Shown piece by piece: positions 1 to 64,000 of a stretch of DNA of 64,000 nucleotides (position 1 is its first letter; the number at the start of each line of letters is the position of its first letter). The notes below the pieces were generated by a model. It did not search any database. It had not been told where the DNA came from and saw only the letters and a list, made by a program, of their open reading frames with translations. This stretch comes from Candidatus Altimarinota bacterium (GTDB taxonomy: Bacteria; Patescibacteriota; Gracilibacteria; UBA4473). The position numbers were made by a program, and so were the translations under genes. Location of the stretch: assembly GCA_023143095.1 (NCBI GenBank), contig JAGLIF010000002.1, positions 1-64,000 of the forward strand, read 5' to 3'.

Positions 1-345
1 AATAGGATCGGTATTTGTTTCTGTGATAGTTTCTAAAGTATTTGCATTGTCAGCAGAAGGATTATCAACAGCTTGTGTTACCTCCTCATTAGGTACTTCA
101 GGTATTTCTTCAATAACAGGAGCTGATTCCGAGACGGAAACATCTGTTTCGGAAATTGTAGCATCTGCAAAAGGATTTATTTCTGCGACAACTGCAGGTT
201 GCACTGTTTCATCATTTACAACTACAGTGGCTGAATCATCGTCTTGTTGTCCTTGTGTGGAAGTAGTTGGATCTGTTACAGCGGGTTGATTATCGTCATT
301 TTTACTATCATCTCCTTTACCGAGTCCGAAATGGAATTTTACCAT
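1..345 (-). CDS. Acidic low-complexity protein, N-terminal part (cut by window edge)
   Basis: An open frame of 115 codons starts at the ATG at 343-345 and runs off the left edge. It begins MVKFHFGLGKGDDSKND and continues as a stretch rich in Asp, Glu, Thr, Val and Pro with no hydrophobic segment, so the visible part looks like a disordered acidic N-terminus. I do not recognise a family. It is divergent from pheS, with about 95 bases between the start codons. No Shine-Dalgarno is visible. The continuous frame to the edge and the sensible start support it as a real gene, but its function is unknown. Confidence 0.6.
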   Translation of the reverse strand, partial: MVKFHFGLGKGDDSKNDDNQPAVTDPTTSTQGQQDDDSATVVVNDETVQPAVVAEINPFADATISETDVSVSESAPVIEEIPEVPNEEVTQAVDNPSADNANTLETITETNTDPI

Positions 346-439
346 ATTATTTTTATATTATGTTTTTTTTGACTTTTTTACAGAAATCTTAATACTCTAG
401 CTGATTTTTATGAAAAAAGCAAGTTTTTTTCTCTCCTAA

Positions 440-1471
440 ATGACTTTAAAAGAATTTTTAACACGAGTTTCTGAGCTTGAAAAGAGGGTTTCAGAAAGTT
501 TTGATAATGTTAGAATAATTGAACATTTGGAAGCTTTTTTTCAAGAATTTTTAGGAAAGAAAAGTCAGCTAAATGAATTACTGAAACATATTAAGGATTT
601 TTCTCCAGAAGAAAAGAAAGAAGTAGGACCTCAAATTCAACAATTGAAAAATAAAATAAATCAGGATTTCTTAGTAAAACGAAATGTATTGGAAACAGAA
701 GCTTTGAATGAGAAATTAAAAGAAGATTGGATTGATGTGACAAAGAGCGAACCATTTTCAGTTGGAAATTTGCATCCCATATCTAAAATACAGCGTCGAG
801 TAGAGCAGATTTTTTCAAGTATGGGGTTTGAAATTGCTGATGGACCTGAAGTGGAAACAGAATGGAATAATTTTGATGCACTTAATGTGCCACAAACACA
901 TCCTGCGAGAGATATGCAAGATACTTTTTGGATATCAAAAGACTCAGAAAATTCTCATGAAAATAGTGTTTTGAGAACGCAGACTTCAAATATACAGATT
1001 AGAAAGATGATTGAGCACGGTGCACCTATTCGTATTATTGCACCAGGTAGAGTGTTTCGAAATGAGGAACTTGATGCGACGCATGATGCTACTTTTTATC
1101 AAGTGGAAGGTTTGCTTGTGGATGAAAATATTACTTTAGGACATCTAAAAGGTATTTTAGAAAAGATGTTATCGGAGTTATTTGAAAAAGAGATAAAAAT
1201 TCGGATTCGTCCAGGATATTTTCCATTTGTTGAACCAGGTTTGGAGGTTGATATTTGGTTTGAATTGCCAGGGAAAGAAGGGAAATGGCTTGAGTTTATG
1301 GGGGCAGGGATGGTGCATCCTAGTGTTTTGCGAAATTGTGGAGTTGATTCTAAAAAATATGGAGGGTTTGCCTTTGGTTTTGGATTGACACGACTCGTAA
1401 TGATGAAATATGAGATTGAAGATATTCGACTCTTATCTTCTCAGAAAAAAGAGTTTCTAGAGCAGTTTTAA
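440..1471 (+). CDS. pheS: Phenylalanine-tRNA ligase alpha subunit
   Basis: Catalytic subunit that charges tRNA-Phe in the cytoplasm as an alpha2-beta2 enzyme with PheT. The 343 residues match the usual size of PheS. An N-terminal coiled-coil arm covers about residues 1-90. The class II core has motif 2 near residue 203 (RVFRNEELDATHDATF, then the QVEG signature) and motif 3 near residue 309 (GFAFGFGLTRL). The typical MQDTFW segment is also present. pheT does not follow; rpoD comes 42 bases downstream, so the two subunit genes are separated here. The identification is secure. Confidence 0.96.
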   Translation: MTLKEFLTRVSELEKRVSESFDNVRIIEHLEAFFQEFLGKKSQLNELLKHIKDFSPEEKKEVGPQIQQLKNKINQDFLVKRNVLETEALNEKLKEDWIDVTKSEPFSVGNLHPISKIQRRVEQIFSSMGFEIADGPEVETEWNNFDALNVPQTHPARDMQDTFWISKDSENSHENSVLRTQTSNIQIRKMIEHGAPIRIIAPGRVFRNEELDATHDATFYQVEGLLVDENITLGHLKGILEKMLSELFEKEIKIRIRPGYFPFVEPGLEVDIWFELPGKEGKWLEFMGAGMVHPSVLRNCGVDSKKYGGFAFGFGLTRLVMMKYEIEDIRLLSSQKKEFLEQF

Positions 1472-1494
1472 ATTATTTAAATGAGCTTTTGATT

Positions 1495-1500
1495 TATAAT
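1495..1500 (+). promoter_or_regulatory. Likely -10 element (TATAAT) of rpoD
   Basis: A consensus TATAAT hexamer ends 13 bases before the rpoD ATG, which would give a 5' leader of only about 7 bases. No good -35 hexamer is visible at 17 bases spacing. The nearly leaderless geometry resembles that at 10575 upstream of the PilB-like gene. Confidence 0.4.
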
Positions 1501-1513
1501 TATTAAGAAAAAT

Positions 1514-2746
1514 ATGCCAAAATACCAAAAACGAATTAGTAACTTTTCAAAAGAAATACAAAATTTGATTCAGAAAGGGCGAGACCAAAAAATTATTACA
1601 GAACAGGAGTTAATGAAAGTAGTTCCTAATGTAGAGAAAAATTTGTTGCTCTTGGATGATTTGTACGAGTTGTTTTTGGATTTAGGAGTTGATGTAGTTG
1701 ATGTTCGTGAGGAAAAAATTTGGAAAGAACGATTGAAAAGAAAAGAAGAAGGGAAATCGGCAAAACCAATTATAGAAGAAATAGAGCCGACTGATGAGGA
1801 TTTAAAAAAAGAAGAAATAGAAGAAGATGAAAAAGCGGAAGATGATTTTGTAGATTTATCAGAGATTTCAAATGATTCGGTGCGTATGTATCTTAATGAA
1901 ATTGGACGAGTACCACTTTTGAATGCAAAAGAAGAAGTAGAGTTGGCAAAAAGAATTGAAAAAGGGGATTTGTCAGCGAAACAAAAATTAGCTGAATCTA
2001 ATCTGCGATTAGTTGTTTCTATCGCTAAACGGTATATTGGACGGGGACTTCCATTTTTGGATTTGATGCAAGAAGGGAATTTTGGTTTATTGAGAGCTGT
2101 AGAAAAATTCGATTATACAAAAGGATTTAAATTTTCGACTTATGCAACATGGTGGATTCGGCAAGCGATCACGCGTGCAATTGCTGATCAAGCTAGAACG
2201 ATTCGTATTCCAGTACATATGGTGGAAACGATTAATAAATTGACGCATACACAACGAAGATTACAGCAAGAATTGGGACGAGAACCGATTCCAGAGGAAA
2301 TTGCTGCGGAAATGGATTTAGATATAAAAAAAGTAAATCATATTTTAAAAATTTCACAAGATATAGTTTCTCTTGAAGCTCCTGTAGGATCAGAGGAAGA
2401 TTCAAAGTTAGGGGATTTTATAGAAGATGAATCGGCACTTTCTCCATTTGAAGCAGCTCATCGAGAAATGATAAAGGAAAATATTACGGATCTTTTAGAA
2501 TATTTATCAGCACGAGAACAAAAAATTATAAAAATGAGATTTGGTTTGGACGATGGTGTTCCTCACACTTTAGAAGAAGTTGGAAAAGAGTTTAATGTGA
2601 CGAGAGAACGGATTCGACAGATTGAGGCAAAAGTATTGGAGAAATTGAGAATGCATCCAATGGCTATTAAGATTTCAGAAGATCCACACTATAAAAAGGA
2701 AATGATGAATGAAGCACTTTTTGGACCTATTGAAACTTCATTATAA
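1514..2746 (+). CDS. rpoD: Primary RNA polymerase sigma factor (sigma-70)
   Basis: Housekeeping sigma factor that directs RNA polymerase to -35/-10 promoters. Of 410 residues, an N-terminal helical region 1.1-like part (1-60) is followed by an acidic Lys/Glu-rich linker (about 65-115) and region 1.2 ([16 protein letters not shown]). Region 2 contains the -10 recognition and melting signature [13 protein letters not shown] near residue 206. Region 3 and a region 4 helix-turn-helix ([18 protein letters not shown], about residues 362-380) follow. All conserved regions are intact. It lies between pheS and greA in the same direction with its own TATAAT. Confidence 0.96.
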
Positions 2747-2804
2747 AAAATTGATTTTTTTAAAAAAACTTTTATCTTTTATTTCGCTTTAATAAATAAA
2801 ATAG

Positions 2805-3302
2805 ATGGCAAAAATAACCAACACAACAACGGATGATAAAGAACAAGTGTTAATAACAAAGTCTGGGTTAGAAAAACTGAAAATAGAATTGAAAGAGTTA
2901 AAAACTATAGGAAGGAAGGAAGTATCAGAGCGATTAGCTGAAGCAATTTCTTATGGAGATCTTTCTGAGAATTCAGAGTATGATGAAGCTAAAAATCAAC
3001 AAGCTTTTATTGAAGGTCGTATTTTGGAGTTAGAGTCACAGGTTAAAAATGCTAAGATTATTGAAGAGAGTGTTGATAAAGGAATAGTTCAGATTGGATC
3101 AACTGTAGGTCTTAAACGATTAGACGAAAAAGAAAAACATGAATATACGATTGTAGGATCAACAGAAGCAGATCCTATAATGCGGAAGATTTCAAATGAA
3201 TCACCAGTAGGGGCAGCTATCTTAGGGAAAAAGAAGAAGGATAAAGTAAAAATAATCGCGCCAGGAGGAACTTTTACTTATGAAATTTTGGAAGTAAAAT
3301 AG
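2805..3302 (+). CDS. greA: Transcription elongation factor GreA
   Basis: Binds the secondary channel of RNA polymerase and stimulates cleavage of backtracked RNA. The 165 residues comprise the N-terminal coiled coil, whose tip carries the acidic signature GDLSENSEYDEAKNQQ near residue 50, and the C-terminal FKBP-like domain (IVGSTEADP, SPVGAAILGKKKKDKV). About 12 residues ahead of the usual GreA start look like a lineage-specific extension. It is placed after rpoD, with no Shine-Dalgarno before the ATG. Confidence 0.95.
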   Translation: MAKITNTTTDDKEQVLITKSGLEKLKIELKELKTIGRKEVSERLAEAISYGDLSENSEYDEAKNQQAFIEGRILELESQVKNAKIIEESVDKGIVQIGSTVGLKRLDEKEKHEYTIVGSTEADPIMRKISNESPVGAAILGKKKKDKVKIIAPGGTFTYEILEVK

Positions 3303-3510
3303 ATTAAAGAAATACTGATTTAATAAATTTGTAACAACAAAATAAAGATTTTGATAAAAATTAATTAAAATATTATTTTTTTGTACGAAATTGGTTTGTT
3401 ATTTTCGTTTTTATCGGTGTTTTCTTAAACACAGTAGCGTAGAATGTTTTGATGGTATGAAGTGCTTTTTTATTTAAAATTAATAAGTTTTGGGATAGAC
3501 TCTAAGTGAA

Positions 3511-5190
3511 ATGAAAAAGATTTATGTTCCAGGATCGAAATCTGTGTCAAATAGAGTTTTGGTATTGGCAGCATTGTCTTCTGAGTCAACGATTTTATAT
3601 AATTTACTGATTTCCAATGATATTATTTTTTTAAAAAATGCTTTGATCAAATTTGGTGTTATTTTTGAAGAACAAAAAAATGGGGGACTAAAAATAATAC
3701 CTCCTAAACAATTGAAAGGGAATAATTCGGACAATTTTATTGGTAATGGTGGAACTCCGGCTCGGTTTTTGGTGGCTCTTTCGACTATTTTAGAAGGAAC
3801 TTTTTCATTGAAAGGTGTTGAACGAATGTACGAGAGACCTTTTTTAGATTTATTTGAAGCAATAGGTTCTTTTGGTGTGGATATTGAGTATTTAGGACAA
3901 AAAGGATTTTTGCCAGCTAAATTTTCCAATAAAGGACTAGAAACAATGAATAGAAGTTCTTTAAAAATATCTGGAAAGGTTAGCTCGCAATTTATTTCAG
4001 GGCTTTTATTGGTAGCTCCAAAGTTTGAAAACGGTTTAGAAATAGAAGTGTCAGAGGCGATTCAGAGTTTACCGTATGTAAAAATGACAGTGGAAATTTT
4101 GAAAATATGGGGGGTATCTGTAGAAGTTTCACAGAATTATCAAAAATTTAAGATATTACCAGGATTGAAGTCTCCAAGAGAATTTTTGGTTCCAGCTGAT
4201 TCAAGTTCTGCGAGTTATCCGATAGCCTACAGCTTGCTTAAAAAAGAGAAAATTTCGATTGAAAATTTTGGAATAAAGACTTTTCAAGGGGATGAAAAGT
4301 TTTTGGAAGTAGCTGAAAAATTTGGAGCAAAAGTGGTTAGATTTGGGGACAAAGTTCAGATTCAACCGCCAGAAGTGTTAACTCCACTTGGAGAAATTGA
4401 TTTTTCAACCATGCCAGATGTGAGTATGACAGGTATGATTCTGGCTTCTTTTTCTAAAGGTTATTCGGAATTTTATGGACTTGAAAGTTTAAGGGTTAAA
4501 GAATGTGATAGGATTGAAGCTATGCGGCAAGGATTAGTGAAGTTAGGAGTTCGTATCGAGGTAAAAGATGATATTGTTAAGATATGGGGTGATGAAGCGG
4601 TTTTTAGAAAAGATGAGAAGATTCTTAATTCGTTTGATGATCATCGGATTGCAATGGTGTTTGGGATTGTTCGTTTAGTATTGAAAGCGTCTTTTCAGAT
4701 TACGGATCAGGAATGTGTGGCAAAATCTTGGCCAGAATTTTGGTTGGAATTATCTGATTGGAATAATGAGTTACGAAGTGTAAGTGCTATTATTCTAGAA
4801 AAAGTTCAAGATGGTGGCTTGCAGTATCTAATTGTGAAAAAACCACGAAAAGATTATGCGTGGCAGTTTCCACAAGGAGGAAAAGAGGAAGGGGAAATGG
4901 ATAAGAAAGCTGCCGAAAGAGAGTTGAAAGAAGAATGTGGAGAAGATTTAAATGTTAAATTTAAAGGAGAAAACTCAATAGGAGATTATAAATATTTGTT
5001 CCCGAAAGATTTTAAACGCCATAAAAAAGGGGTTTTTGGGGTTCATGTGAAATTTTTCCGAGCAGATTATTTGAACGGATTAGTAAAAGTAGATGGAGAA
5101 GAGATCATAGACCATGCGTGGGTGAAAAAAGAGAACTTAAAGGATTTTTTCGAGGTGGAATATTTAGAAAGAATACAGTTTTTTTTATAA
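3511..5190 (+). CDS. aroA: EPSP synthase fused to a C-terminal Nudix domain
   Basis: Residues 1 to about 415 are 3-phosphoshikimate 1-carboxyvinyltransferase, the sixth shikimate step. Visible hallmarks are PGSKSVSNR, NGGTPAR, SGKVSSQF, RVKECDRIEAMR and DDHRIAM, so the active site looks intact. From about residue 423 a Nudix hydrolase domain follows, with a complete Nudix box GX5EX7REUXEEXGU near residues 456-478 (GGKEEGE, then RELKEECGE). Usual AroA is about 430 residues; this protein has 559. The frame is continuous across the junction, with no internal stop or obvious alternative start. The Nudix part loosely recalls mitochondrial ribosomal protein L46. The substrate of the Nudix domain is unknown. 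Confidence 0.9.
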   Translation: MKKIYVPGSKSVSNRVLVLAALSSESTILYNLLISNDIIFLKNALIKFGVIFEEQKNGGLKIIPPKQLKGNNSDNFIGNGGTPARFLVALSTILEGTFSLKGVERMYERPFLDLFEAIGSFGVDIEYLGQKGFLPAKFSNKGLETMNRSSLKISGKVSSQFISGLLLVAPKFENGLEIEVSEAIQSLPYVKMTVEILKIWGVSVEVSQNYQKFKILPGLKSPREFLVPADSSSASYPIAYSLLKKEKISIENFGIKTFQGDEKFLEVAEKFGAKVVRFGDKVQIQPPEVLTPLGEIDFSTMPDVSMTGMILASFSKGYSEFYGLESLRVKECDRIEAMRQGLVKLGVRIEVKDDIVKIWGDEAVFRKDEKILNSFDDHRIAMVFGIVRLVLKASFQITDQECVAKSWPEFWLELSDWNNELRSVSAIILEKVQDGGLQYLIVKKPRKDYAWQFPQGGKEEGEMDKKAAERELKEECGEDLNVKFKGENSIGDYKYLFPKDFKRHKKGVFGVHVKFFRADYLNGLVKVDGEEIIDHAWVKKENLKDFFEVEYLERIQFFL

Positions 5191-5196
5191 AATTCC

Positions 5197-6105
5197 TCAG
5201 TTCCAGTGAAGAATATTTTTTTTAAGATAAACTTTTCTACCACCAATTTCTTTCTTAGAGTTTCCTTTTGGGTTGTTTTTAAGCCATTTGAGACAGTCTT
5301 TTACTTCCGAAAAACTTGGTGTTTTTTGAGCAATTTTTCGGAGAAATTCTTTTTGAAGGATATTAGGAAGATTATCAAATTGGTTTAAATCTAATATTCC
5401 ATAAGAAAAATCAAAAGATTTATCAAAATTTAGTTTTTCGATAAGTGATAAGTCTAGAAATGCCTGTGTTTCTTTGAATATTTCGGATTCATGGAGAAAA
5501 ACTTTTTCAAGGTTTTGTGTAATATTACGAAGTTTAGGGAGAACCTTATTTCGAATTAAATTTCGATTAAAATCAACATTTTTATTGGAAGGATCTTCTC
5601 TCCAAGAAAGTTTTTTTTCTTTTGCATATTTTAAAATTTCAGTTTTAGGGATTTGCCAAAATGGTTTAGTTGAGATATCAAAAGGGAATAATCCAGAGAG
5701 ACCAGATCCTTTTGTAAAGCGAAAAATCATGGTTTCACAAAAATCTGTAGCATGATGTGCGGTCAATATCTTTGTTGCTCCAAATTCTTTAGCGGCTTTT
5801 TGGGAAAGATTCTTTCTTTGTTCTCGCCAATAGTTTTCTTTATTTTTTTGTACTGTTGTTTTAAGAGTTTCTCCGAAAAAGTTAATATTATTGTTTTTGC
5901 AGAGGTTTTTTACAAATTTGAAATCTTTTGAAGAGTTTGATCGTAGTGCATGATCTAGATGAAAGACAGCTAGATTCTTTCTATCCATACTTTTTACGGC
6001 AATTTCCAGTAAAACGCGAGAATCAACACCGCCAGAAACGCAAAGGAGAAGTTTTTTTCCAAGGAGAGACTCTTTTTTTAAAAAATCAGTAAAAATTTTT
6101 TCCAT
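5197..6105 (-). CDS. tilS: tRNA(Ile)-lysidine synthase
   Basis: Converts C34 of tRNA-Ile(CAU) to lysidine with ATP and lysine, allowing AUA decoding. The N-type ATP-pyrophosphatase P-loop SGGVDS lies near residue 24, followed by the HLDHALR and TAHHATD segments typical of TilS and by SWREDPSNKN. The protein has 302 residues, so it carries the catalytic domain with a short C-terminal part. It is convergent with aroA, only 6 bases away, and ends in TGA. It lies directly downstream of dut on the same strand, 10 bases away. Confidence 0.92.
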   Translation of the reverse strand: MEKIFTDFLKKESLLGKKLLLCVSGGVDSRVLLEIAVKSMDRKNLAVFHLDHALRSNSSKDFKFVKNLCKNNNINFFGETLKTTVQKNKENYWREQRKNLSQKAAKEFGATKILTAHHATDFCETMIFRFTKGSGLSGLFPFDISTKPFWQIPKTEILKYAKEKKLSWREDPSNKNVDFNRNLIRNKVLPKLRNITQNLEKVFLHESEIFKETQAFLDLSLIEKLNFDKSFDFSYGILDLNQFDNLPNILQKEFLRKIAQKTPSFSEVKDCLKWLKNNPKGNSKKEIGGRKVYLKKNILHWN

Positions 6106-6115
6106 ATGTTATTTT

Positions 6116-6577
6116 TTAGTTTTTTGTGTCTGTGCTGCCGAATCCACCTCTTGAATTTTTTCCTAAAAAGGTTTCTGGAATTTCTGTAAAATCTACTTTT
6201 TCTGTTTTAACAAAAAGACCTTGTGCAATTTTTTCCCCGCGATTTATAATGACTTCTTCCTTTCCAAGATTGAAAACTTGGATCATGATTTCATCTTTTC
6301 CTCCGCAGTAATCTTTGTCAATTAGTCCAATAGAGTGAGGGAAAATGAGATTTGTTTTTTTGAATAAAGAACTTCGAGGTAAAATAAGAAGTGCCAAATG
6401 AGGAGGACATTTAATAATGATATTGCCTGGAATAAGTCCACGAGAGGATGGAGGTATTTTTGTAGTTTTTCTGGACAAAAAATCAAATCCGAAACTACCA
6501 GAAGTTTCAAAGTGAGGAAGTTCAAGTGTGTTATCGATTCTGAAAATTTCTACTTGCATCAAAATTATCATAACCAA
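6116..6577 (-). CDS. dut: dUTP diphosphatase
   Basis: Hydrolyses dUTP to dUMP, keeping uracil out of DNA and feeding dTMP synthesis. The five trimeric dUTPase motifs can be followed: SFGFDF, PRSSLF, a G-IDKDYCGG segment, RGEKIAQGLF and the C-terminal RGGFGSTD that closes over the active site. The frame allows 153 residues; a start at the internal Met of MQVEIFRI (6559) is the more usual length. The 5' end faces the 7TM gene, so the short region around 6560-6630 must hold divergent promoters. Confidence 0.9.
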   Translation of the reverse strand: MVMIILMQVEIFRIDNTLELPHFETSGSFGFDFLSRKTTKIPPSSRGLIPGNIIIKCPPHLALLILPRSSLFKKTNLIFPHSIGLIDKDYCGGKDEIMIQVFNLGKEEVIINRGEKIAQGLFVKTEKVDFTEIPETFLGKNSRGGFGSTDTKN

Positions 6578-6629
6578 TAATCAAAATTTTTCATTTTTAA
6601 GTTTTAAAATTTTAAGTATCATTATTTTG

Positions 6630-8183
6630 ATGAAAAAAATTTTAGTTTTGTTTTTATTAGTTCCAGGATTTGTATTGGCTGAATTGGCATTAGAGCAACA
6701 GGAGAAATCGAAGGTTGAAATAATGGAAGAAACAGGTGAAATAGTAGAAAAAGTGTTTGAAGAGGAACAAATAGAACCAGCTATTACAGCGGAAGATCAA
6801 GGGAGTCTTGGAGAAAAATTTTTATTTGGAGGAGATACTTCAAAAATTATTTCTATTTCTAATTATGGACGCCCCCTTTTCTCTTGGGATTTTGGAGATG
6901 GTAGTCGTCCAAAGTTTGGGGAAACGATTTTACATACCTATGAAAATCCGGGGAAGTACACGGTTAAATTGAATGTAAAACAGGGACGGAAAAAAGAATC
7001 TATTACCAAAGAAGTTCTAGTTTACAATCAGAAGGGAGTGCTTGTTTCTGATAATGCAAAAAAATTCATGGAAATTCAGAAATTAGCGGAAGAGAAGGGG
7101 ATTTGGCTTAAAAAAATATTATATGAAGGAGAAAAAAAGGGTTTTTCTGTAGAAGAAGCATTTGTATCAAAATTCCAAGAAAATGCGGATTTTATACGAG
7201 ATTCTCGTTTTGTTATTTTTGATACTAAATCTATTTCGGGGTTACAAAGTTTTACTCAATTTTGGAAAAAAGTATCTCCAGAGAAAAAGTTTGATTTGAC
7301 TGAAAAGTTGTGGGTTAAACTTTCAGAAGAAAATTTAGCTAAAATGGCAAAACTTTCTCAGCCGATTTTTGAGGTGTTGCGACCAGGCTTTATTTTGTTA
7401 ACACGAAAAGAATCACTGGTGCCGATTTTTGAATCAGAGCAAAAAGAAGATGTGAGTAAAAAATTGGAAATGAGAGGAATTGAATATCGAATCATTGATA
7501 ACCGAAGTCGTACTTCGGGATTTTTGCCTCTTTCCAAATTAACAACCTATTTTGTAACAAGAGGAATTTCACAAAACATTATTTATCTGCTTCTATCGGT
7601 TCCTTTTTTGGCTTTTTTGATTGCTTTTTTGCGACAATTTGTGGGAGTTTCTACTTTTGGGGTTTTTGCACCAATTATGCTTTCTCTTAGTTTTTTGGTT
7701 TTGGGATTGAATTTTGGGTTAGTCGTTTTTCTGGTAGTGCTTTTGGTGAGTTATATTATCCGAACTATTTTTGAAAAGGTGGAACTTTTATATATTCCAA
7801 AAATTGCATTGCTTTTTAGTTTCTTGGCACTTTCTTTTTTTGGTATCTTGGGATTAGCGGTTTATTTTGATTCAAGTCTTAATCTTGGTTTAACTATTTT
7901 TCCTATGATGGTTATGTCTACTATTTCGGAAAAATTTTTAGCTTCCCAATCATCCAGTGGATTGAAAAATGCTATAATAGCGATTATTGAAACAGTAGTT
8001 GTTGCATTGTTGGCATATTTCTTTGTTGAGTGGGAATTTATAAAAAACAGTATTTTAGCTATGCCTGAGTGGATTTTGTTGCCGATGGTTGGAACGGTTT
8101 GGCTTGGTAAATTTACTGGGCTTCGAATTTCAGAATATTTCAAATTTAGGGCACTTTTACATGATGATGTACAGGAAGAATAA
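6630..8183 (+). CDS. PKD / inactive-transglutaminase-like protein with about seven TM helices
   Basis: I start it at the ATG of MKKILVLFLLVPGFVLAE, which reads as a signal peptide or signal anchor. A PKD-like domain spans about residues 66-120 (FSWDFGDGSRP, YENPGKYTVKLNV). A helical region to about residue 310 follows and then a block of about seven hydrophobic helices (residues 315-490). This layout matches membrane proteins annotated as inactive transglutaminase fused to seven TM helices, which travel with RimK-like ATP-grasp ligases. Here the next gene, 45 bases on, is exactly such a ligase. It is likely exported, with the PKD part outside. The biochemical role is unknown and the family call is from memory. 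Confidence 0.7.
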   Translation: MKKILVLFLLVPGFVLAELALEQQEKSKVEIMEETGEIVEKVFEEEQIEPAITAEDQGSLGEKFLFGGDTSKIISISNYGRPLFSWDFGDGSRPKFGETILHTYENPGKYTVKLNVKQGRKKESITKEVLVYNQKGVLVSDNAKKFMEIQKLAEEKGIWLKKILYEGEKKGFSVEEAFVSKFQENADFIRDSRFVIFDTKSISGLQSFTQFWKKVSPEKKFDLTEKLWVKLSEENLAKMAKLSQPIFEVLRPGFILLTRKESLVPIFESEQKEDVSKKLEMRGIEYRIIDNRSRTSGFLPLSKLTTYFVTRGISQNIIYLLLSVPFLAFLIAFLRQFVGVSTFGVFAPIMLSLSFLVLGLNFGLVVFLVVLLVSYIIRTIFEKVELLYIPKIALLFSFLALSFFGILGLAVYFDSSLNLGLTIFPMMVMSTISEKFLASQSSSGLKNAIIAIIETVVVALLAYFFVEWEFIKNSILAMPEWILLPMVGTVWLGKFTGLRISEYFKFRALLHDDVQEE

Positions 8184-8228
8184 TAGTTGAGATATGTGTG
8201 TTTCAGCTAAATAAACAACGAAATAATT

Positions 8229-10532
8229 ATGATTTTTTCAAAAAAAGTTTCAGGAATACTTGGTATGAATGCACGAAATTTGAATTATATTTATAAATAT
8301 AATTCATTGGAGCATAAACGATTTGCGGATGATAAAATTTTTACAAAACAGTTTCTTGAATCGAGAGGAATTGGTGTAGCAAAACTCTATCAGGTGGTAA
8401 AAGATTATAAACAATTAACTACGGCTTTTTTTAATTCATTACCCGATAGTTTTGTTTTAAAACCTAATCGTGGATTTGGTGGAGGAGGCATTTTAGTAAT
8501 TTCTAGAAAAGAAGGTGAGATGTGGATTACGGTTTCAGGTAAAAAGATTAATGAGGAGTCTTTATATCGTCAGTGTATTGAAATATTGGATGGGAAATAT
8601 TCTATTTCTGGAACAACCGATCAAGTAATTTTTGAAGAAAAGTTAGATCCACATCCCGATTTTCGAATCCTTACGGATGCTGGATTACCAGATGTTAGAG
8701 TGATTGTTTTCAATTTAGTACCAGTAATGGCTATGTTGCGTGTTCCAACACCAGAATCAGACGGGAAAGCGAATATGGAGCTAGGTGCAATTGGAATGGG
8801 GATTGATATGGGAAGCGGAAAGACGACAGGCGCAGCATTGAAATCAAAATTTATAAAACGGTTACCAAACGGAGAGATGGCAGCTGGTTTTCAAGTTCCT
8901 TTTTGGGATGAAGTACTATTGAGTGTTTCTAAAATACAACAATCTACGAATATTGGTTTTTTGGGAGTTGATTTAGTGATGACAAAAACGGGTATAAAAG
9001 TATTGGAAATAAATGCGCGTCCTGGATTAAAAATTCAAGTGGCTAATCGGACACCTCTTCGTGTAAGATTAGAAAAAGTATCAGATCTTAAAGTTCTAAC
9101 ACCAGAAGATGCGGTGGAAGTGGCAAGAACTTTATTTTCAGAGAAGCAGATTCTTGAAACGGAGTTTGCACAAAAGCCAATTTTAGGAATTTATGAAAAT
9201 GTGATTTTAAATAGGGATGAACCTAAAAGTTTGGTTGCACAGATAGATCTTTTGGCAGAAAATAATCAAATCTCTTACAAATATTATGACAAAAAAGAAA
9301 AATTTTTAGATATAATGATAGGAGAAAAAAGATTGAAGTTGCCAGTGGAAAAATCTATGAGAAAAGATATAGACTTGATTTTAGCAGGAAAGTTTTTAAC
9401 AGATTTTTATATTGATGTGAGTAAAAAATTTGAACAGAAAAATTTAGCAGAGATTTCTTCCTGTTCAGTAGATGAAAAAATGCTTAAAAATATTGATGCT
9501 AAAATTTGTGAATTGGATTCAAAAATAAAACTTTTATCCTATATTAATCCTCGAAATTTATCTGAACAGAAAGCTATTTTTTTGAATCATCCAGAGTTTT
9601 CTCCTCGCTTTTTTTATCGAGATTGTGATTTAGATTTCTCATTTTTTCGAAATGAATTAAAAAAAATACCAAAAGTGAATCATGAACTTTTTCCTTTATA
9701 TGAAGCTAAAATTGAAGAGATAAAGTGGAAATTGTTTCTTTTGGAATTTAGAGATTCTGTTGAATTTGGTGATTTTTCAAAAAAGATTTTTGGATCAGTT
9801 ACCAAGGCTATTTACAAGGATGCATTAGGGTTTTTACATAAAAATAAGTTAGTTTTAGATAATAGTGAGGAATTAGATACAAAGAGAGCAGTAGAAATAT
9901 TGGAGACTTTTTTGAATGAACATAGGTTATCACATTGGAAAATTAAAATTATGGAAGATAGTGTAGTGGATATACAAGTGACGAAAAAGGGGTTTATTTT
10001 GGTAAAAAAGAAGGCTAGTTTTAAAAAAAATAGACTGAAAGCTTTATTATCACATGAAATTGGAACTCATATTTTTCGTTTTGAAAATGGAAAACTTCAA
10101 CCATTACGAATTTTTGAACGAGGGACGGCTAATTATTTAAGGACAGAAGAGGGTTTAGCTGTTTGGAATCAGAATCAACTCAAAATTCCTTTGGGGGATA
10201 AGTTTTTGACTCCTGCTTATTTGGTGGTGGCGATTTATATGGCTGGTAAAATGAGTTTTTTGGATTTATTCCATTATTTGAAAAATACTTTTGAGATTTC
10301 AGATGATTTAGTTTGGAAATTGTGTGTGAAGGTGAAAAGAGGGCTGCAAAATACAGAGCTAAAAACAGCGTTTACCAAAGATTCTATTTATTTTTCTGGA
10401 AATCGCGATATTGAAAAATTTGTTAAAAAAGGAGGAATTATTTCAGATTTATATGTTGGAAAAATTGGTATAAAGGAGCTTCCTTTGGTGAAAAAAATAA
10501 AAGGTCTTCGTCCACCTAAGTTTTTACTTTAA
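8229..10532 (+). CDS. RimK-like ATP-grasp ligase fused to DUF1704 (MATCAP-like) metallopeptidase
   Basis: The 767-residue protein has two enzymatic halves. Residues 1 to about 300 are an ATP-grasp amino-acid ligase of the alpha-L-glutamate-ligase-like type: KPNRGFGGGGILVI nucleotide loop, FRILTDAGLPDVRVI, then VLEINARPGLKIQVAN, which carries the metal-binding Glu and Asn. From about residue 400 to the end it resembles DUF1704, the family of MATCAP tyrosine carboxypeptidases. It has the zinc motif HEIGTH (HExxxH, near residue 609) and the downstream EEGLAVWNQ segment. It follows the 7TM protein and is probably co-transcribed. A ligase that adds residues to a peptide end, joined to a peptidase that may remove them, is inferred; the substrate is unknown. 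Confidence 0.8.
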   Translation: MIFSKKVSGILGMNARNLNYIYKYNSLEHKRFADDKIFTKQFLESRGIGVAKLYQVVKDYKQLTTAFFNSLPDSFVLKPNRGFGGGGILVISRKEGEMWITVSGKKINEESLYRQCIEILDGKYSISGTTDQVIFEEKLDPHPDFRILTDAGLPDVRVIVFNLVPVMAMLRVPTPESDGKANMELGAIGMGIDMGSGKTTGAALKSKFIKRLPNGEMAAGFQVPFWDEVLLSVSKIQQSTNIGFLGVDLVMTKTGIKVLEINARPGLKIQVANRTPLRVRLEKVSDLKVLTPEDAVEVARTLFSEKQILETEFAQKPILGIYENVILNRDEPKSLVAQIDLLAENNQISYKYYDKKEKFLDIMIGEKRLKLPVEKSMRKDIDLILAGKFLTDFYIDVSKKFEQKNLAEISSCSVDEKMLKNIDAKICELDSKIKLLSYINPRNLSEQKAIFLNHPEFSPRFFYRDCDLDFSFFRNELKKIPKVNHELFPLYEAKIEEIKWKLFLLEFRDSVEFGDFSKKIFGSVTKAIYKDALGFLHKNKLVLDNSEELDTKRAVEILETFLNEHRLSHWKIKIMEDSVVDIQVTKKGFILVKKKASFKKNRLKALLSHEIGTHIFRFENGKLQPLRIFERGTANYLRTEEGLAVWNQNQLKIPLGDKFLTPAYLVVAIYMAGKMSFLDLFHYLKNTFEISDDLVWKLCVKVKRGLQNTELKTAFTKDSIYFSGNRDIEKFVKKGGIISDLYVGKIGIKELPLVKKIKGLRPPKFLL

Positions 10533-10574
10533 TTGGTTGTTTTTTTTGTAAAAACATGATATCATACACAGATG

Positions 10575-10580
10575 TATAAT
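10575..10580 (+). promoter_or_regulatory. Likely -10 element (TATAAT) of the PilB-like gene
   Basis: TATAAT ends 11 bases before the start codon at 10592, predicting a leader of only a few bases. There is no well-spaced -35 hexamer; an AT-rich tract lies upstream. Confidence 0.4.
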
Positions 10581-10591
10581 ATTTTTTCAAA

Positions 10592-11833
10592 ATGGAATTA
10601 AGACTTGGACCACGAGAGGTAATGCAACAAAATAAAGATGAGATTACTCAAGTAAACTTTACTGATGAGAATGATATAGTGAATCTCATTAATGAAATGT
10701 TGAAAAATGCTTTTCAAAAAAATACGAGTGATATTCATATTGAACCGAAAGAAAAGATGATTCATATAAAATTTCGTATTGATGGACAATTTTTTCTTTA
10801 TAAAAATTATCCGCGTGATATTTATGGGTATTTGAAACGAAGAATTAAAGTAACAGGAGGACTTAAGATAGATGAAAGTCGTGTACCACAGGACGGAAAA
10901 ACAGCTTTCAAATTTGGAAATGAAACAATAAGTCTTAGAATTTCTAGTTTTCCAACTGTGCAGGATGAAAAAATTGTTATACGAATTTTATCAAATCAAA
11001 ATAAGGATTCATCACTAGAGACTCTTGGTTTTTCAGAGTCGCATATGGAAAAAATAGAAAAAGCTCTTCAGAGAAAAAATGGATTAGTTGTTGCTACAGG
11101 ACCGACTGGGTCTGGTAAATCAACAACTCTTTTTTCATTGTTGAAAACATACGATTCTTTTGTTACGAATATTGCGACATTGGAAGATCCTGTTGAGTTT
11201 CAGATGAAGGATGTAAATCAAACGCAGATAAATACAGAAATAGGGTTTACTTTTGCATTAGGGCTTCGTTCTTTAGTTAGGCAAGATGTAGATGTGATTA
11301 TGGTTGGGGAGATTCGAGATAAAGAAACCATGAAATTGGCAATAGAAGCATCTTTGACAGGTCATGAAGTGTATTCAACCATTCATTCTAATTCAGCAGT
11401 TTCAACAATTACTCGATTTTTAAATATTGGTATTGAATCTTTTCTCTTAGCGTCTTCACTTAAATTAATTATTGCTCAAAGATTGGTACTTAAAATTTGT
11501 CCTCATTGTAGAGAAAAATTTGTCATTAAAGAAAAAACATTAAAAAAAGTAGAAGCAGAAATTGGAAAATTAGTCGATAAGCCTGTTTCAGAACTTGAGT
11601 TTTTTAGACCAAAAGGTTGTGATGAATGTAATGATTCTGGTTATAAAGGACGAATCGGGGTTTATGAGATATTAGCAATATCACCAAAAATAGAAGAGCT
11701 ACTTCTTGATGGAGCGAATGAGTCGGTAATTTCAAAACAAGCAGAAGTAGAAGGGATGACGACTCTCCGTCAAGATGCATTACTTAAGGCATCTCGTGGA
11801 GAGACAAGTATCGATGAAGCTTTTAAAGTTTAA
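10592..11833 (+). CDS. pilB: Type II/IV secretion (PilB/GspE-like) ATPase
   Basis: Hexameric motor ATPase for type IV pilus extension or type II secretion. Walker A GPTGSGKSTT lies near residue 170, the Asp box (LEDPVEF) near 204 and the Walker B/His box region (VDVIMVGEIRD, STIHSNSA) near 233-265. A zinc-binding pair CPHC...CDEC follows at about 304 and 347. At 413 residues it lacks most of the N-terminal MshEN/GspE-N domain of 550-residue PilB. No other pilus genes lie in the window, so the choice between PilB and GspE is uncertain. Confidence 0.87.
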   Translation: MELRLGPREVMQQNKDEITQVNFTDENDIVNLINEMLKNAFQKNTSDIHIEPKEKMIHIKFRIDGQFFLYKNYPRDIYGYLKRRIKVTGGLKIDESRVPQDGKTAFKFGNETISLRISSFPTVQDEKIVIRILSNQNKDSSLETLGFSESHMEKIEKALQRKNGLVVATGPTGSGKSTTLFSLLKTYDSFVTNIATLEDPVEFQMKDVNQTQINTEIGFTFALGLRSLVRQDVDVIMVGEIRDKETMKLAIEASLTGHEVYSTIHSNSAVSTITRFLNIGIESFLLASSLKLIIAQRLVLKICPHCREKFVIKEKTLKKVEAEIGKLVDKPVSELEFFRPKGCDECNDSGYKGRIGVYEILAISPKIEELLLDGANESVISKQAEVEGMTTLRQDALLKASRGETSIDEAFKV

Positions 11834-11843
11834 TTATGGAAAA

Positions 11844-11880
11844 GGGGTTCCTGCCTTCGCAGGAATGAGGGTATTTTTTT
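11844..11880. terminator. R2 palindrome acting as bidirectional terminator
   Basis: A copy of repeat R2 (GTTCCTGCcttcGCAGGAAT, stem of 7-8 bp) followed by a T-run lies between the convergent PilB-like gene and argS. The hairpin and T-tract fit an intrinsic terminator. Confidence 0.65.
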
Positions 11881-13568
11881 TACATCTTCTCAGGAAGATC
11901 TATTCCTAGACAACTAAGACCAGATTCAAGTGTTTCTAAAACTTTATTTGCTAGAGCTAATCGTGCTTTTTTTAGTAAATCTGTTTTTGCCTTTAATATA
12001 GAATTTTCGGCATAAAAGCTAGACCAGCTTTGTGAGAGCTCCAAAAGATAGGTAATGATAAAAGTTGGATTTCTTTCGATGGCAGCACGCTCAAGTGTTT
12101 TTGGGAATTCAAGAATTTTAATGCCAAGAGGTTTTTCTGTGGTAGAGAGAGCCGATATAAAATTTGTTTCTTTAGGATTTATGATTTTACCAGATTTTTC
12201 CAAAATAGATTTGATTCTGACTCCTGCGTATTGTAGGTAGGGACCAGTGGCTCCTTGAAAATCAATAGATTTTTCTTTGTCAAAGGTAATACTTTTGTTA
12301 GGAGAAGTTTTGAGTAAATAAAATTTCCAAGCGGCATTTTGAATTTTTTCTGCGGTATCATAGATAGTTTGTTTTGGTAGATTAGGATTTTGTTTGAGAA
12401 TTTTTTGAGCGGCTATTTCATGTAATTCATTCATGAGCATGTCAGCATCAATAACATTTCCTTCTCTAGATTTCATTCGTCCATCGGGAAGATGAACAAG
12501 TCCATATCCTAAATGGAAAAGATGGTTAGTATCTAAAATACCAAGTCGGGATAAACATTCAAAAAGGACTTTAAAGTAGTAGTTCTGTTCATCAGCAACC
12601 ACCCAAATCATTTCATCAGGTTCAAAGTCTTTTTTCCGTATTTCAGATACTGCTAGATCATTGGTCAGATAAATAGAGGTGCCATCAGCTCGCAGGATTA
12701 CTTTTTGTCCTAGGTTTTTATCTTCAAAGTTAATCACAATCGTCCCATCTTTACGATGCTCAAAAACTTTCTTTTTAAGACCTTCTTCGGCAATTTTTTT
12801 TCCTTGTTTGTAGGTGTCAGATTCGTAGTAGCTTTTTTCAAATACAACGCCTTGTCGGTTATAAGTATCTTGATGTCCAGCAAGAGTCCAATTATTCATT
12901 TTTTGCCAGAGAGTGCGGATGGTTGGATCTTCATTTTCCCATGCCACCAGCATTTCTTGAACCTCGTCATTGAGTGAGGGATTTTTTTTCGATTCAGTTT
13001 CGAATTTTACATAATAATCGCCTACGAACTGGTCGCCTTTTTTTTGAGTGCTTTCTGGTGTTTCGCCATTTCCAAATTTTTGGTAAGCGAGCATTGATTT
13101 ACAGATATGAATTCCACGATCATTGATGATGTTTACTCGGTGTACATTGGCGCCGCATTTCTCTAGCGTATTGGAAAGAGCTATCCCGATGGCATGATTT
13201 CGCATGTGTCCTAAGTGGAGAGGTTTGTTCGTATTAGGACCTGAAAATTCAACCACGATTTCTTTGTTTTTTAGCAATTCGATTTGCAATGGGGTTGCAA
13301 AAACTTTTTCAAAAAAAACTTCCTCTTTGAAAAACAAATTGAGATAAGGACCAGCAATTTCCGTTTTTTCCAAAATATCACAGTTTTCAAGTACTTTTTG
13401 TAACTCTTGAGCTATTTGAACAGGTGATTGTTGTGATTTTTTTGTAAGACCAAAGAAATTCATTGCCAAATCTCCAGAATTGCCTTTGGGAACTGCTGAA
13501 AATTGGATTTTTCCCGCTTGATCGGCGTTCCAATTTTTGAGTAAGTAGTCGAGAATGATATTTTCCAT
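11880..13568 (-). CDS. argS: Arginine-tRNA ligase
   Basis: Class I synthetase that charges tRNA-Arg. I start at MENIILDYLLK (13568); a start 30 bases earlier would overlap the upstream gene's end. The N-terminal Add-1 domain is followed by the HIGH-type signature FSGPNTNKPLHLGHMRNH near residue 118. The KMSKS counterpart is GRMKSREGNVIDADML, and the C-terminal DALR-type anticodon domain ends the protein. The length (562 residues) is normal. It lies downstream of the argA-like pseudogene on the same strand and converges with the PilB-like gene. Confidence 0.95.
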   Translation of the reverse strand: MENIILDYLLKNWNADQAGKIQFSAVPKGNSGDLAMNFFGLTKKSQQSPVQIAQELQKVLENCDILEKTEIAGPYLNLFFKEEVFFEKVFATPLQIELLKNKEIVVEFSGPNTNKPLHLGHMRNHAIGIALSNTLEKCGANVHRVNIINDRGIHICKSMLAYQKFGNGETPESTQKKGDQFVGDYYVKFETESKKNPSLNDEVQEMLVAWENEDPTIRTLWQKMNNWTLAGHQDTYNRQGVVFEKSYYESDTYKQGKKIAEEGLKKKVFEHRKDGTIVINFEDKNLGQKVILRADGTSIYLTNDLAVSEIRKKDFEPDEMIWVVADEQNYYFKVLFECLSRLGILDTNHLFHLGYGLVHLPDGRMKSREGNVIDADMLMNELHEIAAQKILKQNPNLPKQTIYDTAEKIQNAAWKFYLLKTSPNKSITFDKEKSIDFQGATGPYLQYAGVRIKSILEKSGKIINPKETNFISALSTTEKPLGIKILEFPKTLERAAIERNPTFIITYLLELSQSWSSFYAENSILKAKTDLLKKARLALANKVLETLESGLSCLGIDLPEKM

Positions 13569-13588
13569 CAGAAATATTGTAAATATTT

Positions 13589-14830
13589 TTATTCCCATTC
13601 AAAATAGATTCTTTCCTCTTTTTTTCTTTCCTTAGGAAACCAAGATGGAAATGGCTTTTGTTTTCCATTTTTAGAAAAAAAGGAAAAGGCTTTTTTATTT
13701 TCAGATTTTATGATCGCACAGCCTTTGAGAATACCTTCTTCTTTTCTTTTTAATTCGAATTGTTCGAATATTTTTTTCCCGAGTCCCTTATTGTGAAGAA
13801 AGCATGGAACTGCAAAAGCACCAAGTTCGTAAATTTCAGAATTAGAAGCATGTTTTTTGATTTCACAGGTACCTTTGATGACTCTGTCTTGCAAGAGAAT
13901 GATCCAATTTTCAATGTTTTGAAGAAGTTCATCTTTCGTTCTTGGTAAAATAAGCGGGTTGAGAGAGAGAAGTGTTTGCAATTGGGTTAGGAGAAGGTTG
14001 TCCTTCTTTAGAGTAACAAACTCTTCAGGGTTTTTCAATTTAGAAATCATAGTGGCTCTTTCAGGAATTCCGGTAGGAATAAAGGAATCTCTTACTATGT
14101 CTCCTGGATAATTCCAAGAAACGAGATGAACGGGAATACCTGCTTGTGCAATTGTTTTTGCAATTTCTATTTTTGGACACATTCCATCTTTGTACTTTTG
14201 GGAATCTATACTTTCAGGCTCTATTTCGGGAATGGTTGTTATTTTATCATCTGCTAAAATACCATTGGTTTTTCCAATGAAAAATACTTTAGATACATTA
14301 TCAACGCTCAAAGCTATAGTCCCAGCAATATTATCGGCATTGATATTGGTGTATTTCCCTGTTTTATTATCTATGCCTATATTTCCTGCAATTAGGATGT
14401 TGGTGTCTTTTTGAAGTAATGGATCAATGTCGGTTATGTCAGCTGTGGAATTATTTGTATCTCTTTGATCACTTTTAAATCTTTTAGGAGAAATAATGAC
14501 AGGAGTATATTCAGCAAGAATCAATGCTACTTTTTCAGAAAGTTTAGCACAAACGGCCTGAATTTCAGGCATTTTTTTTGGTGGGGTAATCCTTTGTCCA
14601 TCTCTAACTTCGTTTCCAACTATTTTGGAGGTTTGTGGTCATGAACCATGAACTAAAATAACATTTATTTTATGTTTCACTAAAAATATTATGGATTGGA
14701 TAAATCTATCCAATTTTTCTTCTTTTTCGAAGAGTTCTCCTCCAAATTTAATCACAAAAGTTTCTCCGTCTCTGACTTCAACATATTGTGCGATAAGCGA
14801 TTCTGGTATTTCTTTAAATAAGTTTTCCAT
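13589..14830 (-). pseudogene. argA: N-acetylglutamate synthase/kinase-like (argA type) with an in-frame TGA
   Basis: Two consecutive reading frames in the same phase form one amino-acid-kinase plus GNAT protein of the ArgA type. The first part starts at MENLFKEIPESL (14830) and reads VIKFGGELF...VILVHGS, then TGA, then PQTSKIVGNEVRDGQRI and onward to the kinase-domain residues (LIAGNIGIDNKTGKY, FIGKTNGILADD). A C-terminal acetyltransferase part (YELGAFAVPCFLHNKGLGKKIFEQFEL) completes it. The TGA (14639-14641) falls inside the nucleotide loop, HGGGPQ in kinases and YGARPQ in E. coli ArgA, at a codon one substitution from Gly GGA or Arg CGA. The rest of the frame is open, so the stop is recent, an error, or read through. 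The downstream ATG gives a 327-residue fragment lacking the loop. Confidence 0.75.
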
Positions 14831-14851
14831 GATATTAAAAGTAAGCATACA

Positions 14852-14934
14852 CAAAAAAAAGCCGCATTAACTTTTGTAAGTTGAGCGGGCATGAAAATTT
14901 TTAGATTCAAAAGTTACCCGCTAGTACGAGCGGC
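14852..14934 (-). promoter_or_regulatory. Structured leader/terminator with possible pseudoknot upstream of argA-like gene
   Basis: On the minus strand an outer stem GCCGC/GCGGC (14930-14934 with 14861-14865) encloses AGCGGG/CCCGCT (14917-14922 with 14884-14889). AACTTTTG (14908-14915), lying in the loop of that stem, is exactly complementary to CAAAAGTT (14869-14876) lying outside it, which makes an H-type pseudoknot. A competing local hairpin AACTT/AAGTT is also possible. A run of about nine T follows the outer stem, so the whole resembles a terminator or riboswitch expression platform. It lies 130 bases after queF and about 20 bases before the argA-like start. Confidence 0.5.
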
Positions 14935-15065
14935 GTTGAGTTTCAAAAACAAAAATTTTAAATGACATTTCATTCCAAAGCGTAAAAGACAAAGTTTTTT
15001 TTGTCAAAATATATTTTCAATAAATCTAGGGGAGAAATTTTCTAGATTTGTTAGATAGATACAAT

Positions 15066-15539
15066 TCAAAAGTCCCAATGGCGAAGTCTATCATAGTTTT
15101 CTATTTTTAGTTTGATTTCTTTATTCTCTGAGGCAGGAAGGTTAGTTGCAAATCTAAGAGCCAGTGGTTTGATAGAGATACCGCCTCGAACATTGAAATC
15201 TCCAAAGACTCGAATAAATCGTGGTTTTATGATGGAAAAAATATCCTTCATGATGCGATGGGTGACTTCTTCATGGAATTCTCCGTGGTTTCGAAATGAG
15301 CCAAGATAAAGTTTTAGGCTTTTTGATTCAATGCATTGTTTGTTTGGGATATAGAGGATTTCAAATTTTGCAAAATCTGGTTGACCCGTCACTGGACAAA
15401 TTGAAGTGAATTCATTGCAGATAAAAGGTACAACAAGGCTTCCAGCTTTATTGTTAAAGGTCTCCAAAATATTTTTATCGGGTTGATTGTAGTTATATTT
15501 CGTTTCTTTGTTTCCGAGTTGTTTGAGATTTTTAGACAT
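15066..15539 (-). CDS. queF: NADPH-dependent preQ0 reductase (7-cyano-7-deazaguanine reductase)
   Basis: Reduces preQ0 to preQ1 in queuosine synthesis. The 157 residues fit the short unimodular QueF type. The catalytic Cys lies in FTSICPVTGQPDFAKFEI and the QueF NADPH motif is ESKSLKLYLGSFRNHGEFHE. It is the last of four que genes in the same direction, 7 bases downstream of queC, and ends in TGA. The set queD-queE-queC-queF covers the steps from the GTP-derived pterin to preQ1. tgt, queA and queG are not in the window. Confidence 0.95.
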   Translation of the reverse strand: MSKNLKQLGNKETKYNYNQPDKNILETFNNKAGSLVVPFICNEFTSICPVTGQPDFAKFEILYIPNKQCIESKSLKLYLGSFRNHGEFHEEVTHRIMKDIFSIIKPRFIRVFGDFNVRGGISIKPLALRFATNLPASENKEIKLKIENYDRLRHWDF

Positions 15540-15546
15540 GTATTAT

Positions 15547-16206
15547 TTATAGGTAAATTAAAGGATCGGTAAATCCATTTTTCTCAAAAGCTTCCAAGCG
15601 TTCACTGCAACTTCCGCATACACCGCAAGATTTTTCACCTCCTTTGTAGCAAGTCCAAGTTTGAGAAAAATCAATTTCCATATCGTATCCAATTTTTACA
15701 ATTTCGTCTTTTTTGAGGTTTTGAAAAGGCGCTTCAAGTGTTAAGTTTTGCCAATCGCACAAGGAGAGTGTTTCTCTTAGCTTTTGGATAAATTCTCCGC
15801 GGCAATCAGGATAAATGGAATGGTCGCCTGCATGAGCTCCATAAAAAAGATATTCTCGGTTTTGGGAAATTGCAAAACCAGCAGCAATGGAAATCAAGAT
15901 CATATTGCGATTGGGCACGACGGTTTGTTTCATGTTTTCGTCTTCATAATGACCTTCGGGGATAGCGTCTCCCGAAGAGAGTAACGATGAAGTGAATGCT
16001 TCATTCATAAAGCCTAAATTTATGATTTTATGGGGTATTTTTAAGCTTTTTGCTTGAAATGCAGCACAATCTAACTCTTTTCTATGTTTTTGTCCGTAAT
16101 CAAAGGAAAGAGCTAAAAGATTGGTTTTTTTTTCTTTTATTAAAAAATGCGCCAGAACACTGGAATCCAAACCGCCAGAAAGGATGATAACGCCTTGTTT
16201 TATCAT
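15547..16206 (-). CDS. queC: 7-cyano-7-deazaguanine synthase
   Basis: Converts 7-carboxy-7-deazaguanine to preQ0 using ATP and ammonia. The PP-loop is IILSGGLDSSVLAHF at residues 7-21. The C-terminal zinc site is CYKGGEKSCGVCGSCSER. The 219 residues are of normal length. It sits between queE and queF in the queuosine operon with small gaps. Confidence 0.96.
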   Translation of the reverse strand: MIKQGVIILSGGLDSSVLAHFLIKEKKTNLLALSFDYGQKHRKELDCAAFQAKSLKIPHKIINLGFMNEAFTSSLLSSGDAIPEGHYEDENMKQTVVPNRNMILISIAAGFAISQNREYLFYGAHAGDHSIYPDCRGEFIQKLRETLSLCDWQNLTLEAPFQNLKKDEIVKIGYDMEIDFSQTWTCYKGGEKSCGVCGSCSERLEAFEKNGFTDPLIYL

Positions 16207-16229
16207 TTTTTGTTTTTTATTAATGTTTT

Positions 16230-16898
16230 CTATACTGCTTTTTTATCGGAATAAACAAAAATATGCAATCGTGGACAAAATCGAAATCCAAATTTTTTGC
16301 AAATTTCGATTATTTGAGGAGAATTTTTTTCGATTTCCTTTTTTGTTTTAGCCAGTGGCATAAGCAATATTCGAGAGCAGGGAATTGTTAATTTTTTTTG
16401 GAGTGCTAAAATTTCTGGAATGTCTGATTTATCTTCAACAACAAATTTCCACCAGGTTTTACTTGTTAGATTGGGATCAAAAGCATGAATTTTATAAGGG
16501 AGGTTTCCCGCATTTTTGAGTTTGGGAGAAATATTGATAGTATCCCAAAAATCGTCTTCAATCTCAATGCTGCCATTGGTCTCAAGTTCTAAAGTAAACG
16601 ATTGGTTTTTAGGGAGATGTTTAAAAATTTTGCGGATGGCTGTTTGGAAAAGAGCGGGTTCACCTCCAGTAAAAATCAGGTTTTTCGCTAGAGGAAACTG
16701 CATAATTTTATTTACCACTTCTTTCGTGGAGAGTTCTTGATATGTTGTATCTGTCGGATTCCAAGCATATTTGGTATCACAAAAATGACACTGAAGATTA
16801 CAACCAAAAAAACGAATAAAAACAGAGGGTATACCTGCGTTTATCCCTTCCCCTTGAATGGAATAAAAGATTTCGGAGATTTTAATTTTATCCTTCAT
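16230..16898 (-). CDS. queE: 7-carboxy-7-deazaguanine synthase (radical SAM)
   Basis: Radical-SAM enzyme that contracts carboxytetrahydropterin to CDG. The N-terminal SIQGEG segment is followed by FGCNLQCHFCDTKYAW, a CX3CX2C cluster-binding motif, then the SAM-contacting FTGGEPALF. I take the start at MKDKIKISEIF (16898), which overlaps the end of queD by about ten bases; an ATG at 16907 is also possible. The overlap implies co-transcription and translational coupling. Confidence 0.95.
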   Translation of the reverse strand: MKDKIKISEIFYSIQGEGINAGIPSVFIRFFGCNLQCHFCDTKYAWNPTDTTYQELSTKEVVNKIMQFPLAKNLIFTGGEPALFQTAIRKIFKHLPKNQSFTLELETNGSIEIEDDFWDTINISPKLKNAGNLPYKIHAFDPNLTSKTWWKFVVEDKSDIPEILALQKKLTIPCSRILLMPLAKTKKEIEKNSPQIIEICKKFGFRFCPRLHIFVYSDKKAV

Positions 16899-17322
16899 AG
16901 ACGGCAAAACAATTTGGGGTTTCCCATAATTTTATTCGTTTAATTTTGAGTGTTTTGTTGTATTTTTTTTCAAATTTTGGTTCTAGGTTTTTCCAAATAA
17001 ACAAAATAATGTTTTCAACTGTTGGTATTTTTGACATAATGACAAATTTGGAATCAGAGTTTTTGAGAAAATCTAAAAGTGCTGAATCTTTTTCGTAAAC
17101 CAAAAAAGCGTGATCAAGTGTTTCTAAAAACTCATTAGCTATAGTTTTTACATCATAAAAATCAAACACCATACCTTCAAAGCTTTTGTTTGGAGTTTCC
17201 AAGATATTGCCGCTCAAGGTGAGCTCCATTTTATAACGATGTCCGTGCATATTTTTGCACTTAGAGTGATGATTTGGGATTCGATGTCCTGCATCAAATT
17301 CAAAAATTCTAGTAATTTCCAT
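16888..17322 (-). CDS. queD: 6-carboxytetrahydropterin synthase
   Basis: First committed queuosine enzyme, acting on dihydroneopterin triphosphate. I start at MEITRIFEFDAGHRI (17322); the open frame extends further upstream only through two tRNA genes. Zinc ligands are in DAGHR and the HGHRY motif, the catalytic Cys in SKCKNMHGH, and the further motifs LDHAFL and TVENI are visible. The protein has 144 residues. It is the first gene of the que operon and begins 9 bases downstream of the tRNA-Leu 3' end. Confidence 0.95.
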   Translation of the reverse strand: MEITRIFEFDAGHRIPNHHSKCKNMHGHRYKMELTLSGNILETPNKSFEGMVFDFYDVKTIANEFLETLDHAFLVYEKDSALLDFLKNSDSKFVIMSKIPTVENIILFIWKNLEPKFEKKYNKTLKIKRIKLWETPNCFAVYEG

Positions 17323-17330
17323 TTTTTTTA

Positions 17331-17419
<89 letters not shown>

Positions 17420-17423
17420 TTGT

Positions 17424-17497
17424 TGGAGGTGCCGTCCGGGATCGAACCGGAATACAAGGCTTTGCAGGCCTCTGCGTAGCCATTCCGCCACGGCACC
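17424..17497 (-). tRNA. tRNA-Cys (anticodon GCA)
   Basis: Minus-strand acceptor GGTGCCG pairs with CGGCACC, with discriminator T and encoded CCA. The anticodon loop is CTGCAAA (GCA). The T arm is CCGGTTCGATCCCGG. U73 with a GCA anticodon is typical of tRNA-Cys. It is 5 bases upstream of tRNA-Leu. Confidence 0.95.
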
Positions 17498-17580
17498 TCA
17501 GTGAAAAATATATTTTCAAAAAGTGGTAAAATTCCGAAATGATTCTATGGAAACTCTGATAAAAAACAAAATAAAAAAGC

Positions 17581-18093
17581 TTATTTTTTATCTACTGACT
17601 TTTTCCAAGAATTTATAATTTGTTTACAGTCAGATGTTTTTCCTTCCATGAATTCGAAGCTGCAACTTCCATAAAGAAAAAACTCTGTATTGGGAATCGG
17701 TATTATTTTTTGATGAAATTCACGAAGGGGGGAGTTGACAGACGGTTTTCCTTGGAAAACAAGCAATTCATCAGAAAAAGAAATAGGATGGAAGTAGAAA
17801 AATCCTTTAGAGGCTTCTTTGTAGAGCGTTTGTGAAAGAGTTTTGGTGTCCCCAAGCTGTTGAATAATAAAATTTTCGTCGTTTTTCTGTGCAATAAGGA
17901 TATTTTTGATATTTAATTCGTCGTGGAGGATTGTCCAGTCTTTTGGAAGCTTATATTCAAAAATAACATTTGAAATTTTAAATTTGCCAGTATTCCATTC
18001 TTCTTGCATGAAAGAATAAGAGCATCCCGTAAGAATGATGCTTAATACAATGAGAAATTTTTTTTGTATGAAATTGATATTTTGTTTTATCAT
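17581..18093 (-). CDS. Small predicted lipoprotein of unknown function
   Basis: The 170 residues begin with a basic N-terminus, a hydrophobic stretch (FLIVLSIILTGC) and a lipobox LTGC, so the mature protein would start at Cys24 and be membrane-anchored. The rest is soluble with no repeats (VIFEYKLPKDWTI, IPNTEFFLYGSCSFEF) and two more Cys near the end. I do not recognise the family. It precedes the tRNA-que cluster on the same strand and diverges from rlmH. Confidence 0.7.
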   Translation of the reverse strand: MIKQNINFIQKKFLIVLSIILTGCSYSFMQEEWNTGKFKISNVIFEYKLPKDWTILHDELNIKNILIAQKNDENFIIQQLGDTKTLSQTLYKEASKGFFYFHPISFSDELLVFQGKPSVNSPLREFHQKIIPIPNTEFFLYGSCSFEFMEGKTSDCKQIINSWKKSVDKK

Positions 18094-18156
18094 TTTTCTT
18101 TTCTATACTTTAATTTGTTTATTATTTATTGTAAAATTTAAGGGTAATTTGATTAG

Positions 18157-18612
18157 ATGAAAATAAAAATTTATTTTTTCGGAAAAAAGAATGAAATTTT
18201 AGATTGGGAAAAAGAATATCTGCGACGAATTGGATTTCGTTGTAAATGTGAGCTAATACCGCTTGCTCAGGCAGGAATAACGGAAGGGGTAAAAGCTAAG
18301 AAAATAGAGGCTGATAATTTTTTGAACAAAATTAGTGATCAGGATTTTCTTATTGCTTTCGATGAAAATGGAATAGAGAAAGATTCGATGGATTTTTCAA
18401 AATGGATCAAAGAAACACTTGAAAACAGAGGAGAAGTGATTTTTATTATGGGTGGAGCACATGGTTTGCATCGAAGCATTTTAGATAGAGTGAATTTGAA
18501 ATTGCGTTTTGGAAAAATGGTTTGGACTCGAAATTTATTTCGATTGATGGCATTGGAACAAATTTATCGAGCTCTCGAGATTGCAGGGGGAAGCAATTTC
18601 CACAAAGAATGA
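18157..18612 (+). CDS. rlmH: 23S rRNA pseudouridine-1915 N3-methyltransferase
   Basis: SPOUT methyltransferase acting on m3Psi1915 of 23S rRNA. The 151 residues have the SAM-binding loop FIMGGAHGLHRSIL near residue 92 and the C-terminal signature ALEQIYRALEIAGGSNFHKE, the counterpart of the usual EQLYRA...YHK end. Stop codon TGA. It is convergent with prfB. Confidence 0.93.
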   Translation: MKIKIYFFGKKNEILDWEKEYLRRIGFRCKCELIPLAQAGITEGVKAKKIEADNFLNKISDQDFLIAFDENGIEKDSMDFSKWIKETLENRGEVIFIMGGAHGLHRSILDRVNLKLRFGKMVWTRNLFRLMALEQIYRALEIAGGSNFHKE

Positions 18613-18639
18613 GTCTTAGGTTAGCATTAAGAGGAGAAA

Positions 18640-18713
18640 ATGGATTCCTGCCTTTGCAGGAATGAGGGTAGAAGAAAAAGAGTTCGAACTTAGAAAACTT
18701 AAAGTTTGAATTC
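18640..18713. terminator. R2 palindrome plus AGTTCGAACT-type hairpin between rlmH and prfB
   Basis: An R2 copy (GGATTCCTGCctttGCAGGAATGA, 18640-18668) is followed by a second inverted repeat, GAGTTCGAACTT (18680-18691) with AAGTTTGAATTC (18702-18713). The two hairpins separate two convergent genes and probably terminate both. Confidence 0.5.
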
Positions 18714-18720
18714 TTTGATA

Positions 18721-19803
18721 TTACTTATTTCTCAAAAAAGCTTGAATAAATCCGTTGATTTCTCCATCAAAAACTTTTTCTGGATTATTTTCTTCGTAAT
18801 TTGTTCGATGGTCTTTTACGAGTTTGTAAGGATGAAGAGTGTAAGTTCGGATTTGAGAGCCAAAAGCAGCATCCATTTTTTCTCCTCGAAGTTCTTCAAT
18901 TTTTTGTGTTTGTTGTTCGATTTTTAGTTGAAGTAATCGTGATTTAAGGACTTTCATAGCAGCAGCTTTATTTTGCAGTTGAGATTTTTCGTTTTGGCAA
19001 CTTACCACAAGATTTAAAGGTAGATAAGTGATTCGAACGGCTGAATCAGTTGTATTGACGCTTTGTCCTCCACAGCCAGAACTTCGAAATACATCGATTC
19101 GAAGGTTTTTTTCCTCGATGTGCACATCGGTGTCATTTTTTATCATTGGGAGGACTTCTATTTTTGAAAAAGAAGTTTGTCGAAGATTTTTAGCATTAAA
19201 AGGAGATAGTCGAATGAGACGGTGAACACCGTTTTCAGATTGGAGAAATCCATATACAGCTTCTCCAGAAATTTCGATTGTGGCGGATTTTAATCCAGAT
19301 TCGGAAGTTGATTCTTCCAATATTTTAATTTTGAACTTTTTTTGTTCACAAAATCGTAAATACATGCGAAATAGCATTTGACAGAAATCTTCTGCATCTT
19401 GTCCTCCGTTTCCCACATGGATGGACAAAATAGCGTTACCTCTATCATATTTGCCAGAAAAGAGAAGTTTTGTTTCTTCTTCTAGAAAAAGTTTTTCGAA
19501 AGTTTGTACTTCGGTTTCTATTTCTGGCAATTCTTTTTTCGAAGCGATTTCCAGTAATTCAGGAAGGTCTTTCAATTCATTTTTAATTTCACTCCAAGTT
19601 TTTATAAAGCTCTCAAAATGGGCTAGGTTTTGAGAAACTTCTTGAGCTTTTTCTTGATCGTTCCAAAAACCTGGTTTTTCGGTAATTTTTTGAAGAGAGT
19701 TGATTTTTGATTGTTTTGTTTCAAGATTGAGTGTTTTTTCAATTGACTTAAATTTAGAGGTAAGTGTTTTGAGTATTTCACTAAGTTCAGATTTAGTCAT
19801 CAA
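18721..19803 (-). CDS. prfB: Peptide chain release factor 2
   Basis: Terminates translation at UGA and UAA. The 360 residues carry the RF2 tripeptide SPF (RLSPFNAKNLRQT), which reads UGA/UAA, and the GGQ loop (SGCGGQSVNTTDSAVR) that hydrolyses peptidyl-tRNA. The frame is continuous from the N-terminus, with no programmed frameshift as in E. coli. Its presence supports UGA as a stop in this organism. It lies downstream of ftsZ on the same strand. Confidence 0.96.
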   Translation of the reverse strand: MMTKSELSEILKTLTSKFKSIEKTLNLETKQSKINSLQKITEKPGFWNDQEKAQEVSQNLAHFESFIKTWSEIKNELKDLPELLEIASKKELPEIETEVQTFEKLFLEEETKLLFSGKYDRGNAILSIHVGNGGQDAEDFCQMLFRMYLRFCEQKKFKIKILEESTSESGLKSATIEISGEAVYGFLQSENGVHRLIRLSPFNAKNLRQTSFSKIEVLPMIKNDTDVHIEEKNLRIDVFRSSGCGGQSVNTTDSAVRITYLPLNLVVSCQNEKSQLQNKAAAMKVLKSRLLQLKIEQQTQKIEELRGEKMDAAFGSQIRTYTLHPYKLVKDHRTNYEENNPEKVFDGEINGFIQAFLRNK

Positions 19804-19875
19804 AAAAAGTTTATATCAAAAAACGGGAAAAAGCGAAAAAAAGTGTATACTAGTGGTTCGTTTTTACAGGCGGTA

Positions 19876-21021
19876 TTATCGCATTCGATTTCTCAAAAAT
19901 GCTGGTGTTTCGAGATCACTGCCATCAGTAGTTCCCGAAGAGTCATCAAGAGAAAAAGCTTTTCTCATAAGTTGTGCATGTCCAGGTTTTTTAGCAGCTC
20001 CAGAAGAAAATCCAGTAGCAATTACTGTGATTTTCATTTCGCCTGTATAGTTTTCGTTAATAACGGCTCCAAAAATAATATTTGCTTCTGGATCAGCGGC
20101 TTCGGTTATTACTTTAGCGGCTTCATCAATTTCATACATAGAAAGATCATTTCCACCAGTTATATTGAAAAGAATTCCTTTTGCTCCACGAACAGATTGT
20201 TCGAGCAAAGGTGATTCGATAGCGGCTTTAGCAGCTTCTGTAGCTCGATCTTCACCAGCACCATAACCAATTCCCATAAGAGCTGTACCAGCATCTTTCA
20301 TGATGGATTTAATATCAGCAAAGTCTACATTGATCAGTCCATGAAGGGTAATCAAGTCAGCAATGCCTTGGACACCCTGTCGGAGAACTTCATCTACAAC
20401 AGAAAAAGCATCGGTGAGAGGTGTTTTTCGATCAATAATAGATAAAATTCGATCGTTTGGAATAGTAATAAGTGTATCCACTTCTTTTTTTAATTCTTCA
20501 TAACCAGTATCGGCTTTTTTCATTCGGAGTTGTCCTTCAAAAGAAAAAGGTCTTGTAACAACTCCGACAGTTAATGCACCAAGTTCTCTAGCAACACTAG
20601 CAATAACAGGAGCAGCACCAGTTCCAGTTCCTCCGCCAAGTCCGCAGGTAACAAAAACCATATCAGCACCCTTAAGAGCAGATTTTAATTCTTCAATAGA
20701 TTCTTCAGCAGCCAATTTTCCTACATCGGGATTCGCTCCAGCACCAAGACCTCTAGTAGCTTCGCGTCCAATATGAATTTTATTATCTGCTTCTGAATGA
20801 TAAAGTGCTTGAGCATCTGTATTTATGGCAATGAATTTTACATTAGCAAAATCAGCACTCACCATACGATTAACTGCATTTGAACCACCTCCACCAATAC
20901 CGACAACAACAATATTTGCTATAGGTGCCAAATCAGGAATATTTGCAGAAGAGGCAGTTTTTGTTTGAGTTTTTTTTTCTTCTTTTGAGTTTTTCATAGA
21001 AGATTGGAGTAGATCTTTCAT
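19876..21021 (-). CDS. ftsZ: Cell division protein FtsZ
   Basis: Tubulin-like GTPase that forms the division ring. The 381 residues have an N-terminal Lys/Thr-rich extension (1-30), the [13 protein letters not shown] loop, the tubulin signature [10 protein letters not shown] and the T7 region [10 protein letters not shown]-terminal linker ends in the conserved [11 protein letters not shown] tail that binds FtsA. It follows ftsA by 51 bases in the usual ftsA-ftsZ order. Confidence 0.97.
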
Positions 21022-21072
21022 TTTTTATGGGTTAATGAATGAGTTTTATTATGAGTTAAAGATAATAAGTTT

Positions 21073-22302
21073 TTAAGGAAGTAATTTTTTGAACCATTTT
21101 GAGATAGAGCTGAAATTTTTTCCAAAGTCAAAGTCTAAAAAGGATTTGGAACTACCGTATCGATTTGCAAAATGTAAAAGTCCTACAAGATTTGCAAAAC
21201 CAGGGTCATCAATACGATCTACAATACCTTCAATATTTTTAGGGAATCCTATTTGGACTGGAAGTTGAAGGGATTCTCGTGCTAAATCAACCGTTCCAGG
21301 CATTTTTACACCACCTCCACATAAAATTGCTCCAGCAGGGAGCATTCCATCTCGTCCAATTTTTGAGAGTTCATCACGCACCAATAAGAATATTTCATGA
21401 TATCGTGCTTCAATAATTTTTGCTGAGTGTCTTTTGTTTACAGAATGAGCATCGGTTTTAGAAATCTGAGAAAGATCAATTTCTTCTCGTTCATTCACAT
21501 CATCTGGTAAACATGTTCCATACTCAATTTTCACTTTTTCAGCTGTTTCGATTGCACATCGAAGACCAATAGCAAGATCGTTTGTTACATGTTCTCCTCC
21601 GACAGGAAGTATGGAAGAATAAATAATAGAACTTTCTTCAAAAACGGCTATATTTGTACAAGTGGCTCCAATTTCGACAAGTACTACGCCCAATTCTTTT
21701 TGTTTTCGATCAAGTACTGATTCGGCACAAGCCAGAACTGAAGGGATAATTTCTTCTGTATCTACACCTGTTTGATAAAGACATTTTTCAAGATTTTTGA
21801 TAGCGGCTGTTTGTCCTGTGATGATATGAGCTTCTACTTCTAAACGAATGCCAGTCATTCCGACTGGATACTTGATGCTTTTTTGAGAATCAACAGAGAA
21901 GTTTTTTGGAATGATTCGAAGAATTTCTCTATTAGAAGGAAGGGAAACGGCTCTAGCCGCTTCAAGTACTCTGTCAACATCATCTTCACTGATTTCAGCA
22001 TTTTGACCGTTTATAGCGATAACGCCTTTTGAATCATAAGTTTCAATATGTGTTCCTGAAACACCAACGAAAACACGATGGATAGGTTCTCCTGCCATTC
22101 TTTCTGCGTCATCCAATGAAGCTGTTATATTAGAAGCAGCTTCTTCTATATCTGTAATCATTCCTTTTCGGATTCCATTTGAAGGAGAAATACCTACACC
22201 GATAATATTAATATTATTTTTCTTCTCTTCTACTGTACCGACAATGGTTCTGATTTTTGAGGATCCAATGTCCAATCCTACCAATATTTTCGAGTTTGAC
22301 AT
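21073..22302 (-). CDS. ftsA: Cell division protein FtsA
   Basis: Actin-like protein that tethers FtsZ to the membrane. The 409 residues have the phosphate-1 loop VGLDIGSSKIRTIVG, the SHS2-type 1C domain, the adenosine motif AILCGGGVKMPG near residue 340, and a C-terminal amphipathic end (SISKWFKKLLP) suited to membrane targeting. It is upstream of ftsZ. No ftsQ or mur gene precedes it. Confidence 0.96.
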   Translation of the reverse strand: MSNSKILVGLDIGSSKIRTIVGTVEEKKNNINIIGVGISPSNGIRKGMITDIEEAASNITASLDDAERMAGEPIHRVFVGVSGTHIETYDSKGVIAINGQNAEISEDDVDRVLEAARAVSLPSNREILRIIPKNFSVDSQKSIKYPVGMTGIRLEVEAHIITGQTAAIKNLEKCLYQTGVDTEEIIPSVLACAESVLDRKQKELGVVLVEIGATCTNIAVFEESSIIYSSILPVGGEHVTNDLAIGLRCAIETAEKVKIEYGTCLPDDVNEREEIDLSQISKTDAHSVNKRHSAKIIEARYHEIFLLVRDELSKIGRDGMLPAGAILCGGGVKMPGTVDLARESLQLPVQIGFPKNIEGIVDRIDDPGFANLVGLLHFANRYGSSKSFLDFDFGKNFSSISKWFKKLLP

Positions 22303-22628
22303 TTTTATTTTGGGTCAGATCAAATTCACGAAAACAACGGTAGCAGAGAAGATTTCCTTGTGCAAATGTTTTTTTCTTAAGGGGCATTCGTGAGTTTTTT
22401 TTGTGTTCAAACTTACTTGCTTTTGAAGAGGGGTAATTTAAATTGAGTCTCATAAAAAAAAACTTTAAAAAACAAAATATTTGTTCAGATTTGGTTGATA
22501 AAAATAGTGGGTAAGATTCTTGAAAGAATGGACTTTTTCTCTTTGGAATGAGGGAATTTTGTTTTTTTTGTTTTTTCTTTAAAGAAGGAAAATTAATTTT
22601 ATTGAAAATAAGTTAGATTCTTTTTTAG
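22303..22628. other. Gap of about 325 bases upstream of ftsA; no gene recognised
   Basis: AT-rich sequence between ftsA and the exonuclease gene. It should hold the ftsA promoter and leader. A short minus-strand frame entering from here overlaps the ftsA start and has no recognisable protein features. No repeats or strong hairpins were noticed. Confidence 0.5.
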
Positions 22629-23567
22629 TTAGAATAGTGAGGTTTGTGCTTCATTATCACTTTTTTTTGTGTCCTTATTTTGTTCTTGTTTATCACCTTG
22701 TTCAAGTCTTTTGTTCAAATTTTCAGTTCGTTTTTTCAGATGAAGAAAATTTAATTGGTCGAAAAATTTACTAATAGTGTCTGGAGAAAATTGGAATTCG
22801 TTTTTTTCTGAAAAATCGGATTCAACAGGAACATTTAAGTGAATTTGAGCGAGTGTTTGACAATGAAAGGCCTTTTTTTTATCTATTTCCAATTTTTCTC
22901 TTACTTTGGATTTTATTTGATCGAGATTTTCATAGATACCTTCTAATGTTTTAAAGTCTTCTAGGAGTTGTACGCAGTTTTTGGGACCAAGACCAGCTAC
23001 TCCTTTGTAATTATCGGAACTATCTCCACAAATTGCTTTATAATCAACAATTTGTTCAGGCCAGATGCCGAGTTTTTCATGTGTTTTAGCTCGATCAAAC
23101 ATTAAAGGTGTTTTTCCATTGAATTTTGCTAGATGAATGCGGTCGGATATAAGTTGCAAGAAATCAAGGTCACCACTTAAAATAAATGTTTCTAAGTTTT
23201 CTTTTTCGGCTCTTTTGGCAAGTGTCCCAATGATGTCATCTGCTTCGAAACCAGGTTTTTTTAATACATTGAGTTGAAACTGTTCTACCAGTTCAAAGAT
23301 TAATGGTAGTTGATCATAAAATTCATCAGGTGCTTTTTTCCGATGGGCTTTATATGTGTCGTCCAACTTATGTCGAAAGGTTTTTTCTTTGGTATCAAAA
23401 GCCACATAAAAAAAGTTAGGCTGAAATTGTTCTATTATTTGTAGAAGAGATGAACCAAAGCCAAAAACCATGCCGATGGGCTTGCCTTGATAAATAGGAG
23501 CAAATTTTACAGCATGAAAGCTACGATGCATTAGTGCATTTCCATCAAGAAGAACAACTTTTTTCAT
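22629..23567 (-). CDS. Stand-alone 5'-3' exonuclease / flap endonuclease (PolA N-domain type)
   Basis: Structure-specific nuclease that would remove RNA primers and flaps. I start at MKKVVLLDGNALMHRSF (23567). Metal-binding and helical-arch segments are visible: VAFDTKEKTFRHKL, KKPGFEADDIIGTLA, LSGDLDFLQL, and a helix-hairpin-helix KAICGDSSDNYKGVAGLGPK. There are 312 residues and no polymerase domain. The C-terminus ends in EAQTSLF, matching the beta-clamp-binding pentapeptide QxxLF (inference). Divergent from the gene at 23682. Confidence 0.9.
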   Translation of the reverse strand: MKKVVLLDGNALMHRSFHAVKFAPIYQGKPIGMVFGFGSSLLQIIEQFQPNFFYVAFDTKEKTFRHKLDDTYKAHRKKAPDEFYDQLPLIFELVEQFQLNVLKKPGFEADDIIGTLAKRAEKENLETFILSGDLDFLQLISDRIHLAKFNGKTPLMFDRAKTHEKLGIWPEQIVDYKAICGDSSDNYKGVAGLGPKNCVQLLEDFKTLEGIYENLDQIKSKVREKLEIDKKKAFHCQTLAQIHLNVPVESDFSEKNEFQFSPDTISKFFDQLNFLHLKKRTENLNKRLEQGDKQEQNKDTKKSDNEAQTSLF

Positions 23568-23651
23568 ATAAATTAAGGTTAACAATTTATATTCTTCATG
23601 TTTTTCATTTTTGGGCAATGACATTTTGTAGACCAAGAGTATTTTTTTTGG

Positions 23652-23657
23652 TATAAT
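23652..23657 (+). promoter_or_regulatory. Likely -10 element (TATAAT) of the GT-B-like gene
   Basis: TATAAT lies 24 bases upstream of the ATG at 23682, in the short divergent region between two genes. A TTGTAG sits about 20 bases further upstream, wider than ideal for a -35. Confidence 0.4.
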
Positions 23658-23681
23658 GATTAGATTAAAATTTAAAAAAAA

Positions 23682-24215
23682 ATGGTCACAAAAACTGTAT
23701 TGGAAAAAACAACGAGATTTGCTACTAAACATTTTAAAGTTGGTGTGATATCTCCACTTACGAATAAAAGAAATGCTAAAAACTTTTTCCAAGCTTGTGA
23801 GGCTGCTTGTGAACTTGGGTTTGTGATATCAGTTTTAGCGGTAGGGGATGAAGATTCTCAGGCAAAATGTTTTGAATTAGAGAAGCATTATCCAGAACAG
23901 TTTGAGGTATTAGAGGCGATTCCAAAGAATAAGAGTTATATATTGAATCATGTGGATATAGTATTATTTCCAGCTACTCCATCGGAAGATAATCTAAAGA
24001 AAGTTATGAAAAAAGGGATTGTACCGATCATGCCTTATCAAAAAGATTTTTCTAATTTTGATGCGCAAAAGGAAGAAGGAAATGCTTTTTTATTTAAAGA
24101 AGATAGTTTTTGGGAATTGTTAGCCACTATGATTCGGGCGTTTGAAAATTTTAAGTTTTCTTATGATTGGGGGAATTTGCAAAAGCATGTGAAGAAGACT
24201 TCAGAGAATATCTAG
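23682..24215 (+). CDS. Lone C-terminal GT-B glycosyltransferase-like domain
   Basis: A 177-residue cytosolic protein. The sequence resembles only the C-terminal Rossmann half of glycogen/starch-synthase type GT-B enzymes: FKVGVISPLTNKRNA, an HVDIVLFPATPSEDN segment, then EEGNAFLFKEDS and a terminal WGNLQKHVKK of the kind that follows the nucleotide-sugar site. There is no N-terminal acceptor domain and no signal peptide. Enzyme activity alone seems unlikely; a binding or regulatory role is possible. The family call is tentative. Confidence 0.55.
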   Translation: MVTKTVLEKTTRFATKHFKVGVISPLTNKRNAKNFFQACEAACELGFVISVLAVGDEDSQAKCFELEKHYPEQFEVLEAIPKNKSYILNHVDIVLFPATPSEDNLKKVMKKGIVPIMPYQKDFSNFDAQKEEGNAFLFKEDSFWELLATMIRAFENFKFSYDWGNLQKHVKKTSENI

Positions 24216-24302
24216 TATAATTTGATAAAAAATTCTACAAGAAAAATTTCATTTTGTGATTGCGTTCACAGAAATTTTTTTTAAAATAGCATAGCTCTTT
24301 GT

Positions 24303-24541
24303 AAAACAGGGTTCCCACAAAATTCGAAGCGACGCGCGGGTTTTGAAGGGAAGAGGAGGTGAAGCGAAGCAACGAAGTTTTTCTGCAAAGCAGAAAACGA
24401 AGTAAGTGAAGTATTTGTCTTAAAAACAGGGCTCCCACAAAATCCGAAGCGAAGCGAAGGTTTTGAAGGGAAGAGGAGGTGATGCGGAGCAACGGAGTTT
24501 TTCTGCAAAGCAGAAAACGAAGTAAGCGAAGCAATCACTGA
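24303..24541. repeat. Two tandem copies of a 120-bp repeat next to tRNA-Leu
   Basis: Copy 1 starts at 24303 and copy 2 at 24423. Both run aaaacaggg[t/c]tcccac, then GGTTTTGAAGGGAAGAGGAG and TTTTTCTGCaaaGCAGAAAA, and differ by roughly ten substitutions. The units are purine-rich on plus, full of GAAGCGAAG runs, and each includes a TTCTGCaaaGCAGAA hairpin. The array ends directly against the tRNA-Leu 5' end. It fills the 331 bases between the GT-B-like gene and the tRNA; no protein is credible here. Confidence 0.85.
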
Positions 24542-24546
24542 CGACG

Positions 24547-24631
24547 CGCGGGTGGTGGAATTGGTAGACACGCTGGTTTTAGGCACCAGTGCCGTTATGG
24601 TGTGAAGGTTCGAGTCCTTTCCCGCGTACCA
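24547..24631 (+). tRNA. tRNA-Leu (anticodon UAG)
   Basis: Acceptor GCGCGGG pairs with CCCGCGT (G-U at the first pair), discriminator A, CCA encoded. The anticodon stem CTGGT/ACCAG holds loop TTTAGGC, anticodon TAG. A long variable arm and the T arm with GGTTCGAGTCC are present. An intrinsic terminator follows. Confidence 0.94.
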
Positions 24632-24650
24632 CAAAGAAAAAAAGAAAAAA

Positions 24651-24682
24651 GCCATCCTTGTGATGTTTTTTTTCTTTTTTAT
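24651..24682 (+). terminator. Terminator of tRNA-Leu
   Basis: Short hairpin CATCcttgtGATG followed by T8CT6AT5. A near-identical copy occurs at 24826-24857. Confidence 0.55.
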
Positions 24683-24797
24683 TTTTCGTCGTAGACTAAA
24701 ATACTCGAACCGCGAAGGTTCGCATTTTTGATAGAAACGAAGTAATATTTCAAAAATCCTTCGGTGAAATTTTGCAAAGCAAAATGAGCAAGAAGAA

Positions 24798-24862
24798 TCC
24801 TTTCCCGCGTATTATAAAATGAAAAGTCATCCTTGCGATGTTTTTTTTCTTTTTTATTTTTC
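24798..24862 (+). repeat. Duplicated tRNA-Leu 3' end and terminator remnant
   Basis: TCCTTTCCCGCGTA (24798-24811) is identical to bases 24615-24628 of the tRNA-Leu 3' end. It is followed at 24826 by a nearly exact copy of the tRNA terminator (two compensating changes in the hairpin). The 5' portion of the tRNA is absent. It marks either a decayed tandem tRNA copy or the boundary of a lost insertion, 183 bases downstream of the intact gene. Confidence 0.7.
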
Positions 24863-24932
24863 CCTTGCATCAAAACAGTGTATTTCAAAACCACTCATTA
24901 AGTCTTTGTCAGAAAAGCTTAACAGGAATTAG

Positions 24933-24972
24933 TTATGTAATGATTATAATCATGATTATAATCATTACATAA
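24933..24972. repeat. Perfect 40-bp palindrome, copy 1
   Basis: Every base of this 40-bp stretch is its own reverse complement about a central CATG. Outer arms are TTATGTA/TACATAA, middle ATGA/TCAT, core TTATAATCATGATTATAA. A second copy lies at 44968-45007 with different but again complementary middle bases. It sits in the 503-base gap between tRNA-Leu and the GT2 gene. Confidence 0.92.
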
Positions 24973-25033
24973 ATTTTATAACAAAAAAATAATAATTGAG
25001 AAATCCTTGTCGTTGAGTTCTGGAATAAGTAAA

Positions 25034-25062
25034 ATGGATTCCTGTCTTCGCAGGAATGAGGG
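25034..25062 (+). repeat. Repeat R2 copy
   Basis: GGATTCCTGTcttcGCAGGAATGA with flanking AT and GAGGG; one arm position is changed to T (G-U wobble), leaving the hairpin paired. It lies 73 bases before the GT2 start. Confidence 0.8.
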
Positions 25063-25134
25063 AGAAGAGGTAGGAATGAGAGGTTGACCTTTAATGACAT
25101 TGAAAACTCTTTTATATTCAATATCATTTATTTG

Positions 25135-25980
25135 ATGAAGCTTTCTATTATTATTCCTACAATTGGACGAGAGACGCTTTTGGCGGTTTTGGATGGAATA
25201 GGAGCGTGTGAAGAGTTTGAAGCTATTAAACCAGAGATTTTGGTGGTTTTTGATGGAAAGGAGAATGAAGTGATTGTGAAAAAAATTCAGAATGATAAAA
25301 ATATAAAAATTTTGGAAACAGGAGAAAAAGTGTTTGCCAGTGGGGCGCGAAATTTGGGAATAGAAAAAGCGACTGGAGATATCATCGTCTTTATAGGAGA
25401 TGATACAGTACCAAAAAAAGATTGGCTGAAAAAAATTTATGATTTTCATATAAAATTTCCAGAGAAAGAGAGGGGACTTTTGGGGAAAATATCTTGGACA
25501 AAATCACTTGCCAAAGATTCATTTCATAAATTTTTGGAAACAGGGCCTCAGTTTAATTTTCCACAAATCAAAAAACATGGAGCAACTTGGCGACATTTCT
25601 ATACTTCCAATATTTCGGTGAAGAAATCTTTGTTTGGAGAAGTTCCAATGAAATTTTCTACTGAGTTTAAAGGATGGGGATTTGAAGATATTGAATTTGG
25701 GTATAGATTGAACAAAAGGGGATTGGTATTATCTTTTGATGAAAGTTGTGAAGTCTTGCATGATCATCCACAGAATTTTAAAGATTTGATTCGGCAAACG
25801 ATTCAAGCGAGAGAAAATGCAAAAATATTTGAAAAACTTCATCCAGAAATAAAAATTCTCCCGCAAGGAGGAAAGTTTGTTTTACTTCGATTCCTAATAT
25901 TTTTGAGTTGGTTTTTTGTTCCATACTCCAAAAAACTCTTTTGGTGGCGAGAATGGAAAAAAGCGTGGATAGGTTTTTAA
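25135..25980 (+). CDS. Family 2 glycosyltransferase
   Basis: I start at MKLSIIIPTIGRETLL (25135). Of 281 residues, the GT-A fold shows the nucleotide-sugar loop IIIPTIGRE, the DxD-like GDDTVPKKDW near residue 87, ASGARNLGIEKATGD, and the acceptor-side GWGFEDIEFGYRLNKRG typical of GT2/galactosyltransferase-like enzymes. A hydrophobic and basic C-terminal stretch (LLRFLIFLSWFFVPY) may associate with the membrane. It likely builds a surface glycan; donor and acceptor are unknown. It is alone among repeats. Confidence 0.87.
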   Translation: MKLSIIIPTIGRETLLAVLDGIGACEEFEAIKPEILVVFDGKENEVIVKKIQNDKNIKILETGEKVFASGARNLGIEKATGDIIVFIGDDTVPKKDWLKKIYDFHIKFPEKERGLLGKISWTKSLAKDSFHKFLETGPQFNFPQIKKHGATWRHFYTSNISVKKSLFGEVPMKFSTEFKGWGFEDIEFGYRLNKRGLVLSFDESCEVLHDHPQNFKDLIRQTIQARENAKIFEKLHPEIKILPQGGKFVLLRFLIFLSWFFVPYSKKLFWWREWKKAWIGF

Positions 25981-26070
25981 AAAAATACTGAAAAAATACG
26001 GTCTTTCTGAACGAATCTATTGTTGTTTTGAACTTGTTTCAGCATCTATGTTTCATAATAACAAAGAATG

Positions 26071-26162
26071 CAAAATATTGTAGATCCCGTTTCAAGAACG
26101 GGAAGACATTTTTTTATTGCGAGATTATTTATCAGTATTTTTTTAAGAAACGCTGATAAATG
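26071..26162. repeat. Repeat R3 copy followed by a degenerate R1 copy
   Basis: R3 (TAGATCCCGTTtcaagAACGGGAAGACA with an AAAATATTG lead) occupies 26071-26108. Immediately after it ATTTATCAG and CTGATAAAT form an inverted repeat around a T-rich loop (26121-26162), the end sequence of R1. The element lies between convergent GT2 and recR genes and may also terminate them. Confidence 0.7.
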
Positions 26163-26169
26163 TTGTAAA

Positions 26170-26799
26170 TTAATAGTCTCGTCGATCAAGGAGAGCGCGA
26201 CTCAGTGTTCCAGTATCCAAATAGTCCAGATCTCCACCTGTTGGGATGCCTCTGGCAAGTCGTGTAATTTTACCTTTGAAAATTTTATGAAGATTTTCAG
26301 TTATATAGAGTGCTGTAGCATCAGATTCGATATTACCAGACATGGCAAGGATGACTTCCTCAATTTCAGTGTTGTTTTGCAGTCGCTTAAAAAGGTGAGC
26401 AATACGCAAATCTTCTGGACCAACTTTTTGTAAAGGAGAAATAACACCATGCAAAACATGAAAAAGTCCCTTAAATTCAAGAGTTCGTTCTAAAGCAATT
26501 AAATCAGTTGGTGTTTCTATAACACAGATTGATTTTTTATCTCGTGAAGGTCTTTGGCAGATTTCACAAAGAGGCGCTTGCGTTTCTTCAGAATTGGTAA
26601 TTTCACAAAAATGATGACATAAAGAACATTCACCAATATTTTTTCTAAGATTTTTGAGAGATTCCGAAATTTTTTGGTCTAGTCCGCTTTCATTTCTAAG
26701 TAATGCAAAAATCAGTCGTTCTGCACTTCTATTGCCGATTCCAGGTAGATCGGAAAGGGACTGAATGGCTGTTTGTATACTCTGAGGCAATAAATTCAT
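26170..26799 (-). CDS. recR: Recombination protein RecR
   Basis: DNA-binding partner of RecF/RecO in gap repair. I start at MNLLPQSIQTAIQSL (26799), the usual RecR start, giving 209 residues. A helix-hairpin-helix (LSDLPGIGNRSAERLIFALL), a four-Cys zinc site (CSLCHHFC...CEIC) and a Toprim domain (ICVIETPTDLIALERT, AMSGNIESDATALYI) are present. The end ARGIPTGGDLDYLDTGTLSRAL is typical. It lies 22 bases downstream of hisS. Confidence 0.96.
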   Translation of the reverse strand: MNLLPQSIQTAIQSLSDLPGIGNRSAERLIFALLRNESGLDQKISESLKNLRKNIGECSLCHHFCEITNSEETQAPLCEICQRPSRDKKSICVIETPTDLIALERTLEFKGLFHVLHGVISPLQKVGPEDLRIAHLFKRLQNNTEIEEVILAMSGNIESDATALYITENLHKIFKGKITRLARGIPTGGDLDYLDTGTLSRALLDRRDY

Positions 26800-26821
26800 C
26801 AATTTTAATAAAAATCTTTCT

Positions 26822-28159
26822 CTATTGATGTCCCAAGAAATCCATGGTGTCATCTAGGACAATATCTTTGGAAATATCTAACTTTTTCGGAATACCCAAA
26901 AGTTTGTTCATATGATCTAAAATGTTAGGTTGTTGAATCCATTTTTGTTTACCGGTTTTCATATCACGAACGATGATTTGATTTTTCTTTATTTCCAAAT
27001 CTCCGATAAGAAGTGTGTAGGGAACATGAAATTTTTGTGCTCGTTTCAATTGTTCTTGCATGGAAGTTTTCCCCAAAACCCCTACAGCATGAAAACCATG
27101 TTCACGAAGTTTTACGAGAATAGGGAGTGCTTTTTTCTTCGCTACAGGACCAGTTGCGGCTAAAAATATTTGAAGATAGTCTTTATGAGGAATTTCAATG
27201 CCATGAAACTTCATCAAATGCATAAGCCGATCAATTCCTGCTGCAAATCCTACGGCTCCATGAGGGTTACCTCCCATCTTTTTAATTAAATTATCGTAGC
27301 GACCGCCAACTAATACTTTATTTGGTGTATTTTTCTCTCGAAATTCAAAGACTGTATTAGAGTAGTAATCAAGTGGTCTAACAAGTGAATAGTCAATTTG
27401 ATATTCAATGCCAAAACTATTTAAATATTCTAAAACTTCATCGAAGAATTTTTTAGACTCAGGACTCAAAAAATCAGTGATTTTGGGAGCCATTTGGATC
27501 AAAATTTCTTCATCTTCAGATCGCGGTTCTAGCAATTCTAAATACTTCTTTTGTTCCAGTTTTTCACGAGATTCTGGAGTAAGACTTCGTTCTTTTCCAG
27601 CATAAAAATTGGCCAAAGCTTCAAAAAATTGTTCTCGATCTTCAGGACTTCCAATAGTACTGATTTTTAGCTCACAGTCTTTTCGTATTTGAAGATCTGT
27701 CAAAATGCGGTGTCCCAAATAAATCATTTGAGCATCAATGGAAGGGTCTGATTCACCGAGTATTTCAGCACCTAGTTGCCAAAACTGTCTTCTAGTTCGT
27801 TGATCTGGTCGTTCAAATCGAAAACAAGGTTCAATATAATAAAGTTCAACAGGAAGTGCTTGTTGATCCATCTCATTTTGGATAAAAGCTCGAACAATAC
27901 CCGTTGTAATTTCGGGACGAAGTGAAAATATATGTTTTGTTCGATCAGAAAAAATATAAAGTTCTCGTTGTACTATTTCAGAATTTTCTCCTAAGCTTCT
28001 GGCGAAGGTTTCTTTTTCTTCAAAAATGGGAGGGGAAATTCTTCTAAATCCAGCTTGACGAAAACGATGTCGGACGACTTTTTTAATAAATGTAAAATAA
28101 TCATGGTCATCTGGCAGGAAATCAAAGGTTCCTGTTGGTGCTCGAAAATATTTAGGCAT
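26822..28159 (-). CDS. hisS: Histidine-tRNA ligase
   Basis: Class II synthetase. I start at MPKYFRAPTGTFDFLPDD (28159), where HisS homology begins, giving 445 residues. Motif 1/2 regions include LRPEITTGIVRAFI and the motif 2 arm FRFERPDQRTRRQFWQLGAE. The histidine-specific and motif 3 segments are LVGGRYDNL and AVGFAAGIDRLM. A C-terminal anticodon-binding domain follows (VKLREHGFHAVG). It is upstream of recR on the same strand. Confidence 0.95.
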   Translation of the reverse strand: MPKYFRAPTGTFDFLPDDHDYFTFIKKVVRHRFRQAGFRRISPPIFEEKETFARSLGENSEIVQRELYIFSDRTKHIFSLRPEITTGIVRAFIQNEMDQQALPVELYYIEPCFRFERPDQRTRRQFWQLGAEILGESDPSIDAQMIYLGHRILTDLQIRKDCELKISTIGSPEDREQFFEALANFYAGKERSLTPESREKLEQKKYLELLEPRSEDEEILIQMAPKITDFLSPESKKFFDEVLEYLNSFGIEYQIDYSLVRPLDYYSNTVFEFREKNTPNKVLVGGRYDNLIKKMGGNPHGAVGFAAGIDRLMHLMKFHGIEIPHKDYLQIFLAATGPVAKKKALPILVKLREHGFHAVGVLGKTSMQEQLKRAQKFHVPYTLLIGDLEIKKNQIIVRDMKTGKQKWIQQPNILDHMNKLLGIPKKLDISKDIVLDDTMDFLGHQ

Positions 28160-28317
28160 TGTGTGTACAATATTATTTTTTATATTCTGCAATCGTTTTA
28201 TCATAACCAGAAAAAGAAAACACGATTTTTCCAATTCTATTTTTAAAGAAAGAGAGAGGAGAATATTTTTATATCAAAATACTTAAATTTTAAATTTTTT
28301 CAAATATTTGTTTTTTA

Positions 28318-28719
28318 TCAGTGTTTTTTTAGATTTAAAATTCTTTCTGTTGCTAATACGCAATTGCCAGGATCAATGATTGTGAGAACTGGTGTTTTGG
28401 ATGGCATTTGAAGGGTTGAATTTATGTTGATCATGAAATCTAACTTGTCTGTAAATGGCGGACAGGCGAGTGTTACACAATTAGAATTGGCTGCTACAAA
28501 ACCACTTAAAGCGTTAGATCTTCCTGCAATAGTTATGAAAATAGTTTTTTCGTTTTTAAATTTTTCGATAATTTCTAAGACTCGTGAAGGTTCTTTATGT
28601 GCGGAGGCCGCAAAAAGTTCAACTGAAATCAATTTTTCTTTTAATGGTTTTACGATTTTATCTTCTGCAAAAGGGAAGTCAGCTTCTGATCCGCAAAGGA
28701 CAACAACATCGATTTTCAT
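28318..28719 (-). CDS. purE: PurE-type AIR carboxylase, class II-like
   Basis: Purine-pathway enzyme acting at the AIR to CAIR step. The 133 residues show the phosphate-binding LCGSEADFPFAED and the SAHKEPSRVLEII segment. Where class I PurE has a Gly/His-rich AGGAAHLPG loop, this protein has AGRSNALSGFVAAN followed by ACPP. That is the signature of class II enzymes (animal PAICS, Treponema), which use CO2 directly and need no PurK. No other pur gene is nearby, and the shortness means it is a minimal domain. The class assignment is from remembered motifs. Confidence 0.8.
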   Translation of the reverse strand: MKIDVVVLCGSEADFPFAEDKIVKPLKEKLISVELFAASAHKEPSRVLEIIEKFKNEKTIFITIAGRSNALSGFVAANSNCVTLACPPFTDKLDFMININSTLQMPSKTPVLTIIDPGNCVLATERILNLKKH

Positions 28720-28844
28720 AGTATTGGGATTTAAAAATTATTTTGTAGACTTTTTCTAATTGAAATATTAATAAAAAAATATCATGAAAATTTTACAAAA
28801 AAATGATTCTGATGTAAAAAGATTATGATTTAACTTTAATAAAA

Positions 28845-29309
28845 ATGAAAGGTCTTCTTAAATTCTTGTTTGCAGCTACTTTCGGTGCGCTTTATGGTTT
28901 ACTTTTTGCACAAAAATCGGGAAAAAAATTGCGTTCAGACTTGAGAAAGTCAGAAAACCCGTTTAAAATTCTTCTTGAAGAAGGTAAAAAAATGGAAAAA
29001 GAATCCAGAGAAGTCTTTATGGATTGGGCTGATAATTGTGATGAATTACAACAATTGCTTATTACGGGGAAAACACAATTCAATAATTTTGTGGATCAGG
29101 CAAAACATTTGAGTGAAGAGGGAAAAGGAAAAGCACAAAAAAAATTGGAAGAACTTTCGGAAAATGTTAAAAGTGCGATTAGTGAATTAAGAAAAACATC
29201 TATTGGAAAAGTGGAAAGTGTAAAGAAAGATACAAAAGAAAAAGGTGCTAAATTTAAAAATGAGCTAAAAAAAGAGGTAAAGACTATTGCTAAAAAAATG
29301 GATAAATGA
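28845..29309 (+). CDS. YtxH-like protein with N-terminal membrane anchor
   Basis: The 154 residues start with a single hydrophobic segment (LLKFLFAATFGALYGLLFA) followed by QKSGKKLRSDLRK, the hallmark of the YtxH family. A long Lys/Glu-rich helical, probably coiled-coil tail follows. It is likely an envelope or stress-related structural protein. Stop is TGA, and the next gene starts 26 bases later in another frame. Confidence 0.8.
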   Translation: MKGLLKFLFAATFGALYGLLFAQKSGKKLRSDLRKSENPFKILLEEGKKMEKESREVFMDWADNCDELQQLLITGKTQFNNFVDQAKHLSEEGKGKAQKKLEELSENVKSAISELRKTSIGKVESVKKDTKEKGAKFKNELKKEVKTIAKKMDK

Positions 29310-29334
29310 AATGTAAACAAAAAATCAATAGAAT

Positions 29335-30657
29335 ATGTCAATAAAAGCATTTGAAGAATATCTTGAACGACGAGGAGCGAAGTATTTTGTGACATTTCTC
29401 ATGTTTTGTTACTTTTTGGGAATTATTATTTTTAATGTTTACCTAAGAAGTTTAGGTATCTATGATTTTGAATTTTTACAGTTGAGGTATATGTTTTCAG
29501 GAGCAATATTTGTAGGATTTACTGCTGCCTTTTGGGGAGTGTTTATGGCTATTCGTATTTTTTTTGGAATAAAACAAAAAGTGGAAAAAGAGGAGGAAAA
29601 AAAGATTTCAAAGCGTTATGAACTATTGTTTTTAGTATTTACTATTTTTTGGTTGCCGATTTACGCGCTTTATATTTTTCCTATTATTCCCGCAAATTTT
29701 GGAGGGGCAAAACCAATACTTGCTCGATTTGTTGGGAACTATGAGTCCATTGAAGACATTAATGAAATTATAGAATTTGAAACAGGAGCCGAAAATTTGC
29801 CGCTTCAATCTTTGGGGAAAGATTCTAAATTGGCAGTGGGAGCTAATGTAAAAATATTGGACAGAAATGCTAATAGGATTTGGATTATTTTAACCAAAGA
29901 TTTGTATTGGCGTTCGAAGTCAAATTTGGCTAAAAACTTACTGGATTCGGGGGAAGATATTGAGAGATTGAAAATAGAAGATTCCTTTAAAGAGAAACCA
30001 CTTTTTGTGGAAGCTAAAGCTATAAAAAGCATCTCTTTTTCTCTTTATACCCCATCGGATATTTTTACGAATGAAGATTTGGCTGTTGCTGCAGAAGTAT
30101 TGGCGACTAGTACTTCAGATGAAACTAGAACTAAATCTTCTGAAATTATTAAAAAGGCGATTGAAATAGAAGTTCCAGGAAAATCAGAAGAAATTTTTGC
30201 AGCAGTAGAAAAATTGGCAACACCAACAAGTTCAAAACTTGTTCAGGCGGAACAGCTAAGTCAAATAAAAAAGATTTTGGAAACCAATTTAAATGTTGAG
30301 TTTTTAGAATTCCGAGCAGATGTTTTTGGGGAAAGCTTGCGGTTGATGGACATAGAAAAATTTAAGGGAATACAAAGAGATAAAAGAATGGAATTAGCGG
30401 AGAAGATTCAAAAAACATTAGAAACAGCTTTTGGACTAGTTTTACCAGTTTCAAATTTTTTAATTGTTGAACAAAAAGAACCTGATTTTCTTCGAAAAAT
30501 TTTACAAATATGTCAAGGAACCAAAAACCCAGAAGAAGTAATGGAGCGGATTTTAGCACAAACTAAAGAAGGTTTAGGTGGAGAAGGATTTTCTGGTAGT
30601 GGAAGTGTACAAGAGTTGGAAGAACCAAAAACTTCCGAGATAAAAACTAATGAGTAG
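29335..30657 (+). CDS. Unrecognised membrane protein with a large soluble domain
   Basis: Of 440 residues, three hydrophobic segments lie in the N-terminal third: residues 16-38 (FVTFLMFCYFLGIIIFNVYL), 50-77 (MFSGAIFVGFTAAFWGVFMA) and 98-122 (LLFLVFTIFWLPIYALYIFP). The remaining 300 residues are soluble and mixed alpha/beta with two repeated-looking stretches, DLAVAAEVLATSTSD and AVEKLATPTSSK. The C-terminus is Gly/Ser/Glu-rich and probably disordered. It shares direction with the YtxH-like gene, 25 bases downstream. No family recognised. Confidence 0.7.
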   Translation: MSIKAFEEYLERRGAKYFVTFLMFCYFLGIIIFNVYLRSLGIYDFEFLQLRYMFSGAIFVGFTAAFWGVFMAIRIFFGIKQKVEKEEEKKISKRYELLFLVFTIFWLPIYALYIFPIIPANFGGAKPILARFVGNYESIEDINEIIEFETGAENLPLQSLGKDSKLAVGANVKILDRNANRIWIILTKDLYWRSKSNLAKNLLDSGEDIERLKIEDSFKEKPLFVEAKAIKSISFSLYTPSDIFTNEDLAVAAEVLATSTSDETRTKSSEIIKKAIEIEVPGKSEEIFAAVEKLATPTSSKLVQAEQLSQIKKILETNLNVEFLEFRADVFGESLRLMDIEKFKGIQRDKRMELAEKIQKTLETAFGLVLPVSNFLIVEQKEPDFLRKILQICQGTKNPEEVMERILAQTKEGLGGEGFSGSGSVQELEEPKTSEIKTNE

Positions 30658-30676
30658 TTGGATAAATTACTCCATC

Positions 30677-32758
30677 TTAGCATAAAATTTTAAAATCTAC
30701 TAAAATAGCACGATCCTTTGTGATAATTAGTGGATTACCATCGATAGCAGATATTTCTGGAAAATCTAAAACAAGTTTTTGAATTTTTTCCATAGTTTCT
30801 ATCAAAGGTTTATAAGCAAATGTTTGTCCGCGGATACCGAGTAAGATTTTTCCAATATTTGTTTCTTGAATCATTTTTTTAAAATAGTCTTTCTTTTTTG
30901 GAAGAAGAGTTAAGGTTGTATCTGCAAAAATTTCTGTAAAGATACCGCCTTGTCCAAAAAGTAAAATTTTTCCAAAGTTGGGATCTGTTTTAACACCTAA
31001 AATAATTTCTAAACCATTGGCAATTTGTTCTTGAATCTGAATTTGAGCATTTAGTACACCAGAAATTTCAATAGAATATTTTAAATTTTTCCATGCTGAT
31101 AAAAATTTTTCTTTTGTATCAATATTGAGGAAAACTCCTTTGATATCTGTTTTATGAAGAAAATCAGGAGAAGATATCTTGAGTACTACTTTTTGAGGAA
31201 AAATACTATTAGCAAAAATTATTGCCTTTTTTATGTCTTTTGGATCAAAGTTTTGTGATGCAGGTGCATCAAAACCATAATGATTGATTATGAACTCAAC
31301 CTCTTTTTGTGGAAGAGATTTGAGTTTCTTTTGTTGAGCGGATTTAAAGAATTCTTCGATTTTTGTAGAACGAATTGTTTTTTCAGGATTTTTAAATTCT
31401 TGTATATTTTGTTTTCGATTAGCAAGAAGACCTAAAACTTTTGTGGCATCAACAGGAAAATCAAAGGAGGGGATTTTTTTTGATTTTAATATTTCTTTTC
31501 CAGAAAAAACCTTTTGTCCGCCAATGAAACTAGCTGTGATATTTTTATTTGATGATTTAGAATATTGAGCAATGATTTCAGCTGTTCGTTTTATTTCAGT
31601 GGTTCTTTGTGGAGTGAGTAAAACTAAAATTTGGTCGATATTTTTATCTGCACAAAGAATTTCTAAACTTTTTTCATAGCGATCTGCTTTAGCATCACCA
31701 ATTATATCAATGGGGTTTTTGATATTGGCTTCTTTTGGAAGATGCTTTCTTAATAATTTTTGAGTTTTTTTCTCTAGTTCAACGAGGTTGAGATGGTTTT
31801 CTTCGCTTAGATCAGAAGTAAGCACTCCTACGCCGCCAGCGTTGGTTAAAAGTGCCAGATTTTTTCCGAAGTTTTTATTTTTTTGGTAAGTAAGGATTTC
31901 CAGTAAACTGAACATTTCTCTCATGGAAAAAACCTGCAAGATTCCTGCATTTTTGTAAGCTTTTTCTAGAATTTTAAAATTAGGGGCAAGGCTTCCAGTG
32001 TGGCTAGAACTTGCAATCTTTGCCTTTTCTGATTTACCTGGTTCTAAAATAATAACTGGTTTATGTGGGGAAATCTTTTTGAGTAGTTCCAAAAATTTCG
32101 TTCCATTTTTGAGAGATTCAAGATAAAAGGCAAAAATTTCAACAGTTTTATTTTTCGCTAGGGTTTCAATTATTTCAATTTCAGAGATACCAGATTTATT
32201 GCCAAGTGAAATAAAATGAGAAAAACCAATATTTTTTTTTGCAGCCCAGTCTAAAATAGCTGTGCAAATAGCTCCAGATTGGCTCACAAAGCATATGTTT
32301 CCTTTTTTGGGATACCCATCAGAAAAGCTGGCATTGAGGTTTGCATATGGAAAAATTGTTCCTAGACAGTTTGGTCCAAGAAGGTTTATGTTGTGTGTTT
32401 CACATTTTTCTTTTATTTCTGTTTCTAGTGTTATATTTCCGATTTCAGAAAAACCAGCAGAGATAATGATAATATTTTTTGTTTTATTGAGGATGCAGTC
32501 ATCGATGATTTCAGTAGTAAATCTAGAAGGAACTACTACAACGACCAGATCAAAAGGAGATATTTTATCTGTAATACGAGCAATACAATCTCTCTCGTAG
32601 AGTTGTTCGCCTGAATGTTTTGGATTTACTGCGATTAGGTTGCCTTTGAAATTTGCATCTAATATATTTTGAAAAACAACGCTTCCGAGTTTTTCTGCAT
32701 TTTCAGAAACACCAACCACCGCTAACGATTTTGGGTGAAAAAACTCTTTTAATGCCAT
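30677..32758 (-). CDS. ADP-forming acyl-CoA (acetyl-CoA) synthetase, fused alpha-beta
   Basis: Converts acyl-CoA, ADP and Pi to the acid, CoA and ATP, giving substrate-level ATP during fermentation. Residues 1 to about 450 are the CoA-binding and ligase parts: PKSLAVVGVSENAEKLG, SQSGAICTAILDWA, the phospho-His segment SSHTGSLAP. Residues about 470-693 are the ATP-grasp beta part (VVLKISSPDFLHKTDIKGV, GILLGIRGQ-like region). The protein has 693 residues. It is convergent with the 29335 gene and lies upstream of nothing on its strand. Confidence 0.9.
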   Translation of the reverse strand: MALKEFFHPKSLAVVGVSENAEKLGSVVFQNILDANFKGNLIAVNPKHSGEQLYERDCIARITDKISPFDLVVVVVPSRFTTEIIDDCILNKTKNIIIISAGFSEIGNITLETEIKEKCETHNINLLGPNCLGTIFPYANLNASFSDGYPKKGNICFVSQSGAICTAILDWAAKKNIGFSHFISLGNKSGISEIEIIETLAKNKTVEIFAFYLESLKNGTKFLELLKKISPHKPVIILEPGKSEKAKIASSSHTGSLAPNFKILEKAYKNAGILQVFSMREMFSLLEILTYQKNKNFGKNLALLTNAGGVGVLTSDLSEENHLNLVELEKKTQKLLRKHLPKEANIKNPIDIIGDAKADRYEKSLEILCADKNIDQILVLLTPQRTTEIKRTAEIIAQYSKSSNKNITASFIGGQKVFSGKEILKSKKIPSFDFPVDATKVLGLLANRKQNIQEFKNPEKTIRSTKIEEFFKSAQQKKLKSLPQKEVEFIINHYGFDAPASQNFDPKDIKKAIIFANSIFPQKVVLKISSPDFLHKTDIKGVFLNIDTKEKFLSAWKNLKYSIEISGVLNAQIQIQEQIANGLEIILGVKTDPNFGKILLFGQGGIFTEIFADTTLTLLPKKKDYFKKMIQETNIGKILLGIRGQTFAYKPLIETMEKIQKLVLDFPEISAIDGNPLIITKDRAILVDFKILC

Positions 32759-32797
32759 TCGATTTTATTTTTATATTCTGTTTATTATACTCTTTTT

Positions 32798-33508
32798 TTA
32801 GCTTTTTCCCAAATACAATTCGCAGATTTTTGGGTTTAGCAAGAGTTCAGAAGCTTTGTCTTCAAGTGCGTTTTCTCCTAGCTCTAAAACATATCCACGA
32901 TTAGAGATTTCTAACGCCTTTATGGCGTTTTGTTCAACGATTAGGATGGAAGTACCAGAATCTCGAATTTTTTGAATTTTTTCAAACACTTCTTCAGCGA
33001 TTTTAGGAGAGAGTCCAATAGATGGTTCATCGAGTAGTAAAACTTCAGGACTGAGCATTAATGCCATAGAAATTGCTACCATCTGTCGTTCTCCCCCAGA
33101 AAGAATACCAGATGATTTTTGACGAAATTTTTTAAGGATAGGAAAAAAGTTAAAAACTTCTTCTTTTCTTAGTGCAATTTCAGTTTTATTTTGAAGGACA
33201 AAAGCTCCCATTTCTAGATTTTCTTCCACGGTTAGATCTGGAAAAATATTTCGACCTTGCATAACTAAGGCGATGCCAGATCGAATGATTTGATCTGTTT
33301 TAAGTCCAGAAATCTTTCGAGCTCCATGATAAATTTCACCTTTTCGAAGATTAGTGAGTCCAAAAATAGAGAGGAGAATGGTTGATTTTCCTGCTCCATT
33401 GGGACCGATAATTGTTACGATTTCGTTTTCAAGGAGCGTAAGATTTATATTTTTTATAATATCAGGACCTTGTTTATATCCAGCAGTGAGGTTTTTTATT
33501 TCAAGCAT
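32798..33508 (-). CDS. livF: Branched-chain amino acid ABC transporter ATPase
   Basis: Second ATPase of a high-affinity branched-chain amino acid importer. The 236 residues contain Walker A GPNGAGKSTILLSIF, signature LSGGERQMVAI, Walker B VLLLDEPSIGLSP and H-loop region SILIVEQNA. It is the last gene of livK-livH-livM-livG-livF; a repeat R1 end lies in the 35-base gap after livG. Confidence 0.93.
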   Translation of the reverse strand: MLEIKNLTAGYKQGPDIIKNINLTLLENEIVTIIGPNGAGKSTILLSIFGLTNLRKGEIYHGARKISGLKTDQIIRSGIALVMQGRNIFPDLTVEENLEMGAFVLQNKTEIALRKEEVFNFFPILKKFRQKSSGILSGGERQMVAISMALMLSPEVLLLDEPSIGLSPKIAEEVFEKIQKIRDSGTSILIVEQNAIKALEISNRGYVLELGENALEDKASELLLNPKICELYLGKS

Positions 33509-33516
33509 TTTTTTTA

Positions 33517-33540
33517 GAGTTTATTTATCAGAGGCTCCTT
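33517..33540 (-). repeat. Repeat R1 end between livG and livF
   Basis: Minus-strand GGAGCCTCTGATAAATAAAC followed by TC, almost identical to the right end of the complete R1 element at 41802-41874. Only one end is present. It begins 3 bases after the livG stop and ends 8 bases before the livF start, so it is transcribed. Confidence 0.8.
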
Positions 33541-33543
33541 TAA

Positions 33544-34293
33544 TTATTTATTATTTTTTCCCAAATAAGCTTCTAGTACTTTCTGGTTTTTTTGAACTGC
33601 TTGAGGTGTATCTTGAAGCAAGACTTTCCCATTTTCCATAACAATAATTTCATCACACATCTTCATGATAAAGTTCATATTGTGTTCAATAATTAGAATA
33701 GTTTTTCCATTAGATTTAAGTTCAAGAAGGAGTTTTTCAATTTCCAGTAGTCTTGTTGGATTGATTCCAGAAGCGGGCTCGTCAAGCAAAATAAAATCTG
33801 CTCCAGTCAATTTTTTTTGTAATATTTCTATGATTCTTGATTGACCGTAACTCAAATCTTCTGCTTTTTCATCTATTAGTTTTTCTAGGTCGAATTTTTG
33901 AAGAGAGATTTCGATTTCTTCATTTTTTTTCGCTTCATTTATAGGGAAAAAACTAGTCCACCAACCATCATAATTTTTTGAAAGAGCTAAGAGTAAATTT
34001 TCTCGAATGGTTAAATTTGGGAACAGTCGAATTTGTTGAAATGTTCGTATGATTCCTTTTCGAACCAAGATATAAGCGGGAAGTTTTTTTAGGTTTTCAT
34101 TTTGAAATAATATGTCTCCTTTGTCTCTTGGTAGAAAGTGAGAAATAAGGTTAAATGCGGTGGTTTTCCCTGCTCCGTTTGGACCGATGAGTCCTGTGAT
34201 ACTATTTTTTTTGACAGAAAAACATAAGTTATCGACGGCATGAAGACCGCCAAAATATTTACAAAGATTTTTTATTTGAAAGTACTGTATCAT
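33544..34293 (-). CDS. livG: Branched-chain amino acid ABC transporter ATPase
   Basis: First ATPase of the Liv system. The 249 residues have Walker A GPNGAGKTTAFNLIS, signature LSYGQSRIIEI, Walker B FILLDEPASGINP and LIIEHNMNFIM. The ATG overlaps the livM TGA (ATGA), a classic coupling arrangement and good evidence that TGA ends livM. Confidence 0.94.
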   Translation of the reverse strand: MIQYFQIKNLCKYFGGLHAVDNLCFSVKKNSITGLIGPNGAGKTTAFNLISHFLPRDKGDILFQNENLKKLPAYILVRKGIIRTFQQIRLFPNLTIRENLLLALSKNYDGWWTSFFPINEAKKNEEIEISLQKFDLEKLIDEKAEDLSYGQSRIIEILQKKLTGADFILLDEPASGINPTRLLEIEKLLLELKSNGKTILIIEHNMNFIMKMCDEIIVMENGKVLLQDTPQAVQKNQKVLEAYLGKNNK

Positions 34294-35216
34294 TTTTTAT
34301 TTTTTTCCAGAGTTTTTTTTAGTTGTTTGTCGAAAAGTCCATTTGGTTTCCAGAACATAACAGCGATTAAAAGACTTGCAAAGAGAATGTTTCTGGTTGC
34401 TCCAACAATTTCATCAGGAAACCCAAAAAATCGAGGTATTTCAGAAATAAATTGCAAAAATAGTACAGAAAGAATACAACCCCAAAAATTGCCTCTTCCG
34501 CCTACAACTACGATCAGAATAGCAAAAATAATTTCGGGGAGAGCAAAGATACTAGGATCTAAAAAAAGTCGGTAGTGTGCATAGAGCACACCAGCAATTC
34601 CAGTAAAACTAGCACTCAAAATTAAGCTCCATATTTTGGCGGAAAAAACATTTTTTCCTACTGATATAGCTGCAAGTTCATCATCTTTAATAGCTCTCAA
34701 GATTCGTCCGTAGGGAGAATGAAAAATTTTATAAAGTAAAAAAAGACAAAAAGAAACGATTATGAAATAAAGGGAAAAAATAGAAAGTGCTGAATCAAAA
34801 TGGTAACCAAAAACGATAGGATTTTCTATTCCACGAATTCCTAAAGGTCCATTTGTTAGACTCATCCAGTTGTTAGCAACAACACTTGTAATCATAGCAG
34901 CACCAAGCGTGGCAATGGCTAAATAATGACCAGAAAGACGCAAGCATAAAAGTCCAAAAAAAGTTGCAAATCCACCCGTAATAAGAATGGCAAGTATTAA
35001 GTTTTCAAAAAATCCAACACCAAATTTAGTGTTTAAAATAGCTGCTGTATAAGCACCAATTCCATAAAAAATAATGTGACCAAGGTTTAAAAGTCCAGTG
35101 AGACCAAAACTCAAATTATAACTTTGTGCCAGAAGCACCAAGATAACGGTTATAGTAAGAAGAGAGAGAATGTATTCGAACATAATGGTTAGTTTTTTAT
35201 TGTCGGAGAGATTCAA
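34290..35216 (-). CDS. livM: Branched-chain amino acid ABC transporter permease
   Basis: Inner-membrane permease with about nine to ten hydrophobic segments in 308 residues. It carries LivM signatures SYNLSFGLTGLLNLGH, the LRLSGHYLAIATLG region and the cytoplasmic EAA-like loop SPYGRILRAIKDDELAA. It overlaps the end of livH by 20 bases and the start of livG by 4. Confidence 0.93.
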   Translation of the reverse strand: MNLSDNKKLTIMFEYILSLLTITVILVLLAQSYNLSFGLTGLLNLGHIIFYGIGAYTAAILNTKFGVGFFENLILAILITGGFATFFGLLCLRLSGHYLAIATLGAAMITSVVANNWMSLTNGPLGIRGIENPIVFGYHFDSALSIFSLYFIIVSFCLFLLYKIFHSPYGRILRAIKDDELAAISVGKNVFSAKIWSLILSASFTGIAGVLYAHYRLFLDPSIFALPEIIFAILIVVVGGRGNFWGCILSVLFLQFISEIPRFFGFPDEIVGATRNILFASLLIAVMFWKPNGLFDKQLKKTLEKNKK

Positions 35217-36201
35217 ATCTTTTTCCCAAAAGACCTTCTGGTTTTATTAAAAGCATTAAAATAAGAATTATGAATGGAATAGCGACAGAAAATCCGCTTG
35301 GAATGATGCCCAGTCCTACTAGTAAATTTTCTGAAACACCAATAAGAAATGCTCCAAATATAGCGCCTCTTATAGATCCTATAGAACCAAGAATTATTGC
35401 AGCAAATGCTTTAATCAAAATATGGACTCCCATGAGAGGTTCTAGGTTTTGTTCAAAACCAAGACAAATGCCAGCAATTCCAGCCATAAGCGCACCGATA
35501 CCAAAAATCCATTGTAGAGACTTATTGACATTAATGCCAAAAGTTTCAGCAACGGCTCTGTTTGAAGAAACAGCACGGATAGATTTTCCGATTTTTGAAT
35601 GTTTCAAAAAAAGGATGAGTGAAATCATTAAAAAAATGGAAAGAGCAACTGTTAGAATTTGAGGATAGGTGGCTAATATAGTATTATTAAAGAAGGAATG
35701 ACTTTTTGAAAAATTATTGGACATGGTTAAAATATTGGCTCCAAAAATAATAAGAATAATGGACTGGATTCCCATAGAAAGACCAATTGAAATCACGAGA
35801 GGAATCATGGAATCTTTTTGAGAGACAGGACGAAAAAAGAATTTTTCAAGTAGTAATCCAACTAAAATAACAAAAAATAATGCTCCTCCGCTAGCTGGTA
35901 AGATTTCCCAATTAAGCCATTTGTGAAACACCATAAAACTATAAGCTCCAAGTGCTACGAGTTCTCCATGAGCAAATTGGATAAATCCTGCAATACTATA
36001 AATCAGGGTTAGTCCAAGTGATACTAATGCAATGAGTGCACCTGAAACAAGACCATTCCATAAAAGTTGAGGGATGATAGTTGCTTTAGTTTCTAAAAAA
36101 GAAAAAATCTCAAGTCCAAAAATCATTATTAATATAAAAGTAGTAATAGGAAAAATTAGTCTTCCTATTACTAGAGTTAGTTTGTAAATTGAGTCCCACA
36201 T
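35197..36201 (-). CDS. livH: Branched-chain amino acid ABC transporter permease
   Basis: Permease partner of LivM. The 334 residues have an N-terminal extension of about 45 residues with a hydrophobic segment. The LivH core follows: NGLVSGALIALVSLGLTLIY, GFIQFAHGELVALGAY and the cytoplasmic loop SKIGKSIRAVSSNRAVAETFG. The end is GLLGKRFESLRQ. It lies 16 bases downstream of the binding-protein gene. Confidence 0.93.
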   Translation of the reverse strand: MWDSIYKLTLVIGRLIFPITTFILIMIFGLEIFSFLETKATIIPQLLWNGLVSGALIALVSLGLTLIYSIAGFIQFAHGELVALGAYSFMVFHKWLNWEILPASGGALFFVILVGLLLEKFFFRPVSQKDSMIPLVISIGLSMGIQSIILIIFGANILTMSNNFSKSHSFFNNTILATYPQILTVALSIFLMISLILFLKHSKIGKSIRAVSSNRAVAETFGINVNKSLQWIFGIGALMAGIAGICLGFEQNLEPLMGVHILIKAFAAIILGSIGSIRGAIFGAFLIGVSENLLVGLGIIPSGFSVAIPFIILILMLLIKPEGLLGKRFESLRQ

Positions 36202-36217
36202 AATTACTTTTATTCTC

Positions 36218-37339
36218 TTATTTTTCGTCTAAGGAAACAAGTTTTTCTCCATCGAAACTAAAAAGGGAGTGTGTGATGTTGATATCTCCATTTTTATCAA
36301 AAGAAATATTTCCAGAAAATCCTTCGTAATTTTGAATATTATAAAGAGCATCTCGAATTTTTTCCGTGTCATTAGATTCTACTTCTTTTAGGGCTTTAGC
36401 TAACATATTAACCGCATCTATTGTTGTAGCGACATAATTTGTATAGATTGGTACTTCTCCAAATTTGGTGGTATAGCTATCTATAAAAGTATTTAAATTT
36501 TCACTATCTGGAACGATAAATTGAGCACCAACATAACTGACTTTTACAAAAAAATCGGAAAACTTTTTAAGTACTTCAGTGTTAGTAACTATTTCGTTAG
36601 ATAAAATAGGTTTGTCCCAGTTTTGTTCTTGTAGTTGTCGAATAAGGATTTCAAATTTTGCAGGAGATTGTGGAATTAATAAAACGCCTTCTATATTTTC
36701 ATTTTTAAGTTTAGTAATTCTCGTTTTAAAATCCGATTCGGTAGGAAGATAATTTTCTTCAACAATTTCTCCAGTAAAATGTTCTTTGAAAGTACTGGCA
36801 ATACCGATACTATAGTCTGTTTGTTCAGTAATCATTCCTACTTTTTTAAAATTTTTATTAGCATAGTCGGCTAGGATTGATCCTTGTGAATTATCAGAAG
36901 GAGATGTTCGAAAAACAAAGTCGCCAGCAGATGTAATCTCTGGACTAGAAGAAGCGGAAGAAAGTAAAATAACTTTTTTCTTTTCGGTGATAGGTGCAGC
37001 ACCAAGAGTTTCACCTGAACAAACACCTCCCAAAATAGCAGTTACTTTGTCTATATTGACAAGTTTTTGTGTGGAGCGAGAACTATCACCTGGATTACAT
37101 TTGCCATCTTCCCAGAGTATTTCTATGTTTTTACCATTAATACCACCATCATTGTTTATTGTTTCTATTGCTAGATTAGTTACATTTTGTATCATGAGTC
37201 CAACAGTAGCGCCATCACCTGAAAGAGGTGCGATACCTCCAATTTTTATTGTTTCAGGATTATTATCTGTGTTGCTTATGTTTTCTTCACAGCCCCAAAG
37301 GAGAAATGGTGCAACTAAAAAGATTAAAAGTTTTTTCAT
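36218..37339 (-). CDS. livK: Branched-chain amino acid-binding lipoprotein
   Basis: Periplasmic-type receptor of the Liv transporter. I start at MKKLLIFLVAPFLLWGC (37339): a signal peptide with lipobox LWGC, giving a membrane-anchored lipoprotein of 373 residues. The Leu/Ile/Val-binding fold shows IKIGGIAPLSGDGATVG, GGINGKNIEILWEDGKC, ILGGVCSGETLGAAPI and FRTSPSDNSQG. It is the first gene of the liv operon. The true ligand is inferred from the operon. Confidence 0.93.
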   Translation of the reverse strand: MKKLLIFLVAPFLLWGCEENISNTDNNPETIKIGGIAPLSGDGATVGLMIQNVTNLAIETINNDGGINGKNIEILWEDGKCNPGDSSRSTQKLVNIDKVTAILGGVCSGETLGAAPITEKKKVILLSSASSSPEITSAGDFVFRTSPSDNSQGSILADYANKNFKKVGMITEQTDYSIGIASTFKEHFTGEIVEENYLPTESDFKTRITKLKNENIEGVLLIPQSPAKFEILIRQLQEQNWDKPILSNEIVTNTEVLKKFSDFFVKVSYVGAQFIVPDSENLNTFIDSYTTKFGEVPIYTNYVATTIDAVNMLAKALKEVESNDTEKIRDALYNIQNYEGFSGNISFDKNGDINITHSLFSFDGEKLVSLDEK

Positions 37340-37586
37340 GGTTTTCTGAGTAAATAAAAAGATTAAATTCAATCTTAATTATTCTTAAAACATCAAGAGA
37401 GTCAATCATTTTTTTTTTGATAAATAAACTTATTATCAAAAAATCAACATTTTGTGATTCTTTATTTTTTTATTATACTAAAGAAAACATTGATAAACTT
37501 AGAAAAATAATAAAATAATAAAAAAACAATTCGCCAAAAATACTAGAATTTTTTGTGGCGAAGACTTTATCAGAATTTTTTTTAAA

Positions 37587-38267
37587 ATGATGTCAGAATT
37601 ATTTATAGTGGCGACACCGATTGGGAATTTGGAAGATATTTCTTTTCGGGCAGTAAAAACTTTAAAAGAAGTTGATTTTATTATTTGTGAGGATACACGA
37701 CATACCAAGATTTTATTGAATCGATATGATATTCAGACGAAATCATTGGTTTCTTTTCATGCACAGAGTTCTGAAACTAAAGCTATGGAAATTAGTAAGA
37801 GAATAAAGAATGGAAAAACTGCGGCATTGATTTCTGATGCGGGAACGCCAGGAATTTCTGATCCAGGATTTAAATTGATTAAATTTTGTGTGGAAAAGGG
37901 GATAAAATTGATTCCTATCCCTGGAGTGAGTGCTTTTTTGACCTTGATTTCAGTGAGTGGATTTCCAATTGATAAATTTTATTTTGGTGGATTTTTGCCT
38001 CACAAAAAAGGACGACAAACAATTTTAAAAAATTTAGCAGAAAGTGAAGTTTCACAGGTTTTTTATGAATCGGTTCATCGTTTTTCCAAGTTGTTGGGAG
38101 AACTAGAAAACTTTGTTGGTGGAGATAGGAAGATATGTGTGGGAAGGGAATTGACTAAATTGCACGAAGAAATTTTTCGAGGGACGGTAAAGCAGGCACA
38201 AGCACATTTTAAAAAAGAGAATACGAGAGGGGAATTTGTTGTATTGGTTGGACCGAAAAGTTTTTAA
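37587..38267 (+). CDS. rsmI: 16S rRNA 2'-O-ribose C1402 methyltransferase
   Basis: SAM-dependent tetrapyrrole-methylase-fold enzyme. The 226 residues carry ELFIVATPIGNLEDIS, CEDTRHTKILL, ALISDAGTPGISDPG and the PGVSAFLTLISVSGF segment. It lacks the longer C-terminal domain of some RsmI proteins. The start may be either of two adjacent ATGs. It diverges from livK; repeat R1 begins immediately after its stop. Confidence 0.94.
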   Translation: MMSELFIVATPIGNLEDISFRAVKTLKEVDFIICEDTRHTKILLNRYDIQTKSLVSFHAQSSETKAMEISKRIKNGKTAALISDAGTPGISDPGFKLIKFCVEKGIKLIPIPGVSAFLTLISVSGFPIDKFYFGGFLPHKKGRQTILKNLAESEVSQVFYESVHRFSKLLGELENFVGGDRKICVGRELTKLHEEIFRGTVKQAQAHFKKENTRGEFVVLVGPKSF

Positions 38268-38338
38268 GGAAGGTCTGATAAATAACTTTATTTCTATAAA
38301 ATTAATTATTTTTTCATAGAATTTATTTTATACTTTCA
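38268..38338 (+). repeat. Repeat R1, nearly full-length copy with decayed right end
   Basis: GGAAGGTCTGATAAATAAC, then TTTATTTCTATAAAATTAAT, matching the complete R1 at 41802 base for base over most of its interior. The right end (AGAATTTATTTTATACTTTC) is recognisable but diverged. It abuts the rsmI stop codon. Confidence 0.8.
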
Positions 38339-38382
38339 GATGACAAACCCATTTATTTCTTGTAAATTGAAGTTATAAAAAA

Positions 38383-38652
38383 ATGACGCAAAAATTAACA
38401 CATCTTCGGAAACAACTTGATGAAATTGACGATGGTATTTTGGTGCTTTTGGATAAACGCATGAAGTTGGCGGTAAAAATCGCTGAGGTTAAAAAGAAGA
38501 TAGGAAAACCTATTCTTGATATTGTTAGAGAAGAGGATCTTTTCCAAAAATTAAAAGACAGAAACAAAAAAACAATTTTACCAGACGAAAAAATGCTTGA
38601 AATTTGGGGAAAAATTGTAGAGCTTTCACGAGAAATGCAGGAAAGATGTTAA
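38383..38652 (+). CDS. aroQ: Chorismate mutase, AroQ type
   Basis: Rearranges chorismate to prephenate for Phe and Tyr synthesis. The 89-residue all-helical monofunctional domain has the AroQ pattern LRKQLDEIDDGILVLLDKRM, AVKIAEVKKKIGKPILD (catalytic Lys and Arg region), REEDLFQKL and a C-terminal helix. With the EPSP synthase at 3511 it suggests that a shikimate/aromatic pathway operates, though the genes are dispersed. Confidence 0.88.
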   Translation: MTQKLTHLRKQLDEIDDGILVLLDKRMKLAVKIAEVKKKIGKPILDIVREEDLFQKLKDRNKKTILPDEKMLEIWGKIVELSREMQERC

Positions 38653-38670
38653 GGAAATAAAACTTGCAAC

Positions 38671-38830
38671 AAAAAAACAAAATATCGTAGATCCCGTTTC
38701 AAGAACGGGAAGACATTTTTTATCATTCAGGAATACAATTTTAGAAATGGGTTCCTGCTTTCGCGGGAATGATGGAAAACATCCTGTTGTTACAGGAATG
38801 AAGGAGAAGAGGAAGGAATGAGGATGGGGA
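38671..38830. repeat. Repeat R3 followed by R2 and degenerate R2-like units
   Basis: R3 (AATATCGTAGATCCCGTTTC, AAGAACGGGAAGACA) occupies 38681-38717. At 38747-38773 there is an R2 variant with changed but paired arms (GGTTCCTGCtttcGCGGGAATGA). It is followed by ATCCTGTtgttACAGGAAT and two GGAATGA fragments. The stretch fills the gap between convergent aroQ and hydA. Confidence 0.8.
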
Positions 38831-38848
38831 GGATGGCACTTTGTGTCC

Positions 38849-40150
38849 TTATTCCCACTTCACTTTCAAAAAGTGAGTTGAGCAGGAGAAACATGGGTCA
38901 AATGCTCGTACGAGTTTTTCGATTTCTTTTACCAATAGTTCTTTCGATTTGTTCGGTTCCTTTTCTAACACCTGATTGAGGTATTGTTTGACACTTAGCT
39001 CCATGTCAGCGAGGTTCTGAACGGTTGGTGTAATGATATTGGCTTTTTCAAGAATTCCTTTTTTATTGAAAGTATAATCATGAAAGAGGATACCGCGAGG
39101 GGCTTCAATGGCTCCGATGCCTTGACATGATTTTGTTTTTTTAAAATCGATTTTTATAGGTATTTCAGGTTTAAATTTATTATTTTCCAAAATTTCAATT
39201 GCGCGTTCACTCCAATGAAGTATCTCCAAGGCTTGTGCTAGATTATTGAGGAATAAATTGGAAGAAGGAAATTTAACTTTGTATTTTTTTATAAGAGCTT
39301 TGGTTCGCATGGAAAGACGATCACCTGCATTATTGATTCGTGCCAAGGCGCCAGTCATAAATTCTTTGCCTTTTAGTGATGCAAATTTAGCAGAAGAGCC
39401 TTTGTGGAAATATTCTTCGACGAAGGTTTTGTAGCAATCAGCATCGAATGATATACCAGTATTAGAAACAATTTTTCCAGTATGGAGTGGAAATGTTTCA
39501 TGATTTTCAATGGAAATGAAGACAGAGTCTTCTTTTTCATATTCTGGAATTTCAAGTCCAGCAAAAAGTGTAATAGTTTTTTCAAGCAGAGGGAGAATAT
39601 TTGTTAGTTCTTCTTTTATTTTTTGAAATTTTGATGCTTCTGCAATTTTTGTAAAACCTCCAACAATGCTAGAAAAAGGATGCATATCTCGTCCGCCAAC
39701 AAGTGTGATCAGCTCATTTCCTACTCGGATAATTTCTAGACAATCCTTGATTGTTTGGTTGTGATCTTTTGCCATTTCGATGGCGTTTCCATATCCCATA
39801 TAATCGGGAAGAGAAAAGAAATAAATATGTGAAGCATGACTTCGGATGCGTTCCCCGATAGTGATTAATTCTCGAAGCAATTTTGTTTGATAACTTGGTT
39901 TTACACAAAAGGCTTTTTCTATTGCCATTAGAGAAGTAATAGTGTGTGCACAGGAGCAAATTCCACAAATACGAGAGGTAATCATTGTTATTTCGTTGTA
40001 AGAGCGTCCTTTGATGAGATTTTCAAAATATCGGGCGCCTTCTACAGAATGTACATGACATTCTTCAATTTTTCCATCATTAATTTTGATATGCACTTCT
40101 GCATGACCTTCTACTTTGGTGATGTGATTGAGAGTGATTTTTTTTGTCAT
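38849..40150 (-). CDS. hydA: NiFe hydrogenase large subunit (group 3b, sulfhydrogenase alpha type)
   Basis: Carries the NiFe active site for H2 oxidation or evolution coupled to NAD(P). Of 433 residues, the N-terminal metal motif is SRICGICSCAH (two Cys) near residue 60 and the C-terminal one is DPCFSCSTH. The His is followed by only FLKVKWE, the likely tail cut off after nickel insertion by the endopeptidase encoded at 44319. The gene order hydB-hydG-hydD-hydA is that of the Pyrococcus soluble hydrogenase. Confidence 0.94.
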   Translation of the reverse strand: MTKKITLNHITKVEGHAEVHIKINDGKIEECHVHSVEGARYFENLIKGRSYNEITMITSRICGICSCAHTITSLMAIEKAFCVKPSYQTKLLRELITIGERIRSHASHIYFFSLPDYMGYGNAIEMAKDHNQTIKDCLEIIRVGNELITLVGGRDMHPFSSIVGGFTKIAEASKFQKIKEELTNILPLLEKTITLFAGLEIPEYEKEDSVFISIENHETFPLHTGKIVSNTGISFDADCYKTFVEEYFHKGSSAKFASLKGKEFMTGALARINNAGDRLSMRTKALIKKYKVKFPSSNLFLNNLAQALEILHWSERAIEILENNKFKPEIPIKIDFKKTKSCQGIGAIEAPRGILFHDYTFNKKGILEKANIITPTVQNLADMELSVKQYLNQVLEKEPNKSKELLVKEIEKLVRAFDPCFSCSTHFLKVKWE

Positions 40151-40162
40151 TTTTCTAAAATT

Positions 40163-40960
40163 TTATTTTGGAGCGGGGATGAGGGGATTTATCTTTTTTT
40201 CTTTAACTTCTTTATCAATCATTTGTTTAAATTTTACTCCTGCAAATCGATTAAGATGATTAAAAATCGTTTCTTTTGGAATACCTTTGGATTCTAGCAG
40301 TTTGAAATATGCTTCAAAGTTTGCATCTTTGTATGGTCCTCGACATCCAATGCAGGCATAATTTTCATGAGGGCACATTACAGAGCAGTTTCCAAAAGTT
40401 ACAGGTCCCATACATTCTATGCCTTCTTCCAATAGACATCCTCGTTCTTGTAGGTTACATTTATAACAAATTGGTTTTTGATAGGTTCGAAATTCTTTTC
40501 CCAAAAAAGTTTGTTTGATGAATTGTAAAAATTCTTGTTTATCTACAGGACATCCATAAAGATAAGCGTCTACTTTTACATATGCGTCAATCGGCATTGG
40601 ATTTAGTTCTTGAAATTGTTTGAGTTCTTTTTTTGTATAAACAGATTGTTCCAAATTTTTATTATTCATGAAATTTTTAATGGCTGGTACGCATCCATCA
40701 GTTGCACATGAACCAATTGCAACGAGTATTTTTGTTTTTTTTCGAATTTCCTTGAGTTCTCGCAGATCTTTTTCGTTAACAACGACTCCTTCTAAAAAAA
40801 CAAGATCCAAATTATCATGAATATTTTTTTCTTTTCCTGCAGGAAAAGCTCGTAAGTCTACAGCTTCAATGATGTCGAGTAACTCTTTTTGATATAGGAT
40901 ATTGAGCTGACAACCCATACATCCTGTGATTCCATAGATACCGACTTTAGGTTTTTTCAT
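40163..40960 (-). CDS. hydD: NiFe hydrogenase small subunit (sulfhydrogenase delta type)
   Basis: FeS-cluster subunit that passes electrons between HydA and the diaphorase part. I start at MKKPKVGIYGITGC (40960), one base after the hydG stop; an upstream ATG would overlap hydG. Cluster-ligand Cys lie in GITGCMGCQLN, IGSCATDGCVPA, CNLQERGC and a four-Cys region CSVMCPHENYACIGCRG. The protein has 265 residues. It is tightly packed between hydG and hydA. Confidence 0.92.
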   Translation of the reverse strand: MKKPKVGIYGITGCMGCQLNILYQKELLDIIEAVDLRAFPAGKEKNIHDNLDLVFLEGVVVNEKDLRELKEIRKKTKILVAIGSCATDGCVPAIKNFMNNKNLEQSVYTKKELKQFQELNPMPIDAYVKVDAYLYGCPVDKQEFLQFIKQTFLGKEFRTYQKPICYKCNLQERGCLLEEGIECMGPVTFGNCSVMCPHENYACIGCRGPYKDANFEAYFKLLESKGIPKETIFNHLNRFAGVKFKQMIDKEVKEKKINPLIPAPK

Positions 40961-40961
40961 T

Positions 40962-41735
40962 TTAGTAGAGTTCATCATAACGAAACACAGGACCGTCTGT
41001 ACAACAATATTTTCCTTTGATCATGCAGTGTCCACATCGTCCTACGGCACATTTCATTTGTCGTTCTTCTGATACATAAATTTGTGATTTCATAAATCCT
41101 TTTTCGAGTAACATTTTAGCTGTATTGGTAATCATGATTGGGGGACCACAGAGAAAAATAAGTTTATTTTTTGTGACTTTTAAATTTTCCAGAATGTTGG
41201 TTACAAATCCTTTTTTAGCTTTGGGATGTTTGTGTTCTTCACTTAATGTAAATGCAAGTGACATATCTTTTTTCTGCCATTTTTCAAAATCTGATTCAAA
41301 TAAAATATCTTTTTCTCCACGAAATCCAAAGAAAATTTCAACCGTTCCAAATTTTTCTCGGTATTTAGATAGATGTTCCAAAATACCTCGCAATGGAGCA
41401 ACTCCAGATCCGCCACCAATGATAACCATATCTTTATTATGAAATTGTTCCATTTCATATCCGTGTCCATACGGACCTCGAAGTCCTATTTGGTCTCCTT
41501 TTTTGAGATTGCAGAGCTTATTAGTTACATTTCCTACAGATCGAATTGAGAGTTCAAAGAAGTTTTCTGAATGCGAACAAATCGAAATAGCTGATTCGCC
41601 AATTCCCAAAAGAGAACACTGAAAAAACTGTCCAGGATCGTGTGATATGGTGGTTTTGAATCGAAACAAAAATTGATCTTCTGTTTGTTGTGATATTTTA
41701 TCAATTGGAAGAAATACGATTTCATCTTCTGCCAT
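40962..41735 (-). CDS. hydG: Hydrogenase FAD/NAD(P)-binding subunit (sulfhydrogenase gamma type)
   Basis: Diaphorase subunit linking the hydrogenase to NAD(P)H. I start at MAEDEIVFLPIDKI (41735); an ATG 54 bases upstream is possible. A ferredoxin-reductase-like fold is shown by QIGLRGPYGHGYEM (FAD) and IGGGSGVAPLRGIL (NAD(P)). The C-terminus has the [2Fe-2S] Cys set CAVGRCGHCMIKGKYCCTDG. It lies downstream of hydB, with the R1 element in between. Confidence 0.92.
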   Translation of the reverse strand: MAEDEIVFLPIDKISQQTEDQFLFRFKTTISHDPGQFFQCSLLGIGESAISICSHSENFFELSIRSVGNVTNKLCNLKKGDQIGLRGPYGHGYEMEQFHNKDMVIIGGGSGVAPLRGILEHLSKYREKFGTVEIFFGFRGEKDILFESDFEKWQKKDMSLAFTLSEEHKHPKAKKGFVTNILENLKVTKNKLIFLCGPPIMITNTAKMLLEKGFMKSQIYVSEERQMKCAVGRCGHCMIKGKYCCTDGPVFRYDELY

Positions 41736-41801
41736 TTTTTTATTTTTGGAGAAGATAAAATTTTTAGTTTGTGAGCATTTTTTTTTCATTTGTTCATTTT
41801 A

Positions 41802-41874
41802 GGAGATTTTGATAAATAACTTTATTTCTATAAAATTGATTATTTTTAGTTAGAGTTTATTTATCAGAGGTTCC
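41802..41874. mobile_element. Complete MITE-like element R1 (73 bp) with TTTA target duplication
   Basis: The left end GGAGATTTTGATAAATAAC and the right end, read on minus as GGAACCTCTGATAAATAAAC, form imperfect terminal inverted repeats. An AT-rich interior lies between them. The element is flanked on both sides by TTTA, a likely 4-bp target duplication. It encodes nothing. It lies between hydB and hydG, and its right end supplies the last codons and the stop of hydB. Partial or degenerate copies lie at about 26121, 33517, 38268, 44889, 48132, 53050 and 54958. Confidence 0.75.
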
Positions 41875-42828
41875 TTTATTAATAAGTGAAACCCAATCAA
41901 TTTTGGTAGGACAACCTCGGATACATCGTCCGCATCCTGTACACATGGATTCACCAAACTGTTCTTTGAAATAATCAAGTTTATGAAAAATCCGATGTTT
42001 GAATCGGTCTAGTCGTTCTCCTCGAAAATGGTGTTTACCAGAGACTAGGGTAAAGTCTTTGTACATGCAACTGTCCCATTGGACGCATCGTTTACCGCAA
42101 GTTCCTTTTAGATTTGATTCGTCTTCAATATCAAAACACAGGCAGGTAGGGCAAAGGATTGTACAAGTTCCACAACTCAAGCAATCTTTTTCTCCTTTCT
42201 TCCAAATTTCATTGTTTTCAAAGTATTTTTTTATATCAGTGGTATTGAGTTTTTTTTCGCATTTCGCTAGTTCTTTTTCGTAATCTTCGGCTTTTAGTTT
42301 TAATTTTTTTAATATCTTTTCACCTTTAGGTGATCCGATTTTTATATGAAAATTGTCTCCTCGATCAAAAAGACATAGGTCATATTTGTGTTGCAATTTC
42401 ATTGAATCACAAAAACAATATTCATCTTGTGGGGTGTCACACCACAATCCTACGAGTAGTAGGTTTTCACGAAATTTTTTATAAAATGGGAGTTTTGGTT
42501 TTTGATTTAAAAAAAGTTTGTCATTTATTGCAAATGCATTGAGATCACAAAGTCGAAGTCCAAAAAGCACTTTTGGAGAAGGGTTTTCATTCCATTTTTC
42601 CGTCTTTTCTCCCTTAAATTTAAATAAAGTTTGTTTTTCTGGAAAGACATATTTTTTACTAGAAAACCAAGAAATTCCTTCCCAAGTGATTTCTTTGGGA
42701 TTCTCGATTTTTTCCATTCGTAAGAATTTATCTTTTTTCACAGGAGCAATTACTTCACCAAAGGACTGTAAAGCGGTGAATAATGTACCAAACTCTTTTT
42801 TGGGAAGACAGAATCCTTTTTTATGCAT
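41857..42828 (-). CDS. hydB: Hydrogenase FeS subunit (sulfhydrogenase beta type)
   Basis: Electron-transfer subunit with two [4Fe-4S] clusters. Of 323 residues, N-terminal HydB-type sequence (FGLRLCDLNAFAINDK) is followed by CLSCGTCTILCPTCLC near residue 217. A Cys-rich linker (GKRCVQWDSC) and CTGCGRCIRGCPTKID near residue 298 follow. The final residues GTSDK and the TAA stop come from the inserted R1 element, so the native C-terminus was probably different. Confidence 0.92.
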   Translation of the reverse strand: MHKKGFCLPKKEFGTLFTALQSFGEVIAPVKKDKFLRMEKIENPKEITWEGISWFSSKKYVFPEKQTLFKFKGEKTEKWNENPSPKVLFGLRLCDLNAFAINDKLFLNQKPKLPFYKKFRENLLLVGLWCDTPQDEYCFCDSMKLQHKYDLCLFDRGDNFHIKIGSPKGEKILKKLKLKAEDYEKELAKCEKKLNTTDIKKYFENNEIWKKGEKDCLSCGTCTILCPTCLCFDIEDESNLKGTCGKRCVQWDSCMYKDFTLVSGKHHFRGERLDRFKHRIFHKLDYFKEQFGESMCTGCGRCIRGCPTKIDWVSLINKGTSDK

Positions 42829-42893
42829 ATTTTTTTTAAAAAAATTTCTTTCAATTTTATTCTATAGAAGAGCATGAAAAGAGTGAAATTTTT

Positions 42894-44240
42894 CTAAGCT
42901 CCTTTTTTTTCAGGATTCCAAGTAGTTCCATGTTCTACGGTTTTTTGGATATAGGCGACTAATTCAGGAATTGTTGGGATATATCGCTCGCCATTTTTTG
43001 TATAAAGTGAATCTGTTAAGATTTCTTCCAACCTATTACTGGCAAACATAAGAGACCATCGTGCTCCACGAGAAAAAGCAGAAAGATGATGTCCAATACA
43101 ATAACTTTCAGGATTTTTCTTAGTGAAAAATTGACATCTTTTGTGGTTGATACAAGAAACACAACGACTTCGTATATATTTTTCAATATTTTTTCTTTCT
43201 GCATCAAATTCTTCTTGGTTTGCAATGTTGATGCAGGATGTTAGACCAGTAGGACTGGTTCTTACCGTTGCGGTTTTTGTTTTTTCTGGATCCAGATAAA
43301 ATTCTTTCAAGATTTCATCCGGTGCGTTAGATTTTTGAGTTAGGAGCGTTCTCAGTCCCATTATGACTCCATCGATACCTGACTTGAAAGCTTCTAAAAT
43401 ATCAGATCCGTACATAACCCCTCCACCCATTAAAACAGGTTTTTCTTCGCCAATAACGAGTCTTATTTGTTCTAGAATTTCTTTCGGGCTTCTGTTTTCA
43501 TCTTGTCTTCCTTTGTGTCCGCCAGCAAATTTTGAAATTTCAAAATAATAACCATCAGCTTCTCTACTGCCTTCTTTTTTACCAATTTTTTCCATGAATT
43601 TTGGCAAATTTTCTTCAGAAACAATTGTTATGAATTTTACATCTGGGTAATCAGCCATGATTTTTGGAAGGTTTTTGGGAATTCCAGCTCCAACATATAA
43701 GATATCGATTTTTTTTGTATCACAAATAGCTCTGACTACTGCTTCAAAATCTGGTAAAGCATGCATAACATTTACTCCTAAAATTCCAAAAGGACTTTTT
43801 TCTCGGGCAATTTCCACTTGTCTTACAGCTTCAGTTTTATTGGCATTTTGAACAATATTAACGCGTTCATCAAATTTAATTTCAGAGTTATTAATAGTTT
43901 CTTGTGATTGATTTGGACCACATAGTGTTCCTGTTGTAACGCCAATTCCTCCCGCATTCATTACAGCACCAGCACATTTTCCAGTGGAGATATCAATAGC
44001 CATTCCACCATTTGCCCATGGGAACGGAATTTCTCGGAGAAACATAGCTTCTAAAAGTCTTGATTTTAAAAACTCAAGTTGTTCTGTAAGTTCTTGATAT
44101 CGGTCGTCAGAAGGGGTTAGAGTTTGTAACTCTTTCATTCCTTCTTGCCAGTCTGTGAACATTGTAAACAAGACTTCTTGTTCTTCATTTTTTTCGGAAA
44201 AAACATCTTCAGGAAAAAGACTTTTGTCGAGTTTAGTCAT
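42894..44240 (-). CDS. FMN-dependent TIM-barrel oxidoreductase (nitronate monooxygenase / FabK-like)
   Basis: Of 448 residues, the flavin-binding barrel is indicated by GGMAIDISTGKCAGAVMNAGG, GILGVNVMHALPDFE, and the phosphate-binding loops KFAGGHKGR, LMGGGVMYGSDIL and GVIMGLRTLLT. These match the 2-nitropropane dioxygenase/FabK superfamily. A Cys/His-rich C-terminal segment (SRCVSCINHKRCQFF, then YCIGHH) is unusual and could bind a metal or cluster. It sits inside the hydrogenase operon between the endopeptidase gene and hydB. The actual substrate is unknown. Confidence 0.75.
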   Translation of the reverse strand: MTKLDKSLFPEDVFSEKNEEQEVLFTMFTDWQEGMKELQTLTPSDDRYQELTEQLEFLKSRLLEAMFLREIPFPWANGGMAIDISTGKCAGAVMNAGGIGVTTGTLCGPNQSQETINNSEIKFDERVNIVQNANKTEAVRQVEIAREKSPFGILGVNVMHALPDFEAVVRAICDTKKIDILYVGAGIPKNLPKIMADYPDVKFITIVSEENLPKFMEKIGKKEGSREADGYYFEISKFAGGHKGRQDENRSPKEILEQIRLVIGEEKPVLMGGGVMYGSDILEAFKSGIDGVIMGLRTLLTQKSNAPDEILKEFYLDPEKTKTATVRTSPTGLTSCINIANQEEFDAERKNIEKYIRSRCVSCINHKRCQFFTKKNPESYCIGHHLSAFSRGARWSLMFASNRLEEILTDSLYTKNGERYIPTIPELVAYIQKTVEHGTTWNPEKKGA

Positions 44241-44318
44241 GTTTTATAGGGTTTAGTTTGGTATATCAATTATTGGAAAAATAAAAAGAGTCAATCATTT
44301 GTGCTTTCTTAAGAAAAG

Positions 44319-44696
44319 CTAATTTTTTTCTAAAAGTTCTAGTACTTCTTTTTCAAGCTGTTCCAAATTGTTTTCTCCAAAAGGAAGGGCAATGATTTTT
44401 ATGTTTTGAATCTTTCCGCTTTCGTGGAGCAGTTTCAAAAAGAATCCCAAATCCAAATCGTGGCAGGTGAGAGACGGAGCGATTTCGAGGTTTTCTGGGT
44501 TTTGGATGATAGAAACATCTTTGCAGTTTTTCACGACATCTAAAATCCAAATTTCTCCAGTTTCCCCCAATATTTCATGTGGGCTTTCGGCTAAAACAAA
44601 CTTGAAATTTTTATATATTTTGATTTTTTTTGCTAAAGCTTTGGCGATTTCATCTCCTGGGAAATGTTCAGAGCCAAAGCAGAAGATTTTTTGCAT
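44319..44696 (-). CDS. Hydrogenase maturation endopeptidase (HycI/HyaD family)
   Basis: Small protease that clips the C-terminus of the NiFe large subunit. The 125 residues have the N-terminal CFGSEHFPGDEIAKALAK (Ni-sensing acidic residue), the central LDVVKNC counterpart of the D-x-x-x region, and THDLDLGF-like CHDLDLGFFLKLLHESG. It is the first gene of the hydrogenase operon, close to its likely substrate HydA. Confidence 0.85.
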   Translation of the reverse strand: MQKIFCFGSEHFPGDEIAKALAKKIKIYKNFKFVLAESPHEILGETGEIWILDVVKNCKDVSIIQNPENLEIAPSLTCHDLDLGFFLKLLHESGKIQNIKIIALPFGENNLEQLEKEVLELLEKN

Positions 44697-44917
44697 GGGT
44701 TTATTCTAAATTATAGGTAGGGAAGAAGTAAAGGAACCTTTGAAAAAAATAAAAGAGATGGAACTTGTTTTTTGATTTTGATTGAGAAAGGAATACTATT
44801 TTATCAATGTTATTTGTGATTTTTTGCTCTGCCCTCATGTCTGTGCAGGTGGGTATTCACATAAAAAATTAGGAGGAAGAAGAGAGACGAGTTTATTTGT
44901 TAGTGTTTCCTTAAATT

Positions 44918-44963
44918 GTCTTCCCGTTCTTGAAACGGGATTTACGATATTTTGTTTTTTTAT
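44918..44963 (-). repeat. Repeat R3 copy (inverted)
   Basis: Read on minus: AACAAAATATCGTAAATCCC, then GTTTCAAGAACGGGAAGACA, matching 38677-38717 with one substitution. The hairpin is CCCGTTtcaagAACGGG. Confidence 0.85.
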
Positions 44964-44967
44964 GATT

Positions 44968-45007
44968 TTATGTACTTATTATAATCATGATTATAATAAG
45001 TACATAA
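44968..45007. repeat. Perfect 40-bp palindrome, copy 2
   Basis: A perfect palindrome with the same outer arms (TTATGTA/TACATAA) and core (TTATAATCATGATTATAA) as the one at 24933. Its middle bases are CTTA/TAAG where copy 1 has ATGA/TCAT, and complementarity is kept. It lies in the divergent hydrogenase/hyp region. Confidence 0.92.
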
Positions 45008-45211
45008 CTAGTCACAAAACTGGTTTGAAAAATCGCTTGTGTTGACGGTATGAGCTATGTGGTAACCCATACGGTTTTAAAGCTGAGAAAGTTCGAATAT
45101 GGTCGATCTTTGCTCAAGTTCGGACTTGGGAAGAAAGAGCTTTCTTGTTTTTGATGATATTTTGCTTAAAATTTAAGGTGAGTTTATCCAAAGATTCAGG
45201 CATAAAAAATA

Positions 45212-47569
45212 ATGCAAAAATATTTTCTTTTTCAACTTTATGGACAAGTTCAAGGTGTAGGATTTCGTCCGTTTTTTTATCGTGAAGCGAAAAAGAAAGG
45301 GTTAAAAGGATATATAAAAAACACGGGGAGGGGAGTAGAAATATTGGTTAATCAAAAAAATGCAGTTTTAGAAATTTTGAAAAATCTTCCGCCATTAGCC
45401 AAGATTGATAAAATGGAGATTGCAGAAAAAAAAAGTGAAGAAAAATTTTCAAATTTTGAGATTCGGTTTTCCGATAAAGTATGCGAAACAGTTGGTGCAA
45501 AGATACCACCTGATATTTCTATTTGTGATGATTGTGTTGAGGAATTGCTCGATTCGGAAAATCGGCGATATCAATATTTCTTTACCAACTGCACAAATTG
45601 CGGACCGAGATATTCTTTATCCGAAAAATTGCCGTTTGATCGGGAACACACTGCCCTAAAAGGGTTTTCACTGTGTGAGGAATGTGAAAAAGAATACAAA
45701 AATCAAGAGGACAGACGATTTCACGCTCAAACAATTGCGTGTGCGAAGTGCGGACCGAAACTTTCTTTTTTTGAAAACGGAAAAAAATTAAATACTGATC
45801 CTTTAGCAAAAACGATTGAGTTATTGCAAGAAGGAAAAGTGGTTTCTATAAAAGGTATTGGAGGATTTTTTCTCTGTTGCAAAGCGGAAAAGGAAATTAT
45901 GGAGTCCTTACGAATAAAATTAAACAGACCGCATAAACCGTTTGCGATTTTGATGAAAGACCTGGAAATGGCACGGAAGTTTGTAAGGATTTCTAAGAAG
46001 GAAGAGGTGATTTTATCTTCAAAGGAAAGACCGATTGTATTGTGTGAAAAGAGAGAAGATTTAAAAGCAAAACAAGACATTCTTCATTCCTGCGAAGGCA
46101 GGAATCCATTCTATTATCTTTCTGAAAATAATCGGTTGGGTGTGATGTTGCCTTATACTGCGTTGCATCATTTAATCTTCCAACAACTGGATGTTCCACT
46201 TGTGATGACTTCGGCAAATCTTCCCAATGCACCTATTCCAACACGAAGAGAAGTGCAAGATTGGCAATATATTTTGGATTATGATAGGGAAATTACGAAT
46301 TTTTCAGATGATTCAATCATAAAAGTTTTGGGCAATCAGCCACTCATTATTCGCAGAAGTCGAGGAACTGTTCCAGAAGAAATACAGATTCCAGAAATTT
46401 TTTTAAACGAACAAACCAAAGATTTAGAAATTTTAGCAGTGGGATCAGAGATGAAAAACACTTTTTGCTTGAAACAAAAAGAGTCTTTAATTTTGTCTCC
46501 GCATTTAGGAAATACTTTTTATTTAGAGAATTTTGAAAACTTTAAATGCACGATTCAGAAATTTTTGAAAATTACGGGAAGTTGTCCAGAAGTGATTTTG
46601 TGTGATGGCAATAAAGATTTTAATGTTTCGGGTTTTGCGCGAAAATTTGCAGAGGAAAAAGGACTAAAATATTTGGAAGTGTCTCACCATCTAGCACATG
46701 TTTTTTCCGTAGCGATTGAGCATAATTTGCAGGATTTTATCGGAATAGCAGCGGATGGAACTGGGGTAGGGAGGGACGGAAAAGTGTGGGGAGGGGAGGT
46801 ATTTCGTATACAAAATCAAAACGAAAAAAGAATAGGGCATTTGGAATATCAGACATTGGTAGGAGGGGATATTGCGAATAAAGAACCCGTGAGATATCTT
46901 GTTGGAATATTGGAAAAATTTATGCCGTTGGAAAAAATTCAAAAACTTTTACCACAGTTTGATTCGTCAAGTATCAGTACTTTTTATGCGCAAAAACAGC
47001 AAGGTTTTAATGTCGTTGAAACTTCGAGTTGTGGAAGAGTTTTAGATGCGGTAGCTATTTTGCTAGGATTTGGGGAAAAGAATTTTTATGAAGGATATTT
47101 AGCCGAAAAGTTGGAATCTATGTCGGGGGAAGGGAATGAAATGTTTTTCGAACCCATACTAAAGGAAGAGGAGGGGCTGCTTGTACTCAAAACTACGGAA
47201 TTGTTTGAGTTTTTAGCTGAAAACTTAGAAAAAATTCCACGAGAGAATTTAGCTGCTTTTGTGCAGTTATATTTGGCTAAAGGGTTGTGGATAATTGGAG
47301 AGGCGGGTCAGAATAGAATGGATTCCTGCCTTCGCAGAAATGAGGTGGATTTTCGTGTACGCAGGAATGAGGAAAAAACAGATTCTTTTGGCAAAGATGA
47401 AGGGAAAATGGAGTCTTTATTGCCAGTAGTTTTTTCTGGAGGGTGTGCGTACAATAGTATTATGAATAAATTTTTTGTTCAAAAAAAGGTTTTGTATAAC
47501 GAAAAAATTCCATCTGGCGATGGGGGAATCTCTGCTGGGCAGATAGGGTATTTTTTATCAAGAATTTGA
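45212..47569 (+). CDS. hypF: Hydrogenase maturation carbamoyltransferase HypF
   Basis: Makes the thiocarbamate precursor of the CN ligands with HypE. Of 785 residues: acylphosphatase domain (YGQVQGVGFRPFFYREA), two zinc fingers (CDDCVEEL...CTNCGPRY; CEECEKEY...CAKCGPKL), YrdC-like domain (VSIKGIGGFFLCCKA) and Kae1-like domain (EVSHHLAHVFSVA, DGTGVGRDGKVWGGEV, FSGGCAYNSIMNK). Two R2 palindromes are translated in frame: around residues 290-300 (HSCEGRNPF) and 703-725 (MDSCLRRNE, VRRNE). Both lie at loop positions. TGA stop; hypA follows in the same frame. Confidence 0.94.
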   Translation: MQKYFLFQLYGQVQGVGFRPFFYREAKKKGLKGYIKNTGRGVEILVNQKNAVLEILKNLPPLAKIDKMEIAEKKSEEKFSNFEIRFSDKVCETVGAKIPPDISICDDCVEELLDSENRRYQYFFTNCTNCGPRYSLSEKLPFDREHTALKGFSLCEECEKEYKNQEDRRFHAQTIACAKCGPKLSFFENGKKLNTDPLAKTIELLQEGKVVSIKGIGGFFLCCKAEKEIMESLRIKLNRPHKPFAILMKDLEMARKFVRISKKEEVILSSKERPIVLCEKREDLKAKQDILHSCEGRNPFYYLSENNRLGVMLPYTALHHLIFQQLDVPLVMTSANLPNAPIPTRREVQDWQYILDYDREITNFSDDSIIKVLGNQPLIIRRSRGTVPEEIQIPEIFLNEQTKDLEILAVGSEMKNTFCLKQKESLILSPHLGNTFYLENFENFKCTIQKFLKITGSCPEVILCDGNKDFNVSGFARKFAEEKGLKYLEVSHHLAHVFSVAIEHNLQDFIGIAADGTGVGRDGKVWGGEVFRIQNQNEKRIGHLEYQTLVGGDIANKEPVRYLVGILEKFMPLEKIQKLLPQFDSSSISTFYAQKQQGFNVVETSSCGRVLDAVAILLGFGEKNFYEGYLAEKLESMSGEGNEMFFEPILKEEEGLLVLKTTELFEFLAENLEKIPRENLAAFVQLYLAKGLWIIGEAGQNRMDSCLRRNEVDFRVRRNEEKTDSFGKDEGKMESLLPVVFSGGCAYNSIMNKFFVQKKVLYNEKIPSGDGGISAGQIGYFLSRI
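46084..46109 (-). repeat. Repeat R2 inside hypF (antisense)
   Basis: TTCCTGCgaagGCAGGAA with TCA and TCCAT flanks. It is translated as part of HypF (SCEGRNP) without breaking the frame. Confidence 0.9.
47319..47372 (+). repeat. Two adjacent R2-like units inside hypF
   Basis: GGATTCCTGCcttcGCAGAAATGA is followed directly by GGATTTTCGTgtacGCAGGAATGA. They are translated as MDSCLRRNE and DFRVRRNE. The second unit has decayed arms. The insertion keeps the HypF frame. Confidence 0.88.
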
Positions 47570-47599
47570 TTCTTTTTTTTATTCATTGATAATAAAGTC

Positions 47600-47923
47600 A
47601 TGCATGAACAAACTATCGCTCAATCAATCATATCAGAGGCAAAATCTCATGGAGAGATAAAAGGGATTATCGTAGAAGTAGGGGATTTGGGACACTTACC
47701 AGCTGAAGAGATGCAAGGGGTTTTGGAAAAAATGACCAATTGGACAGTGAAAATAGAGAAAAAGAAAGCAAAAGTGTTGTGTGAAAAGTGTGGATTTGAG
47801 GGAGAACCGAAAATTTTGCAACAATTACATGATCAGAATATTTTTGAGTGTTCAAGTTGTGGAGCTATGTTTCCAAAAATACTGGAAGGCGGGGATATTA
47901 TTTTAAAATCAATAGAAATTTAA
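47600..47923 (+). CDS. hypA: Hydrogenase nickel-insertion protein HypA
   Basis: Zinc/nickel metallochaperone. The 107 residues start MHEQTIAQSIISEA with the Ni-ligating His2, and have the zinc site CEKCGF...CSSCGAMFPKIL near residues 73-92. It lies 30 bases after hypF in the same frame and before hypC. Its usual partner HypB is not encoded in the window. Confidence 0.93.
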   Translation: MHEQTIAQSIISEAKSHGEIKGIIVEVGDLGHLPAEEMQGVLEKMTNWTVKIEKKKAKVLCEKCGFEGEPKILQQLHDQNIFECSSCGAMFPKILEGGDIILKSIEI

Positions 47924-47935
47924 ATTTTTTTACAT

Positions 47936-48142
47936 ATGTGTTTGGCTCTTCCTGGAAAAATCGAAAGTGTAGACGGTGAGATTGCCGTTATTGATTATGG
48001 AGGGATCAAAAAAAGTGCAAATGTGTCTTTTTTGGAAAATATAAGTGTTGGGGATTTTGTTCTTGTTCATACAGGATTTGCGATAGAAAAAGTAGATGAA
48101 GTAAAAGCGAAAGGAATGTATAATCTCTTGGGGAACCCCTGA
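47936..48142 (+). CDS. hypC: Hydrogenase assembly chaperone HypC
   Basis: Carries the Fe(CN)2CO unit with HypD. The 68 residues begin MCLALPGKI with the essential Cys2 and contain GDFVLVHTGFAIEKVD. The last codons (LGNP) and the TGA stop fall within a copy of the R1 end, so insertion appears to have set the C-terminus. It lies 12 bases after hypA. Confidence 0.93.
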   Translation: MCLALPGKIESVDGEIAVIDYGGIKKSANVSFLENISVGDFVLVHTGFAIEKVDEVKAKGMYNLLGNP

Positions 48143-48153
48143 TAAATAAATTT
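48132..48153 (+). repeat. Repeat R1 end at the hypC-hypD junction
   Basis: GGAACCCCTGATAAATAAAT, then TT, overlapping the hypC stop codon and forming the whole hypC-hypD spacer. Only the end sequence is present, with no interior. Confidence 0.75.
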
Positions 48154-49164
48154 ATGAATCATTATCTTAAAAAGATAGATCAGTTGGCAAAAAAAATTGG
48201 GGATCGGCGTATCACAATTATGGAAGTGTGCGGAGGTCATACCAATATTATTATGCAATATGGTATTCGGGATATTTTGCCCTCCAATATTCGATTGGTT
48301 TCAGGACCGGGGTGTCCAGTCTGTGTGACGGCACAAAGTGATATTGATGCGATGGTTGTATTGGCAAAAGCTGGTATTGGAGTAGCTACTTATGGAGATA
48401 TGCTTGATGTACCCGGAACGAGAGGTTCGCTCAATAAAGCAAAAGAAGAAGGAGCGGATATCAAAATGATTTTTTCGGCGATGGAAATGTTATTGCCAGA
48501 AAATAAAGATCGTGTATTTTTTGGGATTGGATTTGAAACGACTACGCCCATGACGGCGTATCTTTTGTCTCATGGGATTATGGTATATTCCGTTCATAAA
48601 ATAATGATTCCAGCCATGAAAGTATTGGTTGAATCTTCAAAAATTGATGGATTTATCGATCCAGGACATGTTTCTTGCATTACGGGATCAAAAATGTGGG
48701 AGGAACTAAAAGTGCCGCAAGTGATTTCTGGATTTGGGAAAGATCAGATTATTCGTGCGATTTATAAAGTTTTAAAACTCATTTATGAAGGGAAAAATGA
48801 AGTAATTAATGATTATGAAGAGGTTGTGAAGAGTGAGGGTAATTTAAAAGCACAGAAACTTATTTCACAATACCTAAAATCTTACGAAGCCGACTGGAGA
48901 GGTCTTGGGCAAGTTAATAGTTCAGGTTTGGAACCCAAAGACGAGAATCTTAATGCAAGAGTAAAATACGGAACTATTTTAAAAAATATCAAATCGGTAC
49001 AAAATTCAGTTTGTCGATGTGGAGAGATTTTAAAAGGGGAATGTGAACCGAAGGATTGTCCTTTATTTGGAAAAGTCTGTACGCCAAAAAATCCAGTTGG
49101 GGCATGTATGGTGTCTTCTACCGAAGGGGGGTGTGGGATTGCTTATAAATTTTTAAAGAAATAA
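48154..49164 (+). CDS. hypD: Hydrogenase maturation factor HypD
   Basis: FeS protein where the Fe(CN)2CO cofactor is assembled. The 336 residues have MEVCGGHTNIIMQYG with the catalytic Cys, GPGCPVCVTAQSDID, FFGIGFETTTPMTA and FIDPGHVSCITG. The C-terminal [4Fe-4S] ligands are in CRCGEILKGECEPKDCPLF and CMVSSTEGGC. The stop overlaps the hypE ATG (TAATG). Confidence 0.96.
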   Translation: MNHYLKKIDQLAKKIGDRRITIMEVCGGHTNIIMQYGIRDILPSNIRLVSGPGCPVCVTAQSDIDAMVVLAKAGIGVATYGDMLDVPGTRGSLNKAKEEGADIKMIFSAMEMLLPENKDRVFFGIGFETTTPMTAYLLSHGIMVYSVHKIMIPAMKVLVESSKIDGFIDPGHVSCITGSKMWEELKVPQVISGFGKDQIIRAIYKVLKLIYEGKNEVINDYEEVVKSEGNLKAQKLISQYLKSYEADWRGLGQVNSSGLEPKDENLNARVKYGTILKNIKSVQNSVCRCGEILKGECEPKDCPLFGKVCTPKNPVGACMVSSTEGGCGIAYKFLKK

Positions 49165-50144
49165 TGTCAGGAATCTCTCTCGATTTCGGAAATGGAGGAG
49201 TAGAAATGCAGTCGTTTTTGCAAACCTTTTTGCCCAAATTTTATCGAGGTGAGAAGTGGGGAAATTTTGAAAATGATGCGGCAACTTTTCCAATTCATGA
49301 TGGTAAAACGCTTTGTTTTACAACTGATAGCTTTGTGGTTGATCCGATACTTTTTCCAGGTGGAAACATTGGAGATCTAGCGTTTGCAGGTACTGTTAAT
49401 GATTTAGTTGTGATGGGAGCTGATCCGATAGGTCTTTCTTGTGCGTTGATTTTAGAAGAAGGATTGGATGAAAAAATATTAGAAGAAGTATTGAAATCTT
49501 TGGCGAACTTGTCTGACAAATTTCAAATACCTATTGTTACTGGAGATACGAAAGTAATGGAAAAAGGTTCGATTGATGGAATTGTGATCAATACTTCGGG
49601 AATTGGGATAGCCGAAAAAATTTTAGACGACAGTATTGAAGTTGGAGATAAAATTTTGATTTCAGGAGGTATTGGTGAGCATGGAGTAGCGCTTTTGTCT
49701 AAGAGATTTGATTTTCAGACGGAAGTTGTTTCTGATTCCAAACCGCTTGTATCAGAAATGAAAGAAATTAGGTCACTTATAAAATGGGCGAAAGATCCGA
49801 CTAGGGGAGGTGTGGCAGCGAGTTTGAACGAGGCAGCTGTGGAAAAAAATCTGGAATTGGAAATTTGGGATCAAGTTCTTCCCATACAAAAAGCGGTTCG
49901 AATTGCAGGTGATCTGCTTGGAATTGATATTTTGACTTTGGCAAATGAAGGGAAGATTTTGTGTATTGTGAAAGCAGGAAAATCCGAAGCAGTGTTAGAA
50001 AAATTGAAAAAATATAATTCTATGGCGGCAATTATTGGAGAAGTAAAAAAAGAAAAAATCAATGGACAAGTTATCTTAAAAACGGTTTTGGGGGCTAGAA
50101 TTATGTCTATGCCGAGTGGAAAAATTGTGCCAAGGATTTGTTAA
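49164..50144 (+). CDS. hypE: Hydrogenase maturation factor HypE
   Basis: ATP-dependent dehydratase that turns the thiocarbamate on its C-terminal Cys to thiocyanate. The 326 residues carry ISLDFGNGGVEMQSF, TTDSFVVDPILFPGGNIGDL, VTGDTKVMEKGSIDG and ATP-contacting WAKDPTRGGVAASL. The protein ends exactly PRIC, with the catalytic C-terminal Cys. It is the last gene of the hyp operon. Confidence 0.96.
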   Translation: MSGISLDFGNGGVEMQSFLQTFLPKFYRGEKWGNFENDAATFPIHDGKTLCFTTDSFVVDPILFPGGNIGDLAFAGTVNDLVVMGADPIGLSCALILEEGLDEKILEEVLKSLANLSDKFQIPIVTGDTKVMEKGSIDGIVINTSGIGIAEKILDDSIEVGDKILISGGIGEHGVALLSKRFDFQTEVVSDSKPLVSEMKEIRSLIKWAKDPTRGGVAASLNEAAVEKNLELEIWDQVLPIQKAVRIAGDLLGIDILTLANEGKILCIVKAGKSEAVLEKLKKYNSMAAIIGEVKKEKINGQVILKTVLGARIMSMPSGKIVPRIC

Positions 50145-50152
50145 GTGTTTTC

Positions 50153-50191
50153 GAGTTCGAACTTTAAGCTCCCCAAGTTCGAACTCTTTTT
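50153..50191. terminator. Bidirectional terminator between hypE and carB
   Basis: A perfect 12-bp inverted repeat, GAGTTCGAACTT (50153-50164) with AAGTTCGAACTC (50175-50186), followed by TTTTT. It separates two convergent genes. Confidence 0.75.
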
Positions 50192-50203
50192 ATCAGTATT
50201 TAC

Positions 50204-51847
50204 TTAAACATCATTCTTTTCTCCGTGGAAAGTCGTGTAAAGATAGTTTGTTTGAGCAGGAAATTCTGCCGCCAAGGTGTCAATCTGTTTTGTTACTGCG
50301 AAGATTTTATATTGTGCGCGCAGGGTACGAATATCATTGAATTTTTTTCCTGTGAGTAGTGCAATTTCTTGATCAGAGAACCCAAGTTTTTTAGATTCCC
50401 TTAATAAATTTTCAGAAAGTTCCTTTTGACTCAACTTTTTTGTACAGTCTGTGATGCGTTTTATTTGATAGAGAAACCATTTGTCTATTTTTGTAAATTC
50501 CCAAATTTCTTCGAGTGAAAAAAAGTCTTGCAATAAGCCTTCGGCAATGGCAAAAAGTCTTCGAGGGGATGCAATGCGGATATTTTTTTCCACATCTTCT
50601 TTTGTTTCAAACTTTATAGGTGAATCAGAAATCCCTTCCGATCCGATTGCGAGCATCCGGATTGCTTTTTGGAGGACTTCTGGGAAAGTGCGTCCTAATG
50701 CCATTACTTCCCCTACAGATTTCATTTCGGTGGCTATTTCATGCGATACTTTCCTAAATTTCTGAAGATCCCATCGTGGAATTTTGAGTGCAATATAATC
50801 CAATGCTGGTTCAAAACATGCGGTTGTAACTTTCGTAATAGCATTTGGAATTTCAGCTAAAGTTTTGCCCAAAATAATTTCCGCTGCTACAGCTGCTAAT
50901 GGATATCCAGTAGCTTTTGAGGCGAGTGCAGAGCTTCGACTTAGTCGAGCGTTTACTTCGATTACACGATATTCATTTGGATTGTTTGGGTTCAAAGCGT
51001 ATTGGATATTACATTCTCCAATGATTCCTAAATGACGAATTGTTTTTATCGCGACACTTCGAAGCATTTGATATTCTTGGTTGCAAAGGGTCATAGAAGG
51101 AGAGATGACAATTGATTCTCCTGTATGTATTCCGAGAGGATCAAAATTCTCCATATTGACCACAGTGATACAGTTATCTTTTCCGTCTCTTACCACTTCA
51201 TATTCCATTTCTTTCCAGCCTCTTAAATCTTCTTCCACCAACACTTGAGGCGAAAAGGAAAAGGCCTCTTTTACCCTTTTTTTAAAAGTAGATTCTTCTT
51301 CACAAAATCCAGAACCTTTTCCTCCAAGGGTAAAACCAGCTCTTATGATAACTGGAAATCCAATTTTTTTTGCAGCAACCATAGCGGTTTCGGGTGTTCT
51401 GGTGGCAATAGAACGAGGGGTATTTATGCCAATTTCATCCAATTTTTGAACAAATATTTCTCGATCTTCTGTGTTTTTAATTACTTCTATGGGTGTTCCA
51501 AGTACTTTTATTCCGTGTTTTTTCAGAAAACCGCTTTCTTCTAATTCCAATCCACAATTGAGTGCAGTTTGTCCTCCAAAAGAAAGTACGAGTGCTTCTG
51601 GGCGTTCTTTTAAAATTATTTTTTCAACAAAGACTGGTGTAACAGGCAAGAAATAAACTTGATCGGCACAATTATTTTTTCCTGCAAAACTTTCGGAATC
51701 CGTTTGGACAGTGGCAATATTTGGATTTATAAGAATGACTTTGTGTCCGTTACGCTTAAAAGTCTTTATTGCTTGTGAGCCTGAGTAATCAAATTCACCA
51801 GCTTCTCCAATTTTTAATGCGCCGGATCCAAGTAACAATATTTTCAT
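50204..51847 (-). CDS. carB: Carbamoyl-phosphate synthase large chain, N-terminal half
   Basis: Of 547 residues, this covers the carboxyphosphate ATP-grasp half and the oligomerisation domain: LLLGSGALKIGEAGEFDYSG, FGGQTALNCG, GFTLGGKGSGF, GECNIQYAL, EVNARLSRSSALASKATGYP. It ends at DTLAAEFPAQTNYLYTTF, just where the second ATP-grasp half begins in the usual 1070-residue CarB. This is therefore a split carB like those of some archaea and Aquifex. The second half is not in the window. It overlaps the carA stop by a TAATG junction. Confidence 0.9.
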   Translation of the reverse strand: MKILLLGSGALKIGEAGEFDYSGSQAIKTFKRNGHKVILINPNIATVQTDSESFAGKNNCADQVYFLPVTPVFVEKIILKERPEALVLSFGGQTALNCGLELEESGFLKKHGIKVLGTPIEVIKNTEDREIFVQKLDEIGINTPRSIATRTPETAMVAAKKIGFPVIIRAGFTLGGKGSGFCEEESTFKKRVKEAFSFSPQVLVEEDLRGWKEMEYEVVRDGKDNCITVVNMENFDPLGIHTGESIVISPSMTLCNQEYQMLRSVAIKTIRHLGIIGECNIQYALNPNNPNEYRVIEVNARLSRSSALASKATGYPLAAVAAEIILGKTLAEIPNAITKVTTACFEPALDYIALKIPRWDLQKFRKVSHEIATEMKSVGEVMALGRTFPEVLQKAIRMLAIGSEGISDSPIKFETKEDVEKNIRIASPRRLFAIAEGLLQDFFSLEEIWEFTKIDKWFLYQIKRITDCTKKLSQKELSENLLRESKKLGFSDQEIALLTGKKFNDIRTLRAQYKIFAVTKQIDTLAAEFPAQTNYLYTTFHGEKNDV

Positions 51848-52917
51848 TATAATTTCTCAATAAACTCATCAAATAAATATTGGGCGTCTTCTGGTCCGCC
51901 ACAGGCTTCTGGGTGGAATTGAACAGAAAAGATTGGTTTTGTTTTGTGACGGATACCTTCGATAGAATTATCGTTAAGGTTTCGAAACCACACTTCAAAA
52001 TCTTCTGGCAGAGTTTTTTCATCAACAACAAATCCGTGATTTTGCGAAGTGATAATACATTTTTTAGTTTTCAAATCCTGACATGGTTGATTGACTCCAC
52101 GGTGTCCATATTTCATTTTTTGTGCTTTCCCTCCAGCTGCTAAGGCAAGTATTTGATTTCCCAGACAGATTCCAAATGAAGGAATTCCTTTCTCTATTGC
52201 TTTTTGTGCGATGATTATTGTTTCAGTAACTGTTTCTGGATCTCCGGGACCATTTGAAATGAAAAGACCGTCAAATGGTTCTTCACTGTTAAATGGATTT
52301 TGATTAAATGGAAAACGAAGAATTTGAACTCCTCGTTCCAGAAAATTTCTAAAAATAGCATTTTTAGCACCACAATCCATAAAAGCAATTGTTTTACCAA
52401 TTGGGTTTTTGGGTTCGAGTATTTCCAGTTTTTGAGGACTGACTTCTGGAACAAATCTTCCGTTGAGAGGATCTTCAAATTTAGAAGGGTTTTTTTCGGC
52501 AATACTTCCCAAGATTGTTCCTTTTTTTCGTAGCATTTGTGTAAGTTCTCGTGTATCTATACCGGAAATGGCTGGAATATTGTTTTTCTTTAGCCAGTTA
52601 TCAAAACTTTCGAAAGCTTTGCAGTGGGAAAATGTTTCGGAAAATTCTGTGAGAATAATTCCTTTGACCCAGATTTTTTTTGATTCAAAAGTGTTATCAA
52701 TTTCATTAAGGAAAGCGTCTTCTTTAAAAACACCGTAATTGCCTATTAATGGAAAAGTGAAAACCACAATTTGTCCATAATAACTTGGGTCGGTGAGTGT
52801 TTCCAAATAGCCTGTCATCCCAGTTGTAAAAACTACTTCACCCAACGATTCTCTATCGGCTCCAAAATTTTTTCCTTTGAAAGATTTTCCGTTTGCTAGA
52901 TAAAGTTGTTTTAACAT
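51847..52917 (-). CDS. carA: Carbamoyl-phosphate synthase small chain
   Basis: Glutaminase subunit supplying ammonia for carbamoyl phosphate (arginine and pyrimidine routes). The 356 residues comprise the CPSase small N-domain (GEVVFTTGMTGYLETLTDPSY) and class I glutamine amidotransferase with catalytic Cys in PSFGICLGNQILALA. The His/Glu pair is in VQFHPEACGGPED. It overlaps carB and is preceded by a hairpin with T-tract. Confidence 0.95.
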   Translation of the reverse strand: MLKQLYLANGKSFKGKNFGADRESLGEVVFTTGMTGYLETLTDPSYYGQIVVFTFPLIGNYGVFKEDAFLNEIDNTFESKKIWVKGIILTEFSETFSHCKAFESFDNWLKKNNIPAISGIDTRELTQMLRKKGTILGSIAEKNPSKFEDPLNGRFVPEVSPQKLEILEPKNPIGKTIAFMDCGAKNAIFRNFLERGVQILRFPFNQNPFNSEEPFDGLFISNGPGDPETVTETIIIAQKAIEKGIPSFGICLGNQILALAAGGKAQKMKYGHRGVNQPCQDLKTKKCIITSQNHGFVVDEKTLPEDFEVWFRNLNDNSIEGIRHKTKPIFSVQFHPEACGGPEDAQYLFDEFIEKL

Positions 52918-52923
52918 GTTGGC

Positions 52924-52950
52924 AAAAAAAATCCCACGAACATCGCAGGA
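52924..52950 (-). promoter_or_regulatory. Possible attenuator hairpin in the carA leader
   Basis: On minus, TCCTGCGA (52943-52950) pairs with TCGTGGGA (52932-52939) around loop TGT, followed by eight T. The T-tract ends only about 6 bases before the carA ATG, so there is no room for a promoter in between and any carAB transcript from upstream must pass through it. Confidence 0.5.
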
Positions 52951-53049
52951 TAGATTAGTTATTTTTGAATATTAATCAACGGTATATGGAAATTTTCTGT
53001 AATCTTGAGCAGAATATTCATCTTTATTTTAAAATATAACGATTTTTAA

Positions 53050-53091
53050 GGAACAACCAATAAATAACTTTGTTTTTGTAAAATCGTTTTT
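53050..53091 (+). repeat. Repeat R1, degenerate left part
   Basis: GGAACAACCAATAAATAACT, then TTGTTTTTGTAAAATCGTTT, following the left end and interior of the complete R1 with several substitutions. It lies between gatA and carA. Confidence 0.6.
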
Positions 53092-53134
53092 TCAGATTTT
53101 CCATAGAAATATACCTTAATTTTTACAGAGATGT

Positions 53135-54574
53135 CTAATCTTTTATTTCTTTTTCAATTTGGTTCGCAATTTGAAGGGCTAAAGTTTCTTTAAAGGCAGG
53201 ACAGAGTATTTGTGCTCCGATAGGCAGGTTTTCTTTGTTTTTTCCAATTGGAGTGGAAATACCACAAATACCAGAAATACTTGCAGGAGCTACAAAGATA
53301 TCTTCCAAATACATTTTCAAAGGATTAGAATATCCATCACCAGCTTTAAATGCAACACTTGGATCTGCTGGAGTCAAGATTGCATCTACTTCCTCAAAGG
53401 CGTTTTCAAAGTCTTGTTTAACTAAAGTTCGTACTTTTTGTGCTTTTCGATAAAAAGCATTGTAGTATCCAGCACTCAATGCGTAAGTGCCGATAAGAAT
53501 TCGTCGTTTTACTTCATCGCCAAAACCGTAACTTCGAGCTTTAGTGTAAATTTCGTCTAAGGTTTTTCCATCGATTTTGGGACCAAATCGAATCCCATCA
53601 AATCGAGCAAGATTGGCAGAGGCTTCGCAAGGAGCCACAATATAATAAATAGGTACTGCATACTTTGTATGCGGTAATGAAATATCTACGAGTTCAACGC
53701 CCATTTTTTTAAGAATTTCTTTTGTAGAGTTCATGACTGATAAAACATCACTATCCATTCCTTCCTCTTTAAAATATTCTTTAGGAATACCAATACGCAT
53801 GCCATTTAAACTCTTTGGAAGATTTGCTGAATAATTGGGAACTTCTTTGTCTGGAGTAGTTGAATCTTTTTCATCATGTCCAGCAATAACTTGTAATATT
53901 ATGGCACAATCTTCTGCTGTTTTGGCGAGGATACCTACAGAATCTAAACTTGAAGCGAATGACATGCATCCATATCTTGAAACTCTTCCATAAGACACTT
54001 TAATACCAGTAATACCGCAAAAGGCAGCTGGTTGACGAATAGATCCTCCAGTGTCAGTTCCGATAGTTCCAGCACAAAAATTGGCTGCAATTGCCGCAGC
54101 GCTTCCTCCAGAACTTCCGCCTGCTACGCGGGAAAGATCATGAGGATTGCGCGTGTACCCCCAAGCAGAAGTTTCAGTAGAACCTCCCATTGTAAATTCA
54201 TCAAGATTAGTTTTTCCAAGCAGTACCACGCCAGCGGCTTTGAGTTTTTGCCATACTTCTGCATCGTATGGAGGTACAAAATCTTCCAGCATTCGAGAGC
54301 TTGCTGTGGTTCGTATTCCTTTAGTACAAATATTATCTTTTAGCGTAAATGGCATTCCATCAAGAGGGGAAAGGAGTTTATCGTTTTCACATCGGCTATC
54401 GGCAGCATCAGCCATTTCTCTTGCCAAATCAAAAGTTGTAGTCACCATGGCATTGAGTTTATCATTTTGTGCTTCAATATTTTTAATGAAAGCTTCAGTG
54501 ATCTCTCGGGAAGTTAATTTGCCTTCTTTAAATTTTTGGCTTAATTCAGTTAAGGAAAGTTCAGTAATATTCAT
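53135..54574 (-). CDS. gatA: Asp/Glu-tRNA amidotransferase subunit A
   Basis: Amidase subunit that releases ammonia from Gln to convert mischarged Glu-tRNA-Gln or Asp-tRNA-Asn. The 479 residues have the amidase signature: PFTLKDNICTKGIRTTA (catalytic Lys), GKTNLDEFTMGGSTETSAWG and the Gly/Ser-rich RVAGGSSGGSAAAIAA, with GTDTGGSIRQPAAF providing the Ser-cisSer. It is preceded by gatC; gatB is not here. Confidence 0.96.
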   Translation of the reverse strand: MNITELSLTELSQKFKEGKLTSREITEAFIKNIEAQNDKLNAMVTTTFDLAREMADAADSRCENDKLLSPLDGMPFTLKDNICTKGIRTTASSRMLEDFVPPYDAEVWQKLKAAGVVLLGKTNLDEFTMGGSTETSAWGYTRNPHDLSRVAGGSSGGSAAAIAANFCAGTIGTDTGGSIRQPAAFCGITGIKVSYGRVSRYGCMSFASSLDSVGILAKTAEDCAIILQVIAGHDEKDSTTPDKEVPNYSANLPKSLNGMRIGIPKEYFKEEGMDSDVLSVMNSTKEILKKMGVELVDISLPHTKYAVPIYYIVAPCEASANLARFDGIRFGPKIDGKTLDEIYTKARSYGFGDEVKRRILIGTYALSAGYYNAFYRKAQKVRTLVKQDFENAFEEVDAILTPADPSVAFKAGDGYSNPLKMYLEDIFVAPASISGICGISTPIGKNKENLPIGAQILCPAFKETLALQIANQIEKEIKD

Positions 54575-54599
54575 ATTTAGTCTAGGTTATATCAATTGA

Positions 54600-54935
54600 T
54601 TATAAAATTTTGGGGATTTTAATACTGCGATTTTCAATAGGGTGTGGGGAGCATTCCAATAAATCTTCTGTATTTTCCGTTACACAGATTTCATCTTTTC
54701 GATTTATATTCTCCAGTCCTGTTACTTGTGAAGTTTCTTCAACCCCTTCTGTATCAACTTCCTGCAGTTGTCCAAAGAAGTCCAAAATCTGAGAAAGTTG
54801 ATTTGGAAAAGTCTTGAGTTCTTCTGGTGTAAGTTTCAGTTTTGCGAGTTTTGCAATGTGTAGGACTTCTTCTTCAGTGATCATTTTTATTATTTTGAGT
54901 AATTTCGTCTTTCGAAGTATAAGAAACACTGACAA
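54600..54935 (-). CDS. gatC: Asp/Glu-tRNA amidotransferase subunit C
   Basis: Small helical subunit that stabilises GatA-GatB. The likely start is MITEEEVLHIAKLAKLKLTP (54884), giving about 94 residues. The typical HIAKLAKL...EELKTFPNQLSQILDFFGQL helix and a C-terminal REN-type tail are present. It is 26 bases upstream of gatA. Confidence 0.9.
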   Translation of the reverse strand: MSVFLILRKTKLLKIIKMITEEEVLHIAKLAKLKLTPEELKTFPNQLSQILDFFGQLQEVDTEGVEETSQVTGLENINRKDEICVTENTEDLLECSPHPIENRSIKIPKIL

Positions 54936-54957
54936 AAAACAAAATATAAAATTATAG

Positions 54958-54980
54958 GAACTTCTGATAAATAAATTTGT
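54958..54980 (+). repeat. Repeat R1 end
   Basis: GGAACTTCTGATAAATAAAT, then TTG, the R1 end sequence, in the divergent region between gatC and the RelA-like gene. Confidence 0.75.
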
Positions 54981-55001
54981 TGGAAGGAGATATTTTTGTA
55001 A

Positions 55002-55029
55002 AGTCCGGACTCCGTAGAGTCTGGACTTA
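55002..55029. repeat. AAGTCCGGAC/GTCTGGACTT hairpin
   Basis: An inverted repeat of 10 bp with one G-T/A-C substitution and an 8-base loop, about 80 bases upstream of the gene at 55112. It resembles the GTTCGAAC-type hairpins elsewhere in the window. It is not followed by a T-run, so a terminator role is unlikely. Confidence 0.5.
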
Positions 55030-55111
55030 TGGGTAAGAAAGAATTATCTTTTTGATTACTTTTTTCTTGTTTTTATGGTACAATGAGGGGACGGAAGTGT
55101 ATGAAAAAATC

Positions 55112-56782
55112 ATGAAAATACTTTTTCAAAAGCAAAACCTAGAAAAAAAATGGTGTTGGAAGGAGACTTTAAGTGGACCAGAAATCATTGAAAATGTTTT
55201 TAAAAATGTTTCTACAAACCCAGAATTTGAAAAACCAGAAAAAATTAACAAAGATTATTCTGTGTTAGATTTTTTTGCAATTCCAGAGAGTGAAGTTGGA
55301 ACTTTAGAAGATTTTTTAGCTTGGGTTGAGCCTCGTTTTTTTTCTTTGGACGAGGTAGGTTGTGAATATTTTTCAAGATTGGTTAAAGAATCAGCGGAGA
55401 TAATAAAGAAACAACCTTATTTGCTTTTGCCGCAAGATGGACGATCTATTGGGATACCAAAGATAATTGAAAAAAGAATAAAGAAAGGATTTAAGGAAAA
55501 AGAAGAAGTTTATTCATTTTTAAAACAAGTAGCAAAACCATTGCCAGAAGAAGTAGAAAATTATAAAGAGATTGATCAATTAAAACAGTTTTTATTACCA
55601 GGAAAAACATTAAAAGGTGCAAAACATTTAGCTGTTTGTCGAATTTTATCTATTTCTTATGTTCTTGATCATTTGAGTCGAGAACAGGAATTTAATAAAT
55701 TTTTAGAATATACAAGATTTGTGCTTGGACGAGATTCAGAATTTGAATCAACTTTAAATGAAACAGGTATTCTTTCAGGGTTGCAATTCCATGGAGATCT
55801 GGATGTTATTGATAAGCAGAGTTCTCCAGAGAAGATACTTGAATGGTTGGAAAAAGGGGCAAAAATAACAGAACCAAGTATATTGAATATTAATGAAACA
55901 CGACATGTTATTCCTAAAATGGAAATAGGGATAAAAGGTGGAATCAGGACTTTTTTAAAAATAATGCGAACGGCGAAACGAGATTGGGAAATTTTGGATG
56001 ATGTTTTTCGAATACGATTTATTTTTAATGATGATACAGATAAAGGAACGATAGTTCTTTTGTTACATAATATACAAGAGGAAGCTAAGAAAAGAGAGAA
56101 TCCGAAAATAAATGTAGAGTTTCGAGAAAAAAATTATTTTTCTGAAAAAGAACTAAAAAGCTTTTTTCCTAAAATTTTAGGAAAAAAAACTCGGACTGTT
56201 CAAGAAATTCGTTCTAGCGGACTTTTGGATAGAATTATTGTGCATAAAAATAAAAATTCAGGAGAAAAATATAAAAATCTTTCAGCAAAAATAAGTCTTT
56301 TTGACAATGAAAAAGGAAAGAGAAAAAAAAGACCATTTTTTGCTTTTGAAATCCAATTTGTTCGAGAGGATGAACATCGAAATAATGAGAAATCGGAAAC
56401 AGAGGCTGATCATTTTTCTTTCGTAGTGAAGCAACTTTCAGAGGTTTTTTCTAGGATAAATGGACCGATGAAAAAAGAAGAGTGGATTAAATGTATTTCA
56501 GATTATTTGGTAGAAAATGTTGAAACAGGAAAAATGCCTAGTAAATTGGTAGGAAGAAGAGAGATTGATCAGGTGGAGGAAGTATTTGAGCTTGATTTTT
56601 CAGGTTCTCTTAGAAAACGGGCTGAAATTATTTTTGATTTTTTATGTCAAATAGGAATGGTACAAAAGATAGACAAAAGAATGTATAAGAAGAAAAATTT
56701 AGTAGAAACACAGCTATCTAAGAGTTCAGATTGGCTTCAAAAGGATGTTTTAAAAAAAATGAAAGCTGTTTTAGAAGAATAA
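55112..56782 (+). CDS. Possible divergent RelA/SpoT-like protein
   Basis: I start at MKILFQKQNLEKKW (55112), downstream of a TACAAT. The protein has about 556 soluble residues. The middle contains DWEILDDVFRIRFIFNDD and, 80 residues later, a Phe-Glu-Ile-Gln segment FAFEIQFVREDEHRNNEKSE. These recall the DxxGxRi and EIQIRT...H blocks of the (p)ppGpp synthetase domain. The usual Lys-Pro substrate segments are not clear and there is no TGS or ACT domain. The call is weak; it could be an unrelated nucleotidyltransferase-fold or patescibacterial-specific protein. Confidence 0.4.
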   Translation: MKILFQKQNLEKKWCWKETLSGPEIIENVFKNVSTNPEFEKPEKINKDYSVLDFFAIPESEVGTLEDFLAWVEPRFFSLDEVGCEYFSRLVKESAEIIKKQPYLLLPQDGRSIGIPKIIEKRIKKGFKEKEEVYSFLKQVAKPLPEEVENYKEIDQLKQFLLPGKTLKGAKHLAVCRILSISYVLDHLSREQEFNKFLEYTRFVLGRDSEFESTLNETGILSGLQFHGDLDVIDKQSSPEKILEWLEKGAKITEPSILNINETRHVIPKMEIGIKGGIRTFLKIMRTAKRDWEILDDVFRIRFIFNDDTDKGTIVLLLHNIQEEAKKRENPKINVEFREKNYFSEKELKSFFPKILGKKTRTVQEIRSSGLLDRIIVHKNKNSGEKYKNLSAKISLFDNEKGKRKKRPFFAFEIQFVREDEHRNNEKSETEADHFSFVVKQLSEVFSRINGPMKKEEWIKCISDYLVENVETGKMPSKLVGRREIDQVEEVFELDFSGSLRKRAEIIFDFLCQIGMVQKIDKRMYKKKNLVETQLSKSSDWLQKDVLKKMKAVLEE

Positions 56783-56822
56783 AGAATTGCAGGAAATAAA
56801 CAGTTTAGACTAAAATTCATCT

Positions 56823-57236
56823 GTGTTATACAAAAAAATACTTGTTGCCGGAACTTTTGATCGATTTCATGTAGGACATCAGTATTTTTTATGGACGGCA
56901 AAAGGATTGGCACAAGAGATGGTTGTGATTATTGCACGGGATACAAATGTTCTTCGGTTCAAGAAACATCGCTCAAAGTATTCAGAAACATTTCGTTTGA
57001 ATCGAATAAAAAAAGAACTAAAAATAAAGAATATTTCTCAGGATTTTGTAAAAGTAAGGTTGGGGAGAGAGGATGCGAACTTTTGGGAAACAATAGAAGA
57101 GGAAAACCCAGATATGATTTATTTGGGATATGATCAGCGATTTGATGAGGAGTTTTGTCAGAAACAGTTTCCTTTTATTGAAATCAAACGCGCGGAATCA
57201 TATTTTCCAGAGTTTTTCAAGAGTAGTCGATTTTAA
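56823..57236 (+). CDS. Cytidylyltransferase-family nucleotidyltransferase (FAD synthase RibL-like)
   Basis: The start is GTG (56823), giving 137 residues. The nucleotide-binding signature is VAGTFDRFHVGHQYFL, with the HxGH motif (HVGH) near residue 18, and VVIIARDTNVLRFKK follows. The C-terminal part has IYLGYDQRF. It resembles archaeal-type FAD synthetase and glycerol-3-phosphate cytidylyltransferase more than bacterial RibF. The substrate cannot be fixed from sequence. It follows the RelA-like gene by 40 bases. Confidence 0.8.
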   Translation: MLYKKILVAGTFDRFHVGHQYFLWTAKGLAQEMVVIIARDTNVLRFKKHRSKYSETFRLNRIKKELKIKNISQDFVKVRLGREDANFWETIEEENPDMIYLGYDQRFDEEFCQKQFPFIEIKRAESYFPEFFKSSRF

Positions 57237-57435
57237 TTTATGTTTGAACGCATTGATAAGACTTGTTCTAAGTTTTATGTTGATGAAGTATTAATAATAA
57301 AGCATACAGAGATCAGTTTATACACTTGTATTCTTGAGGAAATCGATTTTTGATATGTCTTAACAGTGGATTGATTGCTTTTTTTAAATATGATAAAATC
57401 AAAGGATTTAATCTTATCTGTAAAATAAAATAAAA

Positions 57436-60081
57436 ATGAACGGATTGACAAAAAAGGAAGCGGCTAGAAGGCTTAAAGAATTCGGTGAGAATGTTCTCAA
57501 GGTAAAACAAGCTAATCCTTGGTATAAAATGCTGTTTTCGCAGTTTACTGATTTACTCGTTTTGATTTTGATTGTGGCGGCGGGAATTTCTTTCTTTTTG
57601 GGAGAAGAAATTGATGCGTTTGTTATTATGGGAATAGTGATTCTCAATGCTGGGATTGGATTTTTTCAGGAATTTAAAACAGAAAGAACTTTGGAGGCAT
57701 TGAAAAAAATGGTGTATGCAGAAATTCGTGTATTGAGAGATGGACAAGAACAGTTATTACAAACGGAGTATTTAGTGCCTGGAGATATAGTTATATTGGG
57801 AGAAGGAGATAAGATTCCAGCCGATGGGATTTTGAAGGTGGTTCATTCTTTGCGAATAGAAGAGTCGGCATTGACTGGTGAAAGTCTGCCTATTTATAGA
57901 AAAGAACAAGAGGAAGTCTTTATGGGAACAGCAGTAGTAAAGGGGAGTGGAATGCTTGAAGTCGTAAAAACTGGTATGGCTACCAAATTTGGAGAGATTG
58001 CTAAGTTAACAACTGAAACTGAAAAAACTAAATCGCCTTTGCAGATTGAGTTGGGACGGATTGGGCTTTTTGTGGCAAAGGTGACAGCTGTTATTTGTTT
58101 AGGTCTTTTTGTTATAGGGATTTTTAGAGGTTCTTCTTTTTTAGAAAGTTTGCTTTTTTCTGTGTCGGTGGCGATTGCAGCAGTACCAGAAGGGTTGCCA
58201 ACAACCATTACTATTGCTTTGGCGCTAGGTGCGACGGTTTTGGCACGAAAGAAAGCAATTGTAAAAAAGCTTTCTTCTGTTGAGACACTTGGAGCAGTGA
58301 CTACTATTTGTTCTGATAAAACTGGTACATTGACGAAGAATGAAATGACGGTTCGTGAGATTTATTTAGCTGATCGTTCAATTTATCAAGTCTCTGGTGT
58401 TGGTTATAGTCCAAATTCAGGGAAGTTGAATTTTGTTGGAGGATCACCGCAACACAAAGAGAATGAAGTATTATTAAAAGACCTGTTATCAATTTGTCAA
58501 AACTGTAATGAGGCAAAATTGAAGGAGAAGAGTGGAACTTTTATCGTTTTAGGTGATCCAACAGAAGGTTCGCTTTTAACACTTGTGCAAAAGTCAGATT
58601 TTTATAGTAAAAAATTAGATTTTGTTTTAAATTTAGAAGAAATTTTTCCTTTTGATTCTGATCGAAAAATGATGTCGGTAATTGTACCAGATGGAAAAAA
58701 GAAAAAAGTTTTAGTGAAAGGGTCCCCCGATCAAGTATTAGAAAAATGTAAATATTGGAGTGATGGGAAAAAAACATTTTTGTTAACTGATGATAAACGA
58801 AAGAAAATTTATGGACACTATGAACGAATGGCACATAATGCACTGAGAGTATTGGCTTTTGCTGAAAAGACGATTGAAGGAGTTGTTCCTAAAAGAGAGG
58901 AATCGGCAGAAAATAATTTAGTGTTTGTTGGACTGGTAGGCATGATTGATCCACCACGAGAAGCTGTTCGTCGAGCAGTAAAAAATTGTCGAACAGCAGG
59001 TATTCGAGTAATTGTTATTACTGGAGATTATGGAGTAACAGCAGAAGCTATTGCACGAGAACTCGAAATAGTAAAAGGAAAAAATGTAAAAGTTTTAACA
59101 GGATCTGAAGTAAAAAAAATATCAGATAAGGTATTATCTAAATTATTAAAAGATAAGGAGCTTTCTCTTATTTTTGCTAGAAGTTTGCCAGAACAAAAAA
59201 TGCGAATTGTTCGTCTTCTTCAAGAGAAAGGGGAAATAGTAGCCATGACGGGAGATGGGGTAAACGATGCACCTGCCCTCAAAAAAGCGGATATAGGGGT
59301 GGCGATGGGGATCACTGGGACGGAAGTGAGTAAAGAAGCTGCTACTATGATTTTGATTGATGACTCATTTGCTTCCATTGTGATGGCGGTGAAGGAAGGT
59401 CGAAGAATTTATGAAAATCTAAAAAAGTTTATTTGGTTTATTTTTGCTTGTAATATTGGAGAACTTTTTGTTATTTTTGCAGCAATCTTATTTCAATTTC
59501 CATTGCCGCTGACGGCGATTTTGATTTTATGTGTGGATTTGGGAACGGATATTCTTCCAGCGATTGCCTTGGGTGTAGATAATCCTGAAAAAGGTTTGAT
59601 GAAACAACCTCCTAGAAATATTTCAAAAAAACTCATGAATAAGGAGTTTGTACTCAATTTTTTAATAATGGGCAGTGCCATAGGAATGGCTGTTACCTCA
59701 GCGTTTCTTTATACAATTTTTAACGATGGGTGGAGATTTGGAGGGGGATTTGATGATGATTTTTCTCATGGAATAACTGTGGCGTTTGTAAGTTTAGTTT
59801 TCGTGCAGTTGGTAAATGCTTTCTCGGCAAGATCTACAGAAAAGTCGATTATCCAAAAAAATCTACTAGAAAACAATTTTATGATTGTTGCGGTTTTGTC
59901 TTCTATTTTGATGGTCTTTTGTATTATCTATATTCCATTTCTAAATATAGTACTTAAAACGGTGCCACTTGAGATAACAGATTGGATTGTCGTTATCTTG
60001 GCAACTTTTTTACCATTGGGAGTAGTGGAGATTCAAAAAAGCATGCTTCGTAAAAAAAGAAAGCAGTTACAAAATGTTTAA
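57436..60081 (+). CDS. Cation-transporting P-type ATPase (Ca2+/P2 type)
   Basis: An 881-residue membrane pump. It contains an N-terminal cation-ATPase domain (GLTKKEAARRLKEFGENVL), TGESLP in the actuator, PEGLPTTITIAL in TM4, the phosphorylation site SDKTGTLTKNEM with Asp near residue 294, KGSPDQVLEKC in the nucleotide-binding domain, MTGDGVNDAPALKKADIGVAMG, and six C-terminal TM helices. These fit SERCA/PMR1-like Ca2+ or related P2 pumps. Ion specificity is inferred. Convergent with hrcA. Confidence 0.92.
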   Translation: MNGLTKKEAARRLKEFGENVLKVKQANPWYKMLFSQFTDLLVLILIVAAGISFFLGEEIDAFVIMGIVILNAGIGFFQEFKTERTLEALKKMVYAEIRVLRDGQEQLLQTEYLVPGDIVILGEGDKIPADGILKVVHSLRIEESALTGESLPIYRKEQEEVFMGTAVVKGSGMLEVVKTGMATKFGEIAKLTTETEKTKSPLQIELGRIGLFVAKVTAVICLGLFVIGIFRGSSFLESLLFSVSVAIAAVPEGLPTTITIALALGATVLARKKAIVKKLSSVETLGAVTTICSDKTGTLTKNEMTVREIYLADRSIYQVSGVGYSPNSGKLNFVGGSPQHKENEVLLKDLLSICQNCNEAKLKEKSGTFIVLGDPTEGSLLTLVQKSDFYSKKLDFVLNLEEIFPFDSDRKMMSVIVPDGKKKKVLVKGSPDQVLEKCKYWSDGKKTFLLTDDKRKKIYGHYERMAHNALRVLAFAEKTIEGVVPKREESAENNLVFVGLVGMIDPPREAVRRAVKNCRTAGIRVIVITGDYGVTAEAIARELEIVKGKNVKVLTGSEVKKISDKVLSKLLKDKELSLIFARSLPEQKMRIVRLLQEKGEIVAMTGDGVNDAPALKKADIGVAMGITGTEVSKEAATMILIDDSFASIVMAVKEGRRIYENLKKFIWFIFACNIGELFVIFAAILFQFPLPLTAILILCVDLGTDILPAIALGVDNPEKGLMKQPPRNISKKLMNKEFVLNFLIMGSAIGMAVTSAFLYTIFNDGWRFGGGFDDDFSHGITVAFVSLVFVQLVNAFSARSTEKSIIQKNLLENNFMIVAVLSSILMVFCIIYIPFLNIVLKTVPLEITDWIVVILATFLPLGVVEIQKSMLRKKRKQLQNV

Positions 60082-60085
60082 TTTT

Positions 60086-60802
60086 TTAAAAAATCAGTTC
60101 AACTGCATTTTGAAGTAACAATTTATTGAAACTATATTGCATTCGCATTGGACCGAGTATTCCGAGTGTTCCAGAAATATTTTTTTCGGAGAATCGAATA
60201 ACTAACATAGCACAACTGGAAATTTCTTCGAGTAAGTTTTCTTTTCCAATAAATATTTTGGCTGTCTTTGTAGGTAAATCAAGGGATTGTAATAAATCTT
60301 GAAAACGAGTTCTTCCTTCTAGTATTTCTACGATTTGAGCAGCCATTTCTGGTTCATGTAAAAACTCAGGACTTCGTAGGACTTTCGATAGTCCGATATA
60401 AAAAGTTTGATCGTTGTCTAAGTTTGCAAACGCTACATTACCACTAAGTTGTGAAAGGATGCGAAGTGCATCAATAACAGTTTCTTTTGATTTTTGGAAC
60501 TTGTATTCTTTCAATCGTTTTGTGAAAAGATCAGTTATTATTTTTTCTTCATTGGGGGTTTGGTTTTCCAAAAATTGATCGACAAAAAAACGATATCCTT
60601 TTTCTGTTGGTATTTTTCCTGCTGAAATATGTGGTGATTTCACAAGACCGACTTCTTCCAGTAAAGCAAATTCGTTTCGAATGGTAGCTGAAGAAATTTT
60701 TAAATGATGTGATTCGAGCAGTCTTTTTGAAGCGACTGGATTGGCTGTTTCAATAAAATCCTGCACGAGAGCTTGAAGGATTTGAAGAGTTCTTTCTTTC
60801 AT
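60086..60802 (-). CDS. hrcA: Heat-inducible transcription repressor HrcA (short form)
   Basis: Repressor of chaperone operons via CIRCE operators. The N-terminal winged helix is clear (MKERTLQILQALVQDFIETA, ISSATIRNEFALLEEVGLV, SAGKIPTEKGYRFFVDQFL). The GAF-like part follows and ends LGILGPMRMQYSFNKLL. At 238 residues it is about 100 shorter than usual HrcA, mostly in the middle/dimerisation region. No CIRCE-like inverted repeat is visible near it. Chaperone genes are not in the window. It diverges from priA. Confidence 0.9.
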   Translation of the reverse strand: MKERTLQILQALVQDFIETANPVASKRLLESHHLKISSATIRNEFALLEEVGLVKSPHISAGKIPTEKGYRFFVDQFLENQTPNEEKIITDLFTKRLKEYKFQKSKETVIDALRILSQLSGNVAFANLDNDQTFYIGLSKVLRSPEFLHEPEMAAQIVEILEGRTRFQDLLQSLDLPTKTAKIFIGKENLLEEISSCAMLVIRFSEKNISGTLGILGPMRMQYSFNKLLLQNAVELIF

Positions 60803-60867
60803 GGTGTTGATATTAAAACAAATTTTAGAATTTGTAAAAGAATGTTGATTTTGCTACACTTTTTTTG

Positions 60868-63018
60868 ATGTATTTTTATGAAATTTACCTTCGTGGAGTG
60901 AAGGGGATTTTTACCTGGCATGCTATAGAAAAAATTGCTATAGGAGCACGGGTGGAAGTGTCTTTGCGAAATCGAAAAAAGATAGGCTTGGTGGTAAATA
61001 TTTCAGAAAAAAAACCAGCGTTTAAGACACAAAGTATTTTAGAGGTTTTGGATGAAGTTTTTATAGTTGAGAAATATTTAGAAATAGCTCGTGAAGTGGG
61101 GGAAGATGCTTTTTGCAGTTTTGAAAAAGTTCTTTCCTTGATGGTGCCAGAAAAGTTCTTTTTGAAACATTCTCCAGCAAAAAGAGATCTTTTTTATAAA
61201 ATTCAAGTAGGAGAGTTTAATCTTACTGGAGAAAAGCAAAAACAGGCGGTAGAAATATTGAAGCAACATAAATCGGAACTTTCAGCAGAAGTGTTGAGAA
61301 AAAAAATATCATCCTCGACTATCAAAACATTAATTAAAAAAGGTGTTTTAACGGAAAAATTTGGTAAGTTTTCATTGCCAAACTATCAGGAGAAAATTGT
61401 ACGAAAAAAGAACTTTGAACTTACTTCGCTGCAGAAGAGTGTTTTAAAAAGTATTCAGAAATCGGTTAAGCCTTCATTATTATTTGGTGTAACGGGTAGT
61501 GGGAAAACAGAAATCTATAAAGCACTAGCGCAAGAACAATTGGAGGGGGAAGGAGGTCAAACAGTTTTTTTGCTTCCAGAAATAGCTCTTACTCCACAAC
61601 TTATTGCAGAATTTAAAAATGTGTTTGGAGAGCGTATCGCTGTATGGCATTCAAATTTGTCAGAAGGTGAAAAGATACAAGAATTTGCAAGAATAACTTC
61701 AGGAGAGGCACAAATTTTAATTGGAGCCAGATCAGCAATTTTAGTACCGTTGAAAAATCCTAAATTAATTATTTTAGATGAAGAACATGAATGGACATAT
61801 AAAAACGAGTTCGCACCAAGGTTTTGGACACACGATATAGCTGAAAGTATTGCTCAGAAGTTTCATTCAAAATTGTTGTTTGGTTCGGCTACACCAAGAA
61901 TAGAAAGTTTTGAAAAATGTAAAGAAGGATGTTGGTCTCTTGTTGAGATGGGAAAACGAGTTTTTGAAACACAGTTGCCGAAAATTGAAATTATCGATTT
62001 GGTACAGGAGCGAAAGAAAGGAAACCATTCGCCTATCTCAGAAAAATTGGATGTAGAAATTCGTCGAATTTTAAAAGAAAAAAAACAAGCAGTTATTTTT
62101 TTGAATAAACGAGGTTTTTCAGGTTCTACGATGTGTAAGGAGTGTGGGCATGCGTTTGAATGTCCAAACTGTTCGGTCAATATGAAGGTGCATCGAAAAG
62201 TTGGATCTAGAGGCAGAGATGGGATGGCGAAGTTTATTTGTCATTTTTGTGGACATTTAGAAAAGTTTCCAGAGATTTGTCCAAAGTGTTCAACAAAAAG
62301 TTTTGAATTTCGTGGTTGGGGAACACAAAAAATGGAAGAAGTGCTTAAAGAGGTTTATCCAAAAGTTCGGATTTTGCGTGCGGATGCTGATACGATTACA
62401 AAGCGATATGATTTTGAGAATTGTATTCAGAAATTTTATCACCATGAGGCGGATATCCTTTTGGGAACTCAAATGATTGCTAAGGGATTGGATTTTGAAA
62501 AAGTTGAATTAGTTGGCATTATTTTGGCGGATGTGGGGTTAAATCTACCTGATTTTCGTGCAGAAGAGCGGGTTTTTCAACTTTTGACTCAAGTATCTGG
62601 ACGAGCGGGTAGGAGAGAAAATCGAGGAAAGATTTTGATTCAAACTTATAATAGAGAAGAAAAGCTTTTTGAGTTTGTAAAAAATCATGATACTAAAGGG
62701 TTTGTAGATTGGCAGAATGATATTCGAAAAAAAACGAATATGCCGCCGTTTACAAATTTGGCGAAGATTACTTTCTCTGATATTAAAAAGGAAACGGCTT
62801 TTTTTAACGCTAAAAAGTTTTTTACTCTTTGTCAGAAAGAGTGTGATTTAGATACACAAGTCACTTTTGCTCCTGCTTTTTTTCCTCGAATGTATGGGAA
62901 ATATCATTTTCATGTTTTTGTAAAAATGAATGATTTGGGAAATTTACGGGATTTTTTACAAAAAAGAGCTTTAGATATTTCTGGGAAGATTGATTTAAAA
63001 CCAACAAGTCTTTTATAA
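60868..63018 (+). CDS. priA: Primosomal replication-restart helicase PriA
   Basis: Superfamily 2 helicase that reloads the replisome. I start at the ATG at 60868. The N-terminal DNA-binding domain (YEIYLRGVKGIFTWHAIE) is followed by Walker A LLFGVTGSGKTEIYKALA near residue 210 and Walker B IILDEEHEWTYK. The RQTC-like motif is LLFGSATPRIESF. Eight zinc Cys lie at CKECGHAFECPNC and CHFCGH...CPKCS, then GTQMIAKGLDFEKVELV and SGRAGRRENRG. The 716 residues are full-length. Confidence 0.96.
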   Translation: MYFYEIYLRGVKGIFTWHAIEKIAIGARVEVSLRNRKKIGLVVNISEKKPAFKTQSILEVLDEVFIVEKYLEIAREVGEDAFCSFEKVLSLMVPEKFFLKHSPAKRDLFYKIQVGEFNLTGEKQKQAVEILKQHKSELSAEVLRKKISSSTIKTLIKKGVLTEKFGKFSLPNYQEKIVRKKNFELTSLQKSVLKSIQKSVKPSLLFGVTGSGKTEIYKALAQEQLEGEGGQTVFLLPEIALTPQLIAEFKNVFGERIAVWHSNLSEGEKIQEFARITSGEAQILIGARSAILVPLKNPKLIILDEEHEWTYKNEFAPRFWTHDIAESIAQKFHSKLLFGSATPRIESFEKCKEGCWSLVEMGKRVFETQLPKIEIIDLVQERKKGNHSPISEKLDVEIRRILKEKKQAVIFLNKRGFSGSTMCKECGHAFECPNCSVNMKVHRKVGSRGRDGMAKFICHFCGHLEKFPEICPKCSTKSFEFRGWGTQKMEEVLKEVYPKVRILRADADTITKRYDFENCIQKFYHHEADILLGTQMIAKGLDFEKVELVGIILADVGLNLPDFRAEERVFQLLTQVSGRAGRRENRGKILIQTYNREEKLFEFVKNHDTKGFVDWQNDIRKKTNMPPFTNLAKITFSDIKKETAFFNAKKFFTLCQKECDLDTQVTFAPAFFPRMYGKYHFHVFVKMNDLGNLRDFLQKRALDISGKIDLKPTSLL

Positions 63019-63077
63019 AATTGAAAAATATTTCTAAATCGCTTTAATGAATTATGAATGCATTGATAAAAATAAAA

Positions 63078-64000
63078 ATGAAAAAATTATTAAACATAGT
63101 TGTCATTATCGTTATTGGAGCTTTTTTTGTGGGATGTAAGGATAAATATCCTGAAGGAGTGGAATCTAAAGCGATTGTATTGAAAATTTGGACAACCGAG
63201 GAAGAAGGTTATTTTAAGGCATTGGGAAGGGAGTTCCTATCTGCACTTCAAGATTCAAGAGTGAGCGTGAAAGTGGTGAAATTTATAGATGATGAAGAGT
63301 TACATCGATTTTTGCTTGATAAAATGGCAGAAGGGAGTGGACCAGATATTATTTATACGAAAGGAGATTGGATAGCACGAAATACGAAGAAGTTAGTGCC
63401 GAGAGAAAATGATGAAAGTTTTACGGTAGAATTGTTTAAAAATGCATTTGTACGGGCATCTCATGATACACTTTTAGTGGAGGATAAAATTTGGGGTGTT
63501 CCATTTGGAGTTGATTCTCTTGCTCTTTTTTATAATGAAGAGCATATCGCAGAGAGATTGCCAGATCGAAATATGCCTGGAAGAACTTGGAAAGAAATTC
63601 AGGAAGATTCAGAGTTTTTAAGTAAAACTGACAATTCTTTTGGACGGTTTGCTTCTTCTGCAATAGCTATGGGACGATTTGATAATATTTTTTATGGGTT
63701 TGAAATTCTGGAAAATATTATGTTTCAAATGGGTACAGAGTTTTTTACAGAAGATGGAACTCAAACGCTTTTTGCAAAAACAATGGCAAGTGGTTCTTTT
63801 GGACAGCGAGAAAACATTGGAGAAGAAGCTCTTAAATTTTTTATGAGTTTTGCTGATGAGCGATTTAAACATTATTCTTGGAGTGAGTTTTTAGTGGAGT
63901 TTGATTCAGATTTAAAAAACTTTGAAACATTTTTAACTGGGGATGTTTCTATGGTTTTTGGTTATTCTACAGATTTTCAAAAAATAGAAGCTTGGCAAGC
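63078..64000 (+). CDS. Extracellular solute-binding lipoprotein, cut by window edge
   Basis: The open frame begins MKKLLNIVVIIVIGAFFVGC, a signal peptide with lipobox FVGC, and runs at least 307 codons to the right edge. An in-frame ATG 24 bases upstream would extend it. The mature part resembles family 1 (sugar/oligopeptide, MalE-type) ABC binding proteins: VLKIWTTEEEGYFKALGREF, DELHRFLL-like region, GPDIIYTKGDWIA, VEDKIWGVPFGVDSLALFYN, then RTWKEIQED and TGDVSMVFGY. It is probably the receptor of a transporter encoded beyond the edge. The ligand is unknown. Confidence 0.82.
   Translation, partial: MKKLLNIVVIIVIGAFFVGCKDKYPEGVESKAIVLKIWTTEEEGYFKALGREFLSALQDSRVSVKVVKFIDDEELHRFLLDKMAEGSGPDIIYTKGDWIARNTKKLVPRENDESFTVELFKNAFVRASHDTLLVEDKIWGVPFGVDSLALFYNEEHIAERLPDRNMPGRTWKEIQEDSEFLSKTDNSFGRFASSAIAMGRFDNIFYGFEILENIMFQMGTEFFTEDGTQTLFAKTMASGSFGQRENIGEEALKFFMSFADERFKHYSWSEFLVEFDSDLKNFETFLTGDVSMVFGYSTDFQKIEAWQ

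Follow-up and report, generated by a model that had tools for sequence, protein, structure and literature searches.

The window analysed here, a 64,000-nucleotide stretch from a Candidatus Altimarinota bacterium, encodes a seven-transmembrane (7TM) protein followed by a single chain in which an RloC-like ATP-grasp ligase, a dead retropepsin and a MATCAP metallopeptidase are joined. Across related loci the dead retropepsin is associated with MATCAP, and the 7TM partner of the fusion has a conserved C-terminal glutamate. On balance, we lean towards reading the pair as a variant rlo/rim polyglutamate system that has changed its eraser: the ligase would extend the cytosolic C-terminus of the 7TM protein with glutamate, and MATCAP would trim it.

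The locus and its domains

Both open reading frames lie where the first-pass annotation had placed them, with an intergenic gap of 45 nt, and contain the following features:

6630..8183, + strand: gene 1 (P0001), 7TM membrane protein with an RloB-like 7TM domain (ORF, profiles, structure model)
6879..7019, + strand: PKD domain, residues 84-130 by Pfam (PF18911/PF00801; Foldseek to collagenase PKD domains)
7029..7499, + strand: alternating strand-helix alpha/beta ectodomain, about residues 134-290 (AlphaFold2 secondary structure)
7569..8156, + strand: 7TM_transglut domain, residues 314-509 (PF14402, E=1.3e-29, over cut-off; hhalign to RloB 99.7%)
8157..8180, + strand: predicted cytosolic C-terminal tail ...DDVQEE, the proposed acceptor; the last two codons (8175-8180) are the conserved Glu-Glu
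8229..10532, + strand: gene 2 (P0002), fusion of ligase, dead retropepsin and MATCAP (ORF, profiles, recurrence)
8244..9152, + strand: RloC-like ATP-grasp ligase, residues 6-308 (TIGR02291, E=1e-72; PF14397, E=1.7e-55; Foldseek to RimK)
9126..9446, + strand: degenerate retropepsin (RimB/RloA-type), about residues 300-406, active-site DTG changed to DLL
9495..10523, + strand: MATCAP/DUF1704 metallopeptidase, residues 423-765 (PF08014, TIGR02421; Foldseek best match human MATCAP)
10053..10070, + strand: zinc motif HEIGTH (H609, E610, H614), invariant in 58 homologues
10149-10151, + strand: E641 of TEEGLA, the downstream Glu ligand, invariant in 58 homologues

P0001 is composed of a signal peptide, a PKD domain, an alpha/beta ectodomain and an RloB-type 7TM domain. 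Profile matches upheld the PKD domain (PF18911, E=1.2e-10) and the 7TM region (PF14402) that had been read from the sequence. The accompanying label of an "inactive transglutaminase" had to be dropped: PF14400, the inactive transglutaminase domain, matched 0 of 58 P0001 homologues (true RloB proteins do match it), Foldseek also spoke against such a domain, and the alignment with RloB was restricted to the 7TM part. For the alpha/beta ectodomain, Foldseek returned weak matches only and no family was assigned. Judging from the positive-inside loops, we place the C-terminal tail of the protein in the cytosol.

Profile matches to both ATP-grasp and MATCAP/DUF1704 within the one open frame of P0002 bear out the fusion suggested earlier, including the DUF1704 similarity of its C-terminal half that had been proposed as a test (PF08014, E=1.4e-40; TIGR02421, E=2.6e-46). 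PF08014 scored 142 bits against a curated cut-off of 27, and TIGR02421 (QEGLA) 158.6 bits against one of 338.65. On the ligase side, PF14397 was over its cut-off and TIGR02291 below it (245 vs 314 bits needed); at 38 bits against a cut-off of 143 for TIGR00768, the domain falls outside the RimK family. A Foldseek search with the whole P0002 model gave MATCAP and ATP-grasp structures only among the best 50 matches listed, and in this model (pTM 0.53) the placement of the domains relative to each other is unreliable. An assembly join is ruled out as the source of the fusion by the 79 of 80 named contigs that encode it and by its recurrence in relatives, a full-length fused frame being present in most of the 52/60 matching relatives. 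No description of a ligase-MATCAP fusion was found in the literature searched; prior mention is possible in the amidoligase work of Iyer et al. 2009, which reportedly covers related gene clusters.

The earlier domain list for P0002 was right about the ligase and MATCAP but overlooked the degenerate retropepsin between them. This middle region aligns with intact homologues (hhalign 99.8%, E=2.9e-30), which in turn match PF05618 in 37/37 cases and also the solved structures 9g58/9g59, deposited under the title "Putative ATP-dependent zinc protease", which is what Pfam calls the RloA retropepsins. In a Pfam scan the domain alone had no retropepsin match; it took the longer, intact copies in homologues to recognise it, so that its homology to the PF05618 family is indirect. 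Where the PF05618 type has a catalytic D-T/S-G, this fusion has DLL. Intact members also retain the residues that correspond in the alignment to R114 and R137 of RloA, both of which contact polyglutamate; dead members have mostly lost them. PF05618 itself had no match in this genome nor in the fusion genomes.

Retropepsin decay and the C-terminal glutamate

Most other Patescibacteria, a group of tiny bacteria, have a ligase with an intact retropepsin and no neighbouring MATCAP. Within a survey of 121 loci, all 51 ligases whose locus lacks MATCAP had an intact DTG, whereas the motif was eroded or altered in all 44 MATCAP fusions. Two fused lineages nest separately on the ligase tree, namely lineage A (the class Gracilibacteria with f63 and f82) and lineage C (f124/f143); in lineage B (f59/f148) MATCAP is adjacent and unfused, and the retropepsin has undergone a D to N change. 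D48N, a dead-enzyme control in the RloA work (PMC12239564), is the change that occurs naturally in f59. There have been about three independent transitions, and an independent-pair sign test with 3 pairs lacks power.

The two-gene description had also missed the conserved C-terminal glutamate of the 7TM protein. In the named fusion loci, where the 7TM gene usually lies immediately upstream of the fusion gene, the 7TM protein ends in Glu in 72/72 cases (usually EE). Loci with a dead retropepsin had a C-terminal Glu on the 7TM protein in 45/45 cases and EE in 42/45; for loci with an intact retropepsin the figures were 6/65 and 0/65, and for background C-termini 6.7% and 0.7%. Tail positions -3 to -8 are variable. 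Two 7TM proteins break the tail rule: that of G026 ends DDEEV, and that of G049, from a broken gene, ends EQDS. Because the 7TM neighbour of the fusion almost always has Glu as its last residue, its tail is the likely target. The tail tracks loss of the retropepsin rather than presence of MATCAP, since f41, f42 and f43 combine an adjacent MATCAP and an intact DTGA with a 7TM protein devoid of a Glu tail. The EE end is also kept in 11 of 12 7TM genes that are unlinked to the ligase, which, with the usual position of the 7TM gene directly upstream, lends support to the writer/eraser idea and the 7TM link of the first-pass annotation.

A proposed glutamate-tail switch and its alternatives

We infer that the cytosolic RloC-like ATP-grasp domain would add glutamates to the Glu-Glu tail of the 7TM partner, and that the fused MATCAP domain, as a carboxypeptidase, would trim the added glutamates back; of the ancestral eraser, a ligase-fused retropepsin, only a spacer without activity would remain. 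How active the 7TM/PKD membrane protein is would be governed by the length of the Glu tail, by analogy with rloABC probably in a setting of envelope or osmotic stress. RimK extends a protein C-terminus with Glu (PMC10092738), RloA cuts Glu runs of at least 8 residues, and loss of rloA is rescued by deletion of rloB or rloC (PMC12239564). For MATCAP, tubulin detyrosination had been offered as the precedent, and the shortening of polyglutamate by TMCP/MATCAP enzymes (PMC10499314) is the more relevant one. We put forward tentatively, as plausible rather than probable, that a single chain combining a Glu-tail ligase with a deglutamylating carboxypeptidase acts on the cytosolic C-terminus of a membrane sensor whose encoded Glu-Glu is both primer and reset point, and that retropepsin was repeatedly exchanged for MATCAP, each time together with a Glu tail on the substrate. 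RloA of P. aeruginosa is secreted (PMC12239564), and therefore its substrate there is not a cytosolic tail, which counts against modification of the 7TM C-terminus.

The same secretion, together with the ability of RimK to make free poly-alpha-Glu, makes a membrane-crossing product plausible, and the ligase might instead make free polyglutamate that is carried or exported by the 7TM protein, with MATCAP limiting the chain length and the EE tail only docking the fusion. We regard this as unlikely. Both kinds of patescibacterial eraser are fused to or beside a ligase that lacks a signal peptide, which makes the cytosol the probable site of trimming, and a near-absolute free Glu at the very last position fits the end of an enzyme substrate better than a docking site. 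We give somewhat less credence still to the Glu tail being what the MATCAP carboxypeptidase or the ligase recognises, with another protein as the main modified substrate. Other acceptors may occur, because some Patescibacteria have RimK-RimB-MATCAP clusters in loci that lack a 7TM gene, and in intact-retropepsin systems, where the Glu tail is absent, the acceptor may differ. Yet the conserved partner is the 7TM gene, and ribosomal protein S6, the RimK substrate elsewhere, ends in SSEGI rather than Glu in this genome and was rejected as a candidate.

That the MATCAP half has an unrelated target, as a detyrosinase-like or general peptidase, the fusion serving co-expression only, seems improbable to us. 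Its specificity is not readable from sequence and human TMCP1/MATCAP acts chiefly as a detyrosinase (PMC10499314), but in separate lineages MATCAP has repeatedly taken the place of a retropepsin of the polyglutamate-cleaving type, and the Glu tail matches; both points speak against this reading. Finally, an EE tail that merely reflects GAA GAA codons serving as ribosome-binding site of the downstream ligase gene, or the acidic C-termini of these genomes, is hardly credible and was rejected: the 7TM stop codon is often close to the ligase start, but the Glu end persists at gaps of at least 25 nt to the ligase gene (7/7 and 17/17 loci in two counts), EE occurs in 0/56 intact loci with short gaps and in 0.9% of the other proteins of the same loci, and the unlinked 7TM genes in our view refute it.

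Relation to known systems

Rather than the undescribed system first proposed, the locus represents a variant of polyglutamate systems already described, namely rloABC (PMC12239564) and rimBK. With the rloABC operon of Pseudomonas aeruginosa, which functions in osmotic (hypo-osmotic) stress tolerance (PMC12239564), it shares a 7TM domain homologous to RloB, an RloC-like ligase (TIGR02291), a relic of an RloA/RimB-type retropepsin and the logic of the neighbourhood. It differs in that the 7TM protein has a PKD and alpha/beta ectodomain in place of the transglutaminase domain and bears a Glu tail, a MATCAP peptidase is added, and the retropepsin is ligase-fused and degenerate on a chain without a signal peptide, unlike the secreted RloA with its DTG. 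The rimBK/rimABK systems, which polyglutamylate ribosomal protein S6 (PMC4741518, PMC11957791, PMC10092738), likewise pair a glutamate-ligase fold with a cytosolic retropepsin-type eraser and extend a protein C-terminus; here, however, the ligase is RloC-like, a membrane partner is present, the eraser is replaced by a metallopeptidase and S6 has no Glu end. The MATCAP domain and zinc motif are those of the MATCAP/TMCP1-2 tubulin carboxypeptidases (PMC10499314; PDB 7z5g), which take off C-terminal Glu, although the present enzyme is bacterial and ligase-fused, and its predicted substrate is the tail of a bacterial membrane protein. The QEGLA family (TIGR02421, flavohemoglobin expression-modulating) belongs to the same DUF1704 superfamily, but P0002 scores below its cut-off and has a different architecture.

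The P. aeruginosa proteome has been searched for encoded RloA substrates without success (PMC12239564), and the tail correlation names a concrete candidate acceptor for an RloC-type ligase, namely the C-terminus of its 7TM partner. If this is right, the locus would show clearly how one enzyme can give way to an unrelated one and leave its remains in the chain, and Patescibacteria, whose biology is largely uncharted, would possess, on a membrane protein, a switch based on reversible polyglutamylation of the C-terminus, parallel to the TTLL/TMCP cycle of tubulin.

A fused frame recurring across Patescibacteria

The first-pass annotation had placed two adjacent reading frames in this region, and both positions were borne out:

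6630-8183, + strand: membrane protein with a PKD domain and an RloB-like seven-helix (7TM) domain
8229-10532, + strand: single-frame fusion of an ATP-grasp ligase, a middle domain and a MATCAP domain

Pfam and NCBIfam profiles agreed with its domain calls: the first protein matched PKD and 7TM_transglut, and the second matched ATP-grasp (PF14397, TIGR02291) and MATCAP/DUF1704 (PF08014, TIGR02421). An assembly join, which it had named as a possible origin of the fusion, is ruled out by the recurrence of the frame: the fusion protein was matched in 52 of 60 relatives, the majority carrying the full-length fused frame, and when one genome per species was scanned for 84,980 prokaryotic species, 79 of the 80 best-scoring named contigs encoded a single-frame fusion, mostly with the 7TM gene directly upstream. 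Almost all of these records were named Gracilibacteria, Peregrinibacteria, Peribacteria, Magasanikbacteria or similar Patescibacteria, or plain "bacterium"; the two labelled otherwise (Nitrospirota and Kiritimatiellales) are probably mis-binned. The fusion of the window's family shares ~43% identity with Magasanikbacteria-type loci and 35-39% with most of its own class (L172, L186, L260-L268), which suggests horizontal transfer. The organism's genome measures 1.2 Mb. Nearby, the window encodes a single 559-aa frame (3511-5190) in which EPSP synthase (aroA) is joined to a NUDIX domain at its C-terminal end, and an amino-acid-kinase domain with weak GNAT similarity, N-acetylglutamate-synthase-like (13589-14572), overlapping argS (11880-13598).

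The predicted structure of the fusion agreed with the domain plan (mean pLDDT 90), its pTM of 0.53 leaving domain orientation undefined, and Foldseek ranked human MATCAP first, with RimK among the best ATP-grasp matches. Ligase residues D248, E260 and N262, which by analogy with RimK we take to be metal-binding, and MATCAP residues H609, E610, H614 and E641 were invariant in 58 homologues; judging from these residues, both enzymes look active.

A degenerate retropepsin between ligase and MATCAP

Scanned alone, the stretch that separates the ligase from MATCAP (roughly residues 300-406) gave no Pfam retropepsin match. Other Patescibacteria carry, after this ligase, a longer domain that shows the classical AKIDTGA...RP...DR...IIGRRDL...FLVD pattern; all 37 such intact ligase-fused domains matched PF05618, and they matched solved structures 9g58/9g59 (E=2.8e-10), whose entry title, "Putative ATP-dependent zinc protease", is the name that Pfam gives the RloA retropepsin family. 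Against these intact domains, the degenerate region in the MATCAP fusions aligned at 99.8% probability (E=2.9e-30), and thus the order in the window's fusion, as read from the alignments, is ligase, dead retropepsin, MATCAP.

We surveyed 380 Patescibacterial genomes using four families, together with 121 neighbourhoods. The catalytic D[TS]G motif was intact in all 51 loci without MATCAP and in all 16 with MATCAP near but not adjacent. It was lost in 40 of 44 MATCAP fusions, the other four having a charged residue in place of the following Ala, and in 7 of 10 loci with MATCAP adjacent (four of family f59, f148 and two split fusions; f41, f42 and f43 were intact). In all four f59 loci (L219, L220, L222, L223) the catalytic Asp is Asn, the natural counterpart of D48N, the catalytically inactive control of RloA (PMC12239564). 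RloA R114 and R137 contact polyglutamate; of 69 intact rows, 65 keep the residue aligned with R114 and 55 the one aligned with R137 (nine R137 rows gapped), whereas both are mostly lost in dead rows, where shortening makes the alignment uncertain. PF05618 was absent from the window genome and from every fusion genome of the survey.

In a tree built from just the ligase domain, losses of the motif map to three or more lineages: A, comprising the Gracilibacteria class with f63 and f82; B, f59/f148; and C, f124/f143, whose starred branch is nested within intact rows. The MATCAP tree, on which several branches are long, placed neither B nor C inside A. Every informative pair pointed in the same direction, the three independent pairs being too few for sign-test significance.

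Several related arrangements were seen. Loci L345-L349 of other Patescibacteria have no 7TM gene but bring together, in about 5 kb, a MATCAP-like gene and genes for a RimK-like ligase and a RimB-like retropepsin (DTGA/DSGA); HExxxH is missing from several of these MATCAP-like proteins. The ligase-retropepsin fusions of L130 and L169 (854-921 aa) carry about 400 extra C-terminal residues. ATP-grasp proteins that are not RloC-like occur near RloC-like ligases in up to 26 families clustered by loose linkage, mostly at intact-retropepsin loci (L123-L242); the one checked (L153:4893-5810) was RimK-like.

The glutamate tail of the 7TM partner

The strongest clue to function is the C-terminus of the 7TM protein. 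Where the retropepsin is dead or altered, it ended in Glu at 45/45 loci and in EE at 42/45; at intact loci, in 6/65 and 0/65 (Fisher p about 2e-23 on an earlier set of 42 dead and 64 intact loci, relatedness ignored). Counted among the altered loci is f78 (L163), a possible intermediate with a DTGE retropepsin, MATCAP 1.9 kb off on the other strand and the tail EEEEEEEREEE. At named loci, terminal Glu was found in 72/72 and EE in 67/72, against a background of 6.8% and 0.9% for other proteins of the same loci. Column entropy was 0 at position -1, about 0.4-0.5 at -2 and 2.7-3.6 at -3 to -6. Tails in lineage B were EEEE, EEEE, EEE, EE and EE, and in lineage C NE and EE. That EE reflects a ribosome-binding site for the downstream gene is ruled out by loci with gaps of at least 25 nt and by unlinked 7TM genes (on another contig or >70 kb off), 11 of 12 of which end in EE. 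The tail rule had two exceptions, G026 (DDEEV) and G049 (a broken gene, EQDS). Loop charge would place the tail in the cytosol, the compartment of the fusion, which has no signal peptide.

A variant of the polyglutamate systems

Of the systems described, rloABC of P. aeruginosa comes closest; it comprises a secreted retropepsin (RloA), an inactive transglutaminase with 7TM (RloB) and an ATP-grasp protein (RloC). Deletion of rloB or rloC rescues loss of all three RloA proteases, and RloA cuts glutamate runs of eight or more (PMC12239564). The window's membrane protein aligns through its 7TM part with the RloB proteins of Legionella and Aeromonas (hhalign 99.7%, 199 columns), but lacks RloB's transglutaminase domain: PF14400 matched none of 58 homologues, though it matched both true RloB proteins examined, and the earlier label "inactive transglutaminase" was therefore dropped. 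The ectodomain instead comprises PKD and an alternating strand-helix alpha/beta fold.

On the most economical reading, the ligase and the MATCAP carboxypeptidase both work at the C-terminal Glu of the 7TM protein. Retropepsins of the RloA family cleave long glutamate runs (PMC12239564), and such an eraser would not need an encoded terminal Glu. For a carboxypeptidase of the TMCP/MATCAP type, which takes off Glu one at a time (PMC10499314), an encoded EE could serve as both primer and reset point; the appearance of the tail together with the exchanged eraser would then be accounted for. This proposal covers neither the modification target of intact-retropepsin systems nor f41-f43, which hold both enzymes. 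The architecture, the dead retropepsin, its association with MATCAP and the Glu tail are established with confidence. The ligase-dead retropepsin-MATCAP architecture is real, widespread and apparently undescribed, and the system is a variant of the rlo/rim polyglutamate systems.
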